DNA of 64,000 nucleotides. Origin: Candidatus Binatia bacterium (GTDB taxonomy: Bacteria > Desulfobacterota > Binatia > HRBIN30). Positions 1 through 64,000 of the stretch are shown piece by piece. The stretch lies in NCBI GenBank assembly GCA_026415395.1, contig JAOAHD010000010.1, positions 62,001-126,000 on the forward strand. Direction: 5' to 3'. Each line of letters begins with the position of its first letter. The stretch's first letter is position 1. Under the pieces are notes generated by a model, which worked only from the letters and a program-made list of their open reading frames with translations, searched no databases and was not told the origin of the DNA. Both the position numbers and the translations under genes were made by a program.

Positions 1-531
1 ACCAACGACACCGTGGCATTCCTCGCCAGCGGTGTCGCCTCCCTGGCCCCGATTGCGCCACGATCGCCAGCATTTGGTGCCATTGCTCAAGCAGCAACGG
101 AAGTCGCACGCGAACTCGCTCGCATGGTCGTGCGCGATGGAGAAGGAGCGACGCGAATCATCGACGTGGTGGTTCGCGGTGCGCAGACCAAAGCGGACGC
201 CGAGCGTGCGGCCGACGCGATCGCGAGATCTCCCCTATGCAAGGCTGCCTTTTACGGCGGTGACCCGTACATGGGGCGCGTCGTCTGTGCCTTGGGCTAC
301 AGTGGTGCACGATTTGACCCGTCCCGGATTCGCATTTACCTCGATGACCTGTTGGTCGTCGATCGTGGGGTCGAACTGGTCTCTCAAGTCGAGGGCCAAG
401 CCCAGGCCATCGCGGCTCGCTCGGAATTTCGGCTCACTGTCGACCTCCGCGCGGGATCCGCTCAGGCGTTGCGTTTTTGTTCCGACCTCACCGAAGAGTA
501 CGTTCGCTTCAACTCAGCATACCGTACCTAA
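1..531 (+). CDS. argJ: Bifunctional glutamate N-acetyltransferase/ornithine acetyltransferase, C-terminal part
   Basis: This is the 3' end of argJ, cut by the window edge; about 176 residues remain. ArgJ moves the acetyl group from N-acetylornithine to glutamate in the cyclic arginine pathway. The remnant opens with TNDTV, matches the beta-chain region (SPLCKAAFYGGDPYMGR) and ends in the typical AYRT tail. The autoproteolytic Thr that starts the beta chain lies outside the window, so whether the enzyme also accepts acetyl-CoA cannot be judged. No arginine gene follows it here. Confidence 0.9.
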   Translation, partial: TNDTVAFLASGVASLAPIAPRSPAFGAIAQAATEVARELARMVVRDGEGATRIIDVVVRGAQTKADAERAADAIARSPLCKAAFYGGDPYMGRVVCALGYSGARFDPSRIRIYLDDLLVVDRGVELVSQVEGQAQAIAARSEFRLTVDLRAGSAQALRFCSDLTEEYVRFNSAYRT

Positions 532-903
532 AGCGGCTCCTCTCTGGCTAAGAGAAAGCCACTCGTGGGCGAGTTTCCCACGCGTTGGCGCCTCCGGTGG
601 GCCACAGTCCGCCACCAGAACTCCGGCCCTTTGGGGAAGGTTGCGTCACCGCCACGCAAACAGCGCAGGCTAACGCGCACCTCGTCTGGGCAGTGTTTTC
701 CAGCGAACGGGGAAAATACCCACATTCCGCGGAGTTGCTGAACAGCTTCCTCTTCCCGCCCGACGAAGCATGCCTGCCAAGCCCTAGCTCGTTCCTGTGC
801 CTGCGCCGTTAGTTCGCGGTTGATGTTTGCGCGGTGAGAAATCTGCTTCGTTGCCGCATTTCCCCGTGGTAGGGTAAGTTCGCCAGTCGAGCGTGGAGGG
901 GTT
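532..903. other. Intergenic region, no gene seen
   Basis: These 372 bases separate argJ from the sugar dehydrogenase gene. Open frames are present on both strands but none has a convincing ribosome binding site, signal peptide or family resemblance. No strong terminator hairpin was found after argJ. The last bases carry a GGAGG ribosome binding site for the gene at 904. Confidence 0.6.
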
Positions 904-2460
904 ATGAGACCGGTCAAATGGCTTCTTCTGTCCCTAGCGGCGCTTCCGGGCCGCGCCCTAGCCGTAGAAACCTGTGCGAGCGCCTCAGCCAAATACGTTT
1001 CCGCGGTCATTCTCGCGGCTCGCAATTGTTTGGTCCGCCAGTTGCCGCAAGGCAGAAGTTGCACGCCTAACAATCGAATTCCAAACCTCCGGGCCCAGCG
1101 GGTGCAAAGCTTTTGTCCGAGCGACACGGTTGCCCGGCTGGCTTGCACTGCGCGACAGGCTCTCCTGCCCACTGGCCTCCCCTACAGCTCCTTGATTGGA
1201 AGCGGGTTCACCCACGTGTGCACCACGGCTGCCTGCGGCAATGGTGTACTCGAGCCGGGTGAGCAGTGCGACGACGGGAACACCACCGGCGGCGACAACT
1301 GTTCTCCTACCTGCCAAATCGAAGGTGGTGCGTGCAATGACGTGTGCGCTGGCGTGGTTCCCGTACCCGGCACGGCCATCCGAGCGGAGCGCATTGCCAG
1401 TGGTTTGAGCCGGCCACTGTTACTCACCGCTCCTCCCCGCGACGTGAGCCGGCTGTTCATCGTGGAGAAAACCGGGCGCATTCGCATTCTCAAGTGGGGA
1501 GCCTTGCTCCCCACTCCCTTCCTCGACATCTCCGCGCTCGTCTCCAGCGGAAGCGAGCAAGGTTTGCTTGGCCTCGCATTTCACCCACAGTACGCCGACA
1601 ACGGGCGCTTTTTCATCAATTACACGGACACCGCGGGCAACACGGTGGTTGCGGAGTATCGAGTCTCCTCCAACCCCGACATTGCTGACCCCACGCCAGT
1701 TCAGGTGATCCTGCAAGTTTCTCAGCCGTACGCCAACCATAACGGTGGGCATCTCGCGTTCGGGCCCGACGGGTATCTTTATATCGGCTTGGGCGATGGG
1801 GGGAGCGCCGGCGACCCTCAAGGTAATGGTCAGAACCCGGCAACCCTGTTGGGGAAAATGCTGCGCATCGACGTCGATCATGCTGCTCCCTATGCGGTGC
1901 CGCCGACAAATCCTTTTGTCGGGGCAGGGCCACCGCTCGACGAAATTTGGGCCCTCGGGCTCCGCAATCCGTGGCGCTACAGCTTCGACCGCATCACAGG
2001 GGATTTGTACATTGCGGATGTGGGCCAAAACCGCTTCGAGGAAATTAACTTCCAGCCCGCCAGCTCTCCCGGGGGCGAGAATTATGGCTGGAACATCGTC
2101 GAAGGCAACGCGCACTGCTTCCCATCAGGCAGCACGTGTGACCAAACCGGGCTCACCCAGCCGATTCACGAGTACGATCACTCTCAGGGGTGCTCTGTGA
2201 CAGGCGGCTACGTGTACCGCGGCTGTAAGATGCCTGACCTACGCGGACGATATTTCTATGCCGATTTTTGCACCGCTTTTGTGCGGTCGTTCCGAGTCGT
2301 CAGTGGCGTGGCTACGGACCACCAGGACCACACGGCTGAGCTCGAGAGTAGCGGCGTTTCCATCGATCAGGTTGCATCATTTGGCGAGGATGCGCGCGGG
2401 GAGCTTTATATCGCCGACCTGGGTGGGGAGGTCTTTAAGATCGTTCCGGCAACGCCTTAG
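904..2460 (+). CDS. Secreted PQQ-dependent sugar dehydrogenase with DUF4215 Cys-rich repeat
   Basis: The 518-residue protein begins with a signal peptide (about residues 1-20). An N-terminal Cys-rich segment carries one DUF4215 repeat near 111-137 (CGNGVLEPGEQCDDGN, then CSPTC). Residues from about 155 form a six-bladed GSDH/sorbosone dehydrogenase propeller with GLLGLAFHPQY, NHNGGHLAFGPDGYLYIGLG and GLRNPWRYSFD. The His in NHNGGH matches the proposed catalytic base of soluble glucose and aldose sugar dehydrogenases. It probably oxidises aldoses in the periplasm or outside the cell with PQQ; no PQQ biosynthesis gene is nearby. The ATG at 904 follows a GGAGG site. The exact sugar is unknown. 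Confidence 0.85.
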   Translation: MRPVKWLLLSLAALPGRALAVETCASASAKYVSAVILAARNCLVRQLPQGRSCTPNNRIPNLRAQRVQSFCPSDTVARLACTARQALLPTGLPYSSLIGSGFTHVCTTAACGNGVLEPGEQCDDGNTTGGDNCSPTCQIEGGACNDVCAGVVPVPGTAIRAERIASGLSRPLLLTAPPRDVSRLFIVEKTGRIRILKWGALLPTPFLDISALVSSGSEQGLLGLAFHPQYADNGRFFINYTDTAGNTVVAEYRVSSNPDIADPTPVQVILQVSQPYANHNGGHLAFGPDGYLYIGLGDGGSAGDPQGNGQNPATLLGKMLRIDVDHAAPYAVPPTNPFVGAGPPLDEIWALGLRNPWRYSFDRITGDLYIADVGQNRFEEINFQPASSPGGENYGWNIVEGNAHCFPSGSTCDQTGLTQPIHEYDHSQGCSVTGGYVYRGCKMPDLRGRYFYADFCTAFVRSFRVVSGVATDHQDHTAELESSGVSIDQVASFGEDARGELYIADLGGEVFKIVPATP

Positions 2461-2477
2461 GCCACTCGTCGGCGAGA

Positions 2478-4922
2478 TTACAGGGATACTCGATAAAGCC
2501 GCAAGGCGTTGGCGATCACCGACACGGAGCTGAAACTCATCGCCGCCGCTGCGATTATCGGGTCCAGCAACAGTCCCCAACTTGGGTACAACACGCCCGC
2601 AGCAACGGGGATCGCTGCCGCGTTGTACACAAACGCGAGGAACAAGTTCTGGCGCACGTTCCGCATCGTCGCCCGGCTCAACCGACGGGCGCGGAGCACA
2701 CCCCGCAGGTCCCCATGCAACAAGACCACGCTAGCACTGGCGACGGCGATATCCGTCCCTGAGGCAATCGCCATCCCCACATCAGCCCGGGCTAAGGCAG
2801 GAGCGTCGTTGATGCCATCGCCCACCATGGCCACCACATGACCCTTGGTGCGGTATTCGTCGACCCAGCGCGCCTTATCGGCTGGCGATACTTCGGCGAC
2901 AAAGTCTTCGATGCCTAACAACCGCGCGGTACGCTCTGCGGCCTTGCGATGATCCCCCGTCAGCATGACGAGGCGCACGCCCTCGGCGCGGAGGCCCTGC
3001 ACCGCCTCCTCGGCGGATTCCCGGATTGGATCGACGAGGGCCAGCGCCCCTGCCAATTGCCGCTCGACGGCCACCAACACCAACGCAGCCCCTTGTTCTT
3101 GAGAACTCTCAATGAGGTTCTCGATTGCACACAAGCCTACGACTCGCTCCCTTTCCAAAAACGCTTGCGAACCCACTAACACTTCTCTGCCGTCCACCTT
3201 CCCCACCAAGCCACCCCCCGCATCCACGCGGACATCCACGGGGGTCGATAAGCGGACGTTGCGTTCTCGTGCCGCCTCCACCACCGCCTTCGCCAAGGGA
3301 TGCTCGCTCGCCTGTTCCAGACTGCCCGCGACCTGCAACACCTCCTCCGGGGAAAGCTTGCCGCAAGCTTCCACCTGCATGACTTGAGGCTTTCCGAGCG
3401 TGAGTGTGCCCGTTTTGTCGAGGAGCAAAACATCGGCGCGGTCCAACACCTCCAACGCCTCCGCGTTCTTGATCAGCACGCCAACCTGCGCACCAAGCCC
3501 TCTCGCCACCATGATCGACATCGGCGTTGCAAGGCCGAGCGCGCACGGGCAGGCAATGATGAGCACGGCCACGGCGCTCACCAACGCGTGGGCAAGCCGC
3601 GGCTCAGGCCCAACCACGACCCAGGCGACGAACGTGACCAACGCCACCAGCAACACCCCGACGACAAACGCACCTGCCACGCGATCCGCGAGGCGTTGAA
3701 TTGGGGCGCGAGTGCGCTGCGCCTCCTGGACCAGTCGGACAATTTGCGCAAGCACGGTCGCCTCGCCAACCCGTTCCACTCGCATCAGGATGCTTCCACT
3801 ACCGTTCAACGTGCCCCCGACAACACGCGTCCCGACCTTCTTTTCCACCGGCAGCGATTCTCCGGTCAGCATCGACTCGTCGACGACGGTTTCTCCTTCG
3901 ATGACGACACCATCGACGGGGATTTTACTCCCGGGGCGGACGCGCAACACGTCACCGACACGCACCTCCGCCACCGGCACCTCCCGTTCGCTCCCATCTG
4001 CCTCCAAACGGACGGCGGTGGCGGGCATCAAGGCCAGCAACGCACGCAGCGCTGCGCCAGTTCGTCGCCGCGCACGCACTTCCAACACCTGCCCGAACAA
4101 TACCAGCACCACGATGGCTGCAGCCGCTTCAAAGTACACCGGCACGTGCCCCCCGTGACCCCGGGCCGCCGCCGGCAGGATGCTCGGGACTGCAGTGGCC
4201 ACGACGCTATACGACCATGCGGCAAGGACGCCGAGGCCGATCAGCGTGAACATGTTGGGCGAGCGCATTCGCACCGAAACCCAAGCACGCTCGAGGAACA
4301 GCCAACCAGAATACCAAACCACCGGAGTCGCTAGGGCCAGCTCGACCCAGTGCTGAATGCGGGCGCCGAGAAATGGAAAACTGGCACCACTCCTCACCAT
4401 CGGCCACATCGCCAACAAGACCACTGGAAGGGCGAATATCGCGCCGACGACAAGGCGCCTTTGCAGGTCAGCAAGCTCGGCCTCGTAACCTTCCGCAGCG
4501 CCGGACAAGGGATCGAGGGCCATTCCACAGCTCGGACACGCACCAGGCCCGAGCTGGCGCACTTCCGGATGCATCGGGCAAGTGTACTCCACAGTCTCTG
4601 CGGCGGTTGGCGCTGAAGGCGCCTCCGCGAGAAAACGCTCTCGGCAAGAGGCGCTGCAGAACCAGTAGGTCTTCCCAACCCGTTCCACCCAGCCACCGGC
4701 CGCCGCGCCTCGTTGTACCCGCATGCCGCACACTGGATCGGTGGCGTACAAATAGCTCTCAGGTTGGGCGACAAAACGCTCCCGACAGCGGGGATTGCAG
4801 AAGCCGAAACGAAAACCGCGGTAGTCTGCCGTGCCGCCCTTGGGCTGCTCAAGGTCCACCTTCATTCCGCAAACGGGGTCGACCCCCCGCCAGTGTCCGA
4901 ACGTCAGCTCTTGTTCACTCAT
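2478..4922 (-). CDS. copA: Copper-translocating P1B-type ATPase with two YHS domains and a heavy-metal-binding domain
   Basis: The 814-residue inner-membrane pump exports copper or silver ions at the expense of ATP. Residues 14-60 and 62-100 are two YHS-like modules, each with DPVCGM and a CxxxC pair (FCNPRC, FCSASC). Residues 114-138 are a heavy-metal-binding domain ([16 protein letters not shown]). The ATPase core follows: TGES (353-356), the CPC metal site (458-460), DKTGT (502-506), SEHPLAKAV and [10 protein letters not shown]. The ATG at 4922 is preferred because GAGGAG lies nine bases before it; a TTG two codons earlier is too close. It is the last gene of the cus cluster, 30 bases after cusA. 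Confidence 0.95.
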
Positions 4923-4952
4923 TCGCAACTACTCCTCGGCGTCTCTCGACGT

Positions 4953-7900
4953 TCACGCGGGCGCCAAGCCTCGACGCCTTACGAGGTAAAACACCACCGG
5001 ATACACCAGCAGCTCCATGACGAAACTGACTCCGATTCCCCCGACTAGAGGCGCCACCAAACGCCGAGTGACTTCCGCCCCGGTTCCGGTTACCCACAAC
5101 AAGGGCAGGAGGGCCAATAAATCCGTCGCCACCGTCATGAATTTGGGGCGGATGCGCTGCACGGCTCCGGCGTGAATCGCTTGCAGAAGATCCGCGCGCG
5201 TCTGCAGTTTACCCGCGGCCATTTGCGCTTTGTAGCTGTTCTCAAGGTAAAGGAGCATCACTTGGCCCGTTTCCGCATCCAGTCCCAACAGCGCGATGAT
5301 TCCCACCCACACCGCAAGGCTCAAGTTGTAGCCAAGGAGCCACAATAGCCAGAACGCACCGACGAGGCTGAGCGGTACTGCGAGCAGAACGACCGCGACA
5401 CGGAACCAACTCCCGTTGGCGATGTAAAGGAGCACCACTACCACCAGCAGCGTCAGCGGCACAACCAACATCAAGCGCTCGTTGGCCTTCTGTAAATACT
5501 CGAAGCGGCCCGACCACACGCGGTTATATCCCTGCGGCAGCGGAACTTCATCGGCAACGATCCGTTTGGCCTCCCGCACATATCCACCGAGGTCGCGCCC
5601 GGCCATGTCCACATAAACCCACGCGGTGCGCTGGCCATTTTCGCTACGAATCATTGAGGGGCCAGGACGAACGGAGATGTCCACGAGCTGCCCCAGCGGA
5701 ATGGCTTGCCCCGATGGAGTCCTAACCAAAATCTGCCGCAGCAACTCTGGATCATCGCGCAATTCCCGGGCGTAGCGAACAACGATCGGGTAGCGTTCGA
5801 GCCCGCTCACGATTGTGCTGACCTCCCGGCCGCCAATCGCGGTCTGAATCACATCCTGTACATCGGCCACGGTCAGGCCGTAACGCGCCGCCTCCTCGCG
5901 TCGCACCTCGAGATCGAGGTAGTAGCCCCCCACGGTACGCTCCGGATAGGCACTCAACGTTCCCGCCACACGCTCCTGCAGAACCACCGCAGTGCGCTCG
6001 GCGAGCTCATTGAGAACGGCCAGATCGGCACCGAGAATCTTCACCCCCACGGGGGTTTTGATCCCGGTGGTCAGCATGTTGATCCGGTTCTCGATCGGAT
6101 AGGGCCAGGCGTTGGCGACGCCGGGAAAGTGCACGACTTCGTTCAACCCGGGGTGACGCGTACCGTCGGGATCGGTCCAGCCAAGCTTGAGTTCCTCTGT
6201 CGTGATCCGCCGTTGTTCCGGCCAAAACGTCGCGGTGAGTGGCCACTTGAGCCAAGCCGGCCAGTCGCTGAAGAAGTAGCGAACGGGCCGGGTCCGCCAC
6301 TGCGCCGGGTCGGTGTGTAACTGCACCACGGTTTCGATCATCGAGAGAGGCGCCGGGTCGGTAGCAGTCTCCGCGCGGCCGATTTTTCCGTGCACCGTGC
6401 GCACCTCCGGGAAGAGGCGCAGCAGCTTGTCACTTTGCTGCAACAGTTCTCGGCTCTTCGTGACACTGATGCTCGGCTCGGTGGTCGGCATGTATAAAAG
6501 ATCCCCCTCGTCCAGGGCTGGCATGAACTCTTCCCCGAGTTGGCTCAACGGGTACAACGTGGAGAGGCCAATCAAAATAACCAGAGCAACCGTCAGCCAC
6601 GGCCAACGCAAAGCCGCCCAGAACGTCGGTTCGTACAGCCGAATTAACCAGCGGTTCAATGGATTTCGCTCCTCCGGGAGGATCCGCCCGCGGATGAGCC
6701 AGACCATCAGCACCGGCACCAGGGTGATCCCGAGTAACGCCCCTGCTGCCATGGCAAAGGTCTTCGTGTAGGCGAGCGGTTTGAAGAGCCGTCCCGACTG
6801 CTCGCCCAGTGTGAAAATGGGCAGGAAGGACAACGTAATAATCAGCAGCGAAAAGAAGAGGCTCGGCCCCACCTCTTTGGCCGCTTCGAGCACGATGTCC
6901 ACACGGCCGCGCGGCTCACCTCCACCCGCCACACGCGCAGTCTCGAGACTCAAATGCCGATGAGCATTGTCCACCATGACGATGGCCGAATCGACCATCA
7001 CCCCGATGGCGAGCGCCAATCCCCCTAGGCTCATGATGTTGGCGTTCATGCCGAGCATTTGCATCACGGCCAGCGAAGCTAAAAGCCCCAAGGGCAGCAC
7101 GAGCACGACCACCAAGGCGCTCCTCACATGCAGCAAGAACAGCGCGCACACCACCACGACAACTGCCAATTCCTCCAACAGTGCCTCGCGCAGTGTGTCG
7201 ACGGCGCGCTCGATGAGCGCCGAGCGGTCATACGTGATGATCGGGAAGACACCTGGCGGGAGACCTTCCTCTAACTCGGCTAAACGCCGCTTGACGTCGC
7301 GAATCACCTTGTAAGCGTTCTCACCGAAACGGGCCACCACGATGCCGCCTACGACCTCGCCGCGCCCGTTGTACTCGCCGACTCCGCGGCGCATCTCGCC
7401 CGTGGTCTCGACGCGCGCCACTTGCCGCAAGAGAATTGGGGCGCCGTTTGGTGCGGTGCCCACTGCGCTGTTTTCAAGGTCGGCAAGTTCACCCAGCCGC
7501 ACGTAGCCGCGGCTGCGCACCATGTATTCGTGCTCGGCACGTTCCACCACCGCCCCGCCGACATCGTTATTCGAGCGCTCGACGGTGCGCACGATGTCGT
7601 CGACCGAAACACCATAGGCATGAAGCACGTGGGGGTCGACAGTCACTTGCACCTGTCGGACAAAACCGCCGAGCGAAGCCACCTCGGCCACTCCCTCCAC
7701 TGCGGCAAGCGGATAGCGGAGGAACCAGTCCTGAAGGCTTCGGAGATCGGCGAGATCCTGGTCAGCACCGATGAGGGGACTGCCATCCACTGGGCAGACC
7801 CCCGGCTCTTCGAAGCCCCGCACACGTTCGAGGTGCGAGCGACGGCCCGGCGGCGCATCCTCCAGTTTGGCGTACCAACGGTCTTCCAGCGCGTCGCGCC

Positions 7901-8372
7901 AGATGCCGCGCGGATGCTCTTTACAGTACCAGCCGGGAAACAACACGTATTGCAGGACCCAGCCCACGCCGGTGGCATCCGGGCCGAGCTTCGGTTCCAC
8001 GCCGCGGGGTAGCCGGTCGCGCGCGTAGTTTAGGTACTCCAACACCCGACTGCGCGCCCAGTAAAGGTCGGTGCCATCCTCGAACAACACGTAAACGAAG
8101 GAAAGGCCGAACATGCTGATCCCGCGCACATCGGTCGACCCCGGCACGGACAGCATGGCTGTGGCGAGGGGATAGGTCACTTGATCATCCACGACAGTCG
8201 GGTTCTGGCCAGGGTATTCCGTGACCACGATGACCTGTACGTCGGAAAGGTCCGGAATCGCATCGAGCCGCAGAACACGAGCGCTCCAAACCCCAAGCGC
8301 CGCCACAGCCACGCCGAGAAGCGCAACGAGCGAGCGGTTACGCACACTCCATTCAATGACTGTGGCGACCAT
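4953..8372 (-). CDS. cusA: CusA/CzcA-family heavy-metal efflux RND permease with metal-binding-like insert
   Basis: This 1,139-residue RND pump is the inner-membrane engine of a tripartite metal exporter working with the products of cusB and cusC. Typical family segments are visible (DAIPDLSDVQVIV, SMFGLSFVYVLFEDGTDLYW, RSLQDWFLRY, FMPALDEGDLLYMPTTEPS), with hydrophobic segments placed as in RND proteins. Residues about 146-205 are an insert absent from textbook CusA and carry C150-x2-H153-P and C193-P-x2-G-x2-L, recalling a heavy-metal-binding domain. The ATG at 8372 follows AGGAGG; a 31-residue upstream extension is unlikely. It overlaps the end of cusB by 20 bases. Copper or silver is more likely than zinc or cobalt, judging from copA and the Met-rich HMBDs. 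Confidence 0.92.
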   Translation of the reverse strand: MVATVIEWSVRNRSLVALLGVAVAALGVWSARVLRLDAIPDLSDVQVIVVTEYPGQNPTVVDDQVTYPLATAMLSVPGSTDVRGISMFGLSFVYVLFEDGTDLYWARSRVLEYLNYARDRLPRGVEPKLGPDATGVGWVLQYVLFPGWYCKEHPRGIWRDALEDRWYAKLEDAPPGRRSHLERVRGFEEPGVCPVDGSPLIGADQDLADLRSLQDWFLRYPLAAVEGVAEVASLGGFVRQVQVTVDPHVLHAYGVSVDDIVRTVERSNNDVGGAVVERAEHEYMVRSRGYVRLGELADLENSAVGTAPNGAPILLRQVARVETTGEMRRGVGEYNGRGEVVGGIVVARFGENAYKVIRDVKRRLAELEEGLPPGVFPIITYDRSALIERAVDTLREALLEELAVVVVVCALFLLHVRSALVVVLVLPLGLLASLAVMQMLGMNANIMSLGGLALAIGVMVDSAIVMVDNAHRHLSLETARVAGGGEPRGRVDIVLEAAKEVGPSLFFSLLIITLSFLPIFTLGEQSGRLFKPLAYTKTFAMAAGALLGITLVPVLMVWLIRGRILPEERNPLNRWLIRLYEPTFWAALRWPWLTVALVILIGLSTLYPLSQLGEEFMPALDEGDLLYMPTTEPSISVTKSRELLQQSDKLLRLFPEVRTVHGKIGRAETATDPAPLSMIETVVQLHTDPAQWRTRPVRYFFSDWPAWLKWPLTATFWPEQRRITTEELKLGWTDPDGTRHPGLNEVVHFPGVANAWPYPIENRINMLTTGIKTPVGVKILGADLAVLNELAERTAVVLQERVAGTLSAYPERTVGGYYLDLEVRREEAARYGLTVADVQDVIQTAIGGREVSTIVSGLERYPIVVRYARELRDDPELLRQILVRTPSGQAIPLGQLVDISVRPGPSMIRSENGQRTAWVYVDMAGRDLGGYVREAKRIVADEVPLPQGYNRVWSGRFEYLQKANERLMLVVPLTLLVVVVLLYIANGSWFRVAVVLLAVPLSLVGAFWLLWLLGYNLSLAVWVGIIALLGLDAETGQVMLLYLENSYKAQMAAGKLQTRADLLQAIHAGAVQRIRPKFMTVATDLLALLPLLWVTGTGAEVTRRLVAPLVGGIGVSFVMELLVYPVVFYLVRRRGLAPA

Positions 8373-9807
8373 GACTCCCTGCCTCCTGCGCGGGACGAAC
8401 AAATTTGCGCGCCGCCTCTCGCAAGCGGCTTTCTGCGTCGAGCAAAAACTGCCCGCTGACGACAACCCGCTCCCCAGGTGCTAGGCCGCTAACTATGCTA
8501 ACGAGGCCATCCGCTCCAGCCGGACCGGTCTCGACCGTACGCGGTTCGAAGTGGCCCGGATCCGTCACGACAAAAACCACTTTGCGCTCTCCCGTGTCGA
8601 TCACGGCCTCGCGCGGAACAAGCACCGCTTCAGGTAGGATTTCTCCCGAAATCACCACCGTTGCAGCCATGCCCTGGCGGAGTAGCCCCTCGTCATTCGG
8701 GAGCTCACTCCGGACAACGATGGTTCGGGCCGGGCCCTCGACGTGCGGGTGGATGAAAGTGACGGTCCCATGAAATACCCGGCCTGGGAGCGCAAGGATG
8801 CGCGCTTCAATGCTCTGTCCTAAGCGCACGGCACACAGATCCTGCTCGTACACCTCGGCATCCAGCCACATGCGCGAGCGGTCGTTTAGCCGCAGCAGCG
8901 GCTGGCCCGCTTCCACGCGCACGCCCTCGTTCACAAGCTTTTCCACCACGTGAGCGCTGTACGGAGCACGGAACGTCACTGTTGGCGGAGGTTCCCGCAG
9001 CTGGCTCAGCGCATCGATCTGTGCCGCCTCCAACCCGAGTAGATCTAACTTCCGCCGCGAGGCGGCACGCACACTCGGCGTTGCCCCAGGAGCAGAAACG
9101 GCAGCGATCCACTCGGCAACTGCGGTCTGCAGCTCTGGGCTGTAAAGTTCAAGGAGCGGCGCTCCTTTGGCCATGTGGGCACCAGTGTAATTGGCGTACA
9201 AGCGAACAATCCAGCCACTCACCCGCAAGCTGAATTCACGCACCGTCGACTCCGGCTCGCGCACCTGCGCGTAGGCGCGCACGCTGGTGCGCAACGGTCC
9301 TCGGCGCACCTCTTCGACCCGCAGCCCCATGTTTTGTTCGAGCCGGGGATCGATGACGATTACCTGCCCCGCCACCACTTCGTCTTCGTAGACCGGGATC
9401 AGATCCATTCCCATGGGACTTTTTCCCGGCCGGTCGGAAATGTACGGGGGACTCATCATCGGATCCCACCAGTATTTGATCTTGCGCTCCCCCGCCTCTC
9501 GCTTGGCCACCTCCTTGCGCGACCCAAGCGGTGTCAGTTGCATGCCGCAAATTGGACAGTTGCCCGGTTGGTCGCGGACAACCTGGGGGTGCATCGAGCA
9601 CGTCCACAACGTCTGTGGCGAACCTGCTTGGGGCGTTCTCGACGCGCTTCGCACGGACTCTGCCGCAGGCGTGACGGTGGCAATGTGGACTTCTTCACCG
9701 CCTGCTGTGATGTTGCCGCTCGCCGCGAACAGGGCCACAGACGAAACCCATCCAACAACGACAACGTCCCATCTCTTGGAACACTGCCATCGTTTAGCGC
9801 GCCACAT
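8353..9807 (-). CDS. cusB: CusB-family periplasmic adaptor with two heavy-metal-binding domains
   Basis: The 484-residue membrane fusion protein links the CusA pump to the outer-membrane channel. An N-terminal hydrophobic anchor or signal (about residues 13-30) precedes a heavy-metal-binding domain at 69-93 (C70, H73, CPICGM at 84-89). A second, degenerate one lies at 111-141 (WWDPMMSP, PGKSPMGMDL). Barrel-sandwich, alpha-hairpin and beta-barrel regions follow (EVRRGPLRTSVRAYAQV, YSPELQTAVAEW). The start ATG has GGAGG six bases upstream and overlaps the end of cusC by 14 bases, so translation is probably coupled. Metal captured in the periplasm would be handed to CusA. Confidence 0.92.
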   Translation of the reverse strand: MWRAKRWQCSKRWDVVVVGWVSSVALFAASGNITAGGEEVHIATVTPAAESVRSASRTPQAGSPQTLWTCSMHPQVVRDQPGNCPICGMQLTPLGSRKEVAKREAGERKIKYWWDPMMSPPYISDRPGKSPMGMDLIPVYEDEVVAGQVIVIDPRLEQNMGLRVEEVRRGPLRTSVRAYAQVREPESTVREFSLRVSGWIVRLYANYTGAHMAKGAPLLELYSPELQTAVAEWIAAVSAPGATPSVRAASRRKLDLLGLEAAQIDALSQLREPPPTVTFRAPYSAHVVEKLVNEGVRVEAGQPLLRLNDRSRMWLDAEVYEQDLCAVRLGQSIEARILALPGRVFHGTVTFIHPHVEGPARTIVVRSELPNDEGLLRQGMAATVVISGEILPEAVLVPREAVIDTGERKVVFVVTDPGHFEPRTVETGPAGADGLVSIVSGLAPGERVVVSGQFLLDAESRLREAARKFVRPAQEAGSHGRHSH

Positions 9808-11161
9808 CGCTAGCCTCCGCTTCCGTCAGCCGAAGCCACTCCGGGTCCTGGCCCAGCAGGTTTTGCAACCGCACCGCCTGCTGCTCTCGCAAGGCGAGCA
9901 GTTCTACGAGAACGGTCTCTCCCTCCAGCCGCGCCACCTCCGCGTCGACCCAGGCACCTAGGGGTTCGCGTCCAGCCTCGTACCCGCGGCGCAACGTGTC
10001 GCAGCGTAAGCGCCACTGTGGGAGCAGCACCTCGGACCACAACCGGCGTTGCCTTTCGGCGTTTTGAAACACCACTAGGGCAGCGGCCACTTCGCTTTCC
10101 CGGTTGCGCTCGCCTTGCTGAAGCTGGGCGCGACTGGCAGCAACGAGTGCTTCTGCAGCCGCCACCTGGGCCTGCAGTTTCCGCCAAGTCAAAGGCAGTA
10201 CGAAACCGGCACCGACGGCTCGACTTACGTCCCCTGTGATTGCAATCATCGGGTTGATATCGGGGAAGAATTGCAGCCGGGCAAAAGCGAGAGCGTGTTC
10301 CCGACGGGCGACTTCCGCACGCAATCCGGCCAACTCGGGATTCGGCAGATTCAGGGCTTGGGTAAAATTGCGCACAGCCGCGGGCGGCTCGGCGGCAAAC
10401 GTATTCGGCGCTGGAGGACCGAGTATGGCATCCGCTGGCCGCCCGAGGAGAGCGTTCAACCGGCGGCGGGATTCCTCAACTTCAGCGCTGAGGTTCTCGG
10501 CCTCGTTTTCTGCCTCGATCCGGGCAGTCCGCGTTGCGAGCCAATCGGCCTGGCTCTCGAGGCCAGCGGCAAACAACGCCGCAGCGCTTTCCTCCGCGCG
10601 GGCGAGCCACTGAGCTTTCTCACGGGCAAGGCGAGCACGCTCACGCGCCGAAACCCATGCAAAGAAGCGCTCTGCGACCTGCTCCCGCAAAGCCAGTCGC
10701 CGTGCGTGGAATTCCGCCTCCGCGCGACGGGCCTCCGCAAGTGCCACGCGGCCGGCTTCCGCGACCTTGAATGGCAAGGCCAAATTCGTCATCGGGTCGT
10801 TGCCGAGACTCCAAGTCACATCGTTCCAATCCGGGTCCCCATTGGCCCACATAGCCTGAAGTGCCAGATGAAGGTTGGTGTTCGGGTAACCCGACTGATC
10901 CCGTACGCGCTCAACCGCTGCCACCCAGTCGAGCAAAGCAGCCCTGATTTCCCCATTCGCCCGCCACGCGTACTCAGTCAGTGTCTCCAAGTCGGTTTTG
11001 GCGTCGAGCGACGGCAGCGGTCGCTCAGGTAGATACTCTCGATCGCGTGCCGCGGCCTGCTCACTGCGCTGCCGCTGCTGTTCAAAGCCGGCAGGCAGTA
11101 ACAGGCAGCCAGGGCAAGCCAACAGCAAAAGCAATGTGGACGCAACAGTTCGATACTCCAT
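9794..11161 (-). CDS. cusC: CusC/CzcC-family outer-membrane efflux lipoprotein (TolC-like)
   Basis: The 455-residue protein is the outer-membrane channel of the tripartite efflux system. The N-terminus (MEYRTVASTLLLLL) is a signal sequence ending in a lipobox-like CPGC, as in CusC lipoproteins. The rest is the duplicated helical OEP architecture with long Ala/Glu/Arg-rich helices. The ATG at 11161 is chosen because GGGAGGAG lies six bases upstream; a longer reading frame would translate that ribosome binding site. It is followed without a gap by cusB and cusA. Confidence 0.9.
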   Translation of the reverse strand: MEYRTVASTLLLLLACPGCLLLPAGFEQQRQRSEQAAARDREYLPERPLPSLDAKTDLETLTEYAWRANGEIRAALLDWVAAVERVRDQSGYPNTNLHLALQAMWANGDPDWNDVTWSLGNDPMTNLALPFKVAEAGRVALAEARRAEAEFHARRLALREQVAERFFAWVSARERARLAREKAQWLARAEESAAALFAAGLESQADWLATRTARIEAENEAENLSAEVEESRRRLNALLGRPADAILGPPAPNTFAAEPPAAVRNFTQALNLPNPELAGLRAEVARREHALAFARLQFFPDINPMIAITGDVSRAVGAGFVLPLTWRKLQAQVAAAEALVAASRAQLQQGERNRESEVAAALVVFQNAERQRRLWSEVLLPQWRLRCDTLRRGYEAGREPLGAWVDAEVARLEGETVLVELLALREQQAVRLQNLLGQDPEWLRLTEAEASDVAR

Positions 11162-11257
11162 GACGCACTCCTCCCACAACGAAGGTCCTCACAAATTGCC
11201 ACGAGGCGGAGGGAGCCACGCCAGACACACTACGAGTGTGCGGCGGGCGGGAGTGCG

Positions 11258-11605
11258 TCAAAGCAACAGCCGTACGCGTTGAGAGACAGGCGTGAAGTGC
11301 ACTCTGCCAAAGCCAGCAGAGCTTATGCTGTTCGTCTCGAGGCTCGGCCCGTGCGGCACCAAAGGAGCAGACGTGGAGGTTAACCTCAGCTGAGGTCGCT
11401 CTGAAACAGACGAGCTGGAACCCGGTTCGGAACGCTCTTGTCCACAGCAGCAGGCGGCCTTCCACTGCGCTTCGCCGCAGCAGCGATGCGCCCTGATCGA
11501 AGACCGGGACATGCGCTCGCAACTGGCCTGCGCGCAGCTGTGCTGCAGTTGCAGGTTCGATACTGCCAGAATCACCAAGCAGGCTGTGGCAAGCGCCCGA
11601 GACAC
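11258..11605 (-). CDS. Small secreted Cys-rich protein at the head of the metal efflux cluster
   Basis: No family was recognised. The 115-residue product has a hydrophobic N-terminus (ALATACLVILAVSNL) resembling a signal peptide. A Cys-rich stretch follows (CAQASC, HRCCGEAQ, AACCCGQE), then a Ser/Pro-rich tail. It lies 96 bases upstream of cusC on the same strand, so it is probably the first gene of the cus operon and may bind copper or silver in the periplasm; that role is inferred from position and Cys content only. The GTG start has only an AAGG eight bases upstream, and a candidate -10 sits immediately before it, so the start is uncertain. Confidence 0.5.
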   Translation of the reverse strand: MSRALATACLVILAVSNLQLQHSCAQASCERMSRSSIRAHRCCGEAQWKAACCCGQERSEPGSSSSVSERPQLRLTSTSAPLVPHGPSLETNSISSAGFGRVHFTPVSQRVRLLL

Positions 11606-11942
11606 GCCGGCAACCTTAAGGGGAAAAGCGTCCGCGCGTCAAGCGAAACTTTACCTGAACGGTCGAGCCGACATTGGTGCCCTCTCGCGGCCCTTTCCCC
11701 GCCCAGCCTGTCAGCCGTGAGTAGGCACGCCGTAATCCGCTTCGGATTCGTACTGCCCCGCGTTCTCACACCGCCGACCCCTGAAGCCACTCTCTTGCCG
11801 CTTCTCCCAAGGCCGCGCCTGAGCGGTGCTCCAGCCTACGGGATGCGCTTTGGTTGGGCGAGCGACGCTAACGAGCGTTAAAAAAACGGGCTCGCTGCGC
11901 CTTGCGAACCCACCGTGGATTCGCTTGCAGCATCTCGCGGCA
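11606..11942. other. Divergent intergenic region between the cus cluster and the mla operon
   Basis: About 340 bases hold no convincing gene. The region should carry the promoters of both divergent operons. One candidate minus-strand promoter is listed separately. A weak hairpin (ACGCT/AGCGT with an AACG loop) followed by a run of A lies near 11866-11886. The mla start at 11943 has no clear ribosome binding site. Confidence 0.5.
11613..11642 (-). promoter_or_regulatory. Candidate sigma70-type promoter for the cus cluster
   Basis: On the minus strand TTGACG (11642-11637) is followed after 18 bases by TAAGGT (11618-11613); a 17-base spacing gives TTAAGG. Transcription would start about at the GTG at 11605, so the Cys-rich gene would be nearly leaderless. 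The lengthened spacing is compatible with a MerR-type (CueR-like) activator, but no CueR dyad was confirmed. Confidence 0.35.
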
Positions 11943-13070
11943 ATGCAAGTCGAGACGGTGAGCGCGGCGCCAGTGAGCATCGAGAAACGCGACGGCGTCA
12001 TACGCATGAGGATTGCGCAGCGCATGGACATGGCGTGCGCACCTTCGCTACTGGCGGCGGCGCGCAACGCGGTGGAGAGGTTCAACGGACTCGTGGAGCT
12101 CGACCTGTCACAGGTGCCCTATTTCGACAGTGCGGGCGGCGCCGTGGTGCTGGCGCTCCGCCACGAGCTTCGCGCGCGCGGCGGCGATCTCAAAATCGTC
12201 GCGTCCACGCCGGCCATCAACGGTTTACTGGGCCTGATCGATGAAGGTGCAATCTTTGCGGAACCACCACGAGAGCCACCGAAGAGTTTCGCCGTGAAGG
12301 TTGGGGAAGGGGCTCTCAAGGTGCTTGCCGATGCCTACGAGCTGATCAGCTTCACTGGCGAGCTTGTGCTCGGTTTATCGGAGGCCGTGCGCCATCCGAG
12401 AAAAGTCCGCTGGCGGGAAACCTGGCTTTACATGGAGCGAACGGGCGTGGACGGCGTGCCCATCGTTGTTCTCATTAGCTTCCTCATGGGGCTCATCACC
12501 GCGTTCCAAGCGGCGATCCAACTGACCCAGTTCGGTGCCGACATTTTCGTCGCCAACTTGGTGGGGCTTTCAATTACCCGGGAGCTAGGACCACTCATGA
12601 CGGCCATCATCGCCGCTGGGCGTTCTGGCGCCGCCTTCGCCGCGGAGATCGGTACCATGAAGGTTTCCGACGAAGTCGATGCATTGACTACCATGGGCCT
12701 AGATCGCACTCGTTTTTTGGTCACTCCCAAGGTTGTGGCGTTGGTCCTGATGTTACCTTGTTTGACAATTGTGGCCGATCTCGTGGGAATTCTAGGTGGG
12801 TTGGTGGTCGCGGTGGGGGGGATGGATCTTCCGGCACAGGTGTATTTTCGGCAACTGCGCACCGCTGTCACTGCGTGGGACGTCATCTCCGGGCTAATCA
12901 AAACTGTGGCTTTTGCCGTACTCATTGCGGGGATCGGTTGCCTTCGTGGATTTCAAGCCAGCACGGGTGCGGAGAGTGTGGGACGCATCACGACCTCTGC
13001 AATCGTGGCGGCGATTTTCCTGATCATTTTCGCTGACGCGGTGTTCACCGTGATTTTCCACTACTGGTGA
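11943..13070 (+). CDS. mlaE: STAS-MlaE fusion: permease of the Mla lipid-transport ABC system
   Basis: The 375-residue protein joins an N-terminal STAS domain (about 10-105, with the conserved PYFDSAGGAVV, D62-S63) to an MlaE permease domain (about 125-375, ETWLYMERTGVDGVPIVVLIS, LVGLSITRELGPLMTAIIAAG, EIGTMKVSDEVDAL). In E. coli the STAS part is the separate protein MlaB, so this single chain does both jobs. The system moves phospholipids between the inner and outer membranes. ATG 11943 begins just before the STAS domain, although no strong ribosome binding site is seen. It is the first gene of a long plus-strand operon and is followed seven bases later by mlaF. Confidence 0.9.
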   Translation: MQVETVSAAPVSIEKRDGVIRMRIAQRMDMACAPSLLAAARNAVERFNGLVELDLSQVPYFDSAGGAVVLALRHELRARGGDLKIVASTPAINGLLGLIDEGAIFAEPPREPPKSFAVKVGEGALKVLADAYELISFTGELVLGLSEAVRHPRKVRWRETWLYMERTGVDGVPIVVLISFLMGLITAFQAAIQLTQFGADIFVANLVGLSITRELGPLMTAIIAAGRSGAAFAAEIGTMKVSDEVDALTTMGLDRTRFLVTPKVVALVLMLPCLTIVADLVGILGGLVVAVGGMDLPAQVYFRQLRTAVTAWDVISGLIKTVAFAVLIAGIGCLRGFQASTGAESVGRITTSAIVAAIFLIIFADAVFTVIFHYW

Positions 13071-13077
13071 GGCCGGC

Positions 13078-13860
13078 ATGGCAACGGACGTCGTCATCGC
13101 GGTGCAAAACCTCACCGCTTCGTACGGAGAGCGGGTAATTCTGGAGAATGTTTCCTTTGAGGTTCGGCGTGGGGAGCGGTTCGTCATCGTCGGCGGCTCG
13201 GGCTGCGGAAAAACCACCCTGCTTCGCCATCTCATTGGTTTGCAAAAGCCGGCGGCAGGATCGATTTGGATTGATGGGGAAGAGGTGGGGCGCGCCGATG
13301 AGGAGCAGTTACGGCGAATTCAACGGAAGTTTGGCGTTTTGTTTCAATCTGGTGCGCTCTTCGGGTCGCTCACCTTAGGGGAAAACGTGAGCCTGCCACT
13401 CGAGGAGTTTACGGCTTTACCACCGGAACTCATTCGACTGGTTGTGCGGTTGAAACTCAGCATGGTGCGGCTTGATGGCTTCGAAGACTTCCGCATTGCG
13501 GAATTGTCCGGCGGAATGAAGAAGCGGGCCGGGTTAGCTCGCGCCATGGCGCTGGACCCCGCCATTCTTTTTTTCGACGAGCCTTCTGCCGGCCTCGATC
13601 CGGTCACATCCGCCGACCTCGACGAGCTCATTTTGCAAATCAACCGTAGCCTCGGCACAACCATCGTTGCGGTTACGCACGAGTTGTCGAGCATTTTCAC
13701 CATCGCTCAGCGTTGCATTATGCTCGATCGCAGTGCCAAGGGTATCATTGCCGAGGGCGACCCACGCGAGCTCCGCGATCGTTGCCCGGACCCTCGGGTG
13801 CGTGCTTTCTTCAATCGCCAGCCCGAAACAACAACAAGGAGGGCGGCCGTTGGCTACTGA
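13078..13860 (+). CDS. mlaF: MlaF-type ABC transporter ATPase
   Basis: The 260-residue ATPase energises lipid transport by MlaE. Visible motifs are Walker A GGSGCGKTT (39-47), the signature LSGGMKKRAGLARAMALDP and Walker B ILFFDEPSAGLDP, followed by the switch His in AVTHEL. The LSGGMKKR form is typical of the MlaF/Mkl group. Its stop overlaps the start of mlaD by 11 bases, which favours coupled translation. Confidence 0.95.
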   Translation: MATDVVIAVQNLTASYGERVILENVSFEVRRGERFVIVGGSGCGKTTLLRHLIGLQKPAAGSIWIDGEEVGRADEEQLRRIQRKFGVLFQSGALFGSLTLGENVSLPLEEFTALPPELIRLVVRLKLSMVRLDGFEDFRIAELSGGMKKRAGLARAMALDPAILFFDEPSAGLDPVTSADLDELILQINRSLGTTIVAVTHELSSIFTIAQRCIMLDRSAKGIIAEGDPRELRDRCPDPRVRAFFNRQPETTTRRAAVGY

Positions 13861-14782
13861 GACGCACAAGTTTCAAGTCGGTGTGTTTGTAATTGCGACG
13901 TCGATCATCGGCGTAGCAGGCATCATTTGGCTCGGAGCCAGTCGGTACTTCGAGAAGACCGAGAGTTTCGTGACATATTTCAACGAGTCCGTACAGGGGC
14001 TCGATGTCGGGGCGGCGGTCAAGTTCCGGGGAGTCACGGCCGGAAGGGTGTCGGCCATCGGCATTGCGCCGGACAATGAACTGATCGAGGTGCGCATGGA
14101 AATCGATCCCGCCGTCGCGCAAGCGATCCGCAAAGATCCCACCGCGCGGGCCACGTTAGAGCTGAGCGGCATTACGGGTCTCCGCTACGTGGAGATTGAC
14201 CGGCGTCAAGGGGAGGCCTTGAACCAATCCCCAGTCCTTAGCTTCGCTCCACCTGCGGAAGTGATCCCGTCGGCCCGCTCGAGCTTTAAGGCCATACAGG
14301 CAGCGCTGAGCGATGTTTACGACCGATTCATGCAGGTCGATTACAAGGGAATTTCCGACGATGCTCGGCGCGCGCTCCAAGCAGCGTCTGCGCTTCTCCA
14401 AGACGAACGCATCGATGCAGTCCTCACCAACTTAAAGACAGCCACCCAGTCGGCGCAGCAAGTCGCCAAAAATTTAGAAACGATGACGGCCGGGGTGCGA
14501 CTGGCACCGGCGGTGAACAACGCCACGGCCGCGACTGCCGAGGCAAAGCAACTGTTCACCGACCTGACCAAGGGCAAGACGGGACAGGAGCTCGTGCGCG
14601 CGATCGTGCAGCTCAACGCGTTAGTGCAAAGCACACAGCAGGCGGTGCTCACCATGCAGTATACCTTAGAGCGCCTCGACCGCACGGCGACCAACCTGCA
14701 AGGCTTAACCGACCAACTCCGGGTGCAGCCTTCACGCCTGCTGTTCAGCGCCCCGCCAACGGACACCGAGGAGGAACGATGA
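13850..14782 (+). CDS. mlaD: MlaD-type MCE-domain periplasmic lipid-binding protein
   Basis: The 310-residue protein has one N-terminal membrane anchor (FQVGVFVIATSIIGVAGIIW). An MCE domain follows at about 40-115 (FNESVQGLDVGAAVKFRGV, AGRVSAIGIAP), then a long helical C-terminal part. MCE proteins form hexameric rings that carry phospholipids across the periplasm. The start is TTG at 13850 because AAGGAGG lies seven bases upstream; the upstream frame overlaps mlaF. The stop overlaps the next start as ATGA. Confidence 0.92.
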   Translation: MATETHKFQVGVFVIATSIIGVAGIIWLGASRYFEKTESFVTYFNESVQGLDVGAAVKFRGVTAGRVSAIGIAPDNELIEVRMEIDPAVAQAIRKDPTARATLELSGITGLRYVEIDRRQGEALNQSPVLSFAPPAEVIPSARSSFKAIQAALSDVYDRFMQVDYKGISDDARRALQAASALLQDERIDAVLTNLKTATQSAQQVAKNLETMTAGVRLAPAVNNATAATAEAKQLFTDLTKGKTGQELVRAIVQLNALVQSTQQAVLTMQYTLERLDRTATNLQGLTDQLRVQPSRLLFSAPPTDTEEER

Positions 14783-15483
14783 GCGCCACGCGTCTGGCGG
14801 GCTTGGCGTGGGCAATCTTGGGGACCGCTGGTTGCCTTTCGCTCGTCCCTGTTGCGCCGGCACCGCGGGACTATCGCCCGGACTACCCGCCGCCACAAAT
14901 GCAACATGAGCGCCTTCCCGTGGTTTTGCGTTTGGCTCCGGTGCGCGTCGCGGCCATTTACGATCGTGAGCCGTTTGCCTACCGCCGCGGCCCCTATCGC
15001 ATCGGCTATTACTACTACCACCGCTGGGCAACGGCCCCGGGGCAGTTGCTCACGGATTTTTTTGTTCGCGACTTTACCGTGAGCGGCCTCTATCGCGCCG
15101 TGCAGCAGGGGCCCTCGGTTCTGGTTGCCGACTACCAACTCGACCTTCGGGTCGATCGCTTCGAGGAAGAAATCGATTCGTCTGGTTGCCGCGCCTCCCT
15201 GGTGCTTCACGCCAGCTTGCAAAGCTTACGCAGCGGGGTTTCGGATCCCGTGCGCTTCCAGCGAGTGTACGAGGAAAGCGAGCCCGTCGCCTGCAATTCG
15301 CCCGACGCGTTCGTGGCCGGGGTGAGTCGGATCCTCGCGCGCTTATCGCGTCAACTTCAGGACGATGTGTACCGGGCAGTGGCGGACACCGAGGCACAGC
15401 TTCCAAAGCCGATGTCGTTGTCATGGCCGGTAGGCGCTGCTAACGCGGCCGTTCCATGCTTTCGTGGTTCATCCTTGGCGTAG
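14779..15483 (+). CDS. ABC-type transport auxiliary lipoprotein of the Mla-like system
   Basis: The 234-residue protein has a lipoprotein signal ending in the lipobox LGTAGC. A region resembling the ABC_trans_aux (PqiC-like) family follows (GPYRIGYYYYHRWATAPGQL, SVLVADYQLDLRVDRFEEE). Such lipoproteins sit at the outer membrane and partner MCE systems. Its start overlaps the mlaD stop by four bases (ATGA), and its 3' end overlaps the next gene by 28 bases. The extreme C-terminus may be poorly conserved. Confidence 0.8.
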   Translation: MSATRLAGLAWAILGTAGCLSLVPVAPAPRDYRPDYPPPQMQHERLPVVLRLAPVRVAAIYDREPFAYRRGPYRIGYYYYHRWATAPGQLLTDFFVRDFTVSGLYRAVQQGPSVLVADYQLDLRVDRFEEEIDSSGCRASLVLHASLQSLRSGVSDPVRFQRVYEESEPVACNSPDAFVAGVSRILARLSRQLQDDVYRAVADTEAQLPKPMSLSWPVGAANAAVPCFRGSSLA

Positions 15484-16829
15484 TGTTGCTGGCTTCACCA
15501 CTCGCCGCCTTGGCGCGCGACCTCTCGTACAGCAGTCGCGTACAAGAGTACACGTTAGCCAATGGGCTCAAAGTGCTGCTCCTCGAAGACCACAAGGCTC
15601 CGGTGACGGTGTTCCAAGTGTGGTATCGCGTCGGCTCGCGGAATGAGGAACTCGGCAAGACCGGGCTCTCGCACTTGCTCGAACACTTGATGTTCAAAGG
15701 CACCGAGAAGCGCGGACCGGAGGAGTACTCGCGTATTATCCAGCGGAACGGCGGCAACGAGAATGCATTTACGGACACCGACAACACCACCTACTTCGCC
15801 ACCATCGCGTCAGATCGGCTAGATGTGGTTCTCGATTTGGAAGCGGATCGGATGGAAAACCTCAAGTTCGACGAGGAGCATTTCGTGCCCGAGCATCAAG
15901 TGGTTGTGGAGGAAAGACGGCTCCGGACCGAGGACAACCCTGCTTCCGCTCTCTTTGAGCTCCTTTCGGCCACCGCCTTTACCGCGCACCCCTATCAGTG
16001 GCCGATCATTGGGTGGATGAACGACTTGCGACAGGCAACTCGCGAGGACGCGCTGGCGTACTACCGATCTTATTACGCCCCCAACAACGCGTTCGTGGTG
16101 GCAGTGGGCGATTTTTCAGCCGAACAACTGCGCGCGGATATTGAACGCTGGTTTGGTCCTGTTCCAGCGAAACCAGCACCGCCACCCGTTCGCGCTCAGG
16201 AGCCAGCGCAACAAGGTGAACGACGGGCAACTTTGCGCCGTCCGGCGGAACTTCCCATGGTGGCGTTGGCGTTTCACGTGCCCAATCTTCGGCACAGCGA
16301 TGCATTTGCCCTCGAGGTTCTCGCAAGCCTGCTCGGAGACGGAAAAAGTTCGCGCCTCTACCACCGCTTGGTCTACCAACGACAGCTCGCTCGCAGTGTG
16401 GGCACGCATTACGACTTTCTGACCATCGATCCCGGCTTATTTTACGTGTACGGCCAACCCATGCCGGGCAAAAGCGTGCAGGAACTCGAACGTGCACTGC
16501 TAGCCGAGATCGAATCGGTCCAACGGGGCCCCGTGCCTACCACGGAGCTTGAGAAAGTGAAGAACGCGCTCGAAGCTGCGTTCTTACTCGCACAAGACTC
16601 GCTCTTTTACCAAGCCCTTGTTCTCGGGCAATACGAGATTGCCGAGCGCTGGCAACGGGTGGACGACTATGTTCCGGGCATTCGCGCGGTGAGCGCTGAG
16701 GACGTGCAACGCGTCGCCCGACAATACCTAGTGCCCGACAACCGAACGGTCGCCACGCTAGACCCGTTACCCATAGCGGCGGGGAAACGACCACCGCGAA
16801 ACGAGCCGTTTGGCCGGCAGCTCCACTAG
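15456..16829 (+). CDS. M16-family zinc metalloprotease, catalytic subunit
   Basis: The 457-residue protein has an N-terminal signal peptide (WFILGVVLLASPLAALA). It carries the inverted zinc motif HLLEH (H73, E76, H77) with the distal Glu about 75 residues on (VVVEERR, E152/E153). This is the active half of a periplasmic M16B pair like PqqL or the mitochondrial processing peptidase family. The next gene encodes the non-catalytic partner. Substrates are unknown; its place behind the Mla genes suggests envelope proteins or peptides. Confidence 0.9.
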   Translation: MLSWFILGVVLLASPLAALARDLSYSSRVQEYTLANGLKVLLLEDHKAPVTVFQVWYRVGSRNEELGKTGLSHLLEHLMFKGTEKRGPEEYSRIIQRNGGNENAFTDTDNTTYFATIASDRLDVVLDLEADRMENLKFDEEHFVPEHQVVVEERRLRTEDNPASALFELLSATAFTAHPYQWPIIGWMNDLRQATREDALAYYRSYYAPNNAFVVAVGDFSAEQLRADIERWFGPVPAKPAPPPVRAQEPAQQGERRATLRRPAELPMVALAFHVPNLRHSDAFALEVLASLLGDGKSSRLYHRLVYQRQLARSVGTHYDFLTIDPGLFYVYGQPMPGKSVQELERALLAEIESVQRGPVPTTELEKVKNALEAAFLLAQDSLFYQALVLGQYEIAERWQRVDDYVPGIRAVSAEDVQRVARQYLVPDNRTVATLDPLPIAAGKRPPRNEPFGRQLH

Positions 16830-16844
16830 GCGAGGACCGCAACC

Positions 16845-18230
16845 GTGAGCACCTCGATACTCCCGCGAACCCTGCGCAATGCTCGACTCACGCCGCTGCT
16901 TCCGGCCGCGGTGCTTGGCGCGCTGATCCCGGCTCTGGCCTTCGCTGCTCAGCTTTCGTTCAGCCGGCACCAGCTTTCCAACGGAGCTGTGCTGCTCGTT
17001 TCCGAACAGCACAGCGTCCCCATGGTCGTGGTGCAGATGTTCGTCGAAGCTGGATCCCGGCGCGACCCAGCGGGCAAAGAGGGGCTGGCTTCGCTAACTG
17101 CGGATTTGCTCACTGAGGGCACCAAGAAGCGCTCTGCCGTTCAGCTCAGCGAGGAAACCGATGCCCTCGGTGCTCGCCTCTCCACGAGCGCCGACGTTGA
17201 CTTTGCGCAGTTGTCGCTAACTGTGCTGAGCAAGTATCTCGATCGCGGGCTGGACATTCTCTTCGAGATTCTGCTGCAACCCTCGTTTCCGAGTGCTGAA
17301 GTAAATCGCCGCAAGCAAGCGGCCTTGGCGGCAATTGCGGCGGAACAAGACAATCCAGGCCAGTTGGCGTACCGGAACTTCCTGCGGTTAATCTTTGGAC
17401 CTAGTCCCTACGGTCACCCACCCATTGGGGAGCGCGTCAGCGTGGAGCGGCTGACCCGCAGCGACGTTGTTGACTTTTACCGCCGCTACTATCGTCCGAA
17501 TGGAACGGTAATCGCCGTCACAGGCGATGTGGAAACAGCCAAGATTGTGCAGCGCTTCGAGCAATCCCTTTCGAGCTGGCGCGCCCAGGAAGTTGCGGGC
17601 TTTCCGGAGCCAACGTTTTCTAACGCGAGCTCCAGGGTATTCACTCTCGATAAGCCTCTGACGCAAACCAACATCGTCATGGGTCACCGCGGCGTAGCAC
17701 GCGACAACCCAGATTTTTACGCGATTACCGTGATGAATTTCATCCTCGGCGGCGGCGGTTTCACCTCCCGGTTGGTCGAAAGCGTGCGGGTAGAGGGAGG
17801 GCTTGCGTACTCGGTCGGGAGTCAGTTCACTGCGCACAAATCGGCGGGCACATTCCAAATCACCATGCAAACGAAGAATGCCTCCGCTGGAGACGCCATT
17901 CGTCGCGCGTGCGCTGAGCTCCGCCGGATCCAATCGGACCTTGTCAGTGAAGACGAGCTGGCGAACGCGCAACAATACCTCACGGGGAGCTTTCCCTTGC
18001 GCTTGGACAGCAATACGAAGATTGCTGCGTTCCTTGCGCAAGTGGAGTTCTACGGGCTTGGTCAAGACTATATCGAGCAATACATGCAACGCATCCGAGC
18101 TGTGACCCGCGAGGACGTACAGCGCGTGGCGCAGCGCTATCTCCACCCAGAGGACGTTCATCTGGTCGCGATTGGCAACCTCAGCGAAGCAAAACTTCCT
18201 CAAGCCGCGGTCTGTTCCGAGGGGCCGTGA
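16845..18230 (+). CDS. M16-family peptidase-like protein, non-catalytic subunit
   Basis: The 461-residue protein has an N-terminal signal sequence (LPAAVLGALIPALAFA). At the position of the zinc motif it reads EGLASLTADLL, so the HxxEH residues are missing and it cannot bind the catalytic zinc. It keeps the substrate-binding end of the family (GGGGFTSRLVESVRVEGGLAY). Such R/Y-type subunits form the closed chamber with the active subunit encoded just upstream. GTG 16845 follows GAGGA eight bases upstream. It ends in a GTGA overlap with the next gene. Confidence 0.9.
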   Translation: MSTSILPRTLRNARLTPLLPAAVLGALIPALAFAAQLSFSRHQLSNGAVLLVSEQHSVPMVVVQMFVEAGSRRDPAGKEGLASLTADLLTEGTKKRSAVQLSEETDALGARLSTSADVDFAQLSLTVLSKYLDRGLDILFEILLQPSFPSAEVNRRKQAALAAIAAEQDNPGQLAYRNFLRLIFGPSPYGHPPIGERVSVERLTRSDVVDFYRRYYRPNGTVIAVTGDVETAKIVQRFEQSLSSWRAQEVAGFPEPTFSNASSRVFTLDKPLTQTNIVMGHRGVARDNPDFYAITVMNFILGGGGFTSRLVESVRVEGGLAYSVGSQFTAHKSAGTFQITMQTKNASAGDAIRRACAELRRIQSDLVSEDELANAQQYLTGSFPLRLDSNTKIAAFLAQVEFYGLGQDYIEQYMQRIRAVTREDVQRVAQRYLHPEDVHLVAIGNLSEAKLPQAAVCSEGP

Positions 18231-20041
18231 GGTTAGATCGGTCGCCCGCAGCCGGCGCGAGCAAGCACGGAGCGAGACGTGTCAGGGGGCTAACAACGAC
18301 AGGCGCCGGAACTGCTGCCACCCGCCGCTCTTCGTTGCTCCCTCCGGCCGTGGTCGCTCTCGTGGCTGGGATTCTTTATGCGCCAACGCTGGGTTACGAG
18401 CTCGTTTGGGATGATCCGATAAGCGTCCACCGTTGGCTTCCGGCACTCGACTCGGTGACCGCGGTGTTTTTTCCACCCGCGCATATCCCGCAGTTTCCTC
18501 CTGACTATTATCGTCCGCTCCAGCTCCTGTCGTACAAACTCGATCGTGCCATCGGCGGCGGCGGAGCATGGGCGTTCCACCTTTCTTCTGTGCTGTGGCA
18601 CGTTGCTGCCACCACTCTGGTGTACATCGTTGGGCTGAGCCTCTGGCGTGGCGAGCCTTTTGCCGCACGCGCAAGTTTCGTCGCTGCACTGCTGTTCGCG
18701 GTTCACCCTATTCATACCGAGTCGGTAGCTTGGATGGCGGCACGGCCTGATCCGATGGTTGCCACCTTCATGCTGACCGCACTTTGTTTGGTTCTGTCGC
18801 CACGACCCCTGCCTTTTGTTGGCGCGGCTGCAGTTGCAGCTCTTGTGCTGGCTGCCCTGCTGAGCAAAGAAAACGCCGTTGCCGCTATCTGTTTACTACC
18901 ACTCGCCGCGTGGTGGCGTGGGCGAGACAGCCGTCTACCCCAGCAGGGGCATCGCAAGGTGCTTCAAACTTCTACCGCGGTGCTGGCGGCGTCTCTTGCG
19001 TACGCCGTGCTGCGTGTTTTTGGCTTGGCGAATTACCGCCTCCTCACCCCGGAGGTTTCGCTTCCACCGCCAGTTCTGTTCCCTGCCGCACTCGGCTGGT
19101 ACAGTTGGAAGGTCTTGTGCCCGTTTCCACAAAACGCGTTTGTGGCTGAGGTGCCGCAGCACGCGACCTACCCGGCGCTCGCCCTCGTGGGCCTTGCTGC
19201 CACGTTCGCTTTGATGCGGGCCGCCCTGCATTGGCGTCGCGAATACTGGCTGTTTTGCGCTGCCTGGTTTTGGCTCACGCTGCTACCCTCGCTGGCCCTT
19301 TTGCTCAGCAGTTCAAACGCACAGCTCGCCGAGCGATACCTGTACGTTCCCTCGGTTGCGTTCAGTTGGCTGGTGGGCGAGGGCATCGTGCGCTTGGCGC
19401 AAGGTCTCTCAGGGATCACCCGCACGGCATTCGTTGCCCTGGTCGTCGCGGTCTTTGCCAGTTTTGCGGTAACCACCGTTAGTCGCAGCAGGGTTTGGCA
19501 AAACGACGTCGCGCTGTGGCAGGACACCTCGGCCAAAAACCCTAAAGAGGGGTTCCCCCTGCGGAACCTGGCCGCCGCCCTTCTCGAACGGGGGCACCAT
19601 GCTGAGGCAGAAAAGATGTTGTTGCAGGCGCTCGAACGGCGGAATTCTCCTGCGGGCCTTTATGGCATCTTCAGCAATCTCGGGACTGTGGCCTTCCTCC
19701 GTCACGATTACGGGGCCGCGGGGGAGTACTATCGCAAAGCCTACGCGCAGCAGCCAACTGCCGATGCAGCGTACAACCTGGGGGCTGCGATCTTGAAGAG
19801 TGCGGAGGCGTTGCCTGACGCAGCCAGGCGTGGTCAATTGCTCGAGGCCCAAAGCTGGTTTGGACGTGCGCTGGCGCTGAGCCCTTACGATCCGGAAGTG
19901 CACTTTGGCTACGGACAGGTTGCGGCTCTGCTCGGCGACCGCGAGTCGGCCCGACGTCACTTTCAGCGTGCTCTGGAACTTGGGATTCGGGATCCCCAAG
20001 CACAACACGCGAGAGGCTTTCTCGCCGAATCAACGCGCTGA
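18227..20041 (+). CDS. Polytopic GT-C-like membrane protein with C-terminal TPR repeats
   Basis: The 604-residue protein has about ten hydrophobic segments after a basic N-terminus and then a soluble TPR region (about 430-600). An acidic pair follows the first membrane segment (YELVWDDP, D62-D63). The text AVHPIHTESVAWMAARPD resembles eukaryotic TMTC and bacterial TPR-containing glycosyltransferase-like proteins. A lipid-linked sugar transferase acting on the periplasmic side is plausible but not proven. The GTG start overlaps the stop of the M16 gene, so it belongs to the mla operon and ends it at the hairpin at 20051. Confidence 0.75.
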   Translation: MRLDRSPAAGASKHGARRVRGLTTTGAGTAATRRSSLLPPAVVALVAGILYAPTLGYELVWDDPISVHRWLPALDSVTAVFFPPAHIPQFPPDYYRPLQLLSYKLDRAIGGGGAWAFHLSSVLWHVAATTLVYIVGLSLWRGEPFAARASFVAALLFAVHPIHTESVAWMAARPDPMVATFMLTALCLVLSPRPLPFVGAAAVAALVLAALLSKENAVAAICLLPLAAWWRGRDSRLPQQGHRKVLQTSTAVLAASLAYAVLRVFGLANYRLLTPEVSLPPPVLFPAALGWYSWKVLCPFPQNAFVAEVPQHATYPALALVGLAATFALMRAALHWRREYWLFCAAWFWLTLLPSLALLLSSSNAQLAERYLYVPSVAFSWLVGEGIVRLAQGLSGITRTAFVALVVAVFASFAVTTVSRSRVWQNDVALWQDTSAKNPKEGFPLRNLAAALLERGHHAEAEKMLLQALERRNSPAGLYGIFSNLGTVAFLRHDYGAAGEYYRKAYAQQPTADAAYNLGAAILKSAEALPDAARRGQLLEAQSWFGRALALSPYDPEVHFGYGQVAALLGDRESARRHFQRALELGIRDPQAQHARGFLAESTR

Positions 20042-20050
20042 GCAAATGCA

Positions 20051-20084
20051 AAGAGGGCGCTGCGTTTTCGCGCAGCGCCCTCTT
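20051..20084. terminator. Bidirectional hairpin terminator between convergent genes
   Basis: A perfect 14-bp stem (20051-20064 with 20071-20084) encloses a six-base loop TTTTCG. It lies ten bases after the stop of the TPR gene (plus) and before the end of ompA (minus). No long T-run follows on either side, so it may act more as a transcript 3'-end stabiliser than as a textbook intrinsic terminator. Confidence 0.75.
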
Positions 20085-20123
20085 GCTACTGCTTAGCAAC
20101 TTTGAGCCCAGGAAGTGCTCCGA

Positions 20124-21158
20124 CTACTCCACCAAGAGTTCGACTCTGCGGTTTTGTGCGCGTCCCTCGGCCGTCTCGTTGCTGGCCACCGGCTGGGCTT
20201 CACCCATGCCCTTTACCCGAAGGCGGGCCGGGGCAATGCCATGCTTTACCAAGTAGTCCCGCACCGCCTGAGCGCGCCGCTGCGACAGCCTGAGATTGTA
20301 AGCTTCCGATCCCACGCTGTCCGTATGCCCTACAATTAGCACATCGACATCAGGCTCGGCCTTGAGGGTGGCCACCGCCTCATCGAGAATCCGGGCTGCA
20401 TCGGGTCGGATCGTCGCCTTGTCAAAGTCGAAATTTACACCACGCAACACGATCTTCTTTTTTGCGGGCGGCGGGGGCGGTGGCGGAGGAGCCGCCTGCG
20501 CTACGGGCGGGGGCGGCGGAGGAGGAGGCGGCGCTGCCGGTGCCTCAAATCGATACTTCATCGTGATGCCACCCACTGCCCAACGCGCGTCTGCAGGTCC
20601 CTGATCTTCCGGAGCCAATCCGACGAGGAATGTAGGACGAGGCGCTTGGTACGCACGGTTCCACCGGCCGAACACTCCAACGGCGACGTGGTCGCTGAGG
20701 TAGTAGTCCACACCGCCACCAGCCAAGAAGCCAGGTGAGGTTTGGGTCAAACGGCCGCTCAGGCCAGTAAATCCTCCTCCTTGTACGGTGGCATAAACTT
20801 CCACGTTCTCGCCCAGTGGGATTTGGGCCCGTGGACCAATCGTGTAGCCGAGCAAGCTCGTCCACTGGTTTTCCTTGCGAAAGCCGCGGCGCGGGAAGTT
20901 GTCCGGTTCTTGGCCAGCCACACTAAGGTTCCCTTGCAACCCTAGGTAATCGTTCCACATGTAACCCAGGAAGGCGCCCCCGCTAATTCCAGCTTCGGCG
21001 TGCGCACGATAGTTGCTGTTCGTAGGAACCGACGCCCCCAGCTCCAACCCGACAAAGGGGCCGCCCTCAGCCCGTGCGCTCGCGCCAAGACCGAGGATGG
21101 CTGCCACACCCAGACTGACGGGAACCCGTCGAGTCCAACGCCATTGTTTTTTCCTCAT
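20124..21158 (-). CDS. OmpA-family outer-membrane protein with peptidoglycan-binding domain
   Basis: The 344-residue protein has a signal peptide (about 1-30, ending ASARA) and an eight-stranded barrel-like domain (about 31-205, with GGPFVGLELG and alternating aromatic strands). Two polyproline runs of eight to nine Pro follow, then an OmpA C-terminal domain (VNFDFDKATIRPDA, VLIVGHTDSVGSEAYNLRLS, RRVELLVE). It anchors the outer membrane to peptidoglycan. The ATG has GAGGAGG nine bases upstream. The gene ends convergently against the mla operon and has its own candidate promoter. Confidence 0.92.
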   Translation of the reverse strand: MRKKQWRWTRRVPVSLGVAAILGLGASARAEGGPFVGLELGASVPTNSNYRAHAEAGISGGAFLGYMWNDYLGLQGNLSVAGQEPDNFPRRGFRKENQWTSLLGYTIGPRAQIPLGENVEVYATVQGGGFTGLSGRLTQTSPGFLAGGGVDYYLSDHVAVGVFGRWNRAYQAPRPTFLVGLAPEDQGPADARWAVGGITMKYRFEAPAAPPPPPPPPPVAQAAPPPPPPPPAKKKIVLRGVNFDFDKATIRPDAARILDEAVATLKAEPDVDVLIVGHTDSVGSEAYNLRLSQRRAQAVRDYLVKHGIAPARLRVKGMGEAQPVASNETAEGRAQNRRVELLVE

Positions 21159-21251
21159 CGTAGTAATCCTCCTCTTTTACGATACGCTTGGGGCCCACGA
21201 CCCCGAGCGTCGCGGTTCCACCTTGTTCATGCCAGCACAGACAATGACGCG

Positions 21252-21279
21252 TTGATAGTGCCGCCTCTCGGCAAGTCAA
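21252..21279 (-). promoter_or_regulatory. Candidate promoter for the ompA-family gene with a dyad in the spacer
   Basis: Minus strand: TTGACT (21279-21274), 16-base spacer, TATCAA (21257-21252). The predicted start near 21244 leaves a leader of about 85 bases. The spacer holds an inverted repeat TGCCG-AGAGG-CGGCA, a good position for a repressor, although it may be chance in GC-rich DNA. Confidence 0.4.
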
Positions 21280-21344
21280 GTGGCAAATTTTTATCGCAAG
21301 CTGCCCGATTTCCTCACCTAGGCCCCCGGAAAGTCATTTTCAGC

Positions 21345-21785
21345 TCAGCCATTGAGTCGGCGGACCAGTTCAATTCGGGTTCCGTCCGGATCCAGGACGA
21401 ACAACGCCACCAACCCAATACCATCGAGCTCGACACGCGTCTCCGGAAGGGGCTGCCCGCCGAGCGCCAGCAGCCGCTGTTCCAGCTCTGTGATGTCGTC
21501 CGCTTGGAACGACAAGTGCGTCAACCCACAGGCATTCATCTGGTGCGGTGTTGTGCCCACGATTGCCCCCGGGTGCCGGTAATAGAGCAGCTCCAAACGA
21601 AAGCCATCCCGCTCCAAGTAAACCGCTTGCAGCTCGACATTCGGAATTTGGAGCAACGTTGCGGCAGGCTCGTCGCGCACTTCTAGGGTGGATACTTCGC
21701 GGAATCCTAAGCCCTCACAGTAAAAGCGCCGAGCACGCTCGAGATCGGCAACACAGAGACCGATATGCGATAACTGCCAGGCCAT
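21345..21785 (-). CDS. VOC-superfamily (glyoxalase/bleomycin-resistance-like) protein
   Basis: The 146-residue protein has two beta-alpha-beta-beta-beta halves typical of the vicinal oxygen chelate fold: HIGLCVADLERARRFY first and GLTHLSFQADDITELEQRL second, ending VLDPDGTRIELV. Candidate metal ligands are H7, E76, H98 and E140, spaced as in glyoxalase I-type enzymes. Lactoylglutathione lyase or methylmalonyl-CoA epimerase activity is possible; the substrate cannot be told. The ATG at 21785 is chosen because AAGGGAG lies just upstream. It is divergent from the glutaredoxin-like gene. Confidence 0.8.
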   Translation of the reverse strand: MAWQLSHIGLCVADLERARRFYCEGLGFREVSTLEVRDEPAATLLQIPNVELQAVYLERDGFRLELLYYRHPGAIVGTTPHQMNACGLTHLSFQADDITELEQRLLALGGQPLPETRVELDGIGLVALFVLDPDGTRIELVRRLNG

Positions 21786-21888
21786 CTTCGCTCCCTTCTC
21801 TCGGGCATCCACTGCCCGAAAAACGCCGCCGCAACAAGCTCACTGTGCGTTCCGAGCTGCCTTGCAGTCGAGCTCAAGTCCGTTGTAA

Positions 21889-22647
21889 ATGAAGAAAAAC
21901 TCGAGGGGCATAGCGGTGAGTTGGGTGAATGATGCAACGTCCTTTCTCGCATCGGCGCTGCGTTACCCACGTGGGCTGACTGCGGTGGTAACCCGTTCTC
22001 AGAGGTCGCGACGTGTGCAACCTCTCCAGTTGTTTGACTTCGAGGCGTGCCCCTATTGCCGCAAGGTGCGAGAGATCCTGTGCGCGTTAGATCTGGATTA
22101 CGTGTGTAAGCCGGTGGCACAGGGGAGTCCTCGTCGGGCACTACTCAAGCGGATCGGCGGCAAGGTCCAGGTTCCGTATCTCATCGACCCCAACCGGCAA
22201 ACCGCGATGTACGAGTCCGAGGATATTGTGGCCTATCTCCTCAAGGAGTACGGGGCGGACCGGCTCCGTCAGCACGGGCCTCCAATACCGCGGCTGGTCA
22301 ACGACGGATTGTCCATGCTGGCGAGTGTTGCGCGCTTCGGAGGCGGGAGCCGTTGTCGCGTGCCCAATAGTCGCCGGCGGCTCAAGCCTCTCGAACTTTT
22401 CAACATGGAGGGCTCACCGTATTGCCGGAAGGTACGGGAAACCCTATCGGAGCTCGATCTCGAGTACCTGGTACGCAATGTCCCGAAAGGGAGCCCGCAG
22501 CGGCAGGAGCTCGAGCGAATTGGCGGCAAGGTCCAAGTGCCGTTTCTCATCGACCCGAACACAAGCACAGCCATGTACGAGTCCGATGAGATCGTCGCGT
22601 ACCTCGAAGAGCGATACGGGGCCGTTCCGATCGAGACCGAGAAGTGA
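21889..22647 (+). CDS. Tandem glutaredoxin/GST N-terminal-domain protein
   Basis: The 252-residue protein holds two copies of one thioredoxin-fold module: about 45-125 with CPYC (54-57) and about 167-245 with SPYC (176-179). Both copies repeat the block IGGKVQVP(Y/F)LIDPN, then AMYES and IVAYL, matching the cis-Pro loop and glutathione-binding Ser of GST_N domains. The helical GST C-terminal domain is missing from both. The first module keeps a dithiol CxxC, the second only the C-terminal Cys, so the halves may divide redox and binding roles. The 40 residues before module one look unconserved and the ATG has no good ribosome binding site, so a later start is possible. Confidence 0.8.
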   Translation: MKKNSRGIAVSWVNDATSFLASALRYPRGLTAVVTRSQRSRRVQPLQLFDFEACPYCRKVREILCALDLDYVCKPVAQGSPRRALLKRIGGKVQVPYLIDPNRQTAMYESEDIVAYLLKEYGADRLRQHGPPIPRLVNDGLSMLASVARFGGGSRCRVPNSRRRLKPLELFNMEGSPYCRKVRETLSELDLEYLVRNVPKGSPQRQELERIGGKVQVPFLIDPNTSTAMYESDEIVAYLEERYGAVPIETEK

Positions 22648-22656
22648 GAGACAACG

Positions 22657-23064
22657 ATGCGGCACTGGCTTCTTAAAACGGAACCGAGCTCCTATTCGTT
22701 TGCAGACCTGCAACGTGAGAGCTCTACGGTGTGGGATGGGGTGACAAATCCACAGGCTCTCGCCTTTCTCCGGCAAATTCAGGTTGGCGACGAGCTCTTT
22801 ATTTATCACACTGGAAGCGAAAAGGCGGTGGTCGGAATCGCCCGGTGCACACGACCGGCGTACCCTGACCCTAAAAGCAGCGACGGTCGACGCGTGGTCA
22901 TCGATATCGTTCCCGTGCGCGCTCTGCCGCGGGCTGTTTCCCTATCGGAAATCAAACAGCAGAAGGACTGGTCGCGCTGGGAACTCGTGCGATTACCACG
23001 GCTATCCGTCATGCCCGTGCCCGACGAAATTTGGCACGGAATTCTCTCCCTCAGCGGCTCTTAG
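22657..23064 (+). CDS. EVE-domain protein
   Basis: The 135-residue protein is an EVE domain throughout (WLLKTEPSSYSFADL, VWDGVTNPQALAFLRQI, GDELFIYHTG, AVVGIARC). EVE domains are PUA-related readers of modified bases; bacterial stand-alone members may recognise modified nucleic acid, but the target here is unknown. It starts ten bases after the tandem glutaredoxin gene and probably shares its transcript. Length is normal for the family. Confidence 0.92.
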   Translation: MRHWLLKTEPSSYSFADLQRESSTVWDGVTNPQALAFLRQIQVGDELFIYHTGSEKAVVGIARCTRPAYPDPKSSDGRRVVIDIVPVRALPRAVSLSEIKQQKDWSRWELVRLPRLSVMPVPDEIWHGILSLSGS

Positions 23065-23213
23065 AAGGCACCAACACCCGCCACGGAGCAGGGGCACCAA
23101 GACCGTCTAGCCAACGCGTGAGAGGACGGCGGGGAAGGTATCGCCGGGCAAGAAAAACCCCTTGCCTTTCTTCCCAAGATGCCGCAAGAACTTTCCTAGG
23201 TTGGCTCGGCGTT

Positions 23214-23552
23214 ATGGCGGCACGGTGTGGCGTGAGACCGATATCGGTTAAGTGGAGTTCGCGGCGTGCGACCTCACTCGGCCTCGCCGTTTTCGTCATT
23301 GGAGGTCTATTTTGTCCGTGCGTTGCGCAGGTCGCCAAAACGAATCAAGACATGCGCGAAGTCGGGGAAGATCCTCGCGGACTACCTGTGGAAGTCTTCG
23401 TGCAAAAGCCGTTGGGGTTGCTCGCGCGGGAGATGCTGTTGGAGAGTCATCTAGACAAAAACGCCAACGTGCCGCGACCTCAACGGAAAGGGGTGCAGGT
23501 AGAGTTATTCACACCCGGCGACTTCGGGGTACTCGTGCGTTACCGCTGGTAG
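23214..23552 (+). CDS. Hypothetical exported protein
   Basis: No family was recognised. The 112-residue product has a hydrophobic stretch (SLGLAVFVIGGLF) ending near CVAQ, consistent with a signal peptide or an anchor. The remainder is a small polar domain (GEDPRGLPVEVFVQKPLGLL, then GVQVELFTPGDFGVLVRYRW) that reads like real protein. It follows the EVE gene on the same strand and converges with the alcohol dehydrogenase gene. The ATG lacks a clear ribosome binding site. Confidence 0.55.
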   Translation: MAARCGVRPISVKWSSRRATSLGLAVFVIGGLFCPCVAQVAKTNQDMREVGEDPRGLPVEVFVQKPLGLLAREMLLESHLDKNANVPRPQRKGVQVELFTPGDFGVLVRYRW

Positions 23553-23578
23553 CCGACACCGCCGGTCATACCCGCGCT

Positions 23579-24622
23579 CTATGGCCCAGGCCGCAGGCAT
23601 ACTTTGAGGCAACCGCCCTCGCGCCGGTCGAACGTACGGTACGCCGCGACGGCATCGCTCAACGAGAAGTGATGCGTGATCATCTTCCGTGGCTGGAGCC
23701 GCCCGTGGCGAACCAACGCAAAGAGCCGTGGTAAGTACTGGGGAACGCTCACTAAGCCAGCGCGAAACGTCACATCCTTCAAAAAAGAGGCACCCAGAGG
23801 AAACGGAACATCGTCCCGCACAAGCACACCAACCATGACGACCCGCCCGCCAGTGCGGACCAGTTCTACAGCCAAGCGCAGGGTCTGCTCGCTGCCCACG
23901 GCCTCGATGACCGCATCTGCACCACGGCCTCCGGTGAGCTCACGGACTGCGGCGGCCGCTCCGCTACCCGGTGGCAAGGCCCTGGCGCCGTACTGCCCAG
24001 CCCATTCGCGCCGCTCCGCCACCGGGTCGATGGCGACGATGAGTCCTGCACCGAAGAGCTGAGCACACTGAATGGCACAGAGCCCCACCGGGCCGCAGCC
24101 TATAACTACGACGGTATCGCCCGGGACGATCGCGGCACTTTCTGCGGCATACAGACCGGTGGGGAAGATGTCCGTCAGGAGCAACGCATCCAGGTCGTCG
24201 ATCTCTTCAGGCAAGGGCCACAGGTTGTAATCGGCATACGGTACGGCCACACGCTCTGCTTGCACCCCGGCAAGAAAGGGTGAAACTCCAAGCACCTTCA
24301 CTGGCAACGTCTCGCAGCCCACAGCGTATCCCGTGCGGCAAGAGGGGCACAGCCCGCAACCGACCACGGCCGCGATCAACACACGGTCCCCTGGTTTCAC
24401 GCGCTCCACTTGTGTCCCAGTTGCGCGCACCACTCCGATGGCTTCGTGCCCCAGCACGGTGCCAGGCACGACCGGCACAGCGCCATGATACAAATGCAGA
24501 TCAGAACCGCAGATGCTGGACGCGACAACGTCGACAATCGCAGCGCGACGATCCGCAAGCCCCGGTTCAGGCAGATCCTCCACCTGCACCTGCTCAACCC
24601 CTCGCCAAACTACCGCCTGCAT
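23579..24622 (-). CDS. Zinc-dependent alcohol dehydrogenase family protein (MDR)
   Basis: The 347-residue medium-chain dehydrogenase contains the catalytic zinc region (SSICGSDLHLYHG, GHEAIGVV), a structural-zinc Cys cluster (GCGLCPSCRTGYAVGC) and a Rossmann nucleotide site (VIGCGPVGLCAIQCAQLFG, then VAIDPV). It would oxidise an alcohol or reduce an aldehyde with NAD(P). ATG 24622 is preferred over the one at 24628 because AAGGAG touches the latter but stands six bases before the former. The upstream DUF456 gene ends 12 bases away and may share its transcript. Confidence 0.9.
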   Translation of the reverse strand: MQAVVWRGVEQVQVEDLPEPGLADRRAAIVDVVASSICGSDLHLYHGAVPVVPGTVLGHEAIGVVRATGTQVERVKPGDRVLIAAVVGCGLCPSCRTGYAVGCETLPVKVLGVSPFLAGVQAERVAVPYADYNLWPLPEEIDDLDALLLTDIFPTGLYAAESAAIVPGDTVVVIGCGPVGLCAIQCAQLFGAGLIVAIDPVAERREWAGQYGARALPPGSGAAAAVRELTGGRGADAVIEAVGSEQTLRLAVELVRTGGRVVMVGVLVRDDVPFPLGASFLKDVTFRAGLVSVPQYLPRLFALVRHGRLQPRKMITHHFSLSDAVAAYRTFDRREGGCLKVCLRPGP

Positions 24623-24633
24623 GACCATCTCCT

Positions 24634-25140
24634 TCACCAAATCACGGCGGCGACAAACACGGCCACCATGAGCAACGTTACCGCCAGTTTCGCTAAAAAA
24701 CCGCGCCATCGGCCGCGCATCGCCGCCTCCCCAACTCGCAACACCTCGCGCCAATCCGCACCCTCTAAAGAGGCCGCAGCCGCTGCCCCGAGAAAACTTC
24801 CAATCAAACTCCCAAGCAAAGCCCCCAAACCAAAGAAGAACGGCGCACCGATCAACGCGCCGATCAGGCCACCGACGACGGCTCCAGCGGTCACGCGCCA
24901 AGAACGCCGGGCCTTTGCCGCCGCGGCAGCACCGAGCCAAAACTCCAGCCATTCGCCAAGCAACGCGAGTACGAACAGGGCGAGGACAGTAGCCCAGCCA
25001 ACAGCCACCATTCCCGTCCACAGCGCAAACGCAACGGCGATACAGAAGACGAGCCACGGCCCGGGCAGCCCAAGGACCACCAACAGTACCCCCACAGCAC
25101 CACCGAGCAGCGCGAGCAGCACCCCAATCCACGATTCCAT
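24634..25140 (-). CDS. DUF456-family membrane protein
   Basis: The 168-residue protein consists of hydrophobic helices rich in Gly and Ala (LLALLGGAVGVLLVVLGLPG, VGGLIGALIGAPFFFGLGAL). It matches the DUF456 pattern, including LGLPGPWL near the start and the glycine-zipper-like middle. The function of DUF456 is unknown. It precedes the alcohol dehydrogenase gene on the same strand by 12 bases. Confidence 0.85.
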   Translation of the reverse strand: MESWIGVLLALLGGAVGVLLVVLGLPGPWLVFCIAVAFALWTGMVAVGWATVLALFVLALLGEWLEFWLGAAAAAKARRSWRVTAGAVVGGLIGALIGAPFFFGLGALLGSLIGSFLGAAAAASLEGADWREVLRVGEAAMRGRWRGFLAKLAVTLLMVAVFVAAVIW

Positions 25141-25874
25141 TTCGATACTCGGGCTTGGCGGAATCTACCCACGTTGGTCAAGCCCGCTGCGCACCGACCC
25201 CCACCTCTCCAGGACAACCGTTGAAGAACTGCTCCGAGGCACTGGCGAGCACTCCAACGTCTACGTGGTGCCTTTCAGCTCAGATGTTCGCTGCGCCCGA
25301 GGCTTCGTCGGCTCGCGCGGTACCGGTTCTCGACGAGCGCTAACTCTGGCCCGAGCTGTTTCTCCGAACTTGCGGAAATGATCTCCGAAGACGTCGGAGG
25401 AAATCACCTCTCTTCCTTCTCGCCGTACCGCTCTTTCCCTCTACACCCGCACGCCCCCTGGTTTCCCGAGCCGTGGCTCTGCGATGGGATGGTCTGGCTG
25501 ACCAATCTGTACCATGCGAAGGAAACCGAGGGCGAAAGTGCACCCGACTCCATTCGCCCCAGTGAGCACGGCCCCTTTGGAGTCCCCCGCGCTCCCCAGC
25601 TGCCACCGCCGAGATCCAGCGGCGTGCGCTAGCTTCTCATGTCTCCTCGTTTCGTGCCCCTCACGGCGCCGCGGGAGCAAACCGAGTGCATACGATTTCT
25701 GAATGTACGAATGAGCCGGGCCAATCTTTCGCATCGGCCAGAAACGACAACCACACGGGCTGCAGTCCCGCCCGACCGGTCGGTCGCCACCCAGGCGGCA
25801 CAGCGTTTGTTAGGTGGTTTCGGCGTGCGAGCAGTTCGCCCGCTCGAAAATCACAAGGCAAGGAGGGAAAGGAC
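25141..25874. other. Long intergenic region between divergent genes
   Basis: About 730 bases without a convincing gene. It contains a hairpin at 25379-25406 (CTCCGA/TCGGAG with a five-base loop, extended by TGAT/ATCA), two copies of TCTCCGAA (25361 and 25382) and a 12-base palindrome near 25772. The end carries a strong AGGAGG-type ribosome binding site for the diiron gene. Short open frames here lack protein-like composition. Confidence 0.5.
25772..25783. repeat. Perfect 12-base palindrome CCGACCGGTCGG
   Basis: This palindrome lies about 90 bases upstream of the first diiron gene, a usual place for an operator. It is short and GC-rich, so chance occurrence cannot be excluded. Confidence 0.35.
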
Positions 25875-26759
25875 ATGGCGGACTTTTTAGCGGCCTACTC
25901 GATTCAAAATTGGCTCGAGTCGTGTCCCCAAGGGTACCTCATGGGGACCGTGTATGGCCATCGGCCAGGCGAGGAGGAGCCGGCAGCGCTCATGGAAAAC
26001 GACATCCTGCGTGAGGAGGCGATTCGCACGACCGTGCAGTTGGTGGTGGGCGAGCGTTGCGCGCTGGCGGCCTCTTCCGGGCTGATCAACGCAGCGCCGG
26101 ACGAAGCGAGTAAGCGTTTCCTTGCCACGCAAACACTGGACGAGGCTCGTCACGTCGAAATCTTCACCCAGCGGCTCCTCGATCTCGGGGTTCCCAAGCA
26201 GGACATCGAGAGCACGATTCAGCATTTTGCCAATCCAAATTTGGTGAAGTTCGCCGAGGTGCTGTTGGAAAAAGTCGATAAAAAGGATTTTGTGGCAGGC
26301 GTCGTCGGGCAAAACATCGTACTCGAGGGCATGGCGTTCAGCGTGTTCGAGATGATGTATGCCATTTCCGAGCCCACGAACCCGAAATTTGCCCACACGC
26401 TTTCTGGCACAATCGCCGACGAGCGGCGGCACGTGGGCTTCGGCGAAAACCGCATTGGTTCTCTGATCAAGCAACACCCCGAGCGGAAACCCGACATTGA
26501 AAAGCTACAAAAAGAAATGTCCTACTGGATGCTCGCCACCTTTGCCGATGCCTTCCGCAACAATCCCGCACGTGCGGAATTCAAGCGGATCGAAGTGGAG
26601 CTCGGCCGGGCCGGCGTTCATGCCCAGTGGCAAGGGGCCGACTTGCTCACCATGGAACCCGAGGAAATGGAGCAGCTCCTGGCAGACACGGTTTTGAAAG
26701 AGTTCAAAATCCGCCTCGGGCGCATTGGCATCGAATACCAAACCCCTGCTCGCCCGTAA
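25875..26759 (+). CDS. Ferritin-like diiron protein A
   Basis: The 294-residue helical protein carries a full set of diiron carboxylate-bridge ligands: E60, E90-x2-H93 (DEARH), E151 (VLEGMAF) and E183-x2-H186 (DERRH). Spacings of 30, 58 and 32 residues fit ferritin-like oxidases such as R2-like oxidases or aldehyde-deformylating oxygenase better than ribonucleotide reductase R2. The exact reaction is unknown; an O2-dependent oxidation of a hydrophobic substrate is plausible. ATG 25875 follows AGGAGGGAAAGGAC. It is the first of three genes, with a paralogue 33 bases downstream. Confidence 0.8.
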   Translation: MADFLAAYSIQNWLESCPQGYLMGTVYGHRPGEEEPAALMENDILREEAIRTTVQLVVGERCALAASSGLINAAPDEASKRFLATQTLDEARHVEIFTQRLLDLGVPKQDIESTIQHFANPNLVKFAEVLLEKVDKKDFVAGVVGQNIVLEGMAFSVFEMMYAISEPTNPKFAHTLSGTIADERRHVGFGENRIGSLIKQHPERKPDIEKLQKEMSYWMLATFADAFRNNPARAEFKRIEVELGRAGVHAQWQGADLLTMEPEEMEQLLADTVLKEFKIRLGRIGIEYQTPARP

Positions 26760-26792
26760 TTCTTCCATTCGTGGATCACCGAGGGCCGACGC

Positions 26793-27590
26793 ATGCCGCC
26801 TCCTACCAATGAAGGGGAAACGCGGACGGAGCTTCACGACCTGCCGCCTGAGGTCTTCTATGAGCAGGTTCACTCCTTTGAGTTCTGGTTCCAAGCCGTT
26901 CAGGGTTACCTATCCAACAAGAGTTACGGCGTAGACCCGAACATTACAGCGCATGCTCTGCCGGATTTAGACCGCGATCGCCTGGTTACCGTGCTGTGCA
27001 ACTACTGCGTCGGGGAAACTGCAGCGTTAGAGGGCGCGAGTGGTTTGATCGGGATCGCGCCAAACCGCCAGACAAAGATCTTTCTCTCCACGCAAGTGGT
27101 CGATGAGGGTCGCCATCTCGAGGTGTTCCTGCATCGCCTGCAGATGCTCGGTGTGGCCGATCCAGAACGCGAAGTCGAACGGCGAGCGAGTCGGAGCTTA
27201 CTGCTCTTCAAGCGCCGGCTGCTCGAGCTGGTGCACGGCAAGGACTGGGAGGCCGCGATCTTCGCCCAAAACGTAATCCTCGAGTCGTTAGAGTTCACGG
27301 TATTTCAAAGCCACGCGCGGGAGGCGGATCCGGTAACGCGCGATCTTCTACTCGGGATCATCAAAGACGAACGCCGGCACATCGGCTTCGGTGAAAATGA
27401 ACTCGGCCGCCGCCTACGCTTGGCTCCGCATACCCGCGCCCGGCTGGGTCAGGTCAAGCGAGAGCTCGATCATCTAGTCTTGGACACCCTCGAAGAAACA
27501 CTCCTCGAGGTAGGAGCTGATGTCTCCGAGAGGGACAAACTCGGTCGCGCGTACTTAGAAGCAGCAGCGCGATTGGGGCTGGAGTCATGA
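26793..27590 (+). CDS. Ferritin-like diiron protein B, paralogue of A
   Basis: The 265-residue protein repeats the architecture of its upstream neighbour with ligands E75, E105-x2-H108 (DEGRH), E164 (VILESLEF) and E193-x2-H196 (DERRH). The block DERRH(I/V)GFGEN is shared by both, which points to an old tandem duplication. Spacings are 30, 56 and 29. Both copies keep all ligands, so both may bind iron; they could form a heterodimer. The stop overlaps the next start (ATGA). Confidence 0.8.
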   Translation: MPPPTNEGETRTELHDLPPEVFYEQVHSFEFWFQAVQGYLSNKSYGVDPNITAHALPDLDRDRLVTVLCNYCVGETAALEGASGLIGIAPNRQTKIFLSTQVVDEGRHLEVFLHRLQMLGVADPEREVERRASRSLLLFKRRLLELVHGKDWEAAIFAQNVILESLEFTVFQSHAREADPVTRDLLLGIIKDERRHIGFGENELGRRLRLAPHTRARLGQVKRELDHLVLDTLEETLLEVGADVSERDKLGRAYLEAAARLGLES

Positions 27591-27892
27591 CCACTACTTT
27601 GGAGGAAGACGTACGAATTGAAGAAGGCGACAGCCGACCACGCCAGCGATTCGACCTGGAAGACACGGGCTTCGACGAGGTGCCGCCTCGCTTTCGCAAA
27701 TTCTATCGGCGGTGGAAGGGGCCCGGCGATCAGCTCGGTCCAAACGAAGTGATCTGCCCGGTGTGCAAAGTGGTGATCCGCTCAACGCGAGAGCTGCGCC
27801 CCGGCGACCGCGTCTACTGCATGCCCTGCATGTCGCGCTTGATCATCGTCCGCGGTGAGGACGGGCGCCTCGAAGCACGCGTAGCTTACTGA
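27587..27892 (+). CDS. Small zinc-ribbon protein linked to the diiron pair
   Basis: No named family was recognised. The 101-residue protein has an acidic N-terminal half and a zinc-ribbon half with C57-x2-C60 and C78-x2-C81 (ICPVCKVV, YCMPCMSRL). It might bind zinc or a rubredoxin-like iron; in the latter case it could pass electrons to the diiron proteins, which is speculation from position. Its start overlaps the stop of diiron gene B, so translation is likely coupled. Confidence 0.75.
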   Translation: MTTTLEEDVRIEEGDSRPRQRFDLEDTGFDEVPPRFRKFYRRWKGPGDQLGPNEVICPVCKVVIRSTRELRPGDRVYCMPCMSRLIIVRGEDGRLEARVAY

Positions 27893-27940
27893 GTCGCTCG
27901 ACAGCGCAGTAGCCCATCGGCCGTATGCCGGATCTCCACG

Positions 27941-28906
27941 TTACAGGCCGATTTCTCGCAAAAAATCCAGCAGCGCAGCGTTAACTTCCTCTGGTTTTTC
28001 TTGCTGCGTCCAATGACCGCAGCCGCGGATCAATATGGTTCTCTTAAGATTAGGCACCCACTGCTCCATCCCTGCAGCCATTTCCGGCCGCAGCACAGGG
28101 TCCCACTCGGCGGTAACCATGAGCGCAGGCGCCTGGACTTTCGCGCCCGACAGATAGGCCGTTGTCTCCCAATTCCAGTCCAAGTTACGGTACCAGTTGA
28201 GCGCGCCGGTAAACCCAGTCCGCTCGAACGCTTGCGCAAAGACCTCGAAGTCTTCCGCGCTGATGTAGGGCGGAAGTGCGGCGTCGCCTAGCCTGTCGAG
28301 GATCCCCCCGCCCGCCGGACCAAAGACCCCCGGAGGAGTTTGCCGCGCTGCCTCGGAAAGCTCCCGTCGAGTCTCCTGGTAGAACGCCCGAAGGCTGCGG
28401 CGAACATCGCGCTCTAACTCCGCGTCCGCAACGCCGGGCTCTTGAAAATACAGAATGTAATGAAATTGCCCTTGAGCCATCTGGCGCATCACGGTGAGGG
28501 GCGACACTGGCAGGCGTGGGAAGAAAGGTGTGTTCACCCCCACCACGCCAGCTACGCGGTGAGGAGCGAGGAGCGCCATCTGCCAGGTGACGATCCCGCC
28601 CCAATCATGCCCCACGATCACAGCCCGCTCGATTTCGAGAGCATCGAGCAAGCTCGTTAGATCCCCCACGAGGTGGTGGATCGAGTACTTGTGGATCTCC
28701 CGCGGAACGCTGGTCTCTCCGTAGCCGCGTTGATCGGGTGCGATGGCACGATAGCCGGCATCCGCCAGCGCGCGGAGCTGATGCCGCCACGAATACCAAA
28801 TTTCCGGAAACCCGTGGCACAAGAGCACCGGGAACCCGGACCCGGCCTCCACAGCATGCATACGGATGCCATTGACCTCGAAGTAACGATGCGAGAACTC
28901 AGCCAT
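27941..28906 (-). CDS. Alpha/beta hydrolase, epoxide hydrolase-like
   Basis: The 321-residue protein shows the epoxide hydrolase pattern: oxyanion HGFPEIWYSWRHQ (31-43), nucleophile D101 in VGHDWGG, acid Asp in VTAEWDPVL and base His in GCGHWTQQEKP. A lid region includes FTGALNWYRN with a candidate ring-opening Tyr. The Asp rather than Ser nucleophile points to epoxide or haloalkane hydrolysis. The substrate is unknown. It converges with the zinc-ribbon gene. Confidence 0.88.
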   Translation of the reverse strand: MAEFSHRYFEVNGIRMHAVEAGSGFPVLLCHGFPEIWYSWRHQLRALADAGYRAIAPDQRGYGETSVPREIHKYSIHHLVGDLTSLLDALEIERAVIVGHDWGGIVTWQMALLAPHRVAGVVGVNTPFFPRLPVSPLTVMRQMAQGQFHYILYFQEPGVADAELERDVRRSLRAFYQETRRELSEAARQTPPGVFGPAGGGILDRLGDAALPPYISAEDFEVFAQAFERTGFTGALNWYRNLDWNWETTAYLSGAKVQAPALMVTAEWDPVLRPEMAAGMEQWVPNLKRTILIRGCGHWTQQEKPEEVNAALLDFLREIGL

Positions 28907-28963
28907 AGCTCCCGGCTGGCACGGCTCCCCACGTCATGCAAGCTACCCCACTTCATGCGGCCA

Positions 28964-30871
28964 TTAACGGAGGGTTAGCTTGCCGGTTTGCTGACTTCGC
29001 GTGAACCGCCAGTTGTAAATGTAGGCATCAGGACCCAACCGGACGACCATCGTCATCCCCAGGTGTTCCGTACCAGCAAACTCACTGAGATCGCCTCCTG
29101 CCGCGCTAAAGCGCAAGGAAACGCCCCCTGTGGCACGCGGAATGAGTCGCAGTGCGACAGAAAAACCGTCCACCATGCCGGTGAACCCTCCGCGACTGTC
29201 CAACGATTCGATCGAGCCGCAAGGGAACGATTGCTCATTGCGGCCATCGGACCAGCGAATCTCGATCGGCCCGGCGCTGGCCGCCGGATAAGGAATTCGC
29301 GCCCCTAATGTGGCCTTGCTGCCAGTTCCGGGGAGCGGGTTAATCGTTGAGCTGCGACGTGTGAACCCTTGGTTTGCGACACTCGCCTCTCTGCCCGACA
29401 ATTCGCCAACGGTACCGTCTAGAAGTTGCACAACAACACCCGACAAGCTCGCCTCCAAGGAAGCAGCACCGTTCACGTCGGCCCCGGAAGCAGCAAGCAG
29501 TTGGATCCGATAGCGACCCTCGACCGCCTCCGGGACCGTCACCCGCACATCGGGCACGCTGTCCCCGTCGAAGTCGCCGCTCTCGTAACGCGCCAGCGGA
29601 ATCGTGCTCGTCAGCCGGTTGATAAGCCGGCCTTCGGGGTCAAACACCACAAGTTCCACTTCCCCTCGCGCCCGAATCACAAGGTGCTTCGCCGGGTTGG
29701 TGGCCCAGAAGACTTCATACCCACGGTCGGGGTTGAGCCCGAGGGGATCACAGTTCGAACGGTACACCACCCTTCCGCCACTCGCGGTCAGTCTTGGGCC
29801 AAGGATCATGCAACCGGGTGGGTGCGAGGTCACTTGCGTGAAGGTTTTGCGCTGGCGGTTGTACAGGAAGATTTCGGCTGATCGGTCGGGATTGAGCCTC
29901 ACAAGGTCCTCCCGCGCCACAAAACCGATCCATTCTCCCTCCCAATCGATTGTCGGCTGCTCTGCATCAAACGGGCCTTCCGAGGTCACACTTACGAGGG
30001 TCGAATAGCCACTCTTCCGCCGAATCCAGACCGCCGAAACGTTATCTGGATTGTCCCCACCGCCCAAGTTGCTCGAGGAGACAAAGACGATGAAACGCCC
30101 GTCACCACTGACAGCAGGTGCGCTGCTCTCGCCGAAACCCTCGACGTCGTTTGTCGCCTGATACAGCATGCGTTCCTTCACATCGTAAATCATGAGCTCC
30201 TGACTGAAATCCTCATTCCGCCCGGTCAAGTTACTGGTGGACACAAACGCTACCAGCGAACCGTCGCCCGATACGGCTGGTGTGTAACTCTCCCCTTCCC
30301 CTTCAGGATCTCGGCTCAGCGGCATGTTGCCCGAACGGTTGAACAGATAGACTTCGTTGCTGAAGTCCGGGTTGCGCGCGCGGAGATTGCTCGTGGTCTC
30401 AAAAGCGATCATCCGCCCCTTGAAGTCGATCGATGGCAACACGCTCGAACCATCGCCAAGCCGATCACGGGTCACTTGGTAAAAGCGCTTGCGTGTGCGG
30501 TCGTAGCGAAAGATCTCCTCGCTCCCATCTTCGTTGCGACCGGTGTAATTGGCGTCGGACGAAAATGCGATATACCGCCCGTCGCCGGAAATTACCGGAT
30601 CATTGCCCCCCTCGGAGGTAATTCGCGTAAATTGATTTTCTTGCACATCGTAGACGAACACATTGTTCAGCGGTGTGGGGTTCAACCCAGCCACGTTGGC
30701 CGTGGAAGAAAACACAATCCAGCGCCCACTGGCGTCAACCGAGGCCCCACCAACGGAACGACCCGCAGGGGTGTTCGTCACCTGCACCACCTCCGCATTC
30801 ACAAGGCCGACCGACGACAAGATTGCCCCAAGAAGGAGCCCTAACTGCCTGCTCAGCACGATTTGCCGCAC
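28964..30871 (-). CDS. Secreted TolB/PD40-type beta-propeller protein
   Basis: The 635-residue protein starts with a signal peptide (LGLLLGAILSSVGLVNA). Residues about 35-400 hold at least six PD40/WD40-like repeats of the type VSGDGR(Y/F)IAF-SS-N followed by a (V/I)(Y)D-(V/R) strand. The C-terminal 230 residues form a beta-rich extension that may be a separate domain. Such propellers usually bind proteins or ligands in the periplasm or outside; the role here is unknown. The start is GTG. It is divergent from the peroxiredoxin gene. Confidence 0.8.
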   Translation of the reverse strand: MRQIVLSRQLGLLLGAILSSVGLVNAEVVQVTNTPAGRSVGGASVDASGRWIVFSSTANVAGLNPTPLNNVFVYDVQENQFTRITSEGGNDPVISGDGRYIAFSSDANYTGRNEDGSEEIFRYDRTRKRFYQVTRDRLGDGSSVLPSIDFKGRMIAFETTSNLRARNPDFSNEVYLFNRSGNMPLSRDPEGEGESYTPAVSGDGSLVAFVSTSNLTGRNEDFSQELMIYDVKERMLYQATNDVEGFGESSAPAVSGDGRFIVFVSSSNLGGGDNPDNVSAVWIRRKSGYSTLVSVTSEGPFDAEQPTIDWEGEWIGFVAREDLVRLNPDRSAEIFLYNRQRKTFTQVTSHPPGCMILGPRLTASGGRVVYRSNCDPLGLNPDRGYEVFWATNPAKHLVIRARGEVELVVFDPEGRLINRLTSTIPLARYESGDFDGDSVPDVRVTVPEAVEGRYRIQLLAASGADVNGAASLEASLSGVVVQLLDGTVGELSGREASVANQGFTRRSSTINPLPGTGSKATLGARIPYPAASAGPIEIRWSDGRNEQSFPCGSIESLDSRGGFTGMVDGFSVALRLIPRATGGVSLRFSAAGGDLSEFAGTEHLGMTMVVRLGPDAYIYNWRFTRSQQTGKLTLR

Positions 30872-30900
30872 GCCACCATTGTCGCTGCCGACGATCGGCT

Positions 30901-30918
30901 GTCAATCGAATAATTGAC
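30901..30918. promoter_or_regulatory. Inverted repeat GTCAAT-N6-ATTGAC, candidate operator
   Basis: A perfect 6-6-6 dyad lies in the 89-base gap between the divergent PD40 and peroxiredoxin genes, where a regulator could control both. It shares TCAAT/ATTGA with the palindrome at 37584, though the spacing differs. Confidence 0.4.
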
Positions 30919-30960
30919 GTGCTGGATTGTCCGGCCGCCGTGTGGCATAAGCGGTTGCCG

Positions 30961-31431
30961 ATGCTGAAAAAAGGCGATCGCGCTCCGGACTTCGAGGCTC
31001 CCACCGGCGATGGCAAGCACTTTCGCCTGCGCGACTATCTCGGCCGGCGCCACGTGGTTCTGTACTTCTTTCCACGCGATTTCACCCCGGGATGCACGAA
31101 AGAGGCCTGCTCCTTTCGTGACCATCGAGCCGAAGTTGCCAGGTTGGATGGCGAGATCGTGGGCGTGAGTTTGGATCCGGTGGAACGCCATGCAGCGTTC
31201 GCAGAGAAATACCGGCTGAGCTTTCCGCTCGTGAGCGACGTGGGGGCGCGGATTGCCCAAAAATATGGCGTTGCCCGGCTCGGTGGATGGCTACCCTCCA
31301 AACGGGTGACGTTCGTGATCGACAAGGATGGGGTGATTCAAGAAGTGATTCACAGCGAGTTCGGGATCGACATGCACATCGATCGTGCCCTAGCCACGCT
31401 GCGACGTCTGCAGGGGGAACCAGCGAGTTGA
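30961..31431 (+). CDS. bcp: Peroxiredoxin, BCP/PrxQ type
   Basis: The 156-residue thiol peroxidase has the motif FTPGCTKEAC with peroxidatic C45 and C50 five residues later, the PrxQ/BCP arrangement. Family text includes RAPDFEAP, LYFFPRDFTPGC and TFVIDKDGVI. It reduces hydrogen peroxide and organic peroxides with thioredoxin-type donors. ATG 30961 is the natural family start, although no strong ribosome binding site is visible and GTG 30940 or TTG 30955 are in frame. Confidence 0.93.
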   Translation: MLKKGDRAPDFEAPTGDGKHFRLRDYLGRRHVVLYFFPRDFTPGCTKEACSFRDHRAEVARLDGEIVGVSLDPVERHAAFAEKYRLSFPLVSDVGARIAQKYGVARLGGWLPSKRVTFVIDKDGVIQEVIHSEFGIDMHIDRALATLRRLQGEPAS

Positions 31432-31784
31432 ACGCATGTTTCGCGGCTCGCTGGCAATCCGGATCGCAGCGGCGGTCCCTAGCTGCCGAGCGCGCAACCT
31501 GTTGACTGCACACCGAACCGCGGAGCCCAGGCGCCAAGCTACCTCCAGTTCAGCCGTGAAGTTCAACCGGGGCTGACCAGGCGCGGAGATCCTCTCCACT
31601 AGCCGCCGCGCCACTTCCCTGCGGTTTGAATTTTGCCTGAAGCACTATCCTCGGATCCTTCGAGCTGCCACCGGACTTTTCACTCACTGTCGGTACGTCC
31701 GGTCACACCGAAACAGGCCTGAGCTCTTTTGCCATTCAGAGAACTTGCCTATATTCTTCCCCTGCGGTTGGTTGTTGGAGGTCG
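31432..31784. other. Intergenic region before parC
   Basis: About 350 bases contain no convincing gene or RNA gene. Its end holds a candidate promoter (31729-31757) and a GGAGG element close to a possible TTG start at 31785. Confidence 0.5.
31729..31757 (+). promoter_or_regulatory. Candidate sigma70-type promoter of parC-parE
   Basis: TTGCCA (31729-31734) is followed after 17 bases by TATTCT (31752-31757); TATATT at 31750 is an alternative with 15-base spacing. The predicted transcript would begin near 31764, ahead of all candidate parC starts. Confidence 0.35.
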
Positions 31785-31823
31785 TTGTCGAGTGAGGCCA
31801 GCAGTGGCCTAACCGGGGAGGCA

Positions 31824-34169
31824 ATGCCAGTGAAAGAACAGGTGCATCACGAAACTCCGGTCATCGATCTCGGTCGGGCCGTCGAAGAGCGGTACTTGGC
31901 GTATGCGCTCAGTGTCGTCACTTCGCGGGCACTTCCCGACGTACGTGACGGGCTTAAGCCCGTGCAGCGCCGCATTCTATACGCCATGTTCCAAAACCTC
32001 CGCCTCACCGCCGCGGCACGGCCGCGGAAGTCAGCAGCGGTCGTCGGAGAAGTGCTCGGCAAGTACCACCCCCACGGCGACCTGGCAGCGTACGAAGCCA
32101 TGGTGCGCATGGCCCAGCCGTTCGCCATGCGCTACCCACTGGTGCACGGTGAGGGGAATTTTGGCTCCCTCGACGGCGACAGCCCCGCTGCCATGCGTTA
32201 CACGGAAGCGCGCCTTACACCGATCGCCGAGGAACTCCTACGCGACGTGCGTGAAGAAACCGTTGACTTCCGCGACAACTATGACTCCACGTTGCGCGAA
32301 CCGATCGTGCTGCCTGCGGCCATCCCACAGCTCTTGATCAACGGCAGCACCGGTATTGCGGTCGGCATGGCAACGAACATCCCTCCCCACAACCTCAAGG
32401 AAGTGGTGGATGCGATGGTTGCGTTAGTGCGCGACCCGAAACTCGAAACCAAAGACCTGTGTCGCTTTATCAAAGGTCCGGACTTCCCTACGGGTGGCGA
32501 GATTCTCAATAGCCGAGCCGAGCTGAGGCGAATTTACGAGGAAGGCCAGGGCCCGATTCGCCTGCGCGGTCAGTTCAAGGTCGAAAGCAGCGGCCGGCGT
32601 CGTTACGTGGTCATTACCTCGGTACCGTACACGACAAACAAGGCGAAAATTGTCGAGGAAATTGCCGAGCACATCGCCAGCCGCAAATTACCGCTGGCCA
32701 CCGACGTGCGCGACGAGTCCACTGACGACGTGCGGATCGTTGTTGAGCTCAAAGGCGATGCCTCCCCTGAAGCGGTAATGGCATACCTGTTTAAACACAC
32801 GAGCTTACAAATTACTTACCACGCCAACTTCACAGCTTTGGTTCCCACCGCCAATCCGGGAATCGGCCAACCCCAACGGCTGAGCTTGAAAGAGCTCTGC
32901 CAACACTTTCTCGATTTCCGCTTCCAAGTTGTCACGCGGCGCTTGGAGTACGAACTCAAACAACTTCGGGCCCGGCTGCACATCTTGGCTGGTTTCCTCA
33001 AGCTGTTTAGCGATCTCGACCGCGCCCTCCGGATCATCCGTAACGCTGCCTCGCGTGAAGACGCGCGGCAGCGCCTTATGGATGCCTTTGGCCTGGATAC
33101 GGAACAGGCAGATGCAATACTCGACACCCGCCTGTACCAGCTTTCTCGCCTCGAGATCGGCCGGATCCAACAGGAGCAAAAGGAAAAGGCAGAACGCGCG
33201 AAGGAAATTGAGCGGCTGCTTGCTCGCCCCCAAGCGCGCTGGAAGATCGTTGAACATGAGCTGCTGGCGGTTGCCCAACGTTACGGTGACCCCCGGCGCA
33301 CTCAACTGCGCGCCGGTGCGGAACTCGTGTACGACGCGGAGGCGTACGTCGTGCACGAAGACGCGGTGGTCGTCATCACTCGCGATGGCTGGATGAAGAG
33401 ACTCGGCGAATTGAAGGATCCGAGTTCCACTCGGGTCCGCGAAGGAGATCACGTGCAATGGGTTCTGCGGGGCACCACCAAGGACAACCTTGCTCTGTTC
33501 ACGAACCATGGCTCCTTATACGTGGTGAAGGTGCTCCAAGTTCCAGCCACCACGGGCTACGGCGAACCCGTGCAATCGATCTTGAATTTCGGTGACGGCG
33601 AACGGGTCATTGCCGCCACGCTCACCAAAGGCGGAAATGGTGCAGAGGACGATTCTTCTCCAGGCAGCTGGGTCGCTATCACTGCCGCCGGCCTAGGCGC
33701 GCGTGTGAAACCGGAGATGAGCGAGACGACGAAAAACGGCCGTCGCTACGCGCGCCCCAAAGAGGGCGATGAGATTGCAGCCGTCGTTCCCCTGACTGGC
33801 GAAGTGTGCACTGTAGCGACCTCCGCCGGCTACGTGCTCTCGTTTCCCAGCAACGAGTTACCTGAATTGGCTGGAGCTGGCCGAGGGGTGTGGGCGATCC
33901 GCGTGAGTCCTGGAGACCGCGTGGTCGGTGCAGTCTGCCACAGCCCCGACCACCCGCCCATCGCCATCGACGAGCAAGGCGAGAGCCGCAAGCTCCAAAT
34001 GCCCGAACTTGGCCATCGCGGGCAAAAGGGCCGACCCACGTTGAAACGGTTCAAACCGGTTGCCCTGGTGCCGCGCGACCACGATGCGAGCGCGCCCAAT
34101 GCGCCCACCGATGGCCAACCAGCAAGACAGCTTTCTTTGCAACCTCAAGCCCCAGCAAAGAAACCATGA
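31824..34169 (+). CDS. parC: DNA topoisomerase IV subunit A
   Basis: The 781-residue type IIA topoisomerase A subunit decatenates daughter chromosomes with ParE. It has the breakage-reunion core ([28 protein letters not shown]) with the catalytic Tyr in AAMRYTEAR (Y126), and a C-terminal beta-pinwheel. A GyrA box (QRRGGKG) is absent, which favours ParC over GyrA. ATG 31824 stands only two bases after GGGGAGG; GTG 31830 has better spacing and TTG 31785 is also in frame, so the start is uncertain by a few codons. The stop overlaps parE (ATGA). Confidence 0.92.
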
Positions 34170-36064
34170 GTCGGAAGTACACAGCCAAAGACATTACCGT
34201 CTTGGAAGGTCTCGAGCCGGTAAGGAAACGCCCCGGCATGTACATTGGCGGCGTCGACCGCGCCGGGCTCCACCACCTGCTCTGGGAAATTCTAGACAAC
34301 GCTGTCGATGAAGCCATCAACGGTTACTGCGACGAGATCACCGTCACCCTGCACGAAGACGGCACCACCGTAACCGTTACAGACAATGGCCGCGGCATTC
34401 CGGTCGACGAGCACCCGAAGTACAAGCGACCGGCGTTGGAACTGATCCTCACCACGCTTCATGCTGGTGGCAAATTCGAGAATCAAAACTATTACCACTC
34501 TGGAGGCCTGCACGGAGTCGGCGCATCGGTCGTGACTGCGCTTTCTTCCTGGTTGATTGCCCGGGTCAAACGCGACGGCTTCCAGTGGGAACAAGAGTTC
34601 TCCCGGGGCACCGCCAAAACCAAGCTGCAACAGCGCGGCCCCGCTCGTGGCACGGGAACTTCTATCACGTTCACCCCAGACCCTGACATCTTCCCAAACC
34701 CTAAGTTCGACTCCGCTTGGATCCGCGAGCGGCTGGAAGCCCGCTCCTTCCTCCACCGCGGCTTGCGCCTGATCTTCGAAGACCGGACAACGGGTAGCCG
34801 CGAGGTGTTCGCCCACGAACGCGGCATTGCCGAGTATGTCGAGAAACTTTTGCAACAATCCGGTGCGCAAATCGTGGCGGACGCCATTTACCTCGAGCGG
34901 CGTGACGGTCTGATCGTCGAATGCGCCCTGGGTTGGACGACAGCCACTAGTGAGCGCGTGCAGTCCTACGTCAACGGTGTGCCCACACCGGCCGGGGGCA
35001 CCCATGAAAACGGCTTCAAAGCCGGGTTGAGCAAGGCGGTGCGGAACTACCTGGCGGTGCAAAGTCTCGTGCCCAAGGGCGTAACCGTGGCTGCCGAGGA
35101 CACCCGTGAAGGTCTGGTGGGGGTGCTGAGTGTGTACCTGCAGCAGCCGCAGTTCCAGGGCCAGACCAAAGACCGGCTCAACAATCCCGAGGTCACAGCC
35201 CCGATCGACAACTTTATCCGCACCTCGCTGGAGAACTACCTCCTGCAGAATCCTACGCAGGCACGGGCCATCGCCCAGCGTGTGATCTTGGCGGCTCGCG
35301 CACGACTGGCCTCGCGAGCCGCCGCGGAAAGCGTCCAGCGGAAAACCTCCGTTTCTCACCGCCTCAATCTTCCGGGTAAGCTGGCGGACTGCAGTTCCAC
35401 CGACCCGCGCGTGAGCGAACTCTTCATTGTCGAGGGGGACTCCGCAGGGGGTTCGGCCAAGCAGGCTCGAGATCGGGAGTTTCAAGCCATCCTTCCGCTG
35501 CGCGGGAAAGTCCTCAATGCGGAGCAGGCCTCGGCAACGAAAGTGTTTTCCAACAAGGAGCTCAACGATATCATCTCGGCGCTGGGCTGCGGCGTGGGCA
35601 AGGACTTCGATCCGAGCAAGCTCCGCTATCACAAGGTGTGCTTGTTAATGGATGCGGACTCGGACGGACATCATATTTGCACGTTGCTCCTCACATTCTT
35701 GTACCGCCAGCTCCCCGAGCTCATCCGCCGTGGGCACGCTTATATCGCACAACCGCCTCTTTATAAGGTCGAGATCGGTAAAGACGTTCATTGGGCGTAC
35801 ACAGACGAGGAAAAAGAGCGCCTGGTGACCAGCGCCAACGGGCGACCGGTGCTTGTGCAACGCTTCAAGGGCCTCGGGGAAATGAACCCGGCAACCTTAA
35901 AAGAAACCACCCTCGACCCGCGCAAACGCGTGCTGTTTCGGGTGGAAGTTGTGGATGATGAGCGAACCGACCAAACCATCCAGACCCTGCTCGGCCGCGA
36001 AGTGGAGCCACGCTTTCGCTTCATCATGGAACGTGCCCGCCAAGTGCAGGACCTGGACGTTTAG
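34166..36064 (+). CDS. parE: DNA topoisomerase IV subunit B
   Basis: The 632-residue ATPase subunit shows the GHKL ATP site ([33 protein letters not shown]) and the TOPRIM region ([40 protein letters not shown]). It ends in the usual [15 protein letters not shown]-type tail. Linkage to parC by a four-base overlap and the length support ParE rather than GyrB; in a genome with only one such pair the same genes would serve as gyrase. Confidence 0.93.
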
Positions 36065-36234
36065 CCGCTAACTGCCCAGCCGACGCCAGCCCCAGCCCAA
36101 GGCTAAATCGGCCTCCGGCAACTCCGCTGTTCAGAGAACGACGTGTATCTCAGCCGGGCTGGACGAGCATTACCGCCTGTGGCATCCGCTTCCACACATC
36201 GTCGGCCACAGAGCGGACGCGCCTTTGCACCAAC

Positions 36235-37554
36235 TCACGCGGTCGCTGTGTCATCCGGCACCGAGGCATACACCGTGGCCAGCTGTTGCAAGACGTCTTG
36301 CGTGGTCACCGGGCGCTTTTCTGTCGTCGGGGGTTTGCCGCCGCGCGAGCGCACAGAGAGATCAACGTCTTTTGCCTCCGCCCGCAGCGCACCTACAGTG
36401 CATTGCTCTCGTGGCCGATGCGCGAACGGATCGAAGCGGAAAAATCGCATCGCGTTCCCGTGCGTAATTAAGTTGATCTCGGCGTCGGGCACGTCCTGCA
36501 GGCAGCTCCACAAACGTTCCGGCGAGGTTGGCCAAGTGCTGTCAGAGTGCGGGTAGTCGCACTCCCAGGTGATCGTGTGCACTCCGATCACGTCGCGATT
36601 GCGGATGCCGACCGGGTCGTGAATGAAACACGAGATGCAGTGCTCCCGCCACACCTCGCTCGGCTTGCGGCCGCCAAAATCCTGATGGGTCCACACGTGG
36701 TGTCGCTCGTGCACATAGTCGACCCGTTCCAAAAAGTACGGCATCCATCCAATGCCACTCTCCGACAGTGCAAAGCGAATCTCTGGGTACTCCCGCAACA
36801 CGGGCGACCACAATAAGTTCACCGCGCAGTCCACCGAAGCGATCGGCTGCAAAGTGATCATCGTATCCACGGGCGCATCCATCGCCGAGAACTTCATGCC
36901 AGCGCCGGAGCCGATGTGGATACAAATCACCGTGCCTTCGTCCACACACGCCGTCCAAAAAGGCTTCCAGTAGTCGTTATGGATGCTGGGCCAACCATGC
37001 GCCTCCGGGCTTTCCGTGAAGCTGACCGCGTAACAGCCTTTTTTCGCTAGTCGGCGCACCTCCTCCGCCATCAGTTGCGGATCCCAACAGGGGAGCAACC
37101 CGAGGGGAATGAACCGCCCTGGATAGGCTCCGCACCATTCGTCCACGTGCCAATCGTTGTATGCCTTGAGCATCACCAGCGCAGTTTCTCGATCGGGATG
37201 CTTTGCAAACTTCTCGCCGAACAATCCGGGGAACGACGGGAAGCACAACGAGGCCAAAACGCCGTTGGCATTCATGTCGCGAATCCGCTCGCGAACATCG
37301 TAAGTGCCTGGGCGCAACTGGTCGAATGAGGTTGGCTCCATTCCATACTCTTCGGGCGGGCGGCCAACCACCGCATTCAACGCCACGTTGGGAAATTGCT
37401 CGCCCCCAAAGACCCAAACATCGCTCCCGTCCTTCTTGCGTACGAGGCGCGGCGCCTTCGCCTTCCATTGCAGGGGTAGGTGTTGGTCGAAGAGGTTCGG
37501 AGGTTCAACGACATGGTCGTCGACACTCACGAGAATCATGTCCTCCATGCGCAT
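36235..37554 (-). CDS. Amidohydrolase-family metal-dependent hydrolase/decarboxylase-like protein
   Basis: The 439-residue protein belongs to the amidohydrolase_2 group (TIM barrel). It begins ILVSVDDHVVEPPNLF, the first metal-binding strand. Later segments are IPLGLLPCWDP, ICIHIGSGAGM (His on a central strand), FALSESGIGWMPYFLERVDY and WECDYPHSDSTWP. Relatives decarboxylate or hydrolyse aromatic and cyclic substrates; this subgroup often accompanies acyl-CoA genes. ATG 37554 follows AAGGAGG by eight bases. A perfect 16-base palindrome lies 30 bases upstream, suggesting its own regulated promoter although the thiolase gene precedes it on the same strand. Confidence 0.82.
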   Translation of the reverse strand: MRMEDMILVSVDDHVVEPPNLFDQHLPLQWKAKAPRLVRKKDGSDVWVFGGEQFPNVALNAVVGRPPEEYGMEPTSFDQLRPGTYDVRERIRDMNANGVLASLCFPSFPGLFGEKFAKHPDRETALVMLKAYNDWHVDEWCGAYPGRFIPLGLLPCWDPQLMAEEVRRLAKKGCYAVSFTESPEAHGWPSIHNDYWKPFWTACVDEGTVICIHIGSGAGMKFSAMDAPVDTMITLQPIASVDCAVNLLWSPVLREYPEIRFALSESGIGWMPYFLERVDYVHERHHVWTHQDFGGRKPSEVWREHCISCFIHDPVGIRNRDVIGVHTITWECDYPHSDSTWPTSPERLWSCLQDVPDAEINLITHGNAMRFFRFDPFAHRPREQCTVGALRAEAKDVDLSVRSRGGKPPTTEKRPVTTQDVLQQLATVYASVPDDTATA

Positions 37555-37583
37555 GGCCGAGCCCTCCTTACTCCCGCGGGCGT

Positions 37584-37599
37584 TCAATCAATTGATTGA
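37584..37599. promoter_or_regulatory. Perfect 16-base palindrome TCAATCAATTGATTGA, candidate operator
   Basis: The palindrome is centred 37 bases upstream of the amidohydrolase ATG, in the 120-base gap after the thiolase gene. It is AT-rich in a GC-rich genome and has no mismatch. Size, symmetry and position suit a TetR- or FadR-like dimer. No regulator gene is adjacent. Confidence 0.6.
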
Positions 37600-37674
37600 C
37601 TCCTACCACGGCTGCTTTACCCGACTCAAGCACCGCGCGGAGCCAGCCAGTCCGCAGGCGCGCTGTTCGCACCG

Positions 37675-38814
37675 CTATTCCGCCACCAAGATGGCAACCG
37701 ACGCGTTCGCTCCCCGCCCCACTGTGTGCGCGAGTGCCACACGCAAGTTCAATCGCGACTGCCCCGGCGCGCGCTCCTGAAGTAACCAAGCCAAATAAAC
37801 CACCTGGCCAAGGGCGGAGGCCCCGAGCGGCTCTCCTTTAGAAAGCAAGCCGCCACTCAAATTCACCGGAGTGCGGCCGCCAGCGTGGAACCACTTCTCG
37901 CGCAATGCACGCGCGCACTCTCCGGCCTTGCAGAGCCCAAGTTCTCGCCAAGCTAAAAGCTCGCGCGCGGCGTCCGTGTCTTGACATTCCACCACATGAA
38001 TGTCTCCGGGACCAAATCCCGATGCCTCATAAGCGTCGTGTGCAGCCAGTTCAGAAGCCGAAGGCGGCACGCCACGGGAACAACCACTGAGAGGCGTGTG
38101 TTCCCCCAAGACATTCCCGAAGTGATGCGACCGCAACGCCACCGCGGCCACGCGCACAGGGCGCGGGCCCGCCTTCGGCTTGCGACTCAAGATCACGCAC
38201 GCCGCCCCTTCGTTTGGCGAGCACAGCATCCACAAACGCAATGGCTCGCACACCACGGGCGAGGCCAGCACATCCTCGACTGTGACCGCCGTCCGAAACA
38301 TGGCACAAGGATTGGCCGCGCCATTTCCCCGGTTCTTGACCACCACCTCGGCCAAATGCGGGACGTCCAATCCCTCTTCCCTCAGCACTTGCTGGGCGCG
38401 CAGTGCAAAATACGCCGGCGTGACCGCCAAGCCAGCCTGCTCGTGCCACCGCTCGAAGAAGCTCGAGCGGATCATCCCCTTGGGCATCTTTTCCATTCCA
38501 AGAACAGCCACGCAATCGTAAGCCTGGGCACGCAGGGCCATGACACCCAACGCGAGCGCCGCCGCACCACTGGCGCATCCTGCCTCGACGTTCACGATCG
38601 GGATGCTGGTCGCGCCAAGAGCGCCAAGCACCTTATGTCCAGCACCGACACCGCCATAACACGTTCCACAGTACAACGCGTTTACCGCCGCAAGCTCGAT
38701 CTCTGCATCTTTCAGCGCCGACCGGAGGGCGTGGGCGCCCAGCGCGGTGAGGGATTTCTCCGGAAAACGGCCGAAGGCGTGCATGCCCACCCCGGCAATG
38801 TAAACCGCGTCCAT
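37675..38814 (-). CDS. Thiolase-family (SCP-x-like) protein
   Basis: The 379-residue protein has the thiolase fold: VYIAGVGMHAFGRFPEKS at the start, the nucleophile region VEAGCASGAAALALG with a Cys at the canonical place, and the C-terminal NLSGGLLSKGEPLGASALGQ. There the usual His of GHP is Glu (GEP), so ordinary thiolysis may be impaired or altered. Upstream at 14 bases sits a DUF35 gene; such thiolase-DUF35 pairs are known as acyl-CoA retro-aldolases or lipid-transfer thiolases. The N-terminus was set at MDAVYIAG. Confidence 0.85.
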   Translation of the reverse strand: MDAVYIAGVGMHAFGRFPEKSLTALGAHALRSALKDAEIELAAVNALYCGTCYGGVGAGHKVLGALGATSIPIVNVEAGCASGAAALALGVMALRAQAYDCVAVLGMEKMPKGMIRSSFFERWHEQAGLAVTPAYFALRAQQVLREEGLDVPHLAEVVVKNRGNGAANPCAMFRTAVTVEDVLASPVVCEPLRLWMLCSPNEGAACVILSRKPKAGPRPVRVAAVALRSHHFGNVLGEHTPLSGCSRGVPPSASELAAHDAYEASGFGPGDIHVVECQDTDAARELLAWRELGLCKAGECARALREKWFHAGGRTPVNLSGGLLSKGEPLGASALGQVVYLAWLLQERAPGQSRLNLRVALAHTVGRGANASVAILVAE

Positions 38815-38828
38815 TGCAGCGCAGCTCC

Positions 38829-39260
38829 TCAACGCACCGTAGGGTGTTCGGCACGTGGCGGATCTGCAGCGCGAAAACAATACGCGAACAAGGGGGCGCC
38901 CTGCTCGTCGCAACCCACCTCGCGCAGGGCGCACACGAGCGGTGTACCACGTTCCAACACGTGCTCCGTCTCCACCGGCGCGATGACCAACAAATCCTCC
39001 ATCAGCCGCACGACGGCCAAGCCGTAAGGGACTGGCCCGTTGTAGCCCGGTGGCGCCTTGCGAATAACTGTGCAGAGTTCAACCTCACCCCGCGACGGCA
39101 GCCGCACGACCTTCACAGACTCTGCCCCACAATAGGGGCAAGAGTCGGTCGCGGGGAAGGCAAGACGGGTGCAGTCGTTGCACTCGCTGCCGAGCAAAGA
39201 AACGCAACCAGAGGCTGGATCGACGTCAAACAGTCCCTCGCGCACTGGTTTTGCTGCCAT
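38829..39260 (-). CDS. DUF35 zinc-ribbon/OB-fold protein, partner of the thiolase
   Basis: The 143-residue protein has a zinc ribbon (CNDC then CPYC) followed by an OB-fold (SRGEVELCTVIRKAPPGY, PYGLAVVRL, LVCALREVG). DUF35 proteins form complexes with thiolase-like enzymes and bind acyl-CoA. It lies 14 bases upstream of the thiolase gene on the same strand. ATG 39260 gives a family-length protein; a longer reading frame adds 24 unlikely residues. Confidence 0.87.
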   Translation of the reverse strand: MAAKPVREGLFDVDPASGCVSLLGSECNDCTRLAFPATDSCPYCGAESVKVVRLPSRGEVELCTVIRKAPPGYNGPVPYGLAVVRLMEDLLVIAPVETEHVLERGTPLVCALREVGCDEQGAPLFAYCFRAADPPRAEHPTVR

Positions 39261-39522
39261 GCCGGAGAGCGCATACAACGGCAACGCTGGATGATGCAAT
39301 GAGCGGCCCCCGCCGTCGCAACGTCGCCTCAACCGCTGGGAGCCAAGCCCCTGACGATCCTCCCACCCTCACGCTCGCTTGCTGGAATCATTTTCTCGTC
39401 GGCAAACCCAGCCGCCGCACGACGCAACCATGCAACGTTCGGCAGCAGAGCCTCTGTGGCCGCCAGCAGGCCAGGACTCGCCCGATTACGCCCAACTCCC
39501 CAGCAACACCGCGGCGGGAGGC

Positions 39523-41298
39523 TCAGTGGGCGATACGGGAAACCGTGCGCCACACGAGGGGGCTAACGAGCTCCTGCCATTGCGCTTCGCCTTCCTCTTC
39601 GAAGCGAACTGGCAAGCGCACGTGCAGCGTGGTGCCATTTCCCGGCTGGCTCGTGCAATGTACCTCGCCGCCCAGGCGAATCGCCAAGTCCTTGGCCAAG
39701 GCGAGGCCAATGCCCAAACCGGTACCACGCCGGCTCAGCGACGACTCGCGCAGCCACAACGGCTCGAAAATCCGGTCGCGCTCTTGCGGTGGGATTCCTG
39801 GCCCGTTGTCCCGCACCCGAATCTCAACACGGTCACTTTCCACAAGGCTCGCCTCGAGGCGCACGATCCCTTCTGACGAAAACTTCACCGCATTGCTGAG
39901 CAGGCAGCGCAGGAGGCGGGCGAGCTTGTCTCTGTCGGTCGAGAGCTTGGGCACGGCTTCATCGATGTGCACGAGCAGCTTTATTCTCTTTTCCATCAGA
40001 CGCGGTTTAATCCAGTTGTGCAGGTCCTCCACCAGATCGCGCAAGTCGAAACGTTGGGTGCGCAGTTGCGCCATGCCAGAGCGTACCTCCGCGAGCAGCA
40101 GCAAGTCGCCGACCACCTGGTTCAGGTGTTCTGCGTTGCTGCGCAGTCGCGCCAGCATTTCCGCACCTTCGCGCGTGCGGCTCCACTCGGGGTCGGATTC
40201 CAAAATCTCCGCATAGCCAAGGATGGCGTGCAGGGGAGTGCGAAGTTCGTGAGAAACCAGTCCCAGCAAGTCCCGCCGCATTCTGCCGAGCTCTGCTTGC
40301 AAAGCATCCTGGCGCTGTTCGAGCTCCGCTCCGAGCGCCGCCGCAACCCGACAAAACTCTCGTTCCACTGGCTCGAGCGGCTCGCCGTCTTCCCGCCAGA
40401 CAGCGAGCAAGTTGCCTTCTCCTGCAGGCGCGAACAATACTTCTCTGCTACCCGACAGCGAGTCGCGCTCCACCCAGTCGCAACGCAAGTGAGGAAACGC
40501 CCATTGCAACGCTTGCCGGGCGATTTCGATCCAAGCGCGGGTGGTGCTCCTCGCCACTTGCGGATCCAGAAGTCCCAGCAGCGCGCGTAGCCGTGCCGCC
40601 TCCCGCTCGCTTTGCTGCCTCCGCCAACGCTCGAGTTTCGTTTCCTCGGTCACATAGGCGTAGAACACCGCCACAATGAAAAAGAACGGCAGCCGCAACC
40701 ACTCGCCGCTGCCCAGGTGGCCCCCCGAAGTCAGCCACAGCCAATAAGCGTACAGCCCGCTCACAACCGCTGCTGCCAGGGCAATTTGCGCCACTCCTTG
40801 AGTCGCCGCCGTCAGGAAAATGGTGAAGAAGTAAATGACAAGAAAATCCTGAGAAAAGCAGCCAACGGTTAAGTAGAGGCCCGCCAACACAATGAAGGTG
40901 TCTGCCAAGAGCAGTCCGGCGGAGAAACTCGGCTCGTGGAAGCGGCTCTCCGGAACCCAACCCAAGGCCAAGTTCGTCGCCAGCAGTACAGCGATGTAGG
41001 CGAGGGCTAGCGGACTCGTACCTTGAGGCCCAAACAGAATGAGGTATGCGGTGGAAATCGACACCACCGTGCGGAGCAACAAAATTGTGCGCTTTTTTGT
41101 CAACAAAGACTGCGGCTGTGTAGCGCTGCTCACCGCCGCACCGGCCGAGAGGGCTTCAGTCGGATCCACCGTTTTCACAGTGACATTTCGAAGCTGCAAC
41201 GGAAGTGCCACGCGCGCTGGGTTAGCCCTGTTTCGGCTGGCTCTCCCTTGTGACGGACGCAAGTGTCGTAAACGTGGCGAACGCAGAGACGGCGTCAC
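39523..41298 (-). CDS. Membrane-bound sensor histidine kinase (orphan)
   Basis: The protein of up to 591 residues has five to six N-terminal membrane helices (about 71-215), a GAF-like middle (about 250-325), a HisKA domain with H350 in LVSHELRTPLHAILGYAEIL, and a HATPase domain (LLSNAVKFSSEG, DNGPGIP, GTGLGIGLALAKDLA). It should autophosphorylate on His and pass phosphate to a response regulator, but none is encoded nearby. The first 60-70 residues look unconserved; GTG codons at 41298, 41178 and 41169 are all possible and none has a good ribosome binding site. Confidence 0.88.
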   Translation of the reverse strand: MTPSLRSPRLRHLRPSQGRASRNRANPARVALPLQLRNVTVKTVDPTEALSAGAAVSSATQPQSLLTKKRTILLLRTVVSISTAYLILFGPQGTSPLALAYIAVLLATNLALGWVPESRFHEPSFSAGLLLADTFIVLAGLYLTVGCFSQDFLVIYFFTIFLTAATQGVAQIALAAAVVSGLYAYWLWLTSGGHLGSGEWLRLPFFFIVAVFYAYVTEETKLERWRRQQSEREAARLRALLGLLDPQVARSTTRAWIEIARQALQWAFPHLRCDWVERDSLSGSREVLFAPAGEGNLLAVWREDGEPLEPVEREFCRVAAALGAELEQRQDALQAELGRMRRDLLGLVSHELRTPLHAILGYAEILESDPEWSRTREGAEMLARLRSNAEHLNQVVGDLLLLAEVRSGMAQLRTQRFDLRDLVEDLHNWIKPRLMEKRIKLLVHIDEAVPKLSTDRDKLARLLRCLLSNAVKFSSEGIVRLEASLVESDRVEIRVRDNGPGIPPQERDRIFEPLWLRESSLSRRGTGLGIGLALAKDLAIRLGGEVHCTSQPGNGTTLHVRLPVRFEEEGEAQWQELVSPLVWRTVSRIAH

Positions 41299-41389
41299 GC
41301 GCGGGACACAACCCCGACGGTGTGTGCCCCTGGCTCATGGTGCCGGTCAATTCCAGCCAGAAGCCCCTGCGCACCGGTAGGACAAGGCT

Positions 41390-42853
41390 TCAGCCCTCAG
41401 GGATGATGAGCACCTGACCCGCCCGCAGGCGCGCCCCACGCCGCAACCGATTCTCGCGCTCAATCTCCGCCACGCTGAGGCCATACATTCGCGCAATCGC
41501 CGTCAGCGTTTGCCCACGCTTGACGCGATGGGTGCGCTTCGCCTTAGCACTTGACTGCGCAACAGCCGCAACTGGTTCTCGCTGCGATCGGCTCTTGCGG
41601 CTTCCTTGACGGCGGGCCAACTGCACCTGGCCCTCCCGTTCTTTCCGCCACGCCGCGTAGCGGGTTTCGAAGGTCGCTCGGTTGGCCCTCGGCAAACGCA
41701 AACGAAACCCCTGCGGTGCAGGAGCGCGCCCCTCGGTCACCCTAGGGGTGAGCGACGGGTTCCACTCCGCAAGCGTCTCGCCATCCACACCTGCAAGCCG
41801 GGCCAAGACGGAAAACGGCACACTACCCCTCAATTCGACTGCTTCGAGATCGAACGGGCGCAACCGTTCGATCGGCCCGTAGTAGCGCTCTGCCTCGCGT
41901 TCGATCTCGATTGCAGCCAACAGCTCAGCGTAGAAGTTCCTCGAGGCAAAGCCAAAGCCCGGACCCTGGTAGCGGCGCAAGATCTCCACAAAGTCGCGCG
42001 TACCCACGGCTTCCACGGCCCTCTGCATTCCGGCCGGGCCATGATTGTAAGCCGTCACCGCAAGCGGCCACGTGCCAAGCTTCGCGTAATTCTGCTTCAA
42101 AAACTTCGCCGCTGCCTTTGTCGACTCCACAGGATCTCGCCGCTCGTCAACCAGATCATCCACCCGCATGAACCGGCGGCCAGTCTCGGGCATGAACTGC
42201 CAGATCCCCGCAGCCCCAGCCTTCGAATAGGCGCGCACGTTGAAACACGACTCCACCAGTGGCAGCCGCGTGAGTTCGATGGGCAGTCCCTCGGCACGAA
42301 AGATCGCTTCCATCGTTGGCAGGTACCGCCCCGAGATGCGGATTCCCTCGGCAAATTTCTCCCGCAGACCGCGCTGGGCCCGGATCCGTTTGGGATCCGC
42401 TGCCAGGAGGAACTTGTCCTCACTCCGATCGCTACGGAACAGCCAAGCCAGCCGTCGTTCTTCTTGGCTCCACGCGGAAGGTTGCCCCCCGTTTTGGTGT
42501 AATCTCACCAACAAAGAGCGAATCCGCTCCTTCTCCTGGTCGACGCGGATTTGCACATAGGTAGGCAGGACATCGCTCTGCAGCTCCGCCGCATCGGCGG
42601 AGAAATCCAGCACTGAGTAAATACGCTCGGGCACAAGCGAATCATGAACCACCACTTCGGTTTGCTTGTAGTGAGCAAAAATCTTTTTCCAAAACTCGAC
42701 CTGCGGGCGCAGTTCCGGGGGGTAGGGAAGCGCAGCCCAGGCCAACTCCGGCACGAGCCACACGAACGTCACTGCCAGAGCGCGTCGCACCACACTCGGC
42801 CCTCCGACCAAACCTGCTACTGCCACCGCTACTGCTCGGACCCATCCGCGCAT
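41390..42853 (-). CDS. MltD-like membrane-bound lytic murein transglycosylase with LysM
   Basis: The 487-residue protein has an N-terminal signal region (about 1-40) and an N-terminal helical domain. An SLT domain holds catalytic E201 in LPLVESCFN, with YSKAGAAGIWQFMPETGRRF and TAYNHGPAGMQRA. One clear C-terminal LysM (HRVKRGQTLTAIARMYGLS, QVLIIPEG) follows a degenerate one near 360-410. It cleaves peptidoglycan glycan strands to 1,6-anhydro ends. ATG 42853 is chosen because AGGGA lies seven bases upstream; ATG 42871 and an earlier start are also in frame. Confidence 0.9.
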   Translation of the reverse strand: MRGWVRAVAVAVAGLVGGPSVVRRALAVTFVWLVPELAWAALPYPPELRPQVEFWKKIFAHYKQTEVVVHDSLVPERIYSVLDFSADAAELQSDVLPTYVQIRVDQEKERIRSLLVRLHQNGGQPSAWSQEERRLAWLFRSDRSEDKFLLAADPKRIRAQRGLREKFAEGIRISGRYLPTMEAIFRAEGLPIELTRLPLVESCFNVRAYSKAGAAGIWQFMPETGRRFMRVDDLVDERRDPVESTKAAAKFLKQNYAKLGTWPLAVTAYNHGPAGMQRAVEAVGTRDFVEILRRYQGPGFGFASRNFYAELLAAIEIEREAERYYGPIERLRPFDLEAVELRGSVPFSVLARLAGVDGETLAEWNPSLTPRVTEGRAPAPQGFRLRLPRANRATFETRYAAWRKEREGQVQLARRQGSRKSRSQREPVAAVAQSSAKAKRTHRVKRGQTLTAIARMYGLSVAEIERENRLRRGARLRAGQVLIIPEG

Positions 42854-42954
42854 GCTGGCTTCCCTCCGCATGAGTCCACGGTAGCAGAGGCGGAAAAATT
42901 CGTTCAATGCAGTTTTCTTCCAACCACCCCTGCGTAGATGCTCAGGACCCCGCG

Positions 42955-42983
42955 TTGATTCCGATGTGCACCCTTCCTATAAG
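42955..42983 (+). promoter_or_regulatory. Near-consensus sigma70 promoter of the second DUF35-thiolase pair
   Basis: TTGATT (42955-42960), 17-base spacer, TATAAG (42978-42983). The predicted start point near 42990 is only about four bases before the ATG at 42994, so the message would be almost leaderless; no ribosome binding site exists in that gap. Confidence 0.5.
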
Positions 42984-42993
42984 GCCGCGCGGC

Positions 42994-43419
42994 ATGCAAA
43001 CACGAGTTTCGGATAGTCGCAATTCCCTGTTGAAACCGACACCGGAGACGCGACCATTTTGGGAGGCTGCAAAGCGGCGCGAGCTGCGCGTTCAGCAGTG
43101 CCACGACTGCGGCGCGCACTACTTCTACCCGCGTCCCCTGTGCCCGTACTGTTTGTCCCGCAATGTGGGATGGGTGACCTGTAGCGGTCGCGGTCGGCTG
43201 CACACGTTCGTGATCAATTACCGTCCGCCACGTCACCTCCCGGCAGACCAACCCTACATCCTCGGTATCGTGGAGCTGGAAGAAGGCCCGCGGCTGATGA
43301 CCAACATCGTGGGAGTCGAGCCTGACCCAAGGGCAATCCGCTGTGATATGCCCGTCGAGGTCGTGTTCGAAGACATCGACGAGCAGTTCGCGTTGCCGAA
43401 ATTCAAACCGGTTTCGTGA
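42994..43419 (+). CDS. DUF35 zinc-ribbon/OB-fold protein, second copy
   Basis: The 141-residue protein has the sequence TPETRPFWEAAKRRELRVQ typical of DUF35 N-termini, a zinc ribbon (CHDCGAHYFYP, CPYC) and an OB-fold (SGRGRLHTFVINYRPP, YILGIVELEEGPRL). It is a likely partner of the next thiolase-like protein, whose start overlaps its stop by one base (TGATG). It shares family but little close sequence with the copy at 38829. The start is ATG 42994; an in-frame TTG after it is possible. Confidence 0.88.
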   Translation: MQTRVSDSRNSLLKPTPETRPFWEAAKRRELRVQQCHDCGAHYFYPRPLCPYCLSRNVGWVTCSGRGRLHTFVINYRPPRHLPADQPYILGIVELEEGPRLMTNIVGVEPDPRAIRCDMPVEVVFEDIDEQFALPKFKPVS

Positions 43420-44585
43420 TGCGGGACGAACGTACACGACTGCGCGGCGCCGTTGCGATTGTGGGCGCGGCAGAATCCGATTGGGTGGGCAGGTTGCCGA
43501 ACAAATCAGCGCTGACGCTCCATATGGAAGCAGCCCACAACGCGCTGGTTGATGCTGGACTGCGCAAGGAAGACGTCGACGCGGTGTTCACCGCAGGCCG
43601 CAACATGGTGAACGAGGTGCCCGAGTACCTGGGAATTCGGCCCAAATACGTGGACGGAACCCAAATGGGCGGCTGCTCGTTCATGGCCCACGTTGAGCAC
43701 GCGATGGCAGGGATTGTCGCCGGGTTATTCGACGTCGCCTTGATCACGCACGGCGAGAGCGGCTACTCGCGCGTCGGCATGCCGGCGACACGCTGGGGAG
43801 AGGATTCGAACAACGCCCAGTTCGAACTCATTTACGGCCACGCAGGGCCGACGACCGGCTACGGCTTGGTGGCCACGCGGCACATGCACGTGTACGGAAC
43901 AACCAAAGAGCAGATGGCAGAAGTCGCGGTGGCCACCCGCAAGTGGGCTTCCTTGAACCCGCGCGCACTGATGCGCGATCCGATCACCATCGACGATGTG
44001 CTGTCCTCTCGCCTCATCGCGTGGCCGTTCAATTTGCTCGACTGCTGCTTAGTCACCGATGGTGGCGGCGCGATTGTGGTAACTTCTGCGGAACGGGCCA
44101 AAGACTTGCCGAAAAAGCCGGTTTACGTCTTGGGTACAGGCGAGGCCGTGTCGCACCAAATGGTCAGCCAAATGCCCAACTTCGATCGCTGGGACGCAGC
44201 CATTGTTTCCGGAGCTCAAGCATTTCGTATGGCCGGGGTCAAACACGAGGACATAGACGTTTGCGAGCTGTACGATGCGTTTACGATCGTACCCATTTTG
44301 GCGCTCGAGGCCTTAGGCTTTTGCAAGCCGGGAGAAGGTGGGCCCTTCGTTGCTGGCCAGCGTACCGCCCCAGGCGGTGACTTTCCGATGAACACCAACG
44401 GCGGTGGCCTCTCTTATACCCATACGGGAATGTACGGCATGTTCGCCATCGTCGAGGCAGTTCGCCAACTTCGCGGAGAGTGTGGGCCGCGCCAGGTACC
44501 GAACGCCAAGGTGGCCCTCTGCCATGGCACCGGCGGAACGTGGAGCTCCGCAGCCACGCTGATCTTGTCCAGCGAGCTTCCCTGA
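43419..44585 (+). CDS. Thiolase-like acetyl-CoA acetyltransferase family protein, second copy
   Basis: The 388-residue protein belongs to the thiolase-like group that pairs with DUF35. It reads AVAIVGAAESDWVGRLPNKS at the start, TQMGGCSFMAHV at the nucleophile region and NTNGGGLSYTHTGMYG near the end. Aligned by eye with its paralogue, the canonical Cys position is Gly with a Cys one place later, so the mechanism is unclear. The final CHGTGG takes the place of the usual CxGGG. An acyl-CoA retro-aldol or transfer reaction is possible. ATG 43419 is coupled to the preceding stop; GTG 43416 is an alternative. Confidence 0.85.
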   Translation: MRDERTRLRGAVAIVGAAESDWVGRLPNKSALTLHMEAAHNALVDAGLRKEDVDAVFTAGRNMVNEVPEYLGIRPKYVDGTQMGGCSFMAHVEHAMAGIVAGLFDVALITHGESGYSRVGMPATRWGEDSNNAQFELIYGHAGPTTGYGLVATRHMHVYGTTKEQMAEVAVATRKWASLNPRALMRDPITIDDVLSSRLIAWPFNLLDCCLVTDGGGAIVVTSAERAKDLPKKPVYVLGTGEAVSHQMVSQMPNFDRWDAAIVSGAQAFRMAGVKHEDIDVCELYDAFTIVPILALEALGFCKPGEGGPFVAGQRTAPGGDFPMNTNGGGLSYTHTGMYGMFAIVEAVRQLRGECGPRQVPNAKVALCHGTGGTWSSAATLILSSELP

Positions 44586-44661
44586 GCGGCTCGCGGACAA
44601 TGCCGCACGGAGCATTGCCGCACTTCTCGGAAGTAGTTAGCGTGCGGCGGCAAGGAACAGT

Positions 44662-46245
44662 TTGGTGCGTGACACAAAAGCGTACGCCTTTTCGTCGCAC
44701 GGCCCCTGGACAATCGATCCAGCCGAGCTCTGCTGGCTCCGCTGCGTAGACCAGCGGCGCCAGCAGCTGCGGGCTCTCGTGCCCGTTCTCACCCAGCGGC
44801 GAGGAACTCCGCCGGTCCGCCGCTTCGCCAAAGCAGCATTGTCTCTGGGCGGTGCGCTGGTGCGCTGGTATGCCAAAGAACGACGAGGCGGGGGCAGCGT
44901 GTCGCGTGCGGGATTATCGCAGCGCTTGCGCGACGCCTTCGAAGAGCTCGGGCCCCCGTACATCAAACTCGGCCAGATTCTCTCCAGCGGGCACGGCATC
45001 TTCCCCGATGAGCTCGTCAGCGCGTTTCGCACGCTGCGCGACCGTGTCACCCCCGAACCGTTCTCCGCGGTGCGGCGCGTCCTCGAGGAGGACCTGGGTT
45101 CTTCCCTCGAGGATGTTTTTGCCAGCTTCGCTGCTGAGCCGATGGCTGCAGCCTCCATTGCTCAAGTCCATCAAGCGCGGTTGCGCACCGGTGAGCACGT
45201 GGTGGTCAAGATCCAGCGCCCGCAGGTAGCGCACCTCGTGCGCCAAGACCTCCAGGCCATGGCTTGGATCGCACCCTGGCTGGTGGGCCGTATCCCAGTG
45301 GCGGCGCTGGCAAACCCACCCGCCTTGGTGGAGCTTTTTGCGGAAACCATTCTCGAAGAGCTTGACTTCCGCCTAGAAGCCGCGAACATGCTCGACATTG
45401 CTGCGCTACTCGCGGCCACCGGCCAGCGTAACATCATTGTGCCGCGCCCCCATCCGATCTACGTGACCGAACGCGTGCTCGTGATGGAGCAAATCGATGG
45501 GATGCCATACGAACAAGCCGATGCTGTTCGCGCCGCCGGTATTGACACCGCAGCGCTGCTGCGGACGCTGGTCGTCTGCCTTCTCGAGGGTGCAATGCTC
45601 CACGGGGTGTTTCACGGGGATCTCCATGGCGGCAACATGGTGGTCACGCCCAGCGGGCAAATTGGTCTGTTCGACTACGGCATCACCGCCCGCATGGATC
45701 ACAACCAGCGCTTGGCCTTCCTCCGGCTCATGGTGCACGGCATGCTCGGGAACGTACGAGCGCAAATTGCTGCCTCCAAAGATCTCGGCGCCCTTTCGCC
45801 GACCACAGATATCGACGAGGTCGTCCGCAAGCTCAAGCTCGATCAACCCGTCGTAGATCCAACAGCGCTCAGCGGTCACGAACTAGCGCGGGAAATCCAG
45901 TACCTCACGAAAACTCTCTTGGAGTTCGGCGCGAAACTTCCGAAGCCACTGATGCTGTTCGTGAAGAACTTGATCTTTCTCGACGACGCCGTGGCTCACC
46001 TGGCCCCCGAGGTGAACATCTTTACCGAGGTGTTACGCATCTATGCGTACTTCGCAGAAGCCTACAGCGAGCGAATAGCGGAAGAGATCGGCATCGATTT
46101 GAGCCAGTATCAGTTCGACCTCGAGACCTTCAAGGCCGGACTCGGCTTGCGCCCCGAAGTGGAACACATCACGCACCGCGATCTCGAACAGCGCCGACGC
46201 GTGATTCGCGCGAAGCTCACGGAGCACGATCAACGCAGTGCGTAA
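44662..46245 (+). CDS. ABC1/UbiB-family atypical kinase
   Basis: The 527-residue protein shows UbiB motifs: KxGQ (YIKLGQILSSG, K102-Q105), an Ala-rich loop (AAASIAQVH), VVVKIQRP, EELDFRLEAANM, FHGDLHGGN and LFDYG. Two hydrophobic C-terminal stretches may anchor it to the membrane. UbiB proteins support ubiquinone or lipid metabolism by ATPase activity. The start is TTG 44662 or GTG 44665; AAGGA lies five to eight bases upstream. A GC-rich hairpin follows the stop. Confidence 0.88.
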   Translation: MVRDTKAYAFSSHGPWTIDPAELCWLRCVDQRRQQLRALVPVLTQRRGTPPVRRFAKAALSLGGALVRWYAKERRGGGSVSRAGLSQRLRDAFEELGPPYIKLGQILSSGHGIFPDELVSAFRTLRDRVTPEPFSAVRRVLEEDLGSSLEDVFASFAAEPMAAASIAQVHQARLRTGEHVVVKIQRPQVAHLVRQDLQAMAWIAPWLVGRIPVAALANPPALVELFAETILEELDFRLEAANMLDIAALLAATGQRNIIVPRPHPIYVTERVLVMEQIDGMPYEQADAVRAAGIDTAALLRTLVVCLLEGAMLHGVFHGDLHGGNMVVTPSGQIGLFDYGITARMDHNQRLAFLRLMVHGMLGNVRAQIAASKDLGALSPTTDIDEVVRKLKLDQPVVDPTALSGHELAREIQYLTKTLLEFGAKLPKPLMLFVKNLIFLDDAVAHLAPEVNIFTEVLRIYAYFAEAYSERIAEEIGIDLSQYQFDLETFKAGLGLRPEVEHITHRDLEQRRRVIRAKLTEHDQRSA

Positions 46246-46252
46246 GCTCCCT

Positions 46253-46272
46253 CGCGGGCTCCACCGCCCGCG
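46253..46272 (+). terminator. GC-rich hairpin after the UbiB-like gene
   Basis: CGCGGGC (46253-46259) pairs perfectly with GCCCGCG (46266-46272) around a six-base loop, seven bases after the stop. No T-run follows, so termination may be weak and proA may be partly read through. Confidence 0.4.
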
Positions 46273-46314
46273 GTAGCAGTTGGCGAAACCTCTCGCTTGC
46301 GATATTTCCGACCC

Positions 46315-47571
46315 ATGGACGTGAAAGCTGCGGTCATCGAGCTCTGCCGGAACGCACGACGTGCGGCGCGGCAGCTTGCCACGGTAAACACCAACCGGAA
46401 GAACGCCTGCCTGGATGCGCTTGCACGCCAACTGCGACAGCGGCAGAGCGCCGTACTGGAAGCCAATGCACGCGATGTGGAGGGAGCCCACAAGCAAGGT
46501 TTGTCAGCCGCCTTGATCGACCGCCTGCGCCTCGACCCGCAGCGCATCGAAGCTATGGCTCGTGGGGTTGAGGTTGTGTCCTCGTTGCCAGACCCGGTAG
46601 GGGAAACCATTGCCTGCTGGCGCCGTCCAAACGGGTTGGAGATTGCTCAAGTTCGCATCCCGATTGGCGTGGTGGGGATCATCTACGAGTCGCGACCGGG
46701 TGTGACGGTCGATGCCGGGGCACTGTGCCTCAAGTCGGGCAATGCAGTGATTTTGAAGGGCGGAAGCGAGGCGTGGCATACGAACCGCGAGCTCGCCGCC
46801 ATCTTTGCTGACGCTTTGGACGAACACGGTCTACCGCGCGAAGCCGTGCAACTCTTACCGACAACCAACCGCGAGGCGGTACACGCGCTCCTGCAGCAGA
46901 CCGAGTACGTCGATGTCATCGTCCCGCGCGGTGGGGAGAGCCTGATTCGCGCGATTACGGAAATGTCGCGCGTGCCGGTGATCCAGCACTACGCAGGCAT
47001 CTGCCACACGTATGTGGACGAGTTCGCTGACCTCAGCATGGCAGAGGAAATTTGTTACAACGCGAAGGTGCAACGCCCTGGGGTGTGCAACGCGATGGAA
47101 ACCCTGCTCGTGCATGAACGCGTGGCCTCAGAATTTTTGCCCGCAATGATTCGCCGCTTCGAAGCCGCCCGCGTCGAAATTCGCGGTTGCGAGCGCACAC
47201 GCCAGATTGTGCCACATGTTCGCGCGGCCACTGAGGAAGATTGGCGCACCGAGTACCTCGACCTCATCCTGGCAGTGAAGGTCGTCTCCTCGCTCGACGA
47301 GGCCATTGCCTTCATCAACACTTACGGCACTGGGCACTCGGACGCCATCGTCACCAACCACTACGAGCACGCGCGCCGCTTCCAACGAGAGGTCGACTCC
47401 GCTGCGGTGTACGTGAATGCCTCGACACGCTTCACCGACGGCTACGAGTTCGGTTTTGGTGCGGAAGTAGGAATCTCGACCAACCGCCTGCACGCACGCG
47501 GCCCGATGGGCTTGAGGGAGTTGACCACCTACAAGTACGTGATTTCTGGACACGGGCAAATCCGCACGTGA
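46315..47571 (+). CDS. proA: Glutamate-5-semialdehyde dehydrogenase (gamma-glutamyl phosphate reductase)
   Basis: The 418-residue NADPH-dependent enzyme makes glutamate semialdehyde in proline synthesis. Visible motifs are IPIGVVGIIYESRPGVTVDA, LCLKSGNAVILKGGSEA, VIVPRGGESLI, the catalytic Cys in QRPGVCNAMETLL and the C-terminal RGPMGLRELTTYKY. ATG 46315 is the first Met; TTG 46297 is also in frame. It heads a proA-nadD-rsfS-lapAB operon; proB is not in this window. Confidence 0.96.
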   Translation: MDVKAAVIELCRNARRAARQLATVNTNRKNACLDALARQLRQRQSAVLEANARDVEGAHKQGLSAALIDRLRLDPQRIEAMARGVEVVSSLPDPVGETIACWRRPNGLEIAQVRIPIGVVGIIYESRPGVTVDAGALCLKSGNAVILKGGSEAWHTNRELAAIFADALDEHGLPREAVQLLPTTNREAVHALLQQTEYVDVIVPRGGESLIRAITEMSRVPVIQHYAGICHTYVDEFADLSMAEEICYNAKVQRPGVCNAMETLLVHERVASEFLPAMIRRFEAARVEIRGCERTRQIVPHVRAATEEDWRTEYLDLILAVKVVSSLDEAIAFINTYGTGHSDAIVTNHYEHARRFQREVDSAAVYVNASTRFTDGYEFGFGAEVGISTNRLHARGPMGLRELTTYKYVISGHGQIRT

Positions 47572-47588
47572 GGCCACCAGGAAAGCAC

Positions 47589-48266
47589 GTGAGCGCGAGG
47601 CTGACTTTGCGTGTCGGCGTGTTCGGCGGCAGCTTCAACCCGATCCACATCGGCCACCTGCGCGTGGCGGAAGAAGTTCGGGAAGCGCAGCAGCTCGACC
47701 GCGTCCTGTTCATTCCTGCAGCTCTGCCGCCGCACAAACACGGGCAACGCCTTGCCTCGCCGGAACAGCGACTCCAAATGGTACGGCTGGCGATTGCCGG
47801 AAACCGCTTCTTCCGCGTCTGCGACATCGAACTGAAGCGCGCCGGGCGGTCGTATTCCATCGACACGCTCCGCGCGTTACGACAACGCTCTCCCCACTGG
47901 GAGCTCTACTTCATTCTAGGCATCGATGCATTTGCGGAAATCGCCACGTGGAAAGAGTACGAGCAGTTATTCGAGCTCAGCCACTTCGTCGTCGTCTCGC
48001 GTCCCGGCACACCGGCCAAGCCTCTGCTCCGTGTCCTGCCGGTTGTCACGCGCCGAGCCTTCTGGTATGCGCGCGACGGTTTGACGCTGATCCACCGCTC
48101 GGGACACAAGGTGCTTTTTCAACACGTCACTGGCCTTGACGTGTCGGCGACCGCGATTCGCCGGGATTTACTACGGGGAAGATCTATCCGTTACCTCGTG
48201 CCTACTACGGTCGAGCGCTACATCCTGCGCGAGGGGATCTACCAAAGGAGGTCGACTGCATCGTGA
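47589..48266 (+). CDS. nadD: Nicotinate-nucleotide adenylyltransferase
   Basis: The 225-residue enzyme adenylates nicotinate mononucleotide in NAD synthesis. It has the nucleotidyltransferase motif GVFGGSFNPIHIGHLRVAEE and the later DVSATAIRRDLLRG (ISSTxxR type). GTG 47589 is preferred with AGGA seven bases upstream; GTG 47568, overlapping the proA stop, is possible. The end overlaps rsfS by four bases. Confidence 0.95.
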   Translation: MSARLTLRVGVFGGSFNPIHIGHLRVAEEVREAQQLDRVLFIPAALPPHKHGQRLASPEQRLQMVRLAIAGNRFFRVCDIELKRAGRSYSIDTLRALRQRSPHWELYFILGIDAFAEIATWKEYEQLFELSHFVVVSRPGTPAKPLLRVLPVVTRRAFWYARDGLTLIHRSGHKVLFQHVTGLDVSATAIRRDLLRGRSIRYLVPTTVERYILREGIYQRRSTAS

Positions 48267-48682
48267 AGAAGTTGTCAGCACGCGACAGCGCTCTCATTTG
48301 CGCAAGGGCTGCGTTAGACAAGAAGGCTTACGACTTAGTCTTGCTCGAAGTGAGATCGTTAACGTCGCTCGCTGACTATTTCTTGATCTGCAGCGGCCGG
48401 TCGGACACCCAGGTACAGGCAATCTCGCAGGCGATCGAAGAAGCCATGTATCGAGCAGGCCGCAAACCCCTATCAATCGAAGGCTACCGCCATGGCCACT
48501 GGGTGGTGCAAGACTTTGGTGATGTGGTCGTGCACATCTTCTTCGAACCGGTGCGCGACTTCTATGATCTCGAACGCCTATGGGCGAAGGCCCCTCGCGT
48601 ACCGCTGCCGGAAACCGAGCATTCGGCGCTGCGCGTGTCACGGGCAGTCGCTAGTGGGAACGATGAGGGGAGCTGCTGGTGA
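48263..48682 (+). CDS. rsfS: Ribosomal silencing factor RsfS
   Basis: The 139-residue protein binds ribosomal protein uL14 and blocks subunit joining in starvation. Family text is LVLLEVRSLTSLADYFLICSG, RSDTQVQAISQAIEE and HGHWVVQDFGDVVVHIF, ending in YDLERLW. The GTG start overlaps nadD (GTGA), the usual nadD-rsfS linkage, and its stop overlaps the next gene the same way. The tail beyond RVPLP is longer than usual by about 20 residues. Confidence 0.95.
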   Translation: MKKLSARDSALICARAALDKKAYDLVLLEVRSLTSLADYFLICSGRSDTQVQAISQAIEEAMYRAGRKPLSIEGYRHGHWVVQDFGDVVVHIFFEPVRDFYDLERLWAKAPRVPLPETEHSALRVSRAVASGNDEGSCW

Positions 48683-49962
48683 GACGTGCTGTCGTCGTCA
48701 GCTTACTGCTCGTCGCTCTTCTCCTGTACTTGGTCTTCCTCAACAACGAGACCACCACTTTTCGCTTGGCGCCCGACATCGTCATGCAGTGGAATACGGG
48801 CGCGCTCGTGGGCGGGGCGTTTGCGGCGGGCGTTCTCCTGGCTTTTGTGGTGGGTAGCATCCAATCCGGTCTGCGCGCATGGAGTGCGTGGCGGAGCGGT
48901 CGTCGCGAGCGGCGAGCGTTGCGTGTTGACGAATGGGAAGAAAGCGGCGCGAAGTTCCTGTGGGGCGGCGAAATTGCTCGCGCCCGAGCCCTGCTGCATA
49001 AGGCGTGGCAGCGGCGCCCAGAAGACCCTCACGCCGCGCTGCTTTTGGCAAACTCCTTCCGCGCCACTGGGGAACTCCACCGCGCACGTGGAGTCCTGCA
49101 CGATGCCGCTGCTCAGTATCACACCCACCCGGAAGTCCTCATGACGTTGGCCGAAGTTCATCGTGAGCTTGGTGAGCTGGGGCCACGAATCGAGGTCCTC
49201 GAGCGCTTGCGGGCTCTGTATCCGCGTTCTCCACAAGCCCTGCGAGCGCTGCGCGACGCGTACATCGACGCCGAGCGCTGGGGTCCGGCTGCGCAGGTGC
49301 AAGAGACGCTGATTCCTGTACTTCCCGACCCCGAGGTTGTGGCGCGCGAGCAAGAGCTTTTGCTGAGCTTACGTTACCAAACTGCGATCCACTTGAGCGA
49401 TCCCCAGGAACGGGTGCTCGCGCTCGAGAACCTGGCGTCCTCACGCCGTGCGCCGGTTCCGGTCTACGTTGCGTTGGGAGACGAACTCGCGGCGGCGCAC
49501 CGCTTGGCTGACGCTTCAGCCGCCTGGGAGCGAGGGCTCAAGCAACACGCGCGCAGCGTCTTCGTTCATCGCCTGCTGCGCATCGCCAGCGAGCCCAAGC
49601 ACCGCGACCGCCTGCGCACCCTGCTGCGCAAGCTGCGCGATGGGGTGGATGCCGATGCTGTGCGCATTTGGCTCGCGGAGACGTTTGTTGCGGACCAAGA
49701 CGCAGAGAATGCAGCACGCGAGCTAGAGGCCATCGAAGTTCCGGCCACTGTGGTGCCTGATATCGATCGATTGTGGGGCGAGGTTCACCGGCTGCGCGGG
49801 CAATTCGACCAATCCATCCACGCCTATGCGCGCGCATGCCGAGAGCAACCACTGTATCATTGCCAAAAGTGCGAACACGTCTCCGCCGATTGGATCGGCG
49901 TGTGCCCAAAGTGCCATGGCTGGGACACCTTGCGCGCGCGCATCGAGATTGCGCGCGCGTAA
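48679..49962 (+). CDS. LapA-LapB single-chain fusion: membrane-anchored TPR protein with rubredoxin-like zinc site
   Basis: The 427-residue protein begins with a LapA/DUF1049-like pair of membrane helices (about 4-20 and 41-62, with FLNNETTTFRLAP between). About 320 residues of TPR-like helices follow, ending in a rubredoxin-type metal site C395-x2-C398 and C409-x2-C412 (YHCQKCEHVS, GVCPKCHGWDT). In E. coli LapA and LapB are separate products of adjacent genes; LapB controls LPS synthesis through LpxC turnover. The order here suggests one chain does both. GTG start overlaps rsfS, with AGGGGAG upstream. Confidence 0.85.
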   Translation: MRRAVVVSLLLVALLLYLVFLNNETTTFRLAPDIVMQWNTGALVGGAFAAGVLLAFVVGSIQSGLRAWSAWRSGRRERRALRVDEWEESGAKFLWGGEIARARALLHKAWQRRPEDPHAALLLANSFRATGELHRARGVLHDAAAQYHTHPEVLMTLAEVHRELGELGPRIEVLERLRALYPRSPQALRALRDAYIDAERWGPAAQVQETLIPVLPDPEVVAREQELLLSLRYQTAIHLSDPQERVLALENLASSRRAPVPVYVALGDELAAAHRLADASAAWERGLKQHARSVFVHRLLRIASEPKHRDRLRTLLRKLRDGVDADAVRIWLAETFVADQDAENAARELEAIEVPATVVPDIDRLWGEVHRLRGQFDQSIHAYARACREQPLYHCQKCEHVSADWIGVCPKCHGWDTLRARIEIARA

Positions 49963-50652
49963 ACTGCGCCGCTCTGTTTGCGACTCCTGGGCAACGTCAC
50001 CACCCATCCTTACGTCTCTCCGTACCACAGAGCAGAGGGACTCCTCTCCGCCCAAGATTCGCTTAGCAAGCCACGATCCTCGCGGGGCAAACGGACCACA
50101 CCCACGCTCGTTGTGGCAAGCTTCGCCTCCGGTGCCGCGGTAAAACAAATGACGAGTAACGTGTGGTGCACCGCGAATGGCGAACGAGCGGCGACCGCCA
50201 GGGGTGACGCATGCGTCGACCGTGGTGCCGTCGTGGCACAATGCCACCACACCCTTGGGTGACGACGCATCTGGAGTACGGTCGGCGCGGCGAAAACCTA
50301 TCGCGGCACGGACGTACCGGGATACGACCCTGCCCGAGGCCATTACCCGACTATGTCTTGGTTCCAGTCGTCAGCCGCCGGCAGATACGGTAGCTGCTCC
50401 CCGCAAAGTGACGGACGTCTCCCTCCAGGTAGCTTCCGTCGCCGCACCCTACCGCTTCTGCGGGAGGGCAGCGCGGCGAACTCGCCGATTTTATCGAGCC
50501 ACTGGCTTTCGTCGTGACAAATCGGCAAATCTAAGGGTGGTGCCTACCGTCGGTCGGTCACCATCGTTGAAATTTTTGCCGGGGAATTTGGGCTTGCTTT
50601 CGTGAAAGAGCCCCCTTTCCGACCAGCCTAAGACAAAATCGGGGGGTGCGGT
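49963..50652. other. Intergenic region before hicB
   Basis: Nearly 700 bases with no convincing gene. A short hairpin (GTGGCA-CAA-TGCCAC) lies at 50233-50247 and a longer one just before hicB. Open frames on both strands lack protein-like composition. With the hicBA remnant it forms an accessory patch after the proA operon. Confidence 0.45.
50590..50613. other. Bulged hairpin upstream of hicB
   Basis: GGGCT/AGCCC and CTTT/AAAG pair around a CGTG loop with a two-base bulge. It lies 40 bases upstream of hicB and could be a terminator for upstream transcription or a leader structure. Confidence 0.3.
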
Positions 50653-50865
50653 ATGAACACAGAATGCACAGCAATAATCAAGAAAGAAAACGATTGGTGG
50701 ATCGGATGGATCGAAGAAATCCCTGGGGTGAACTGCCAGGAGCGCACACGTGAGGAGCTCCTGGAAACTCTCCGGATCACTTTGAAAGAGGCTTTGGAGC
50801 TCAACGGGCAGGATGCATTGTTCGCAGCTGGAGCCGATTACCAGGAACAAAAGATCGCCCTATGA
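50653..50865 (+). CDS. hicB: HicB-family antitoxin
   Basis: The 70-residue protein matches short HicB/UPF0150 antitoxins (KENDWWIGWIEEIPGVNCQE, then a helix ELLETLRITLKEALELNGQ). HicB neutralises the HicA mRNA interferase and usually represses its own promoter. Its stop overlaps the hicA remnant by four bases, the order being hicB-hicA. The gene is richer in A than its neighbours, suggesting acquisition by transfer. With the toxin broken, the antitoxin may have no remaining target here. Confidence 0.85.
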   Translation: MNTECTAIIKKENDWWIGWIEEIPGVNCQERTREELLETLRITLKEALELNGQDALFAAGADYQEQKIAL

Positions 50866-51051
50866 GGCGAAAGGAGCTGCTCCAGCATCTGCGCTCGCAT
50901 AAGTGTGAGTTCCTGAGGAGGGGCGCCGGCACTCGTGGTGGCATGATCCCAAGCTGAACCAACGATCAGCGGTGCCAAGGCAGCCGCTGAAATAGCGGAC
51001 ACGCTCGCAAGGAAGATATGCAAGGATCTCCGCATACCACCGCCCAAATAA
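50862..51051 (+). pseudogene. hicA: hicA toxin pseudogene with two frameshifts
   Basis: Starting at ATG 50862 the frame reads MRRKELLQHLRSHKCEFL, the HicA N-terminus. The homology then moves to another frame (EGRRHSWWHDPKLNQRSAVP), which includes the region of the HicA active His, and then to a third frame (EIADTLARKICKDL, IPPPK) ending at TAA 51049-51051. Each frame is closed by early stops, so no complete toxin can be made unless the shifts are sequencing errors. Full-length homology of about 63 residues fits intact HicA. Confidence 0.8.
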
Positions 51052-51521
51052 CGCGGAGAAGGGCACGACACACGACCGTTATTCCGCTGTCGCTTGCGAA
51101 CTGGCTTGTGGCCCTTGGCCGTTAGTCAGTGACAGCCCGCTCACGACCACTGGTGAGCAATGCTTTGGCCCTCTAGGCCGCTCTTGCAAACGCTTCTCCC
51201 GCGCGGTGGCGACCTCAGAGTAGAACAACGCGGTCGAGATGATTCCGTTGCCGTACGCGAGTGGAGCTTTCGACAGAGGTCAAGTGGGGCTATTTCGCAG
51301 CAAATATCGCAAGATTGTGGTGGACTTGGATTCCACCCAGCACCACGCCCCGAGGCAAGTTCGGGTCTCTTCCCGGCTTGGGTGAGGCTGATGGCCTGTT
51401 TGCGTGGCCGCGAAGGCGTAAACCGGCGCCATTGCTAACCCCGCTTTTCGGGCCCGCGATGACCCTGTCGATTACCGCGACACCCTCCCGCACCGCCGGG
51501 TACCTCTACGAGCTGCGACTC

Positions 51522-51549
51522 GCACGGGCGATGCGGGCGTCGCCCGTGC
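51522..51549. repeat. Perfect 10-bp inverted repeat
   Basis: GCACGGGCGA (51522-51531) and TCGCCCGTGC (51540-51549) pair perfectly around an eight-base loop. It stands close to the next palindrome and both may belong to one mobile palindromic element. Confidence 0.45.
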
Positions 51550-51600
51550 CGCCTGAGCGCACCAGAGTCGACAGTGAAGCGATGGCGCCCCTCATCCTAA

Positions 51601-51631
51601 CGCCCTCTCCCCCCGGGCTGGGGAGCGGGCG
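51601..51631. repeat. REP-like palindromic element
   Basis: CGCCCTCTCCCC (51601-51612) and GGGGAGCGGGCG (51620-51631) form an 11-of-12 stem with a seven-base loop, preceded by CCCCTCATCCTAA. This CCTCA-CCTAA-CTCTCCCC/GGGGAG type of element is widespread as intergenic repeats in high-GC bacteria. It lies 44 bases downstream of the LolA-like gene and might also end its transcript. Confidence 0.5.
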
Positions 51632-51674
51632 GCTTTCTGTTGGTCGCCCGGATACGACCGTCGCAAACAATCCC

Positions 51675-52445
51675 TCACTTCGGTGCGGGCGTAGGCTCGG
51701 CTGCCAGCCCTTTTGCGTCGAACGCGTCGGCCGCCAACTTCGGCTCGTAACGGAACTCACTGAGGGTGAGCAGCGAGCTTTTTTGGGTCGTCAAATCGAC
51801 AACGCGCTGCTGAGCTGGGAACCACTCGCCGGAACGCTGCTCGGTGCGCTCTGCGATCCAGCGGCGGACCGCCCTACCCTGTTGGTCGAAGAACAAAGCC
51901 CGAACGAGCCGACCACCACGTGGGTCTACTGAGTACACGCGAACGGCGAATCGGTCTTTCTCCTTATCCTTTGGGGCGAGTCGAATTACGGTGAACGTTT
52001 CCCCACCAATGTTTTCGTCGCCACCCAGCTCGTACGTGTAGGCACCCGGATCCGGCAGGAGGAAATCGGAGAGCGTGAAATCAGTGCCAAGCCAAGGTGC
52101 GTTCCACTGCTCCTCTGGCACCTCCCTCGTCCGCTTGGTCTTCGCATCGAAGTGCCAAATTTTGTCGGCCGCGCCGTCTTCATCCACAATCAGCCAGCGC
52201 TGTCCGCGAAACTCAGCCGGCGCCGTGACCTCAATTACGGTGCGCCGGCCATCGCGTAGGGTGTGCCGGAGCACCAAAGCGAGCTTCCTTCCTTGCGTCC
52301 CCTCCACCGTACCGGCTGCCTCGAAACTGGTTCGGATGATGTTCCCAATCGCCTTGCGATATAGGTTCTCTTCTGCCGAACCCGCCACCGCTGCGCGACT
52401 TCCCGCTACAGCAATCAACGATACGAACAGTAGTTGCCACTGCAT
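51675..52445 (-). CDS. Outer-membrane lipoprotein-sorting (LolA-like) family protein
   Basis: The 256-residue protein has a signal peptide (LLFVSLIAVAGSRAAVAG). A LolA-like concave beta-fold of the outer-membrane lipoprotein-sorting type follows (RRTVIEVTAPAEFRGQRWLI, KIWHFDAKTKRTREVP, TLSDFLLPDPGAYTYEL). This subgroup is distinct from true LolA and often accompanies RND or MMPL exporters, not seen here. ATG 52445 has GGAGG seven bases upstream. The C-terminus ends in a Pro/Ala tail. Confidence 0.82.
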   Translation of the reverse strand: MQWQLLFVSLIAVAGSRAAVAGSAEENLYRKAIGNIIRTSFEAAGTVEGTQGRKLALVLRHTLRDGRRTVIEVTAPAEFRGQRWLIVDEDGAADKIWHFDAKTKRTREVPEEQWNAPWLGTDFTLSDFLLPDPGAYTYELGGDENIGGETFTVIRLAPKDKEKDRFAVRVYSVDPRGGRLVRALFFDQQGRAVRRWIAERTEQRSGEWFPAQQRVVDLTTQKSSLLTLSEFRYEPKLAADAFDAKGLAAEPTPAPK

Positions 52446-52491
52446 CGCCGCGTCCTCCCGCGCTCGAACCACCCGCGTCCGCTTCGCACCC

Positions 52492-53493
52492 TCAGCTCTT
52501 CTTCTCAGCGCGGCTCAGTTCCTCGTCAATGAGTTGCTTGAATGCTTCGAACGGCTGGGCTCCGGACAACATGCGTCCGTTGATGAAAAATGCCGGCGTC
52601 CCGTTCACCCCTGCCGCAGTCCCTTCCTCGAGATCGCGATCGATGGCAGCCGAGTGCGGCTTGGTTTTCAGGCACTCGGCAAACTTCCCTTCGTCCAAAC
52701 CGATCTCCTTAGCTAGCCCCTTCAGGCTGGGCTCCGACAAGTCTTGCGCCTTCCACAAGCGGTCGTGATACTCCCAAAACTTGCCCTGGGCGTTGGCACA
52801 AGCCGCCGCCTCGGCCGCAAGCCGCGCATGCTGGTGGAAGCTCAGCGGGAAGTCCCGATGTACGAACCGCACCTTATCGCCATAGTGGCGGAGCACTTCA
52901 GCCACGGTGCTCGAGGCCCGTTTACAGAAGGGGCATTCGTAGTCGGAAAACTCGATGATCGTCACCGGCGCGGATGCGGGGCCACGGGAGGGACGCCCTC
53001 CGTCCCCAACTTCCACCACGGGCGGCTTCAAGGCGACGGTTGTCTTGTACTTTTTGCGCAGCTCCCCCAAAAACTGCTGGTGGCGTTCGGCCAGCTTTTG
53101 CTGCTTTAGGTATTGCACCAACTGCGGCCGAAGCTGCTCGAGCGACTGCCCTTCGAGATCCTCTTTGTTGTCATCGTAGAGCTTTTCAATCTCTTCCTGG
53201 CTCGGCTCGCCGACTTTCGCTTCGAGCTCCTGCTTGACCAGGGCATCCACAGAGATCCCGCGCGTCTTCGCCTCCAATTTGTACAGCTCGTCGGCCACCA
53301 GCTCTTCGAGCCCCTCCTGCAACACCTGGAAACGCTGATTGTCAAGCTGCACAAGCTTAGGCTTCACGTGTTTCTCCAGTTCGCTGCGCGTAATTTTGCG
53401 CTCACCCACGGTGGCGACGACCTCATCCGCACTCCTGGCCATCTGGGGCACAACGAACATCAATCCGCAAAGCACAAACATTATCCGTCTCAT
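52492..53493 (-). CDS. DsbA-type thiol:disulfide oxidoreductase with N-terminal SurA-like helical domain
   Basis: The 334-residue protein has a signal peptide (about 1-21), a charged helical N-terminal domain (about 24-155) that resembles SurA_N-type chaperone regions, and a DsbA/DSBA-like thioredoxin domain. The latter has CPFC at 187-190 (EFSDYECPFC) and the cis-Pro loop NGTPAFFING. It would form or isomerise disulfides in the periplasm; the N-terminal part may bind clients. GAGGAG precedes ATG 53493. Downstream on the same strand is the LolA-like gene. Confidence 0.9.
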   Translation of the reverse strand: MRRIMFVLCGLMFVVPQMARSADEVVATVGERKITRSELEKHVKPKLVQLDNQRFQVLQEGLEELVADELYKLEAKTRGISVDALVKQELEAKVGEPSQEEIEKLYDDNKEDLEGQSLEQLRPQLVQYLKQQKLAERHQQFLGELRKKYKTTVALKPPVVEVGDGGRPSRGPASAPVTIIEFSDYECPFCKRASSTVAEVLRHYGDKVRFVHRDFPLSFHQHARLAAEAAACANAQGKFWEYHDRLWKAQDLSEPSLKGLAKEIGLDEGKFAECLKTKPHSAAIDRDLEEGTAAGVNGTPAFFINGRMLSGAQPFEAFKQLIDEELSRAEKKS

Positions 53494-53619
53494 GAAGTTT
53501 CTCCTCTCCTGCCGGGAGCTACACAACGAGTGCACGAGCGTAGGAGCCGAGAACGTGGGGGTCAACCCTACGTCGGCTGCTCTCCTCGCGTTCGAGGGCC
53601 CGACCCCGCGATCGACGCC

Positions 53620-54327
53620 TTACCAAACGTACGGAAACAGACGATAGCGGACCCGCTCCGCGTAAGCCGCGTAACCTGACAGGTGTTGCCGAAGCAACTC
53701 GTCCTCCACAATGGTGCGCCGGAGGATGAGTGCGAACAGCAGGACACCAACGCCAGCGGCAAGCCAAGAATTGAGGGCAAGGCCAGCAAACACGAAAACG
53801 AGTAGCGATGCACCATAGGCTGGATGCCTTACCCAGCGATACGGGCCCTGCGCCACAACATAGTGTCCCCGTTCACTGTGGATCCGCACAGCCGAGGAAA
53901 AGAAGGGGTTGACCGCCTGGGCCCACACGATCACACCGAGGCCAAGGGCCATGAGGATGAAAGCTCCTCCACGAAACGTTGCCGGCACCGTATCGGTCCA
54001 ATGCATCCGCCCCGCATCCAAGCCGGCAAGAATGTGCTGCACCAACCAGACGAACACCAGTACTTTCGCCGTCGCTCGATCCTCTCCTGCGGTGGCGGAC
54101 CGAAGCCGTTCGTAGATCAAGCCTGCAGGTGCGGAGAGCACACCGAGCACGCTGGCCGTCGCCCACAGCGCAAGGTACGCCCAATGTTCCAGAAGATCGT
54201 TGCGGCCAGCGCTCGCAAACAACAGGAGCGCGAGGCAGCCGACGAACAGCGCCCCACCGATGAGGCCTACCGCCCGCTCCCAACCCGCGGCGCGCTGCGC
54301 GGGCGGTGCCAAGTCATTCACCGACAA
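53620..54327 (-). CDS. Isoprenylcysteine carboxyl methyltransferase-like membrane protein
   Basis: The roughly 235-residue protein has five to six membrane helices and the ICMT/PEMT C-terminal signature (GPYRWVRHPAYGAS, then VEDELLRQHLSGYAAYAERV and RLFP). Bacterial members methylate unknown lipids or proteins with S-adenosylmethionine. TTG 54327 is preferred because AAGGAG lies seven bases upstream; TTG 54369 and GTG 54321 are alternatives. Confidence 0.82.
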   Translation of the reverse strand: MSVNDLAPPAQRAAGWERAVGLIGGALFVGCLALLLFASAGRNDLLEHWAYLALWATASVLGVLSAPAGLIYERLRSATAGEDRATAKVLVFVWLVQHILAGLDAGRMHWTDTVPATFRGGAFILMALGLGVIVWAQAVNPFFSSAVRIHSERGHYVVAQGPYRWVRHPAYGASLLVFVFAGLALNSWLAAGVGVLLFALILRRTIVEDELLRQHLSGYAAYAERVRYRLFPYVW

Positions 54328-54494
54328 AGCTGGTCTCCTTCCAACGGGGAGCGCGGGGCTTGTCCCCAACCGAAGCCACAGGGCGATCCCGAACCATGCG
54401 GCAAGCCCTTCGCCCCCTTCGCCACGCTGCGAAGTTCCGCGCCCCCGCTCTTGTCCCGATCCACGAATGGGCTATAGGCGTGGACCACCTGCCG

Positions 54495-54869
54495 ATGATC
54501 GCTCGGCTGCTGCTCATCACTTTCTGTCTCCTACCACAGCTTGCTGGCTTGCGAATCTTGCCAGCCAAGCCGAATTCTCGTGCCGCAAAAGCACCGTCGC
54601 TCTCGGCTGTCACTCCCATCGAGCCGCTTTGGGGGCCACGCAGCTCCGACGCTCGCGAACTGCTCCCGCTCCCTCAAGAGCAATCGGGAAAGCTTCCAGC
54701 GAGTGCGCTTCCTCGAAGCGACCTCCGTCACAACGGCCGATTGAACCGGCTCCGTGGGGCTGATGCTCCTCCATGGCCGGCCAACTCGGTGCGGCGTCTC
54801 TTGCGCCAATGCTTGGCTCGTGCTGCGTCGGAAGAGCCTCCGGGCCAGCTCCTCACCGCACGTAGTTAG
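54495..54869 (+). CDS. Hypothetical exported protein (tentative)
   Basis: No family was recognised. The 124-residue frame begins with a plausible signal peptide (MIARLLLITFCLLPQLAG). A Pro/Leu/Arg-rich region follows, ending SVRRLLRQCLARAASEEPPG. Codon third positions look mildly GC-biased. A perfect 8-bp hairpin starts ten bases after its stop. The ribosome binding site is weak, so this gene needs proteomic or conservation support. Confidence 0.35.
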   Translation: MIARLLLITFCLLPQLAGLRILPAKPNSRAAKAPSLSAVTPIEPLWGPRSSDARELLPLPQEQSGKLPASALPRSDLRHNGRLNRLRGADAPPWPANSVRRLLRQCLARAASEEPPGQLLTARS

Positions 54870-54878
54870 CAAAGGGCT

Positions 54879-54900
54879 CGGGCAGAGATCGTTCTGCCCG
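54879..54900 (+). terminator. Hairpin, possible terminator
   Basis: CGGGCAGA (54879-54886) pairs perfectly with TCTGCCCG (54893-54900) around the loop GATCGT. It follows the tentative gene at 54495 and precedes the PH-like gene. No T-run follows. Confidence 0.4.
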
Positions 54901-54990
54901 TCAACGGTCAACGACGCCCCAGGAGCGCGAGCGGCGACACGCACGCTGCTGTCGTTCCTGAGCATGTTCTTTGTCGAGAGGAGCTGTGCA

Positions 54991-55356
54991 ATGTCCAAGC
55001 ATTTGGATTTGTTACGGGAACAGGTCGAGGGCTCAGCGTTGCGGCTGAGTGCCGACGCGATTGGATTCGCCGTCGCCATCACGGATCGCGAATTCATCAC
55101 CGCAAAGGCCGGCATGATTCGCCGGTGGAGCCGCGTGGAGCGGTTTCCTCTGGAGGAGCTCGTCGATTTGCGGGCTTTCCCCAACCCCAGCGCGAACCTT
55201 TTACAGTTACAGTTCTCTGGAGCATCCCGCAGCGAAGTCGTCACCATCATGTACCCGCCGGAGTCGGCTGCGGCGTTCGAACGACTGATCGCGATTCTTC
55301 GTGACTACATTACCGAGAACCAGAGAAGGGCCGAGAGCCATGACGAGAAAAGTTGA
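54991..55356 (+). CDS. Hypothetical protein, bacterial PH-like domain possible
   Basis: The 121-residue protein has no signal peptide. Its pattern (DAIGFAVAITDREFITAKAG, RVERFPLEELVDLRAFPNPS, LLQLQFSGASRSEVVTIMYP, then a final helix AAAFERLIAILRDYI) suggests a seven-stranded PH-like fold with a closing helix. The family was judged by eye only. ATG 54991 follows GAGAGGAG. It overlaps the next small gene by 17 bases, suggesting coupled expression. Confidence 0.7.
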   Translation: MSKHLDLLREQVEGSALRLSADAIGFAVAITDREFITAKAGMIRRWSRVERFPLEELVDLRAFPNPSANLLQLQFSGASRSEVVTIMYPPESAAAFERLIAILRDYITENQRRAESHDEKS

Positions 55357-55480
55357 GCCGAACAAGGGATTGGGCAACGAGCCTCCTTCCGGTTCTATGC
55401 TCTTTCTCCGCGTCGTCCTGATCTTCATTCTTCTACCAGCGCTGCTGGTCCTTCTGGTCAAATTGTTCATCGCGACCTAA
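55340..55480 (+). CDS. Small single-pass membrane protein
   Basis: A 46-residue product: a charged N-terminus (MTRKVEPNKGLGNE) then one hydrophobic helix (LFLRVVLIFILLPALLVLLV) and a short KLFIAT tail. It overlaps the PH-like gene in another frame, the usual sign of translational coupling. GAAGGG lies ten bases before the ATG. Function is unknown; it may anchor or partner the PH-like protein. Confidence 0.55.
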   Translation: MTRKVEPNKGLGNEPPSGSMLFLRVVLIFILLPALLVLLVKLFIAT

Positions 55481-55896
55481 TGGGCTCATCGCTGGCCTTT
55501 CTCCAACACTCACGCCGAACTCAGCCAAGGAGCGAACGCGTCACTGGCAACGAGTCTTCGGGCATTGGCGTGCAGCCAGCGTGCGCACTCCGCAAACGAG
55601 TCAGCTTGAAAGGCGCGGTGCGCTCGAGTCGCCCTCCACCCCGTTTTTCGCATTTCGGAACTGCGTCACAATCCGCGTGAGCCTCGGTCGCGCCGTTCAT
55701 ATTTCTTTGCACGCCTCCGAGGCGTCGAGAATCTTCAGCCGCAGCCCCACAGTCTACCCGTGACCGACTGCACAAGCCGAGCGCCACCGCCAGACCCGCG
55801 ATGGCCAGGCTAGTTTCGGAGTGTGATCGCAAAACACCGGTGGCATGGCCTCTCCGGCCTTTTCGGCGGCGGGTTTGTTTGCAAAGCTGGCCGCGC
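55481..55896. other. Intergenic region before the second ABC1 kinase gene
   Basis: About 415 bases. A minus-strand frame with a weak signal-like start was considered and not accepted. No strong promoter or hairpin was recognised. Upstream in-frame extension of the kinase gene into this region (from 55801) is possible but unlikely. Confidence 0.45.
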
Positions 55897-57270
55897 ATGG
55901 GCACGGACCAATCGAAAAAGAAGGCCACCCAAATCACCAGCGGCAGAGCGCGGCGCGTACTCAAGGTCGGCGAGCTCGCCACCTCCGTGGGGACGAGCTA
56001 CCTATGGAACGCCATCCGCGCCCCGTTTCAGTCAGCGGGAGAACGGGAGAAGGCGCTGCTCGAAACGCACATCAAAAATGCCATGCGCATTGTCGAGCGC
56101 TCGCAAGAGCTCCGCGGTGCCTTCACGAAGCTCGTGCAGATGTTGTCGATGCGGGACGACATTCTCCCGGCAGAGGTCCTGAGCGTCCTATCGTCGGTCC
56201 AATCGCAAGTACCGCCGATGGACTACGAGCTCATCCGCGAGCAAATCCGGCGCGAGCTCGGTCAATATCCGGAGGAGCTGTTTGCCTGGTTCGATCCGGA
56301 CGCATTTGCCGCCGCGTCGCTGGGCCAGGTCCATCACGCCCGCTTGCACTCCGGCGAAGACGTGGTGGTCAAAGTGCAATACCCGGGCGTGGAAGACACC
56401 GTGAAACAAGACCTGCAAAACATCAAAGCCCTGCTCAACGTCTTCACTCTGATCGCGCGCGACGTTATGCGGCAACGGGTAGACCCTTCCGACGTGTACC
56501 GCGAGCTCGAGGAGCGGCTGTACGAGGAGTTGGATTACCTCAACGAGGCTAGCAACATCGAGCGCTTCCAGAAAATGTTTGGGGACGACCCGGAAGTCGT
56601 CATCCCGCGAGTCTACCGGCAACTGACCTCGCGGCGGGTTTTGACCATGGAGTACGTCGAGGGCTACCCACTGGCCAGCGTACTTTCTCCCGGAGTCGAT
56701 CAGGAACTCAAAGACTGGATCGCCAAGAAATACTTTCGGGTGGTGTGGCGGCAGATCTTCGAGTACGGCACCCTGCACACCGACCCTAACCCGGGAAATT
56801 ACTTGGTCACCTTCCACCCGAAGTTGGTGATTCTCGACTTCGGCTCCATCCGGATTTTTCCCGACCATATTCGCCGCGCCTATCTAGAGCTCGCCGACGC
56901 CATGCTGCGCGACGACCGCGCGGCGATGGCGCGTTGTTTTGTGGCGCTCGATTTCCTCGATCCTGAGCAGGACCCGGTACCGATGGTGGAAATCATGAAA
57001 ATCGTCTTCGAGCCCTTGCTCGTCGACCGCCCATACCATCCGCGCGACTACAATACGGTGGAGCGGGGCATTCAAATCGCCAAGATCGCCATTGAGCATA
57101 AGATTTTCAAAGACCCGGGACACCGCGTCTTTCTCGTACGCGCCTTGATGGGCCTCGACGCTTACCTCAAGCAAGCTGGCACCGTGACGAATTGGCACCG
57201 CGAGTTTCGCGCCTGCGTGGAGCAAGCCTTGAGAAAAGAAAAAAAGAAGGGGCGGTCAGTTGGGTCTTGA
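55897..57270 (+). CDS. ABC1/UbiB-family atypical kinase, second copy, variant KxGQ motif
   Basis: The 457-residue protein matches ABC1 kinases: Ala-rich loop AAASLGQVHHA (138-148), Lys in VVVKVQYPG (K159), EELDYLNEASN, HTDPNPGNY and ILDFGSIR. The KxGQ motif is changed to K78-L-V-Q81, with Val for Gly. No C-terminal membrane helices are seen, unlike UbiB, so it is closer to the stand-alone ABC1 group. ATG 55897 was chosen as the first Met before the conserved region; it is probably a single-gene unit. Confidence 0.87.
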   Translation: MGTDQSKKKATQITSGRARRVLKVGELATSVGTSYLWNAIRAPFQSAGEREKALLETHIKNAMRIVERSQELRGAFTKLVQMLSMRDDILPAEVLSVLSSVQSQVPPMDYELIREQIRRELGQYPEELFAWFDPDAFAAASLGQVHHARLHSGEDVVVKVQYPGVEDTVKQDLQNIKALLNVFTLIARDVMRQRVDPSDVYRELEERLYEELDYLNEASNIERFQKMFGDDPEVVIPRVYRQLTSRRVLTMEYVEGYPLASVLSPGVDQELKDWIAKKYFRVVWRQIFEYGTLHTDPNPGNYLVTFHPKLVILDFGSIRIFPDHIRRAYLELADAMLRDDRAAMARCFVALDFLDPEQDPVPMVEIMKIVFEPLLVDRPYHPRDYNTVERGIQIAKIAIEHKIFKDPGHRVFLVRALMGLDAYLKQAGTVTNWHREFRACVEQALRKEKKKGRSVGS

Positions 57271-57559
57271 GCAAACAGCAGCCTTGCACCGCTTGGTCGC
57301 TTCGGCGTCAAAGCTGGCCTGGCAGCGAAAAGGATTTGCTCCTGAGAATTGGAGGAAGACCTGAAAGCGGAGATTTGCCAGGGCGAGGCATTCGGGTGCG
57401 TGCCAGCATCGACACTAAGTGCAGCGGAAAATTCGGATGCAGAGCCACGCAAGAGAACAAAAGCGAGGGGACGTCCGTGCGCGGGACCAGTTGGCCGTAA
57501 GCGAGCACCACGCGGCCGGCCTCCTGGCCGCGGTCGTGGGCCTTTCAAAATCAACCTGC

Positions 57560-58033
57560 TCAAACCGAGTAGTAGCGGCCGCGGAAATAGAGAAGCGGGC
57601 GTTTGTCGTCCACGCAGTGACCAGCAACCACGCGCCCAATAAAAATGGTGTGGTCTCCCGCATCGACCTCCTGCTCCACCTCGCTTTCCACGAACCCCAG
57701 CGCGCCAGCTAGTAACGGGGCGCCAGTGCGCCCAAAAGAAAACGTCACCCCCTGGAACTTGTCCCCGCCCGAAACAGCGAAGCGCCGCGATAGCTCCTCC
57801 TGCTCGGCGGCGAGAAAGTTGACCGCAAACACTCTTGAGGCAAGGAAGTGAGGGTGGCTTTCGGATTTCTTGTCCACACACACCAACACTAGGGGCGGAT
57901 CCAACGAAACCGAGGTGAAGGCCGTGACCGTGAGCCCGTACGGCATCCCCGCCGGCGACCGTGTGGTTACCACCGTCACCCCAGCCGCAAAGCTGCCGAG
58001 CCAACGCCGGAACTCTTCGCGCGTTACTCCCAT
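57560..58033 (-). CDS. Flavin reductase-like (FMN-binding split barrel) protein
   Basis: The 157-residue protein has the flavin reductase domain ([84 protein letters not shown]). It would reduce FMN or FAD for a two-component monooxygenase; no partner oxygenase is adjacent. GAGG lies five bases before ATG 58033. It sits seven bases downstream of the DoxX gene, so they form one unit. Confidence 0.92.
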   Translation of the reverse strand: MGVTREEFRRWLGSFAAGVTVVTTRSPAGMPYGLTVTAFTSVSLDPPLVLVCVDKKSESHPHFLASRVFAVNFLAAEQEELSRRFAVSGGDKFQGVTFSFGRTGAPLLAGALGFVESEVEQEVDAGDHTIFIGRVVAGHCVDDKRPLLYFRGRYYSV

Positions 58034-58040
58034 GGCGACC

Positions 58041-58430
58041 TCAAAAGGCTCGCAAGCCGAGCAACACCACAGCAAAGTACGCGGCAATGACCGCCGCACC
58101 TGCGTAGTCCTTCGCAAGCCGCTGGCCAAAGAGCAGGCAGAGAAGCGCCACTCCCGACATGGCCACACCCCAGCCCGCCACACGCAAGCCCGGTTGGCGA
58201 AAATCGAAGAGCAACAACCCAAGGCCACACAGCCCGCCCGCAATTAGTTCAATGACGGTGATGACCGTCAAAAGTTGCGGCACGAATGGGCTCAACGGGC
58301 TGTTCCGGAAATGTTCCGTGAGGTATTGCAAATTCCCGTCACGGTCCAGCACCTTGTCGAGGCCGGACTGCAAAAACGTTACCGCAAAAAACGCCGTCGC
58401 CAAAAATCGCACGATCATGTTCGCGTCCAT
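58041..58430 (-). CDS. DoxX-family membrane protein
   Basis: The 129-residue protein has four membrane helices (FLATAFFAVTFLQSGLDKVL, LLTVITVIELIAGGLCGLG, VAMSGVALLCLLFG, AVIAAYFAVVLLGL) in the DoxX/SURF4-like pattern. These proteins are linked to redox and quinone processes but their reaction is unclear. ATG 58430 follows AGGAGG by eight bases. It is the first gene of a pair with the flavin reductase. Confidence 0.82.
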   Translation of the reverse strand: MDANMIVRFLATAFFAVTFLQSGLDKVLDRDGNLQYLTEHFRNSPLSPFVPQLLTVITVIELIAGGLCGLGLLLFDFRQPGLRVAGWGVAMSGVALLCLLFGQRLAKDYAGAAVIAAYFAVVLLGLRAF

Positions 58431-58584
58431 CAGCCACACCTCCTATTATCCAAGCTCTGCTTGCTTATCCGAGAGCACGCGCTTGAAGCAATCGGCAACA
58501 ATGCTGGCGGACAAGACCCTCCACGCAGATGGCGGTGATAGAAAACGCTGCTGAGAGTACTTTGACACAGAGAGGAGCAATGGC

Positions 58585-60240
58585 ATGGAAAACTTCATCA
58601 TCCCAAGCCACAAGACCCACGATGTGCTCAATCAGCCACCACCGTTCGAAGGGCACGACTTATTCGCCACCGACGGAGTCTTGCGGGAGGCACTGGTTCG
58701 CGAAGGGGCTAGTTGGGCCGAGGACAGTGTTGCCGAACTTGCTCGCACGCTCACCGGCGAGCCGCTCCGCTGGGCGGTGCTCGCGAACACCTATCCTCCG
58801 GTGCTGCGCAACTTCGATCGTTACGGGCACCGTATCGACGAGGTCGAGTACCACCCGGCGTACCATAACTTGATGGAACTTGCCGTCGCTCACGAACTTC
58901 ATGCCCTCCCTTGGAGGGCTCGGCGCAGCGGCGCCCACGTTGCCCGCGCAGCCAAGTTCTTCTTGCAGTCGCAGGTAGAAGCTGGTCATGGCTGCCCGAT
59001 CTCGATGACGTATTCGATCGTTCCTGCATTGCGACACCAGCCGGAACTTGCCGCGGAGTGGGAACCCAAGATTGTTTCGCGCGAATACGACCCGCGCTCG
59101 CTGCCTGCCCGCAACAAGCGCGGGGTGATTTGCGGAATGGCGATGACCGAGAAACAAGGCGGATCCGACGTACGCGCGAACACGACCCGAGCAGAACCGG
59201 TCGACTCCGGCGGCCCCGGCGCTGCCTACTGGATCACCGGGCACAAATGGTTTTGCTCCGCACCGATGAGCGATGCGTTCCTCATGCTCGCTTACACCGA
59301 GAAAGGGCTCTCCTGTTTCTTCGTCCCACGGTGGCGACCGGATGGGGTGCGCAACACCATTCTCATGCAGCGCCTCAAGGACAAACTCGGCAATCGATCT
59401 AATGCCTCGAGCGAGATCGAACTCGACCGCGCCTGGGGGCGCATGGTGGGAGAAGAGGGCCGCGGCGTGCGCACGATTATCGAGATGGTCAATCACACCC
59501 GCTTGGACTGCGTGATCGGCTCGGCGGCCGCAATGCGCCAAGCACTCGTGCAGGCCATTCACCACTGCCGCCACCGCTCGGCCTTTGGCAAGCGCCTGAC
59601 GGAGCAACCGCTCATGCAAAACGTGCTCGCGGATCTCGCGTTGGAGAGCGAAGCGGCCACGCTCACAATGATGCGTCTCGCACGGGCCTATGACGAGGCT
59701 GACCGCAATCCCGCGCAAAAGCATTTTGCCCGCATCGCCACTGCAGTGGCGAAGTACTGGGTGTGCAAGCGTACGCCGATGATGGTTGCCGAGGCACTCG
59801 AGTGCCTCGGCGGGGCAGGCTACGTCGAGGAGGCGATCATGCCCCGCCTCTACCGCGAAGCACCCCTGAACGGCATTTGGGAAGGCTCGGGAAACGTGAT
59901 CTGCCTCGACGTGCTGCGTGCCCTGAGCAAGGAGCCGGAAACGCTGCCCGCCTTCCTCGAGGAACTTTACTCGGCTCGCGGCGAACCAATTTTCGATCGT
60001 ACCCTTGAGCGGCTCCAAGGGGAACTCGGGGACCACGACGGCATCCAGTACCGCGCTCGCCGGTTAGTGGAGCAGATGGCGCTGTTGTTACAGGCATCAC
60101 TGCTCCTCCGTCACAGCCCGCCCACAGTTGCGCTGGCGTTTTGTCGGGCCCGCTTGCAAGGTGACAGCGGCCGCGCCTTTGGTACCTTACCGCAGGACGT
60201 CCAGGCCGAGGCAATCATCGAGCGAGCCTTGCCGACCTGA
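58585..60240 (+). CDS. AidB-like acyl-CoA dehydrogenase
   Basis: The 551-residue flavoprotein resembles AidB more than standard acyl-CoA dehydrogenases: an N-terminal TYPPVLRNFDRYGHRIDEVE region, CPISMTYSIVPALR, AMTEKQGGSDVRANTT (FAD/substrate loop), LGGAGYVEEAIMPRLYREAP and NGIWEGSGNV. E. coli AidB is an alkylation-response flavoprotein of uncertain activity; other members dehydrogenate branched acyl-CoA. AGGAG lies eight bases before the ATG. A promoter must lie in the 150-base gap shared with the divergent DoxX gene. Confidence 0.92.
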   Translation: MENFIIPSHKTHDVLNQPPPFEGHDLFATDGVLREALVREGASWAEDSVAELARTLTGEPLRWAVLANTYPPVLRNFDRYGHRIDEVEYHPAYHNLMELAVAHELHALPWRARRSGAHVARAAKFFLQSQVEAGHGCPISMTYSIVPALRHQPELAAEWEPKIVSREYDPRSLPARNKRGVICGMAMTEKQGGSDVRANTTRAEPVDSGGPGAAYWITGHKWFCSAPMSDAFLMLAYTEKGLSCFFVPRWRPDGVRNTILMQRLKDKLGNRSNASSEIELDRAWGRMVGEEGRGVRTIIEMVNHTRLDCVIGSAAAMRQALVQAIHHCRHRSAFGKRLTEQPLMQNVLADLALESEAATLTMMRLARAYDEADRNPAQKHFARIATAVAKYWVCKRTPMMVAEALECLGGAGYVEEAIMPRLYREAPLNGIWEGSGNVICLDVLRALSKEPETLPAFLEELYSARGEPIFDRTLERLQGELGDHDGIQYRARRLVEQMALLLQASLLLRHSPPTVALAFCRARLQGDSGRAFGTLPQDVQAEAIIERALPT

Positions 60241-60247
60241 TCGAACC

Positions 60248-61099
60248 ATGCGGCGCGTTGTCAGTTCCTTTGTTCGCGAACCCACAGTGTGGTTTTTCCT
60301 CGTTGCTGGTGCGGGCCTCGCCCTGTGGCAGGCGGCGGCTCCGCAGCCCACTGCGCTTGTCATACGGACCGAGGACGTTGCTGCTTTGGAGCGATCGTTT
60401 ACCGAACAGTGGGGTAGACCGCCGAGGGAGGGGGAGCGCCAAGCGCTGATCGAGGACTTCATCCGCGAGGAACTGCTTTGGCGAGAAGGCCGCCGGCTCG
60501 GTTTGGATCGCGGTGATCCGATCGTTCGCCGGCGGGTGGTGCAAAAAATGACGTTTATCCTCGAAGCGGCCGCGAGCGGGCGGCCGCCAGCGGAAGAAGA
60601 CTTGCGCGCCTTTTTCGAGACGCATGCAGACCGCTACCGCTCGCCTGAACGAGTATCGTTCTTGCACGTTTTCTGGCCACGCCCGACACCTGCGGCTGAC
60701 CACGACTCGGTTTCGAACGGCTCGCTGAACGGGCAATTGCAGAATTTGCTGCGGCGCCTTCAATCCGGGGAGGCACCGGAGCAAGTTTCGGCGCCGTTTT
60801 TACGTGGCCTGCGCTGGCGCGAGCGGCCGGTGGATGAAGTGGAACGCACCTTCGGCCCTGAGTTCCTCGCAGCGCTGCGCTCTCTCGCCCCCGGAACGTG
60901 GAGCACACCGGTTTCCTCTCTCCTCGGCTGGCATCTCGTCCGCGTCGACCAATGGATTCCTCCCGCTCTGCCTCCGTTCGAGGCTGTGCGGCACCGCGTC
61001 GAGCAAGACTGGATTGAGCACCAGCGAGCGCGTGCGCGGGAGGAGGGGTTACGAAAACTTCGCCAACAATACGCGGTGCGCATCGAGACCGGCCGCTAA
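60248..61099 (+). CDS. PpiC-like peptidylprolyl isomerase, membrane-anchored
   Basis: The 283-residue protein has an N-terminal membrane helix (TVWFFLVAGAGLALWQAA). A helical segment follows (QALIEDFIREELLWREGRRL), then a parvulin-like region (DLRAFFETHADRYRSPERVS, SLAPGTWSTPVSSLLGWHLV). Several catalytic-loop positions look degenerate, so it may serve mainly as a chaperone. Genes of this type are often found next to HupE/UreJ-type genes, as here at 62581. It starts seven bases after the AidB-like gene. Confidence 0.8.
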   Translation: MRRVVSSFVREPTVWFFLVAGAGLALWQAAAPQPTALVIRTEDVAALERSFTEQWGRPPREGERQALIEDFIREELLWREGRRLGLDRGDPIVRRRVVQKMTFILEAAASGRPPAEEDLRAFFETHADRYRSPERVSFLHVFWPRPTPAADHDSVSNGSLNGQLQNLLRRLQSGEAPEQVSAPFLRGLRWRERPVDEVERTFGPEFLAALRSLAPGTWSTPVSSLLGWHLVRVDQWIPPALPPFEAVRHRVEQDWIEHQRARAREEGLRKLRQQYAVRIETGR

Positions 61100-61157
61100 C
61101 GATCCCAGCGAACACCCCGGTGGCTCGCGGTAGACTCCTGAGCGGAACCCGCCCGAG

Positions 61158-62498
61158 TCAGAAGCCGTACGTCATCAAGACGACAATCCCGCCCTTCGTC
61201 GTTTCCTTGTACCGCACCTGCGTTTCGCCCGCAGGCGGCGGCCGATCCGGAGAAAACCCATCGCCGAGCACGCGGGTATTCGGATCAGCAAAGTAACCAA
61301 CGCCAACTTGAAGCTGGTCTCTCGGTACTAAGGCATTGAGCCGCCAGCCCACCATCATGCCTGCGCCGACTGCGTCCACAAAGTCATCACCGAACTGCAC
61401 CCCGAAAAACGGCCCGACCGCCAGCCTCGATCCCTCGCTCACCGCTTCCTGCCCGGGCGCCCCGTTGCTTTCCGCACCACCGCCGAGCTCGGCCGACGAG
61501 CGCTGCTCACCAGCCCGTGGTGCTTTGAGACTGCCGGAGAGAGGGAACAGGTAGTGCACTTCAGCCATCGCCCGCGGGACATTGGCCGAAGTGCGATCCA
61601 CACGGACAACGCTCGTCCCGGTTTTCGGATCTTCGACAATGCGCGCTGTCTCGACGCGGTCCTTGCCCCCGATGTCCACATTGAAGGCAATGCCAAGCCC
61701 AGCGCCCCAACGGCGCGCTGCCCGCCGTCCCACTTTGGCCACTGCCCGCCCGCTCGACAACCGGGCGGCACGGTCGAGGTCTTCCGCGGCCTGGGTAAGC
61801 GCTTCGGCAGTGCGCACCAAGCGATCGAGCGAGTCTGCTAATGCAGCTCGCCGCCGCGCCAATGATTCCTCGAGCTGTCCTGCCCTGGTTTCTGTGAGTT
61901 GCGCCCGAGTGAGCTCTACGCGCACCTGCACCGCTTGCGTTTTCAGCAACGCCTCGCGCGCCGCCAAGGCAGCTTCGCGCAAGCGGGCGGCGTGCTCGGC
62001 AACGCGTTCCGACAGTCCGACCGTCCCCTCTCCCAATCCCGGCAAGGCACGTTGCAACCCCGCAGGAGTCTCCAAAAGCCCATCCATTGCTTCCAGTGCC
62101 TTACGCGTCAGCGCTCGGGCTTCGTCGACCACTGCGTTCCGCTCGCGGCGCGCTAGGTCCGCTCCGCGCCGCGCTGCCAAGTACTCCCGCCCACCGCGTG
62201 CACGGAGACCCTGAGCGGTGCGCTCCAACCAAACGGTGCGCCGCTCCGCACGCACCGCGTCGGCAATTTTTTGCGCGGCGCGCTCCGCCAGGCGGGCAGC
62301 GCGCTCCGCCGCCAAAGCTTGGCGCTGGGCGGCCAGCAGTTGTTCCGCGATCGGTACCACCGGCTGCGCAAATGCGTGGGGCGCCGCCAAAAAACCTGCG
62401 ACCACACTGATCGCAAACAGCAGAGCGACCGACCGCTTGCGTCTACCCGACACCCACCACACCAAAAGCCAACTCCCGAACCGCGCCTCTTTTGGCAT
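61158..62498 (-). CDS. Hypothetical secreted protein: long coiled coil plus beta-rich C-terminal domain
   Basis: No family was recognised. The roughly 446-residue product has a signal peptide after a short basic lead (VALLFAISVVAGFLAAPHAFA). About 200 residues of Ala/Arg/Glu-rich coiled coil follow. The C-terminal domain of about 180 residues has alternating strands typical of an outer-membrane barrel (GAGLGIAFNVDIGG, RAMAEVHYLFPLSG, VGPFFGVQFGDDFVDAVGAG, LQVGVGYFADPNTR, ending VLMTYGF with a terminal Phe). It may be an outer-membrane protein with a periplasmic stalk. ATG 62498 is the likely start; longer frames collide with the divergent gene. Confidence 0.65.
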   Translation of the reverse strand: MPKEARFGSWLLVWWVSGRRKRSVALLFAISVVAGFLAAPHAFAQPVVPIAEQLLAAQRQALAAERAARLAERAAQKIADAVRAERRTVWLERTAQGLRARGGREYLAARRGADLARRERNAVVDEARALTRKALEAMDGLLETPAGLQRALPGLGEGTVGLSERVAEHAARLREAALAAREALLKTQAVQVRVELTRAQLTETRAGQLEESLARRRAALADSLDRLVRTAEALTQAAEDLDRAARLSSGRAVAKVGRRAARRWGAGLGIAFNVDIGGKDRVETARIVEDPKTGTSVVRVDRTSANVPRAMAEVHYLFPLSGSLKAPRAGEQRSSAELGGGAESNGAPGQEAVSEGSRLAVGPFFGVQFGDDFVDAVGAGMMVGWRLNALVPRDQLQVGVGYFADPNTRVLGDGFSPDRPPPAGETQVRYKETTKGGIVVLMTYGF

Positions 62499-62580
62499 GC
62501 CCCCAAGCGCAAAGTCAAATGCAGCCTGCCCTCTTCTACCCAGTTGCATCACCCGCAGTTTGCGACCAGAGAGAAACATC

Positions 62581-63621
62581 ATGCGCTGGTTCTGCCGGTT
62601 GGCTCTGCACGTCGGGCCGCTCAGCCGCCTCCTCCGACTGTTTCAGCGTGCCGCCGGCCTAGGCTTTACCTTGGCGATTGTTGGCCTCCTCCGAATGTCG
62701 CCAGCGGAAGCGCATCCGCTCGAGCCGACAATCGTCGAGCTCCGGCAGCTCGACCCGCGCAACTGGGAGGCAGCATCGTGGAAATTTTCTGGAGCGGCGC
62801 CAGCGGCGCTCGCGCTTCAACTCCCCGCGAATTGTACGCCCGGAGAAATCCGGATTGCCCCATCGGCATCGTTCGTGTGCGACTCCGACGCCCTCGCAAA
62901 CCAAACCATTGGGGTTACAGGCGACGGGAGCCTCGAGAGGGATGTTTGGCTGCGCATCCGCTTTCTCGACGGGATTGAAGTGGCGGGGAGTGCGGACCCG
63001 GAGACGGGCCACTTTCTTGTGATCCGGCCTGATCTGTTGCCGCTCGTCTCGGTGTTGCGCACCTACTTTGCCCGCGGCGTTGAACACGTCGTAACCGGAG
63101 CGGATCACCTCCTGTTCCTCCTTGGGCTGGTGTGGCTGTGCTCTGGCCTACGCCAACTAGTCGCCACGGTCACCATGTTCACGCTCGGACACACGGTTGC
63201 CCTCGTGCTTGCGGCTGGGCAGTGGTGGCACCTACAACAAAGCGCCGTCGAGGTCCTGATTGGTGGAAGCATTGTGCTGGTTGCCCGCGAACTCTGGCGC
63301 CACCGACTTGCGTCCTCCGCCAGTGCCGCTTGGTATTTCGGCTTCCCTTTCGGGCTGCTGCACGGAGCGGGTTTTGCAAGCGCGCTCGAAGATCTCGGCG
63401 TCAAGCTGCTGCCCGCAATTGCCGCGTTCAACATCGGGGTCGAGTGCGGGCAGCTCCTGTGGGTCGCGTCACTCACCGTCGTCGTCTTACTAATCCGGCA
63501 GCGCCCACGGATGCACGTGTTCGCTGCAAGGAGCACTGCCGCCGCCGTAGGTCTTGCGGGCGCGTGGATTACGTTGGAACGAGTGCTCTTTCTGCTGAGC
63601 CCACCGGTAGATTGGCCTTGA
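62581..63621 (+). CDS. HupE/UreJ-family membrane protein
   Basis: The 346-residue protein has a signal region ending near PAEAHP, an extracytoplasmic N-terminal domain (about 45-165), and a six-helix HupE/UreJ_2 domain. The latter shows GVEHVVTGADHLLFLLGLVW, FTLGHTVALVLA and FPFGLLHGAGFASALEDLG. Conserved His/Asp/Glu residues in the helices suggest metal handling; relatives are proposed nickel or cobalt permeases, but for this secreted-domain subgroup the role is unknown. It pairs by context with the PpiC-like gene at 60248, with an opposite-strand gene in between. Confidence 0.85.
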   Translation: MRWFCRLALHVGPLSRLLRLFQRAAGLGFTLAIVGLLRMSPAEAHPLEPTIVELRQLDPRNWEAASWKFSGAAPAALALQLPANCTPGEIRIAPSASFVCDSDALANQTIGVTGDGSLERDVWLRIRFLDGIEVAGSADPETGHFLVIRPDLLPLVSVLRTYFARGVEHVVTGADHLLFLLGLVWLCSGLRQLVATVTMFTLGHTVALVLAAGQWWHLQQSAVEVLIGGSIVLVARELWRHRLASSASAAWYFGFPFGLLHGAGFASALEDLGVKLLPAIAAFNIGVECGQLLWVASLTVVVLLIRQRPRMHVFAARSTAAAVGLAGAWITLERVLFLLSPPVDWP

Positions 63622-63670
63622 TTTGTTTCGCACTTCGAGAGTAGGCGAAGGCAAACGGTGGAGGAGAGCG

Positions 63671-64000
63671 ATGCAGGCTTCGTTTGCGCGGTGGTTGGTC
63701 GCGGCACAACTTCTGAGCGCTGGGTTTGCCGTTGCGACGGCGACTCGCAGCGAGGCGCGTTGCGTCGGCGACTGTGACAACTCAGGCGTCATTACAGTCA
63801 ACGAAGTCGTGCGCATGGTCAACGTTGCTCTCGGCCATCAGCCGACGAGCGCCTGCCCCGCCGGGGACCGCGATGGGGATGGCTCGATCACGGTGGATGA
63901 AATCGTGGCCGCAGTCGACGCGTTGCTGACCGGCTGCCCCTCCGCCGAGACACCCACGCCGCCGGCACCCACCCCCACCCCGTCGGCTCCCGTTCCCCAG
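63671..64000 (+). CDS. Secreted dockerin-like EF-hand protein, 5' part only
   Basis: The gene runs off the window end; 110 codons are visible. A signal peptide (LVAAQLLSAGFAVATA) is followed by two calcium-loop repeats, GDCDNSGVITVNEVVRMVN and GDRDGDGSITVDEIVAAVD, each ending near a Cys. A Pro/Thr-rich linker (TPTPPAPTPTP) begins after that. This dockerin-like module with linker is often repeated in large exported proteins of uncultured delta-lineage bacteria. GAGGAGAGCG precedes the ATG. The main domain lies beyond the window. Confidence 0.75.
   Translation, partial: MQASFARWLVAAQLLSAGFAVATATRSEARCVGDCDNSGVITVNEVVRMVNVALGHQPTSACPAGDRDGDGSITVDEIVAAVDALLTGCPSAETPTPPAPTPTPSAPVPQ

Follow-up and report, generated by a model that had tools for sequence, protein, structure and literature searches.

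Bacterial multicomponent monooxygenases (sMMO and the toluene/phenol hydroxylases) combine two paralogous ferritin-like subunits, one of which is without a metal site, with a small subunit. ADO, another diiron-type enzyme, is a single protein that works with acyl-ACP reductase, and for the azoxy synthase VlmB we know of neither a paralogous partner nor a zinc ribbon. Among small cysteine-containing proteins, LysW bears a carrier tail. In model bacteria, the regulons for hypoxia and NO have been well charted, and a new enzyme is rarely added to them. VlmB is described in a review as an azoxy-pathway enzyme acting with VlmO (PMC11705231), R2lox is distinguished by a conserved cross-link between Tyr and Val (V72 and Y162; PMC6399176), and AurF/CmlI-type N-oxygenases carry a seventh histidine, placed four residues ahead of the final glutamate ligand (H225 and E229 in Dob3; PMC12154687). 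On the regulatory side, a study of Myxococcus xanthus describes an NtrC-like/protoglobin-kinase system that controls genes for CBS and Usp proteins, cbb3 oxidase, HemN and hemerythrin (PMC11841059).

The window analysed here, a 64,000-nucleotide stretch of a Binatota-like genome, encodes three consecutive genes, A, B and C (Table 1), that resemble several of these systems. The diiron ligand spacings given in the original prediction were exact (30/58/32 in A and 30/56/29 in B, the middle value being counted from the histidine), and its view of A and B as paralogues is borne out by profile comparison (8.4e-55), with the ligands in register. Coordinates and residues likewise agree with its description of C as a gene overlapping B by ATGA and encoding a C-x2-C-x17-C-x2-C site. 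In the window the TGA stop of B shares this ATGA with the ATG start of C, and a 4-nt overlap recurs at 69 of 80 B-C junctions (ATGA in 42, GTGA in 27).

Table 1. Features of the A-B-C locus, in window coordinates.
Feature	Position (nt)	Strand	Length	Details
Palindromic operator candidate	25772..25786	none		CCGACCGGTCGGTCG
Sigma-54-type -24/-12 candidate	25796..25811	+		CGGCACAGCGTTTGTT; 79 nt before A; 2 mismatches to TGGCAC-N5-TTGC
Candidate ribosome-binding site of A	25860..25866	+		AAGGAGG; seen directly in the sequence
Gene A, ferritin-like diiron-type protein	25875..26759	+	294 aa	Ligand positions E60, E90, H93, E151, E183, H186
Gene B, ferritin-like diiron-type paralogue of A	26793..27590	+	265 aa	Ligand positions E75, E105, H108, E164, E193, H196
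Gene C, zinc-ribbon-type protein	27587..27892	+	101 aa	ATGA overlap with B; cysteine site C57-x2-C60-x17-C78-x2-C81

VlmB (PDB 8wvr, 6d9f) was the best match of A both in sequence (1.8e-15) and in fold, the predicted model of A superposing over 281 residues with a Z-score of 28.8 and an rmsd of 2.8, at only 23% identity. The six ligand residues of A are in register with equivalent VlmB residues in the profile alignment. For A, this register and the superposition bear, if only indirectly, on one of the grounds set beforehand for rejecting the original prediction, that the ligands fail to converge on a single site. R2lox (Z about 24) and ADO (Z about 23.6) followed, and A is predicted to have the VlmB/R2lox/ADO fold. 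The profile of B matched ADO structures (2.7e-9) and VlmB (3.2e-8), and B resembles ADO further in the FGE that follows its last ligands. Nonetheless, none of the three proteins reaches the cut-off of any Pfam or NCBIfam family, a PHROGs search gave no match for them, and distant B-like proteins of other loci offered no clue to the trio. R2lox, whose six ligand positions are conserved in both A and B, is a case in point: against its NCBIfam family A scored at best 31.9 bits and B 19.2, far below the cut-off of 194. Mapping by offset from E69 and E167 of R2lox, which we take to be ligands, placed A63 and Q146 of A, and A78 and Q159 of B, at the cross-link sites; the R2lox pair is absent, and these four residues are invariant or at least 90% conserved. 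Near the C-terminus of B, 28 residues matched an ankyrin-repeat protein of designed sequence (2.9e-9). This stretch is variable among relatives, and we took the match as a chance likeness. For C, the predicted model (pLDDT 87.5) found its nearest solved fold in LysW (Z 5.3, rmsd 1.9, 46 residues aligned), pointing to a predicted zinc ribbon that is weakly LysW-like. Unlike LysW, C is without the carrier tail and is encoded beside oxidase-type proteins.

The trio is conserved as a unit. Among 80 named loci having a relative of C, A, B and C adjoin each other in 72, so that the absence of the trio from relatives, which had been set beforehand as grounds for rejecting the original prediction, was not what we saw. 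These loci come mostly from deltas/Binatota, Myxococcota, Acidimicrobiia and alpha- and gammaproteobacteria, 77 of the 80 record titles being those of metagenome-assembled genomes. All six diiron ligands are invariant in 81/81 rows of the B alignment and kept in 76/77 rows of A (the exception, L112, has undetermined residues), and 87 of 88 C rows keep the four cysteines. This invariance, together with the side-by-side arrangement, indicates that the observation is more than chance. Both paralogues of the trio are thus ligand-complete, in contrast to those of the multicomponent monooxygenases, and we found no reductase or effector gene in the trio operon and no reductase cluster among its recurrent neighbours. 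Of the original interpretation, a heteromeric O2-dependent oxidase with a metalloprotein partner, the part that stands is that two diiron-type proteins of the R2lox/ADO/VlmB kind and a four-cysteine protein are conserved together; because they form such a unit, a heteromeric A-B-C complex is a fair inference. A also occurs alone, without B and C, and two relatives of the same class (genomes 98% and 99% complete) have A and C without B.

Upstream of A lie sequences matching the sites of three unrelated regulators that respond to low oxygen or NO, and each kind of site is enriched in a clade of its own. Using motifs first spotted by eye in these sequences and tested afterwards on them, and clade lists drawn from record titles once the sites were known (ambiguous 'Proteobacteria' records such as L083, and 'bacterium' records, were placed by judgement), we found, at no more than one mismatch, sigma-54 sites in 25/49 loci against 22/300 controls (p 1.8e-12), FNR sites in 9/11 against 0/42 (p 1.2e-8) and DosR sites in 8/17 against 0/101 (p 3.3e-8), with the 300 nt upstream of the remaining genes called in those loci serving as controls. 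Pooling 76 distinct loci, with no clade lists, gave 26/76 versus 24/425 for sigma-54 (p 7e-11), 10/76 versus 5/425 for FNR (p 6e-6) and 8/76 versus 0/425 for DosR (p 2e-7). When A sequences were collapsed at 85% identity the counts were 21/40, 7/9 and 5/13, respectively, with 21 sense and 6 antisense sigma-54 sites; 27 of 62 non-redundant loci had none of the three site types at one mismatch. The window's own sigma-54 candidate is weak when taken alone and gains support from relatives: a site with two mismatches precedes A in HR30 (L077), and one with a single mismatch does so in the other genome of the same genus (L078). At the window's level of two mismatches, sigma-54 sites precede A in 38/49 loci against 61/300 controls. 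In one further genome (G061) the trio stands behind an exact DosR-type box and a second such box precedes a response regulator gene, the nearest solved structure to its product being M. tuberculosis DevR/DosR (1.4e-60).

Other patterns upstream of A gave no such signal. Pooled FNR sites at two mismatches were not enriched (16/76 versus 78/425), a first, loose DosR pattern was found in only 7/77 versus 15/429, a Crp box in 0/77, and bare GG-N10-GC no more often than at shuffle level. The published NmpR site, GCGCA-N5-TGCGC, was not enriched before A at one mismatch (2/48 versus 13/297) or at two (17/48 versus 123/297).

The genes near the trio include sensor and companion kinds (CBS, Usp, hemerythrin) in common with the NmpRSTU regulon of M. 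xanthus and with FNR and DosR regulons. In raw counts over 89 loci, with each cluster named from one representative, we found NtrC-type regulators (11), CBS proteins (12), Crp/Fnr proteins (7), hemerythrins (7 and 3), NnrS (4) and Usp (4). A protoglobin domain was detected by tblastn near 10 of the 89 loci, a kinase domain being confirmed by Pfam for L141 and the copy in the host genome; we used this count in place of a 13-member kinase cluster, which also takes in ordinary kinases, including one encoded in the window. The host genome itself encodes rpoN and has CBS, NtrC-type and protoglobin-kinase genes adjoining one another on another contig (C12). Among 58 relatives, protoglobin matches, some of them to short, non-kinase proteins, occurred in 11/18 genomes with the trio and 9/40 without, an association that is suggestive only. 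No pathway gene was fixed beside the trio among 17 relative regions and the 80 named loci, suggesting that no dedicated pathway supplies the substrate or the reductant.

Taken with the conservation of the trio in several bacterial groups, the upstream oxygen/NO regulator sites lead us to an explanation to which we give an even chance, namely that the trio encodes the subunits of a diiron enzyme not described before, which the cell produces when oxygen is scarce or NO is present. The upstream sites would be in use, and low oxygen or NO would induce the trio; in the host genome the likely regulators would be sigma-54 and the unlinked CBS, NtrC-type and globin-kinase gene set, with a TetR-type repressor perhaps acting as well. 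A and B would associate as a heteromer in which both dimetal sites work, and C would dock on it in a structural or regulatory role or, if loaded with iron, would transfer electrons. Supplied with electrons by a general donor of the cell, the dimetal sites would activate O2 where its concentration is low. The substrate oxidized would be widely available and, as for VlmB, R2lox and ADO, most likely a hydrophobic or small organic compound. Against this explanation, low O2 does not raise the levels of most enzymes that use O2; the lack of NmpR-site enrichment, the two mismatches in the window's sigma-54 candidate, the non-redundant loci with none of the three site types and the occurrence of A without B and C also count against it. 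A wider formulation, which we hold at slightly below even, is that this is a core low-oxygen/NO-response enzyme common to Binatota, Myxococcota, Acidimicrobiia and Proteobacteria, with a working dimetal site in both paralogues and a zinc-ribbon (or Fe-Cys4) subunit completing the complex, independently recruited into sigma-54/globin-kinase, FNR and DosR circuits.

The main rival is a reductive scavenger, in which the diiron sites would reduce NO, peroxide or residual O2 and C would supply the electrons as a rubredoxin-like Fe(Cys)4 protein, the whole being a split analogue of rubrerythrin. The O2/NO-type sites, the recurrent hemerythrin, NnrS and Crp/Fnr neighbours, the lack of a fixed pathway gene and the retention of the four cysteines of C would all suit such a role. 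We nevertheless consider it unlikely: the nearest folds and sequences are those of the substrate oxidases VlmB, R2lox and ADO rather than rubrerythrins, A scored 13.6 bits against Pfam Rubrerythrin (gathering 22.8) and B was absent from its matches up to E 1, and the spacing of 17 in C is not the 12 of rubrerythrin, the best solved fold of C being that of the zinc-ribbon protein LysW.

Less probable still is a lipid or hydrocarbon enzyme for low-oxygen lipid remodelling, by ADO-like deformylation, desaturation or hydroxylation. The ADO matches of A and B and the R2lox fold match of A are in keeping with it, and genes for acyl-CoA dehydrogenase (9), WS/DGAT (9) and P450 (7, all raw counts) near some loci could be a pointer to lipid metabolism; we set these aside, as genomes of this kind commonly carry them. 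In the host genome we found one further exact CGACCGGTCGGTCG and no more; it lies ahead of a TetR gene with an AurF-like diiron gene next in line, so that the palindrome is common to the trio and this pair. Both proteins, however, fall below the cut-offs for Pfam Ald_deCOase (20.2 for A and 23.4 for B; gathering 28) and NCBIfam ADO (18.1 and 22.1; cut-off 222.65).

It is highly improbable that A and B are MiaE-type RNA or tRNA hydroxylases with C binding RNA through its zinc ribbon and basic stretch: a KKYRKFYRKW-type stretch is indeed kept across relatives of C, but the MiaE_2 match of B is weak (E 0.0012, 19.0 bits, cut-off 25.2), the nearest solved fold of C is a carrier protein and translation genes do not recur in the neighbour clusters seen. 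A natural-product pathway enzyme of the N-oxygenase or azoxy type has an equally slight chance, for which the VlmB match of A speaks, whereas identity to VlmB is low, Pfam AurF scores fall short of the gathering cut-off of 29.6 (A 13.7, B 15.0), the AurF-type seventh histidine is replaced by an invariant T179 in A and by I or V at position 189 in 15 B rows, and stress-type regulatory sites are found and no biosynthetic cluster recurs among the neighbour clusters. An azoxy-pathway cluster with VlmO, VlmA and VlmH was not recognized among the recurrent neighbours.

Relative to the original prediction, the oxygen/NO-type regulatory sites and the occurrence of A without B are new. No description of an A-B-C module was apparent in the open-licence literature among the matches listed; the NmpR paper (PMC11841059) nowhere uses 'ferritin' in its main text, and that of the Binatota genome paper has none of 'ferritin', 'diiron' or 'hypoxi' (PMC8262859). 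If the diiron enzyme made at scarce oxygen or NO is the right explanation, the trio may be a ferritin-like enzyme with an active site in both paralogous subunits. Nearly all the genomes that stand here for the lineages carrying it were assembled from metagenomes, and the trio with its regulatory sites offers a direct route to testing its function. The association of the trio with sites for three unrelated oxygen/NO sensors suggests a function that the host bacteria probably need when oxygen falls.

The window lies on contig C10 of a genome of 3.69 Mb in 25 contigs; GC content is ∼61%. Among named relatives, a search with C came closest to Bacterium HR30 and a Candidatus Binatia metagenome bin, and the genome is accordingly termed Binatota-like. 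A and B, the paralogous ferritin-like proteins, are encoded 33 nt apart, and the gene for C, the four-cysteine protein, overlaps B at ATGA. Re-reading of the window genes bore out everything that had been stated about the trio's sequence, ligand spacings included. By eye, type II topoisomerase A and B subunit genes adjoin each other 3′ of the trio.

Features located in the window and in related loci (L numbers)
Feature	Location	Strand	Description
Gene A	window 25875-26759	+	ferritin-like, diiron-type
Gene B	window 26793-27590	+	ferritin-like, diiron-type, paralogue of A
Gene C	window 27587-27892	+	four-cysteine, zinc-ribbon-type
Segment of B	window 27494-27580		ankyrin-like, probably by chance
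Topoisomerase subunit genes	window 31785-36064		type II, A and B
Diiron/carboxylase-like genes	L164:5675-8010		distant B-like protein
Diiron/carboxylase-like genes	L167:5366-10410		distant B-like protein
Same-strand run with two A copies	L120:4272-8426		
CBS, NtrC-type, kinase genes	L159:5270-8680		own genome, contig C12
TetR/AurF-like pair	L006:452-2229		contig C21
Cupredoxin-domain gene	L170:246-830		exact DosR-type box upstream
Cupredoxin-domain gene	L175:849-1490		exact DosR-type box upstream

Strong matches to C occurred in 18 of 58 genomes (own and relatives); three further matches, passing at only about 0.003-0.004, were taken as chance. A, B and C stood together in 15 of the 18 regions (17 from relatives plus the window). 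Two genomes, G019 (99% complete) and G057 (98% complete), carried A and C without B, and a search of both found no B elsewhere; the G052 region held only a partial C. Two short patterns derived from C, run against one genome per species, yielded 91 stretches coding for C relatives, of which 80 were kept, 77 of them from metagenome-assembled genomes by title. The three genes were adjacent at 72 of these 80 loci, so that the co-occurrence in other genomes on which the original prediction depended does hold. At L083 a B remnant of only 54 residues lies between A and C, three loci (L084, L093 and L141) have a B-C pair with A elsewhere in the genome, and contig ends interrupt the trio at four (L116, L140, L146 and L152). 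A can also occur without B or C, neither of which was found in the ∼1.5 kb of DNA searched downstream of A at L183, L184, L187 and L192. L120 carries a second A copy in one same-strand series with A, B, C and an acyl-CoA dehydrogenase gene.

All 81 aligned B sequences and 76 of 77 A sequences retain all six ligand residues (the odd one out, L112, contains undetermined residues), and 87 of 88 C sequences retain the four cysteines. The A and B profiles share 36% identity over 222 columns with ligands in register. In a FastTree phylogeny rooted on two AurF-like proteins, the A and B clades were separate (support 0.79 and 0.98) and grouped together at 0.99, apart from four distant B-like proteins. 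In two related genomes a distant B-like diiron-type protein adjoins, by eye, acyl-CoA-carboxylase-like genes. A 28-residue segment near the B C terminus resembles a designed ankyrin-repeat protein (2.9e-9); it varies among relatives and the likeness is probably chance.

Modelled with AlphaFold (pLDDT 89, pTM 0.87), A had VlmB as its best Foldseek match (8.6e-9; VIA Z 28.8, rmsd 2.8, 281 aligned, 23% identity), followed in VIA by R2lox (Z about 24) and ADO (Z about 23.6). A profile alignment of A with VlmB puts residues of the same type at each of the six ligand positions, and the B profile matches ADO (2.7e-9) and VlmB (3.2e-8) at the sequence level. C is predicted to be a compact beta-rich domain (pLDDT 87.5, pTM 0.75), closest, weakly, to the zinc-ribbon carrier protein LysW (Foldseek 0.05; VIA Z 5.3, 46 residues). 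None of the three scored above cut-off against Pfam or NCBIfam. A and B do not qualify for three known families: the cross-link residues of R2lox and the seventh histidine of AurF are absent, and curated ADO scores are not reached.

Sequence before A (≤300 nt) was taken from 77 loci, and sites first spotted by eye were tested afterwards, with 300-nt stretches ahead of other called genes in these loci as controls. We take TGGCAC-N5-TTGC to be the sigma-54 consensus and TTGAY-N4-RTCAA that of FNR. With clade lists drawn up from record titles, some ambiguous, once the sites were known, and allowing one mismatch, the sigma-54 site preceded A at 25 of 49 delta/Binatota/Myxococcota-type loci (22/300 controls), FNR at 9 of 11 alpha/gammaproteobacterial-type loci (0/42) and DosR (GGGACYWWRGTCCC) at 8 of 17 Acidimicrobiia-type loci (0/101); beyond its own clade each occurred at 0 or 1 loci. 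The operon copy of A represented L120. The DosR consensus is given as TTSGGGACTWWAGTCCCSAA in PMC2275270.

Because L060 and L078, both among the 49, are the same contig, L060 was left out of the pooled, collapsed and NmpR-site counts. Pooled without clade lists, enrichment held for sigma-54 (26/76 distinct loci versus 24/425, p 7e-11), FNR (10/76 versus 5/425, p 6e-6) and DosR (8/76 versus 0/425, p 2e-7), all at up to one mismatch. At two mismatches pooled FNR was not enriched (16/76 versus 78/425) and sigma-54 was slightly raised in the proteobacterial group (3/11 versus 1/42, p 0.025). Collapsing A at 85% identity left sigma-54 at 21/40, FNR at 7/9 and DosR at 5/13 loci, with at least one site in 35 of 62 loci and none in 27. 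The sigma-54 site was directional in this set (21 sense, 6 antisense), 19 of the 21 sense sites lying 44-84 nt upstream of the start codon.

The Acidimicrobiia-type genome G061 has five exact DosR-type boxes (reversed-pattern control, 0 and 1), upstream of the trio, of a response regulator that among proteins of known structure is closest to M. tuberculosis DevR/DosR (1.4e-60), of a cupredoxin gene (likewise in G062, also Acidimicrobiia-type), of a small unknown frame and, by eye, of an isoleucyl-tRNA-synthetase-like gene, where it looks incidental. The trio box is the sole match in G058, G060 and G063, three of six other genomes searched.

Neighbouring genes agree with this picture as raw counts: NtrC-type sigma-54 regulators (11 loci), CBS (12), Crp/Fnr (7), hemerythrin (7 and 3), NnrS (4) and Usp (4) recur, each class named from one representative. 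A protoglobin domain is encoded at 10 of 89 trio loci, and a protoglobin match of any kind turned up in only 20 of the 58 related genomes. The own genome has rpoN and a contiguous one-strand set of CBS, NtrC-type regulator and protoglobin histidine kinase genes, which resembles the oxygen-sensing NmpRSTU system of Myxococcus xanthus described in PMC11841059. That system's NtrC-like regulator has CBS, Usp, cbb3 oxidase, HemN and hemerythrin genes as its targets, and one of these genes was shown to rise under hypoxia. The published NmpR binding site was not enriched before A relative to other genes of the same loci.

In this genus A likely has a second input, a TetR-type repressor common to another diiron gene, since the same palindrome, CCGACCGGTCGGTCG, precedes both. 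Its distance upstream of A is 103 nt in the window, against 111 and 80 nt in its two relatives of the same genus; a few other loci have variants. The 14-mer was found at only two places in the own genome, the second ahead of an overlapping pair, a TetR gene and one for an AurF-like diiron protein of 367 aa.

The analysis shows the make-up and conservation of the trio, predicted folds for A and C, and regulatory sites that are enriched before A. We infer that these sites are in use, that A, B and C form a complex, and that metals are bound and O2 activated at both sites, and likewise what role C may have and what the substrate may be. We favour an O2-using oxidase or oxygenase, at roughly even probability, since enzymes of this kind are the closest in both fold and sequence. 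The chief rival, a reductive scavenger of NO, peroxide or O2, seems unlikely to us and owes its rank to a regulatory picture of gas stress and to the lack of any pathway gene fixed beside the trio. Raising O2-using enzymes when O2 is scarce has a precedent in hypoxia-induced desaturases. The original prediction of a heteromeric O2-dependent oxidase is supported in part and extended: within a known superfamily the trio forms a module not described before, whose regulatory sites suggest when it would be used, not yet the product made or the target removed.
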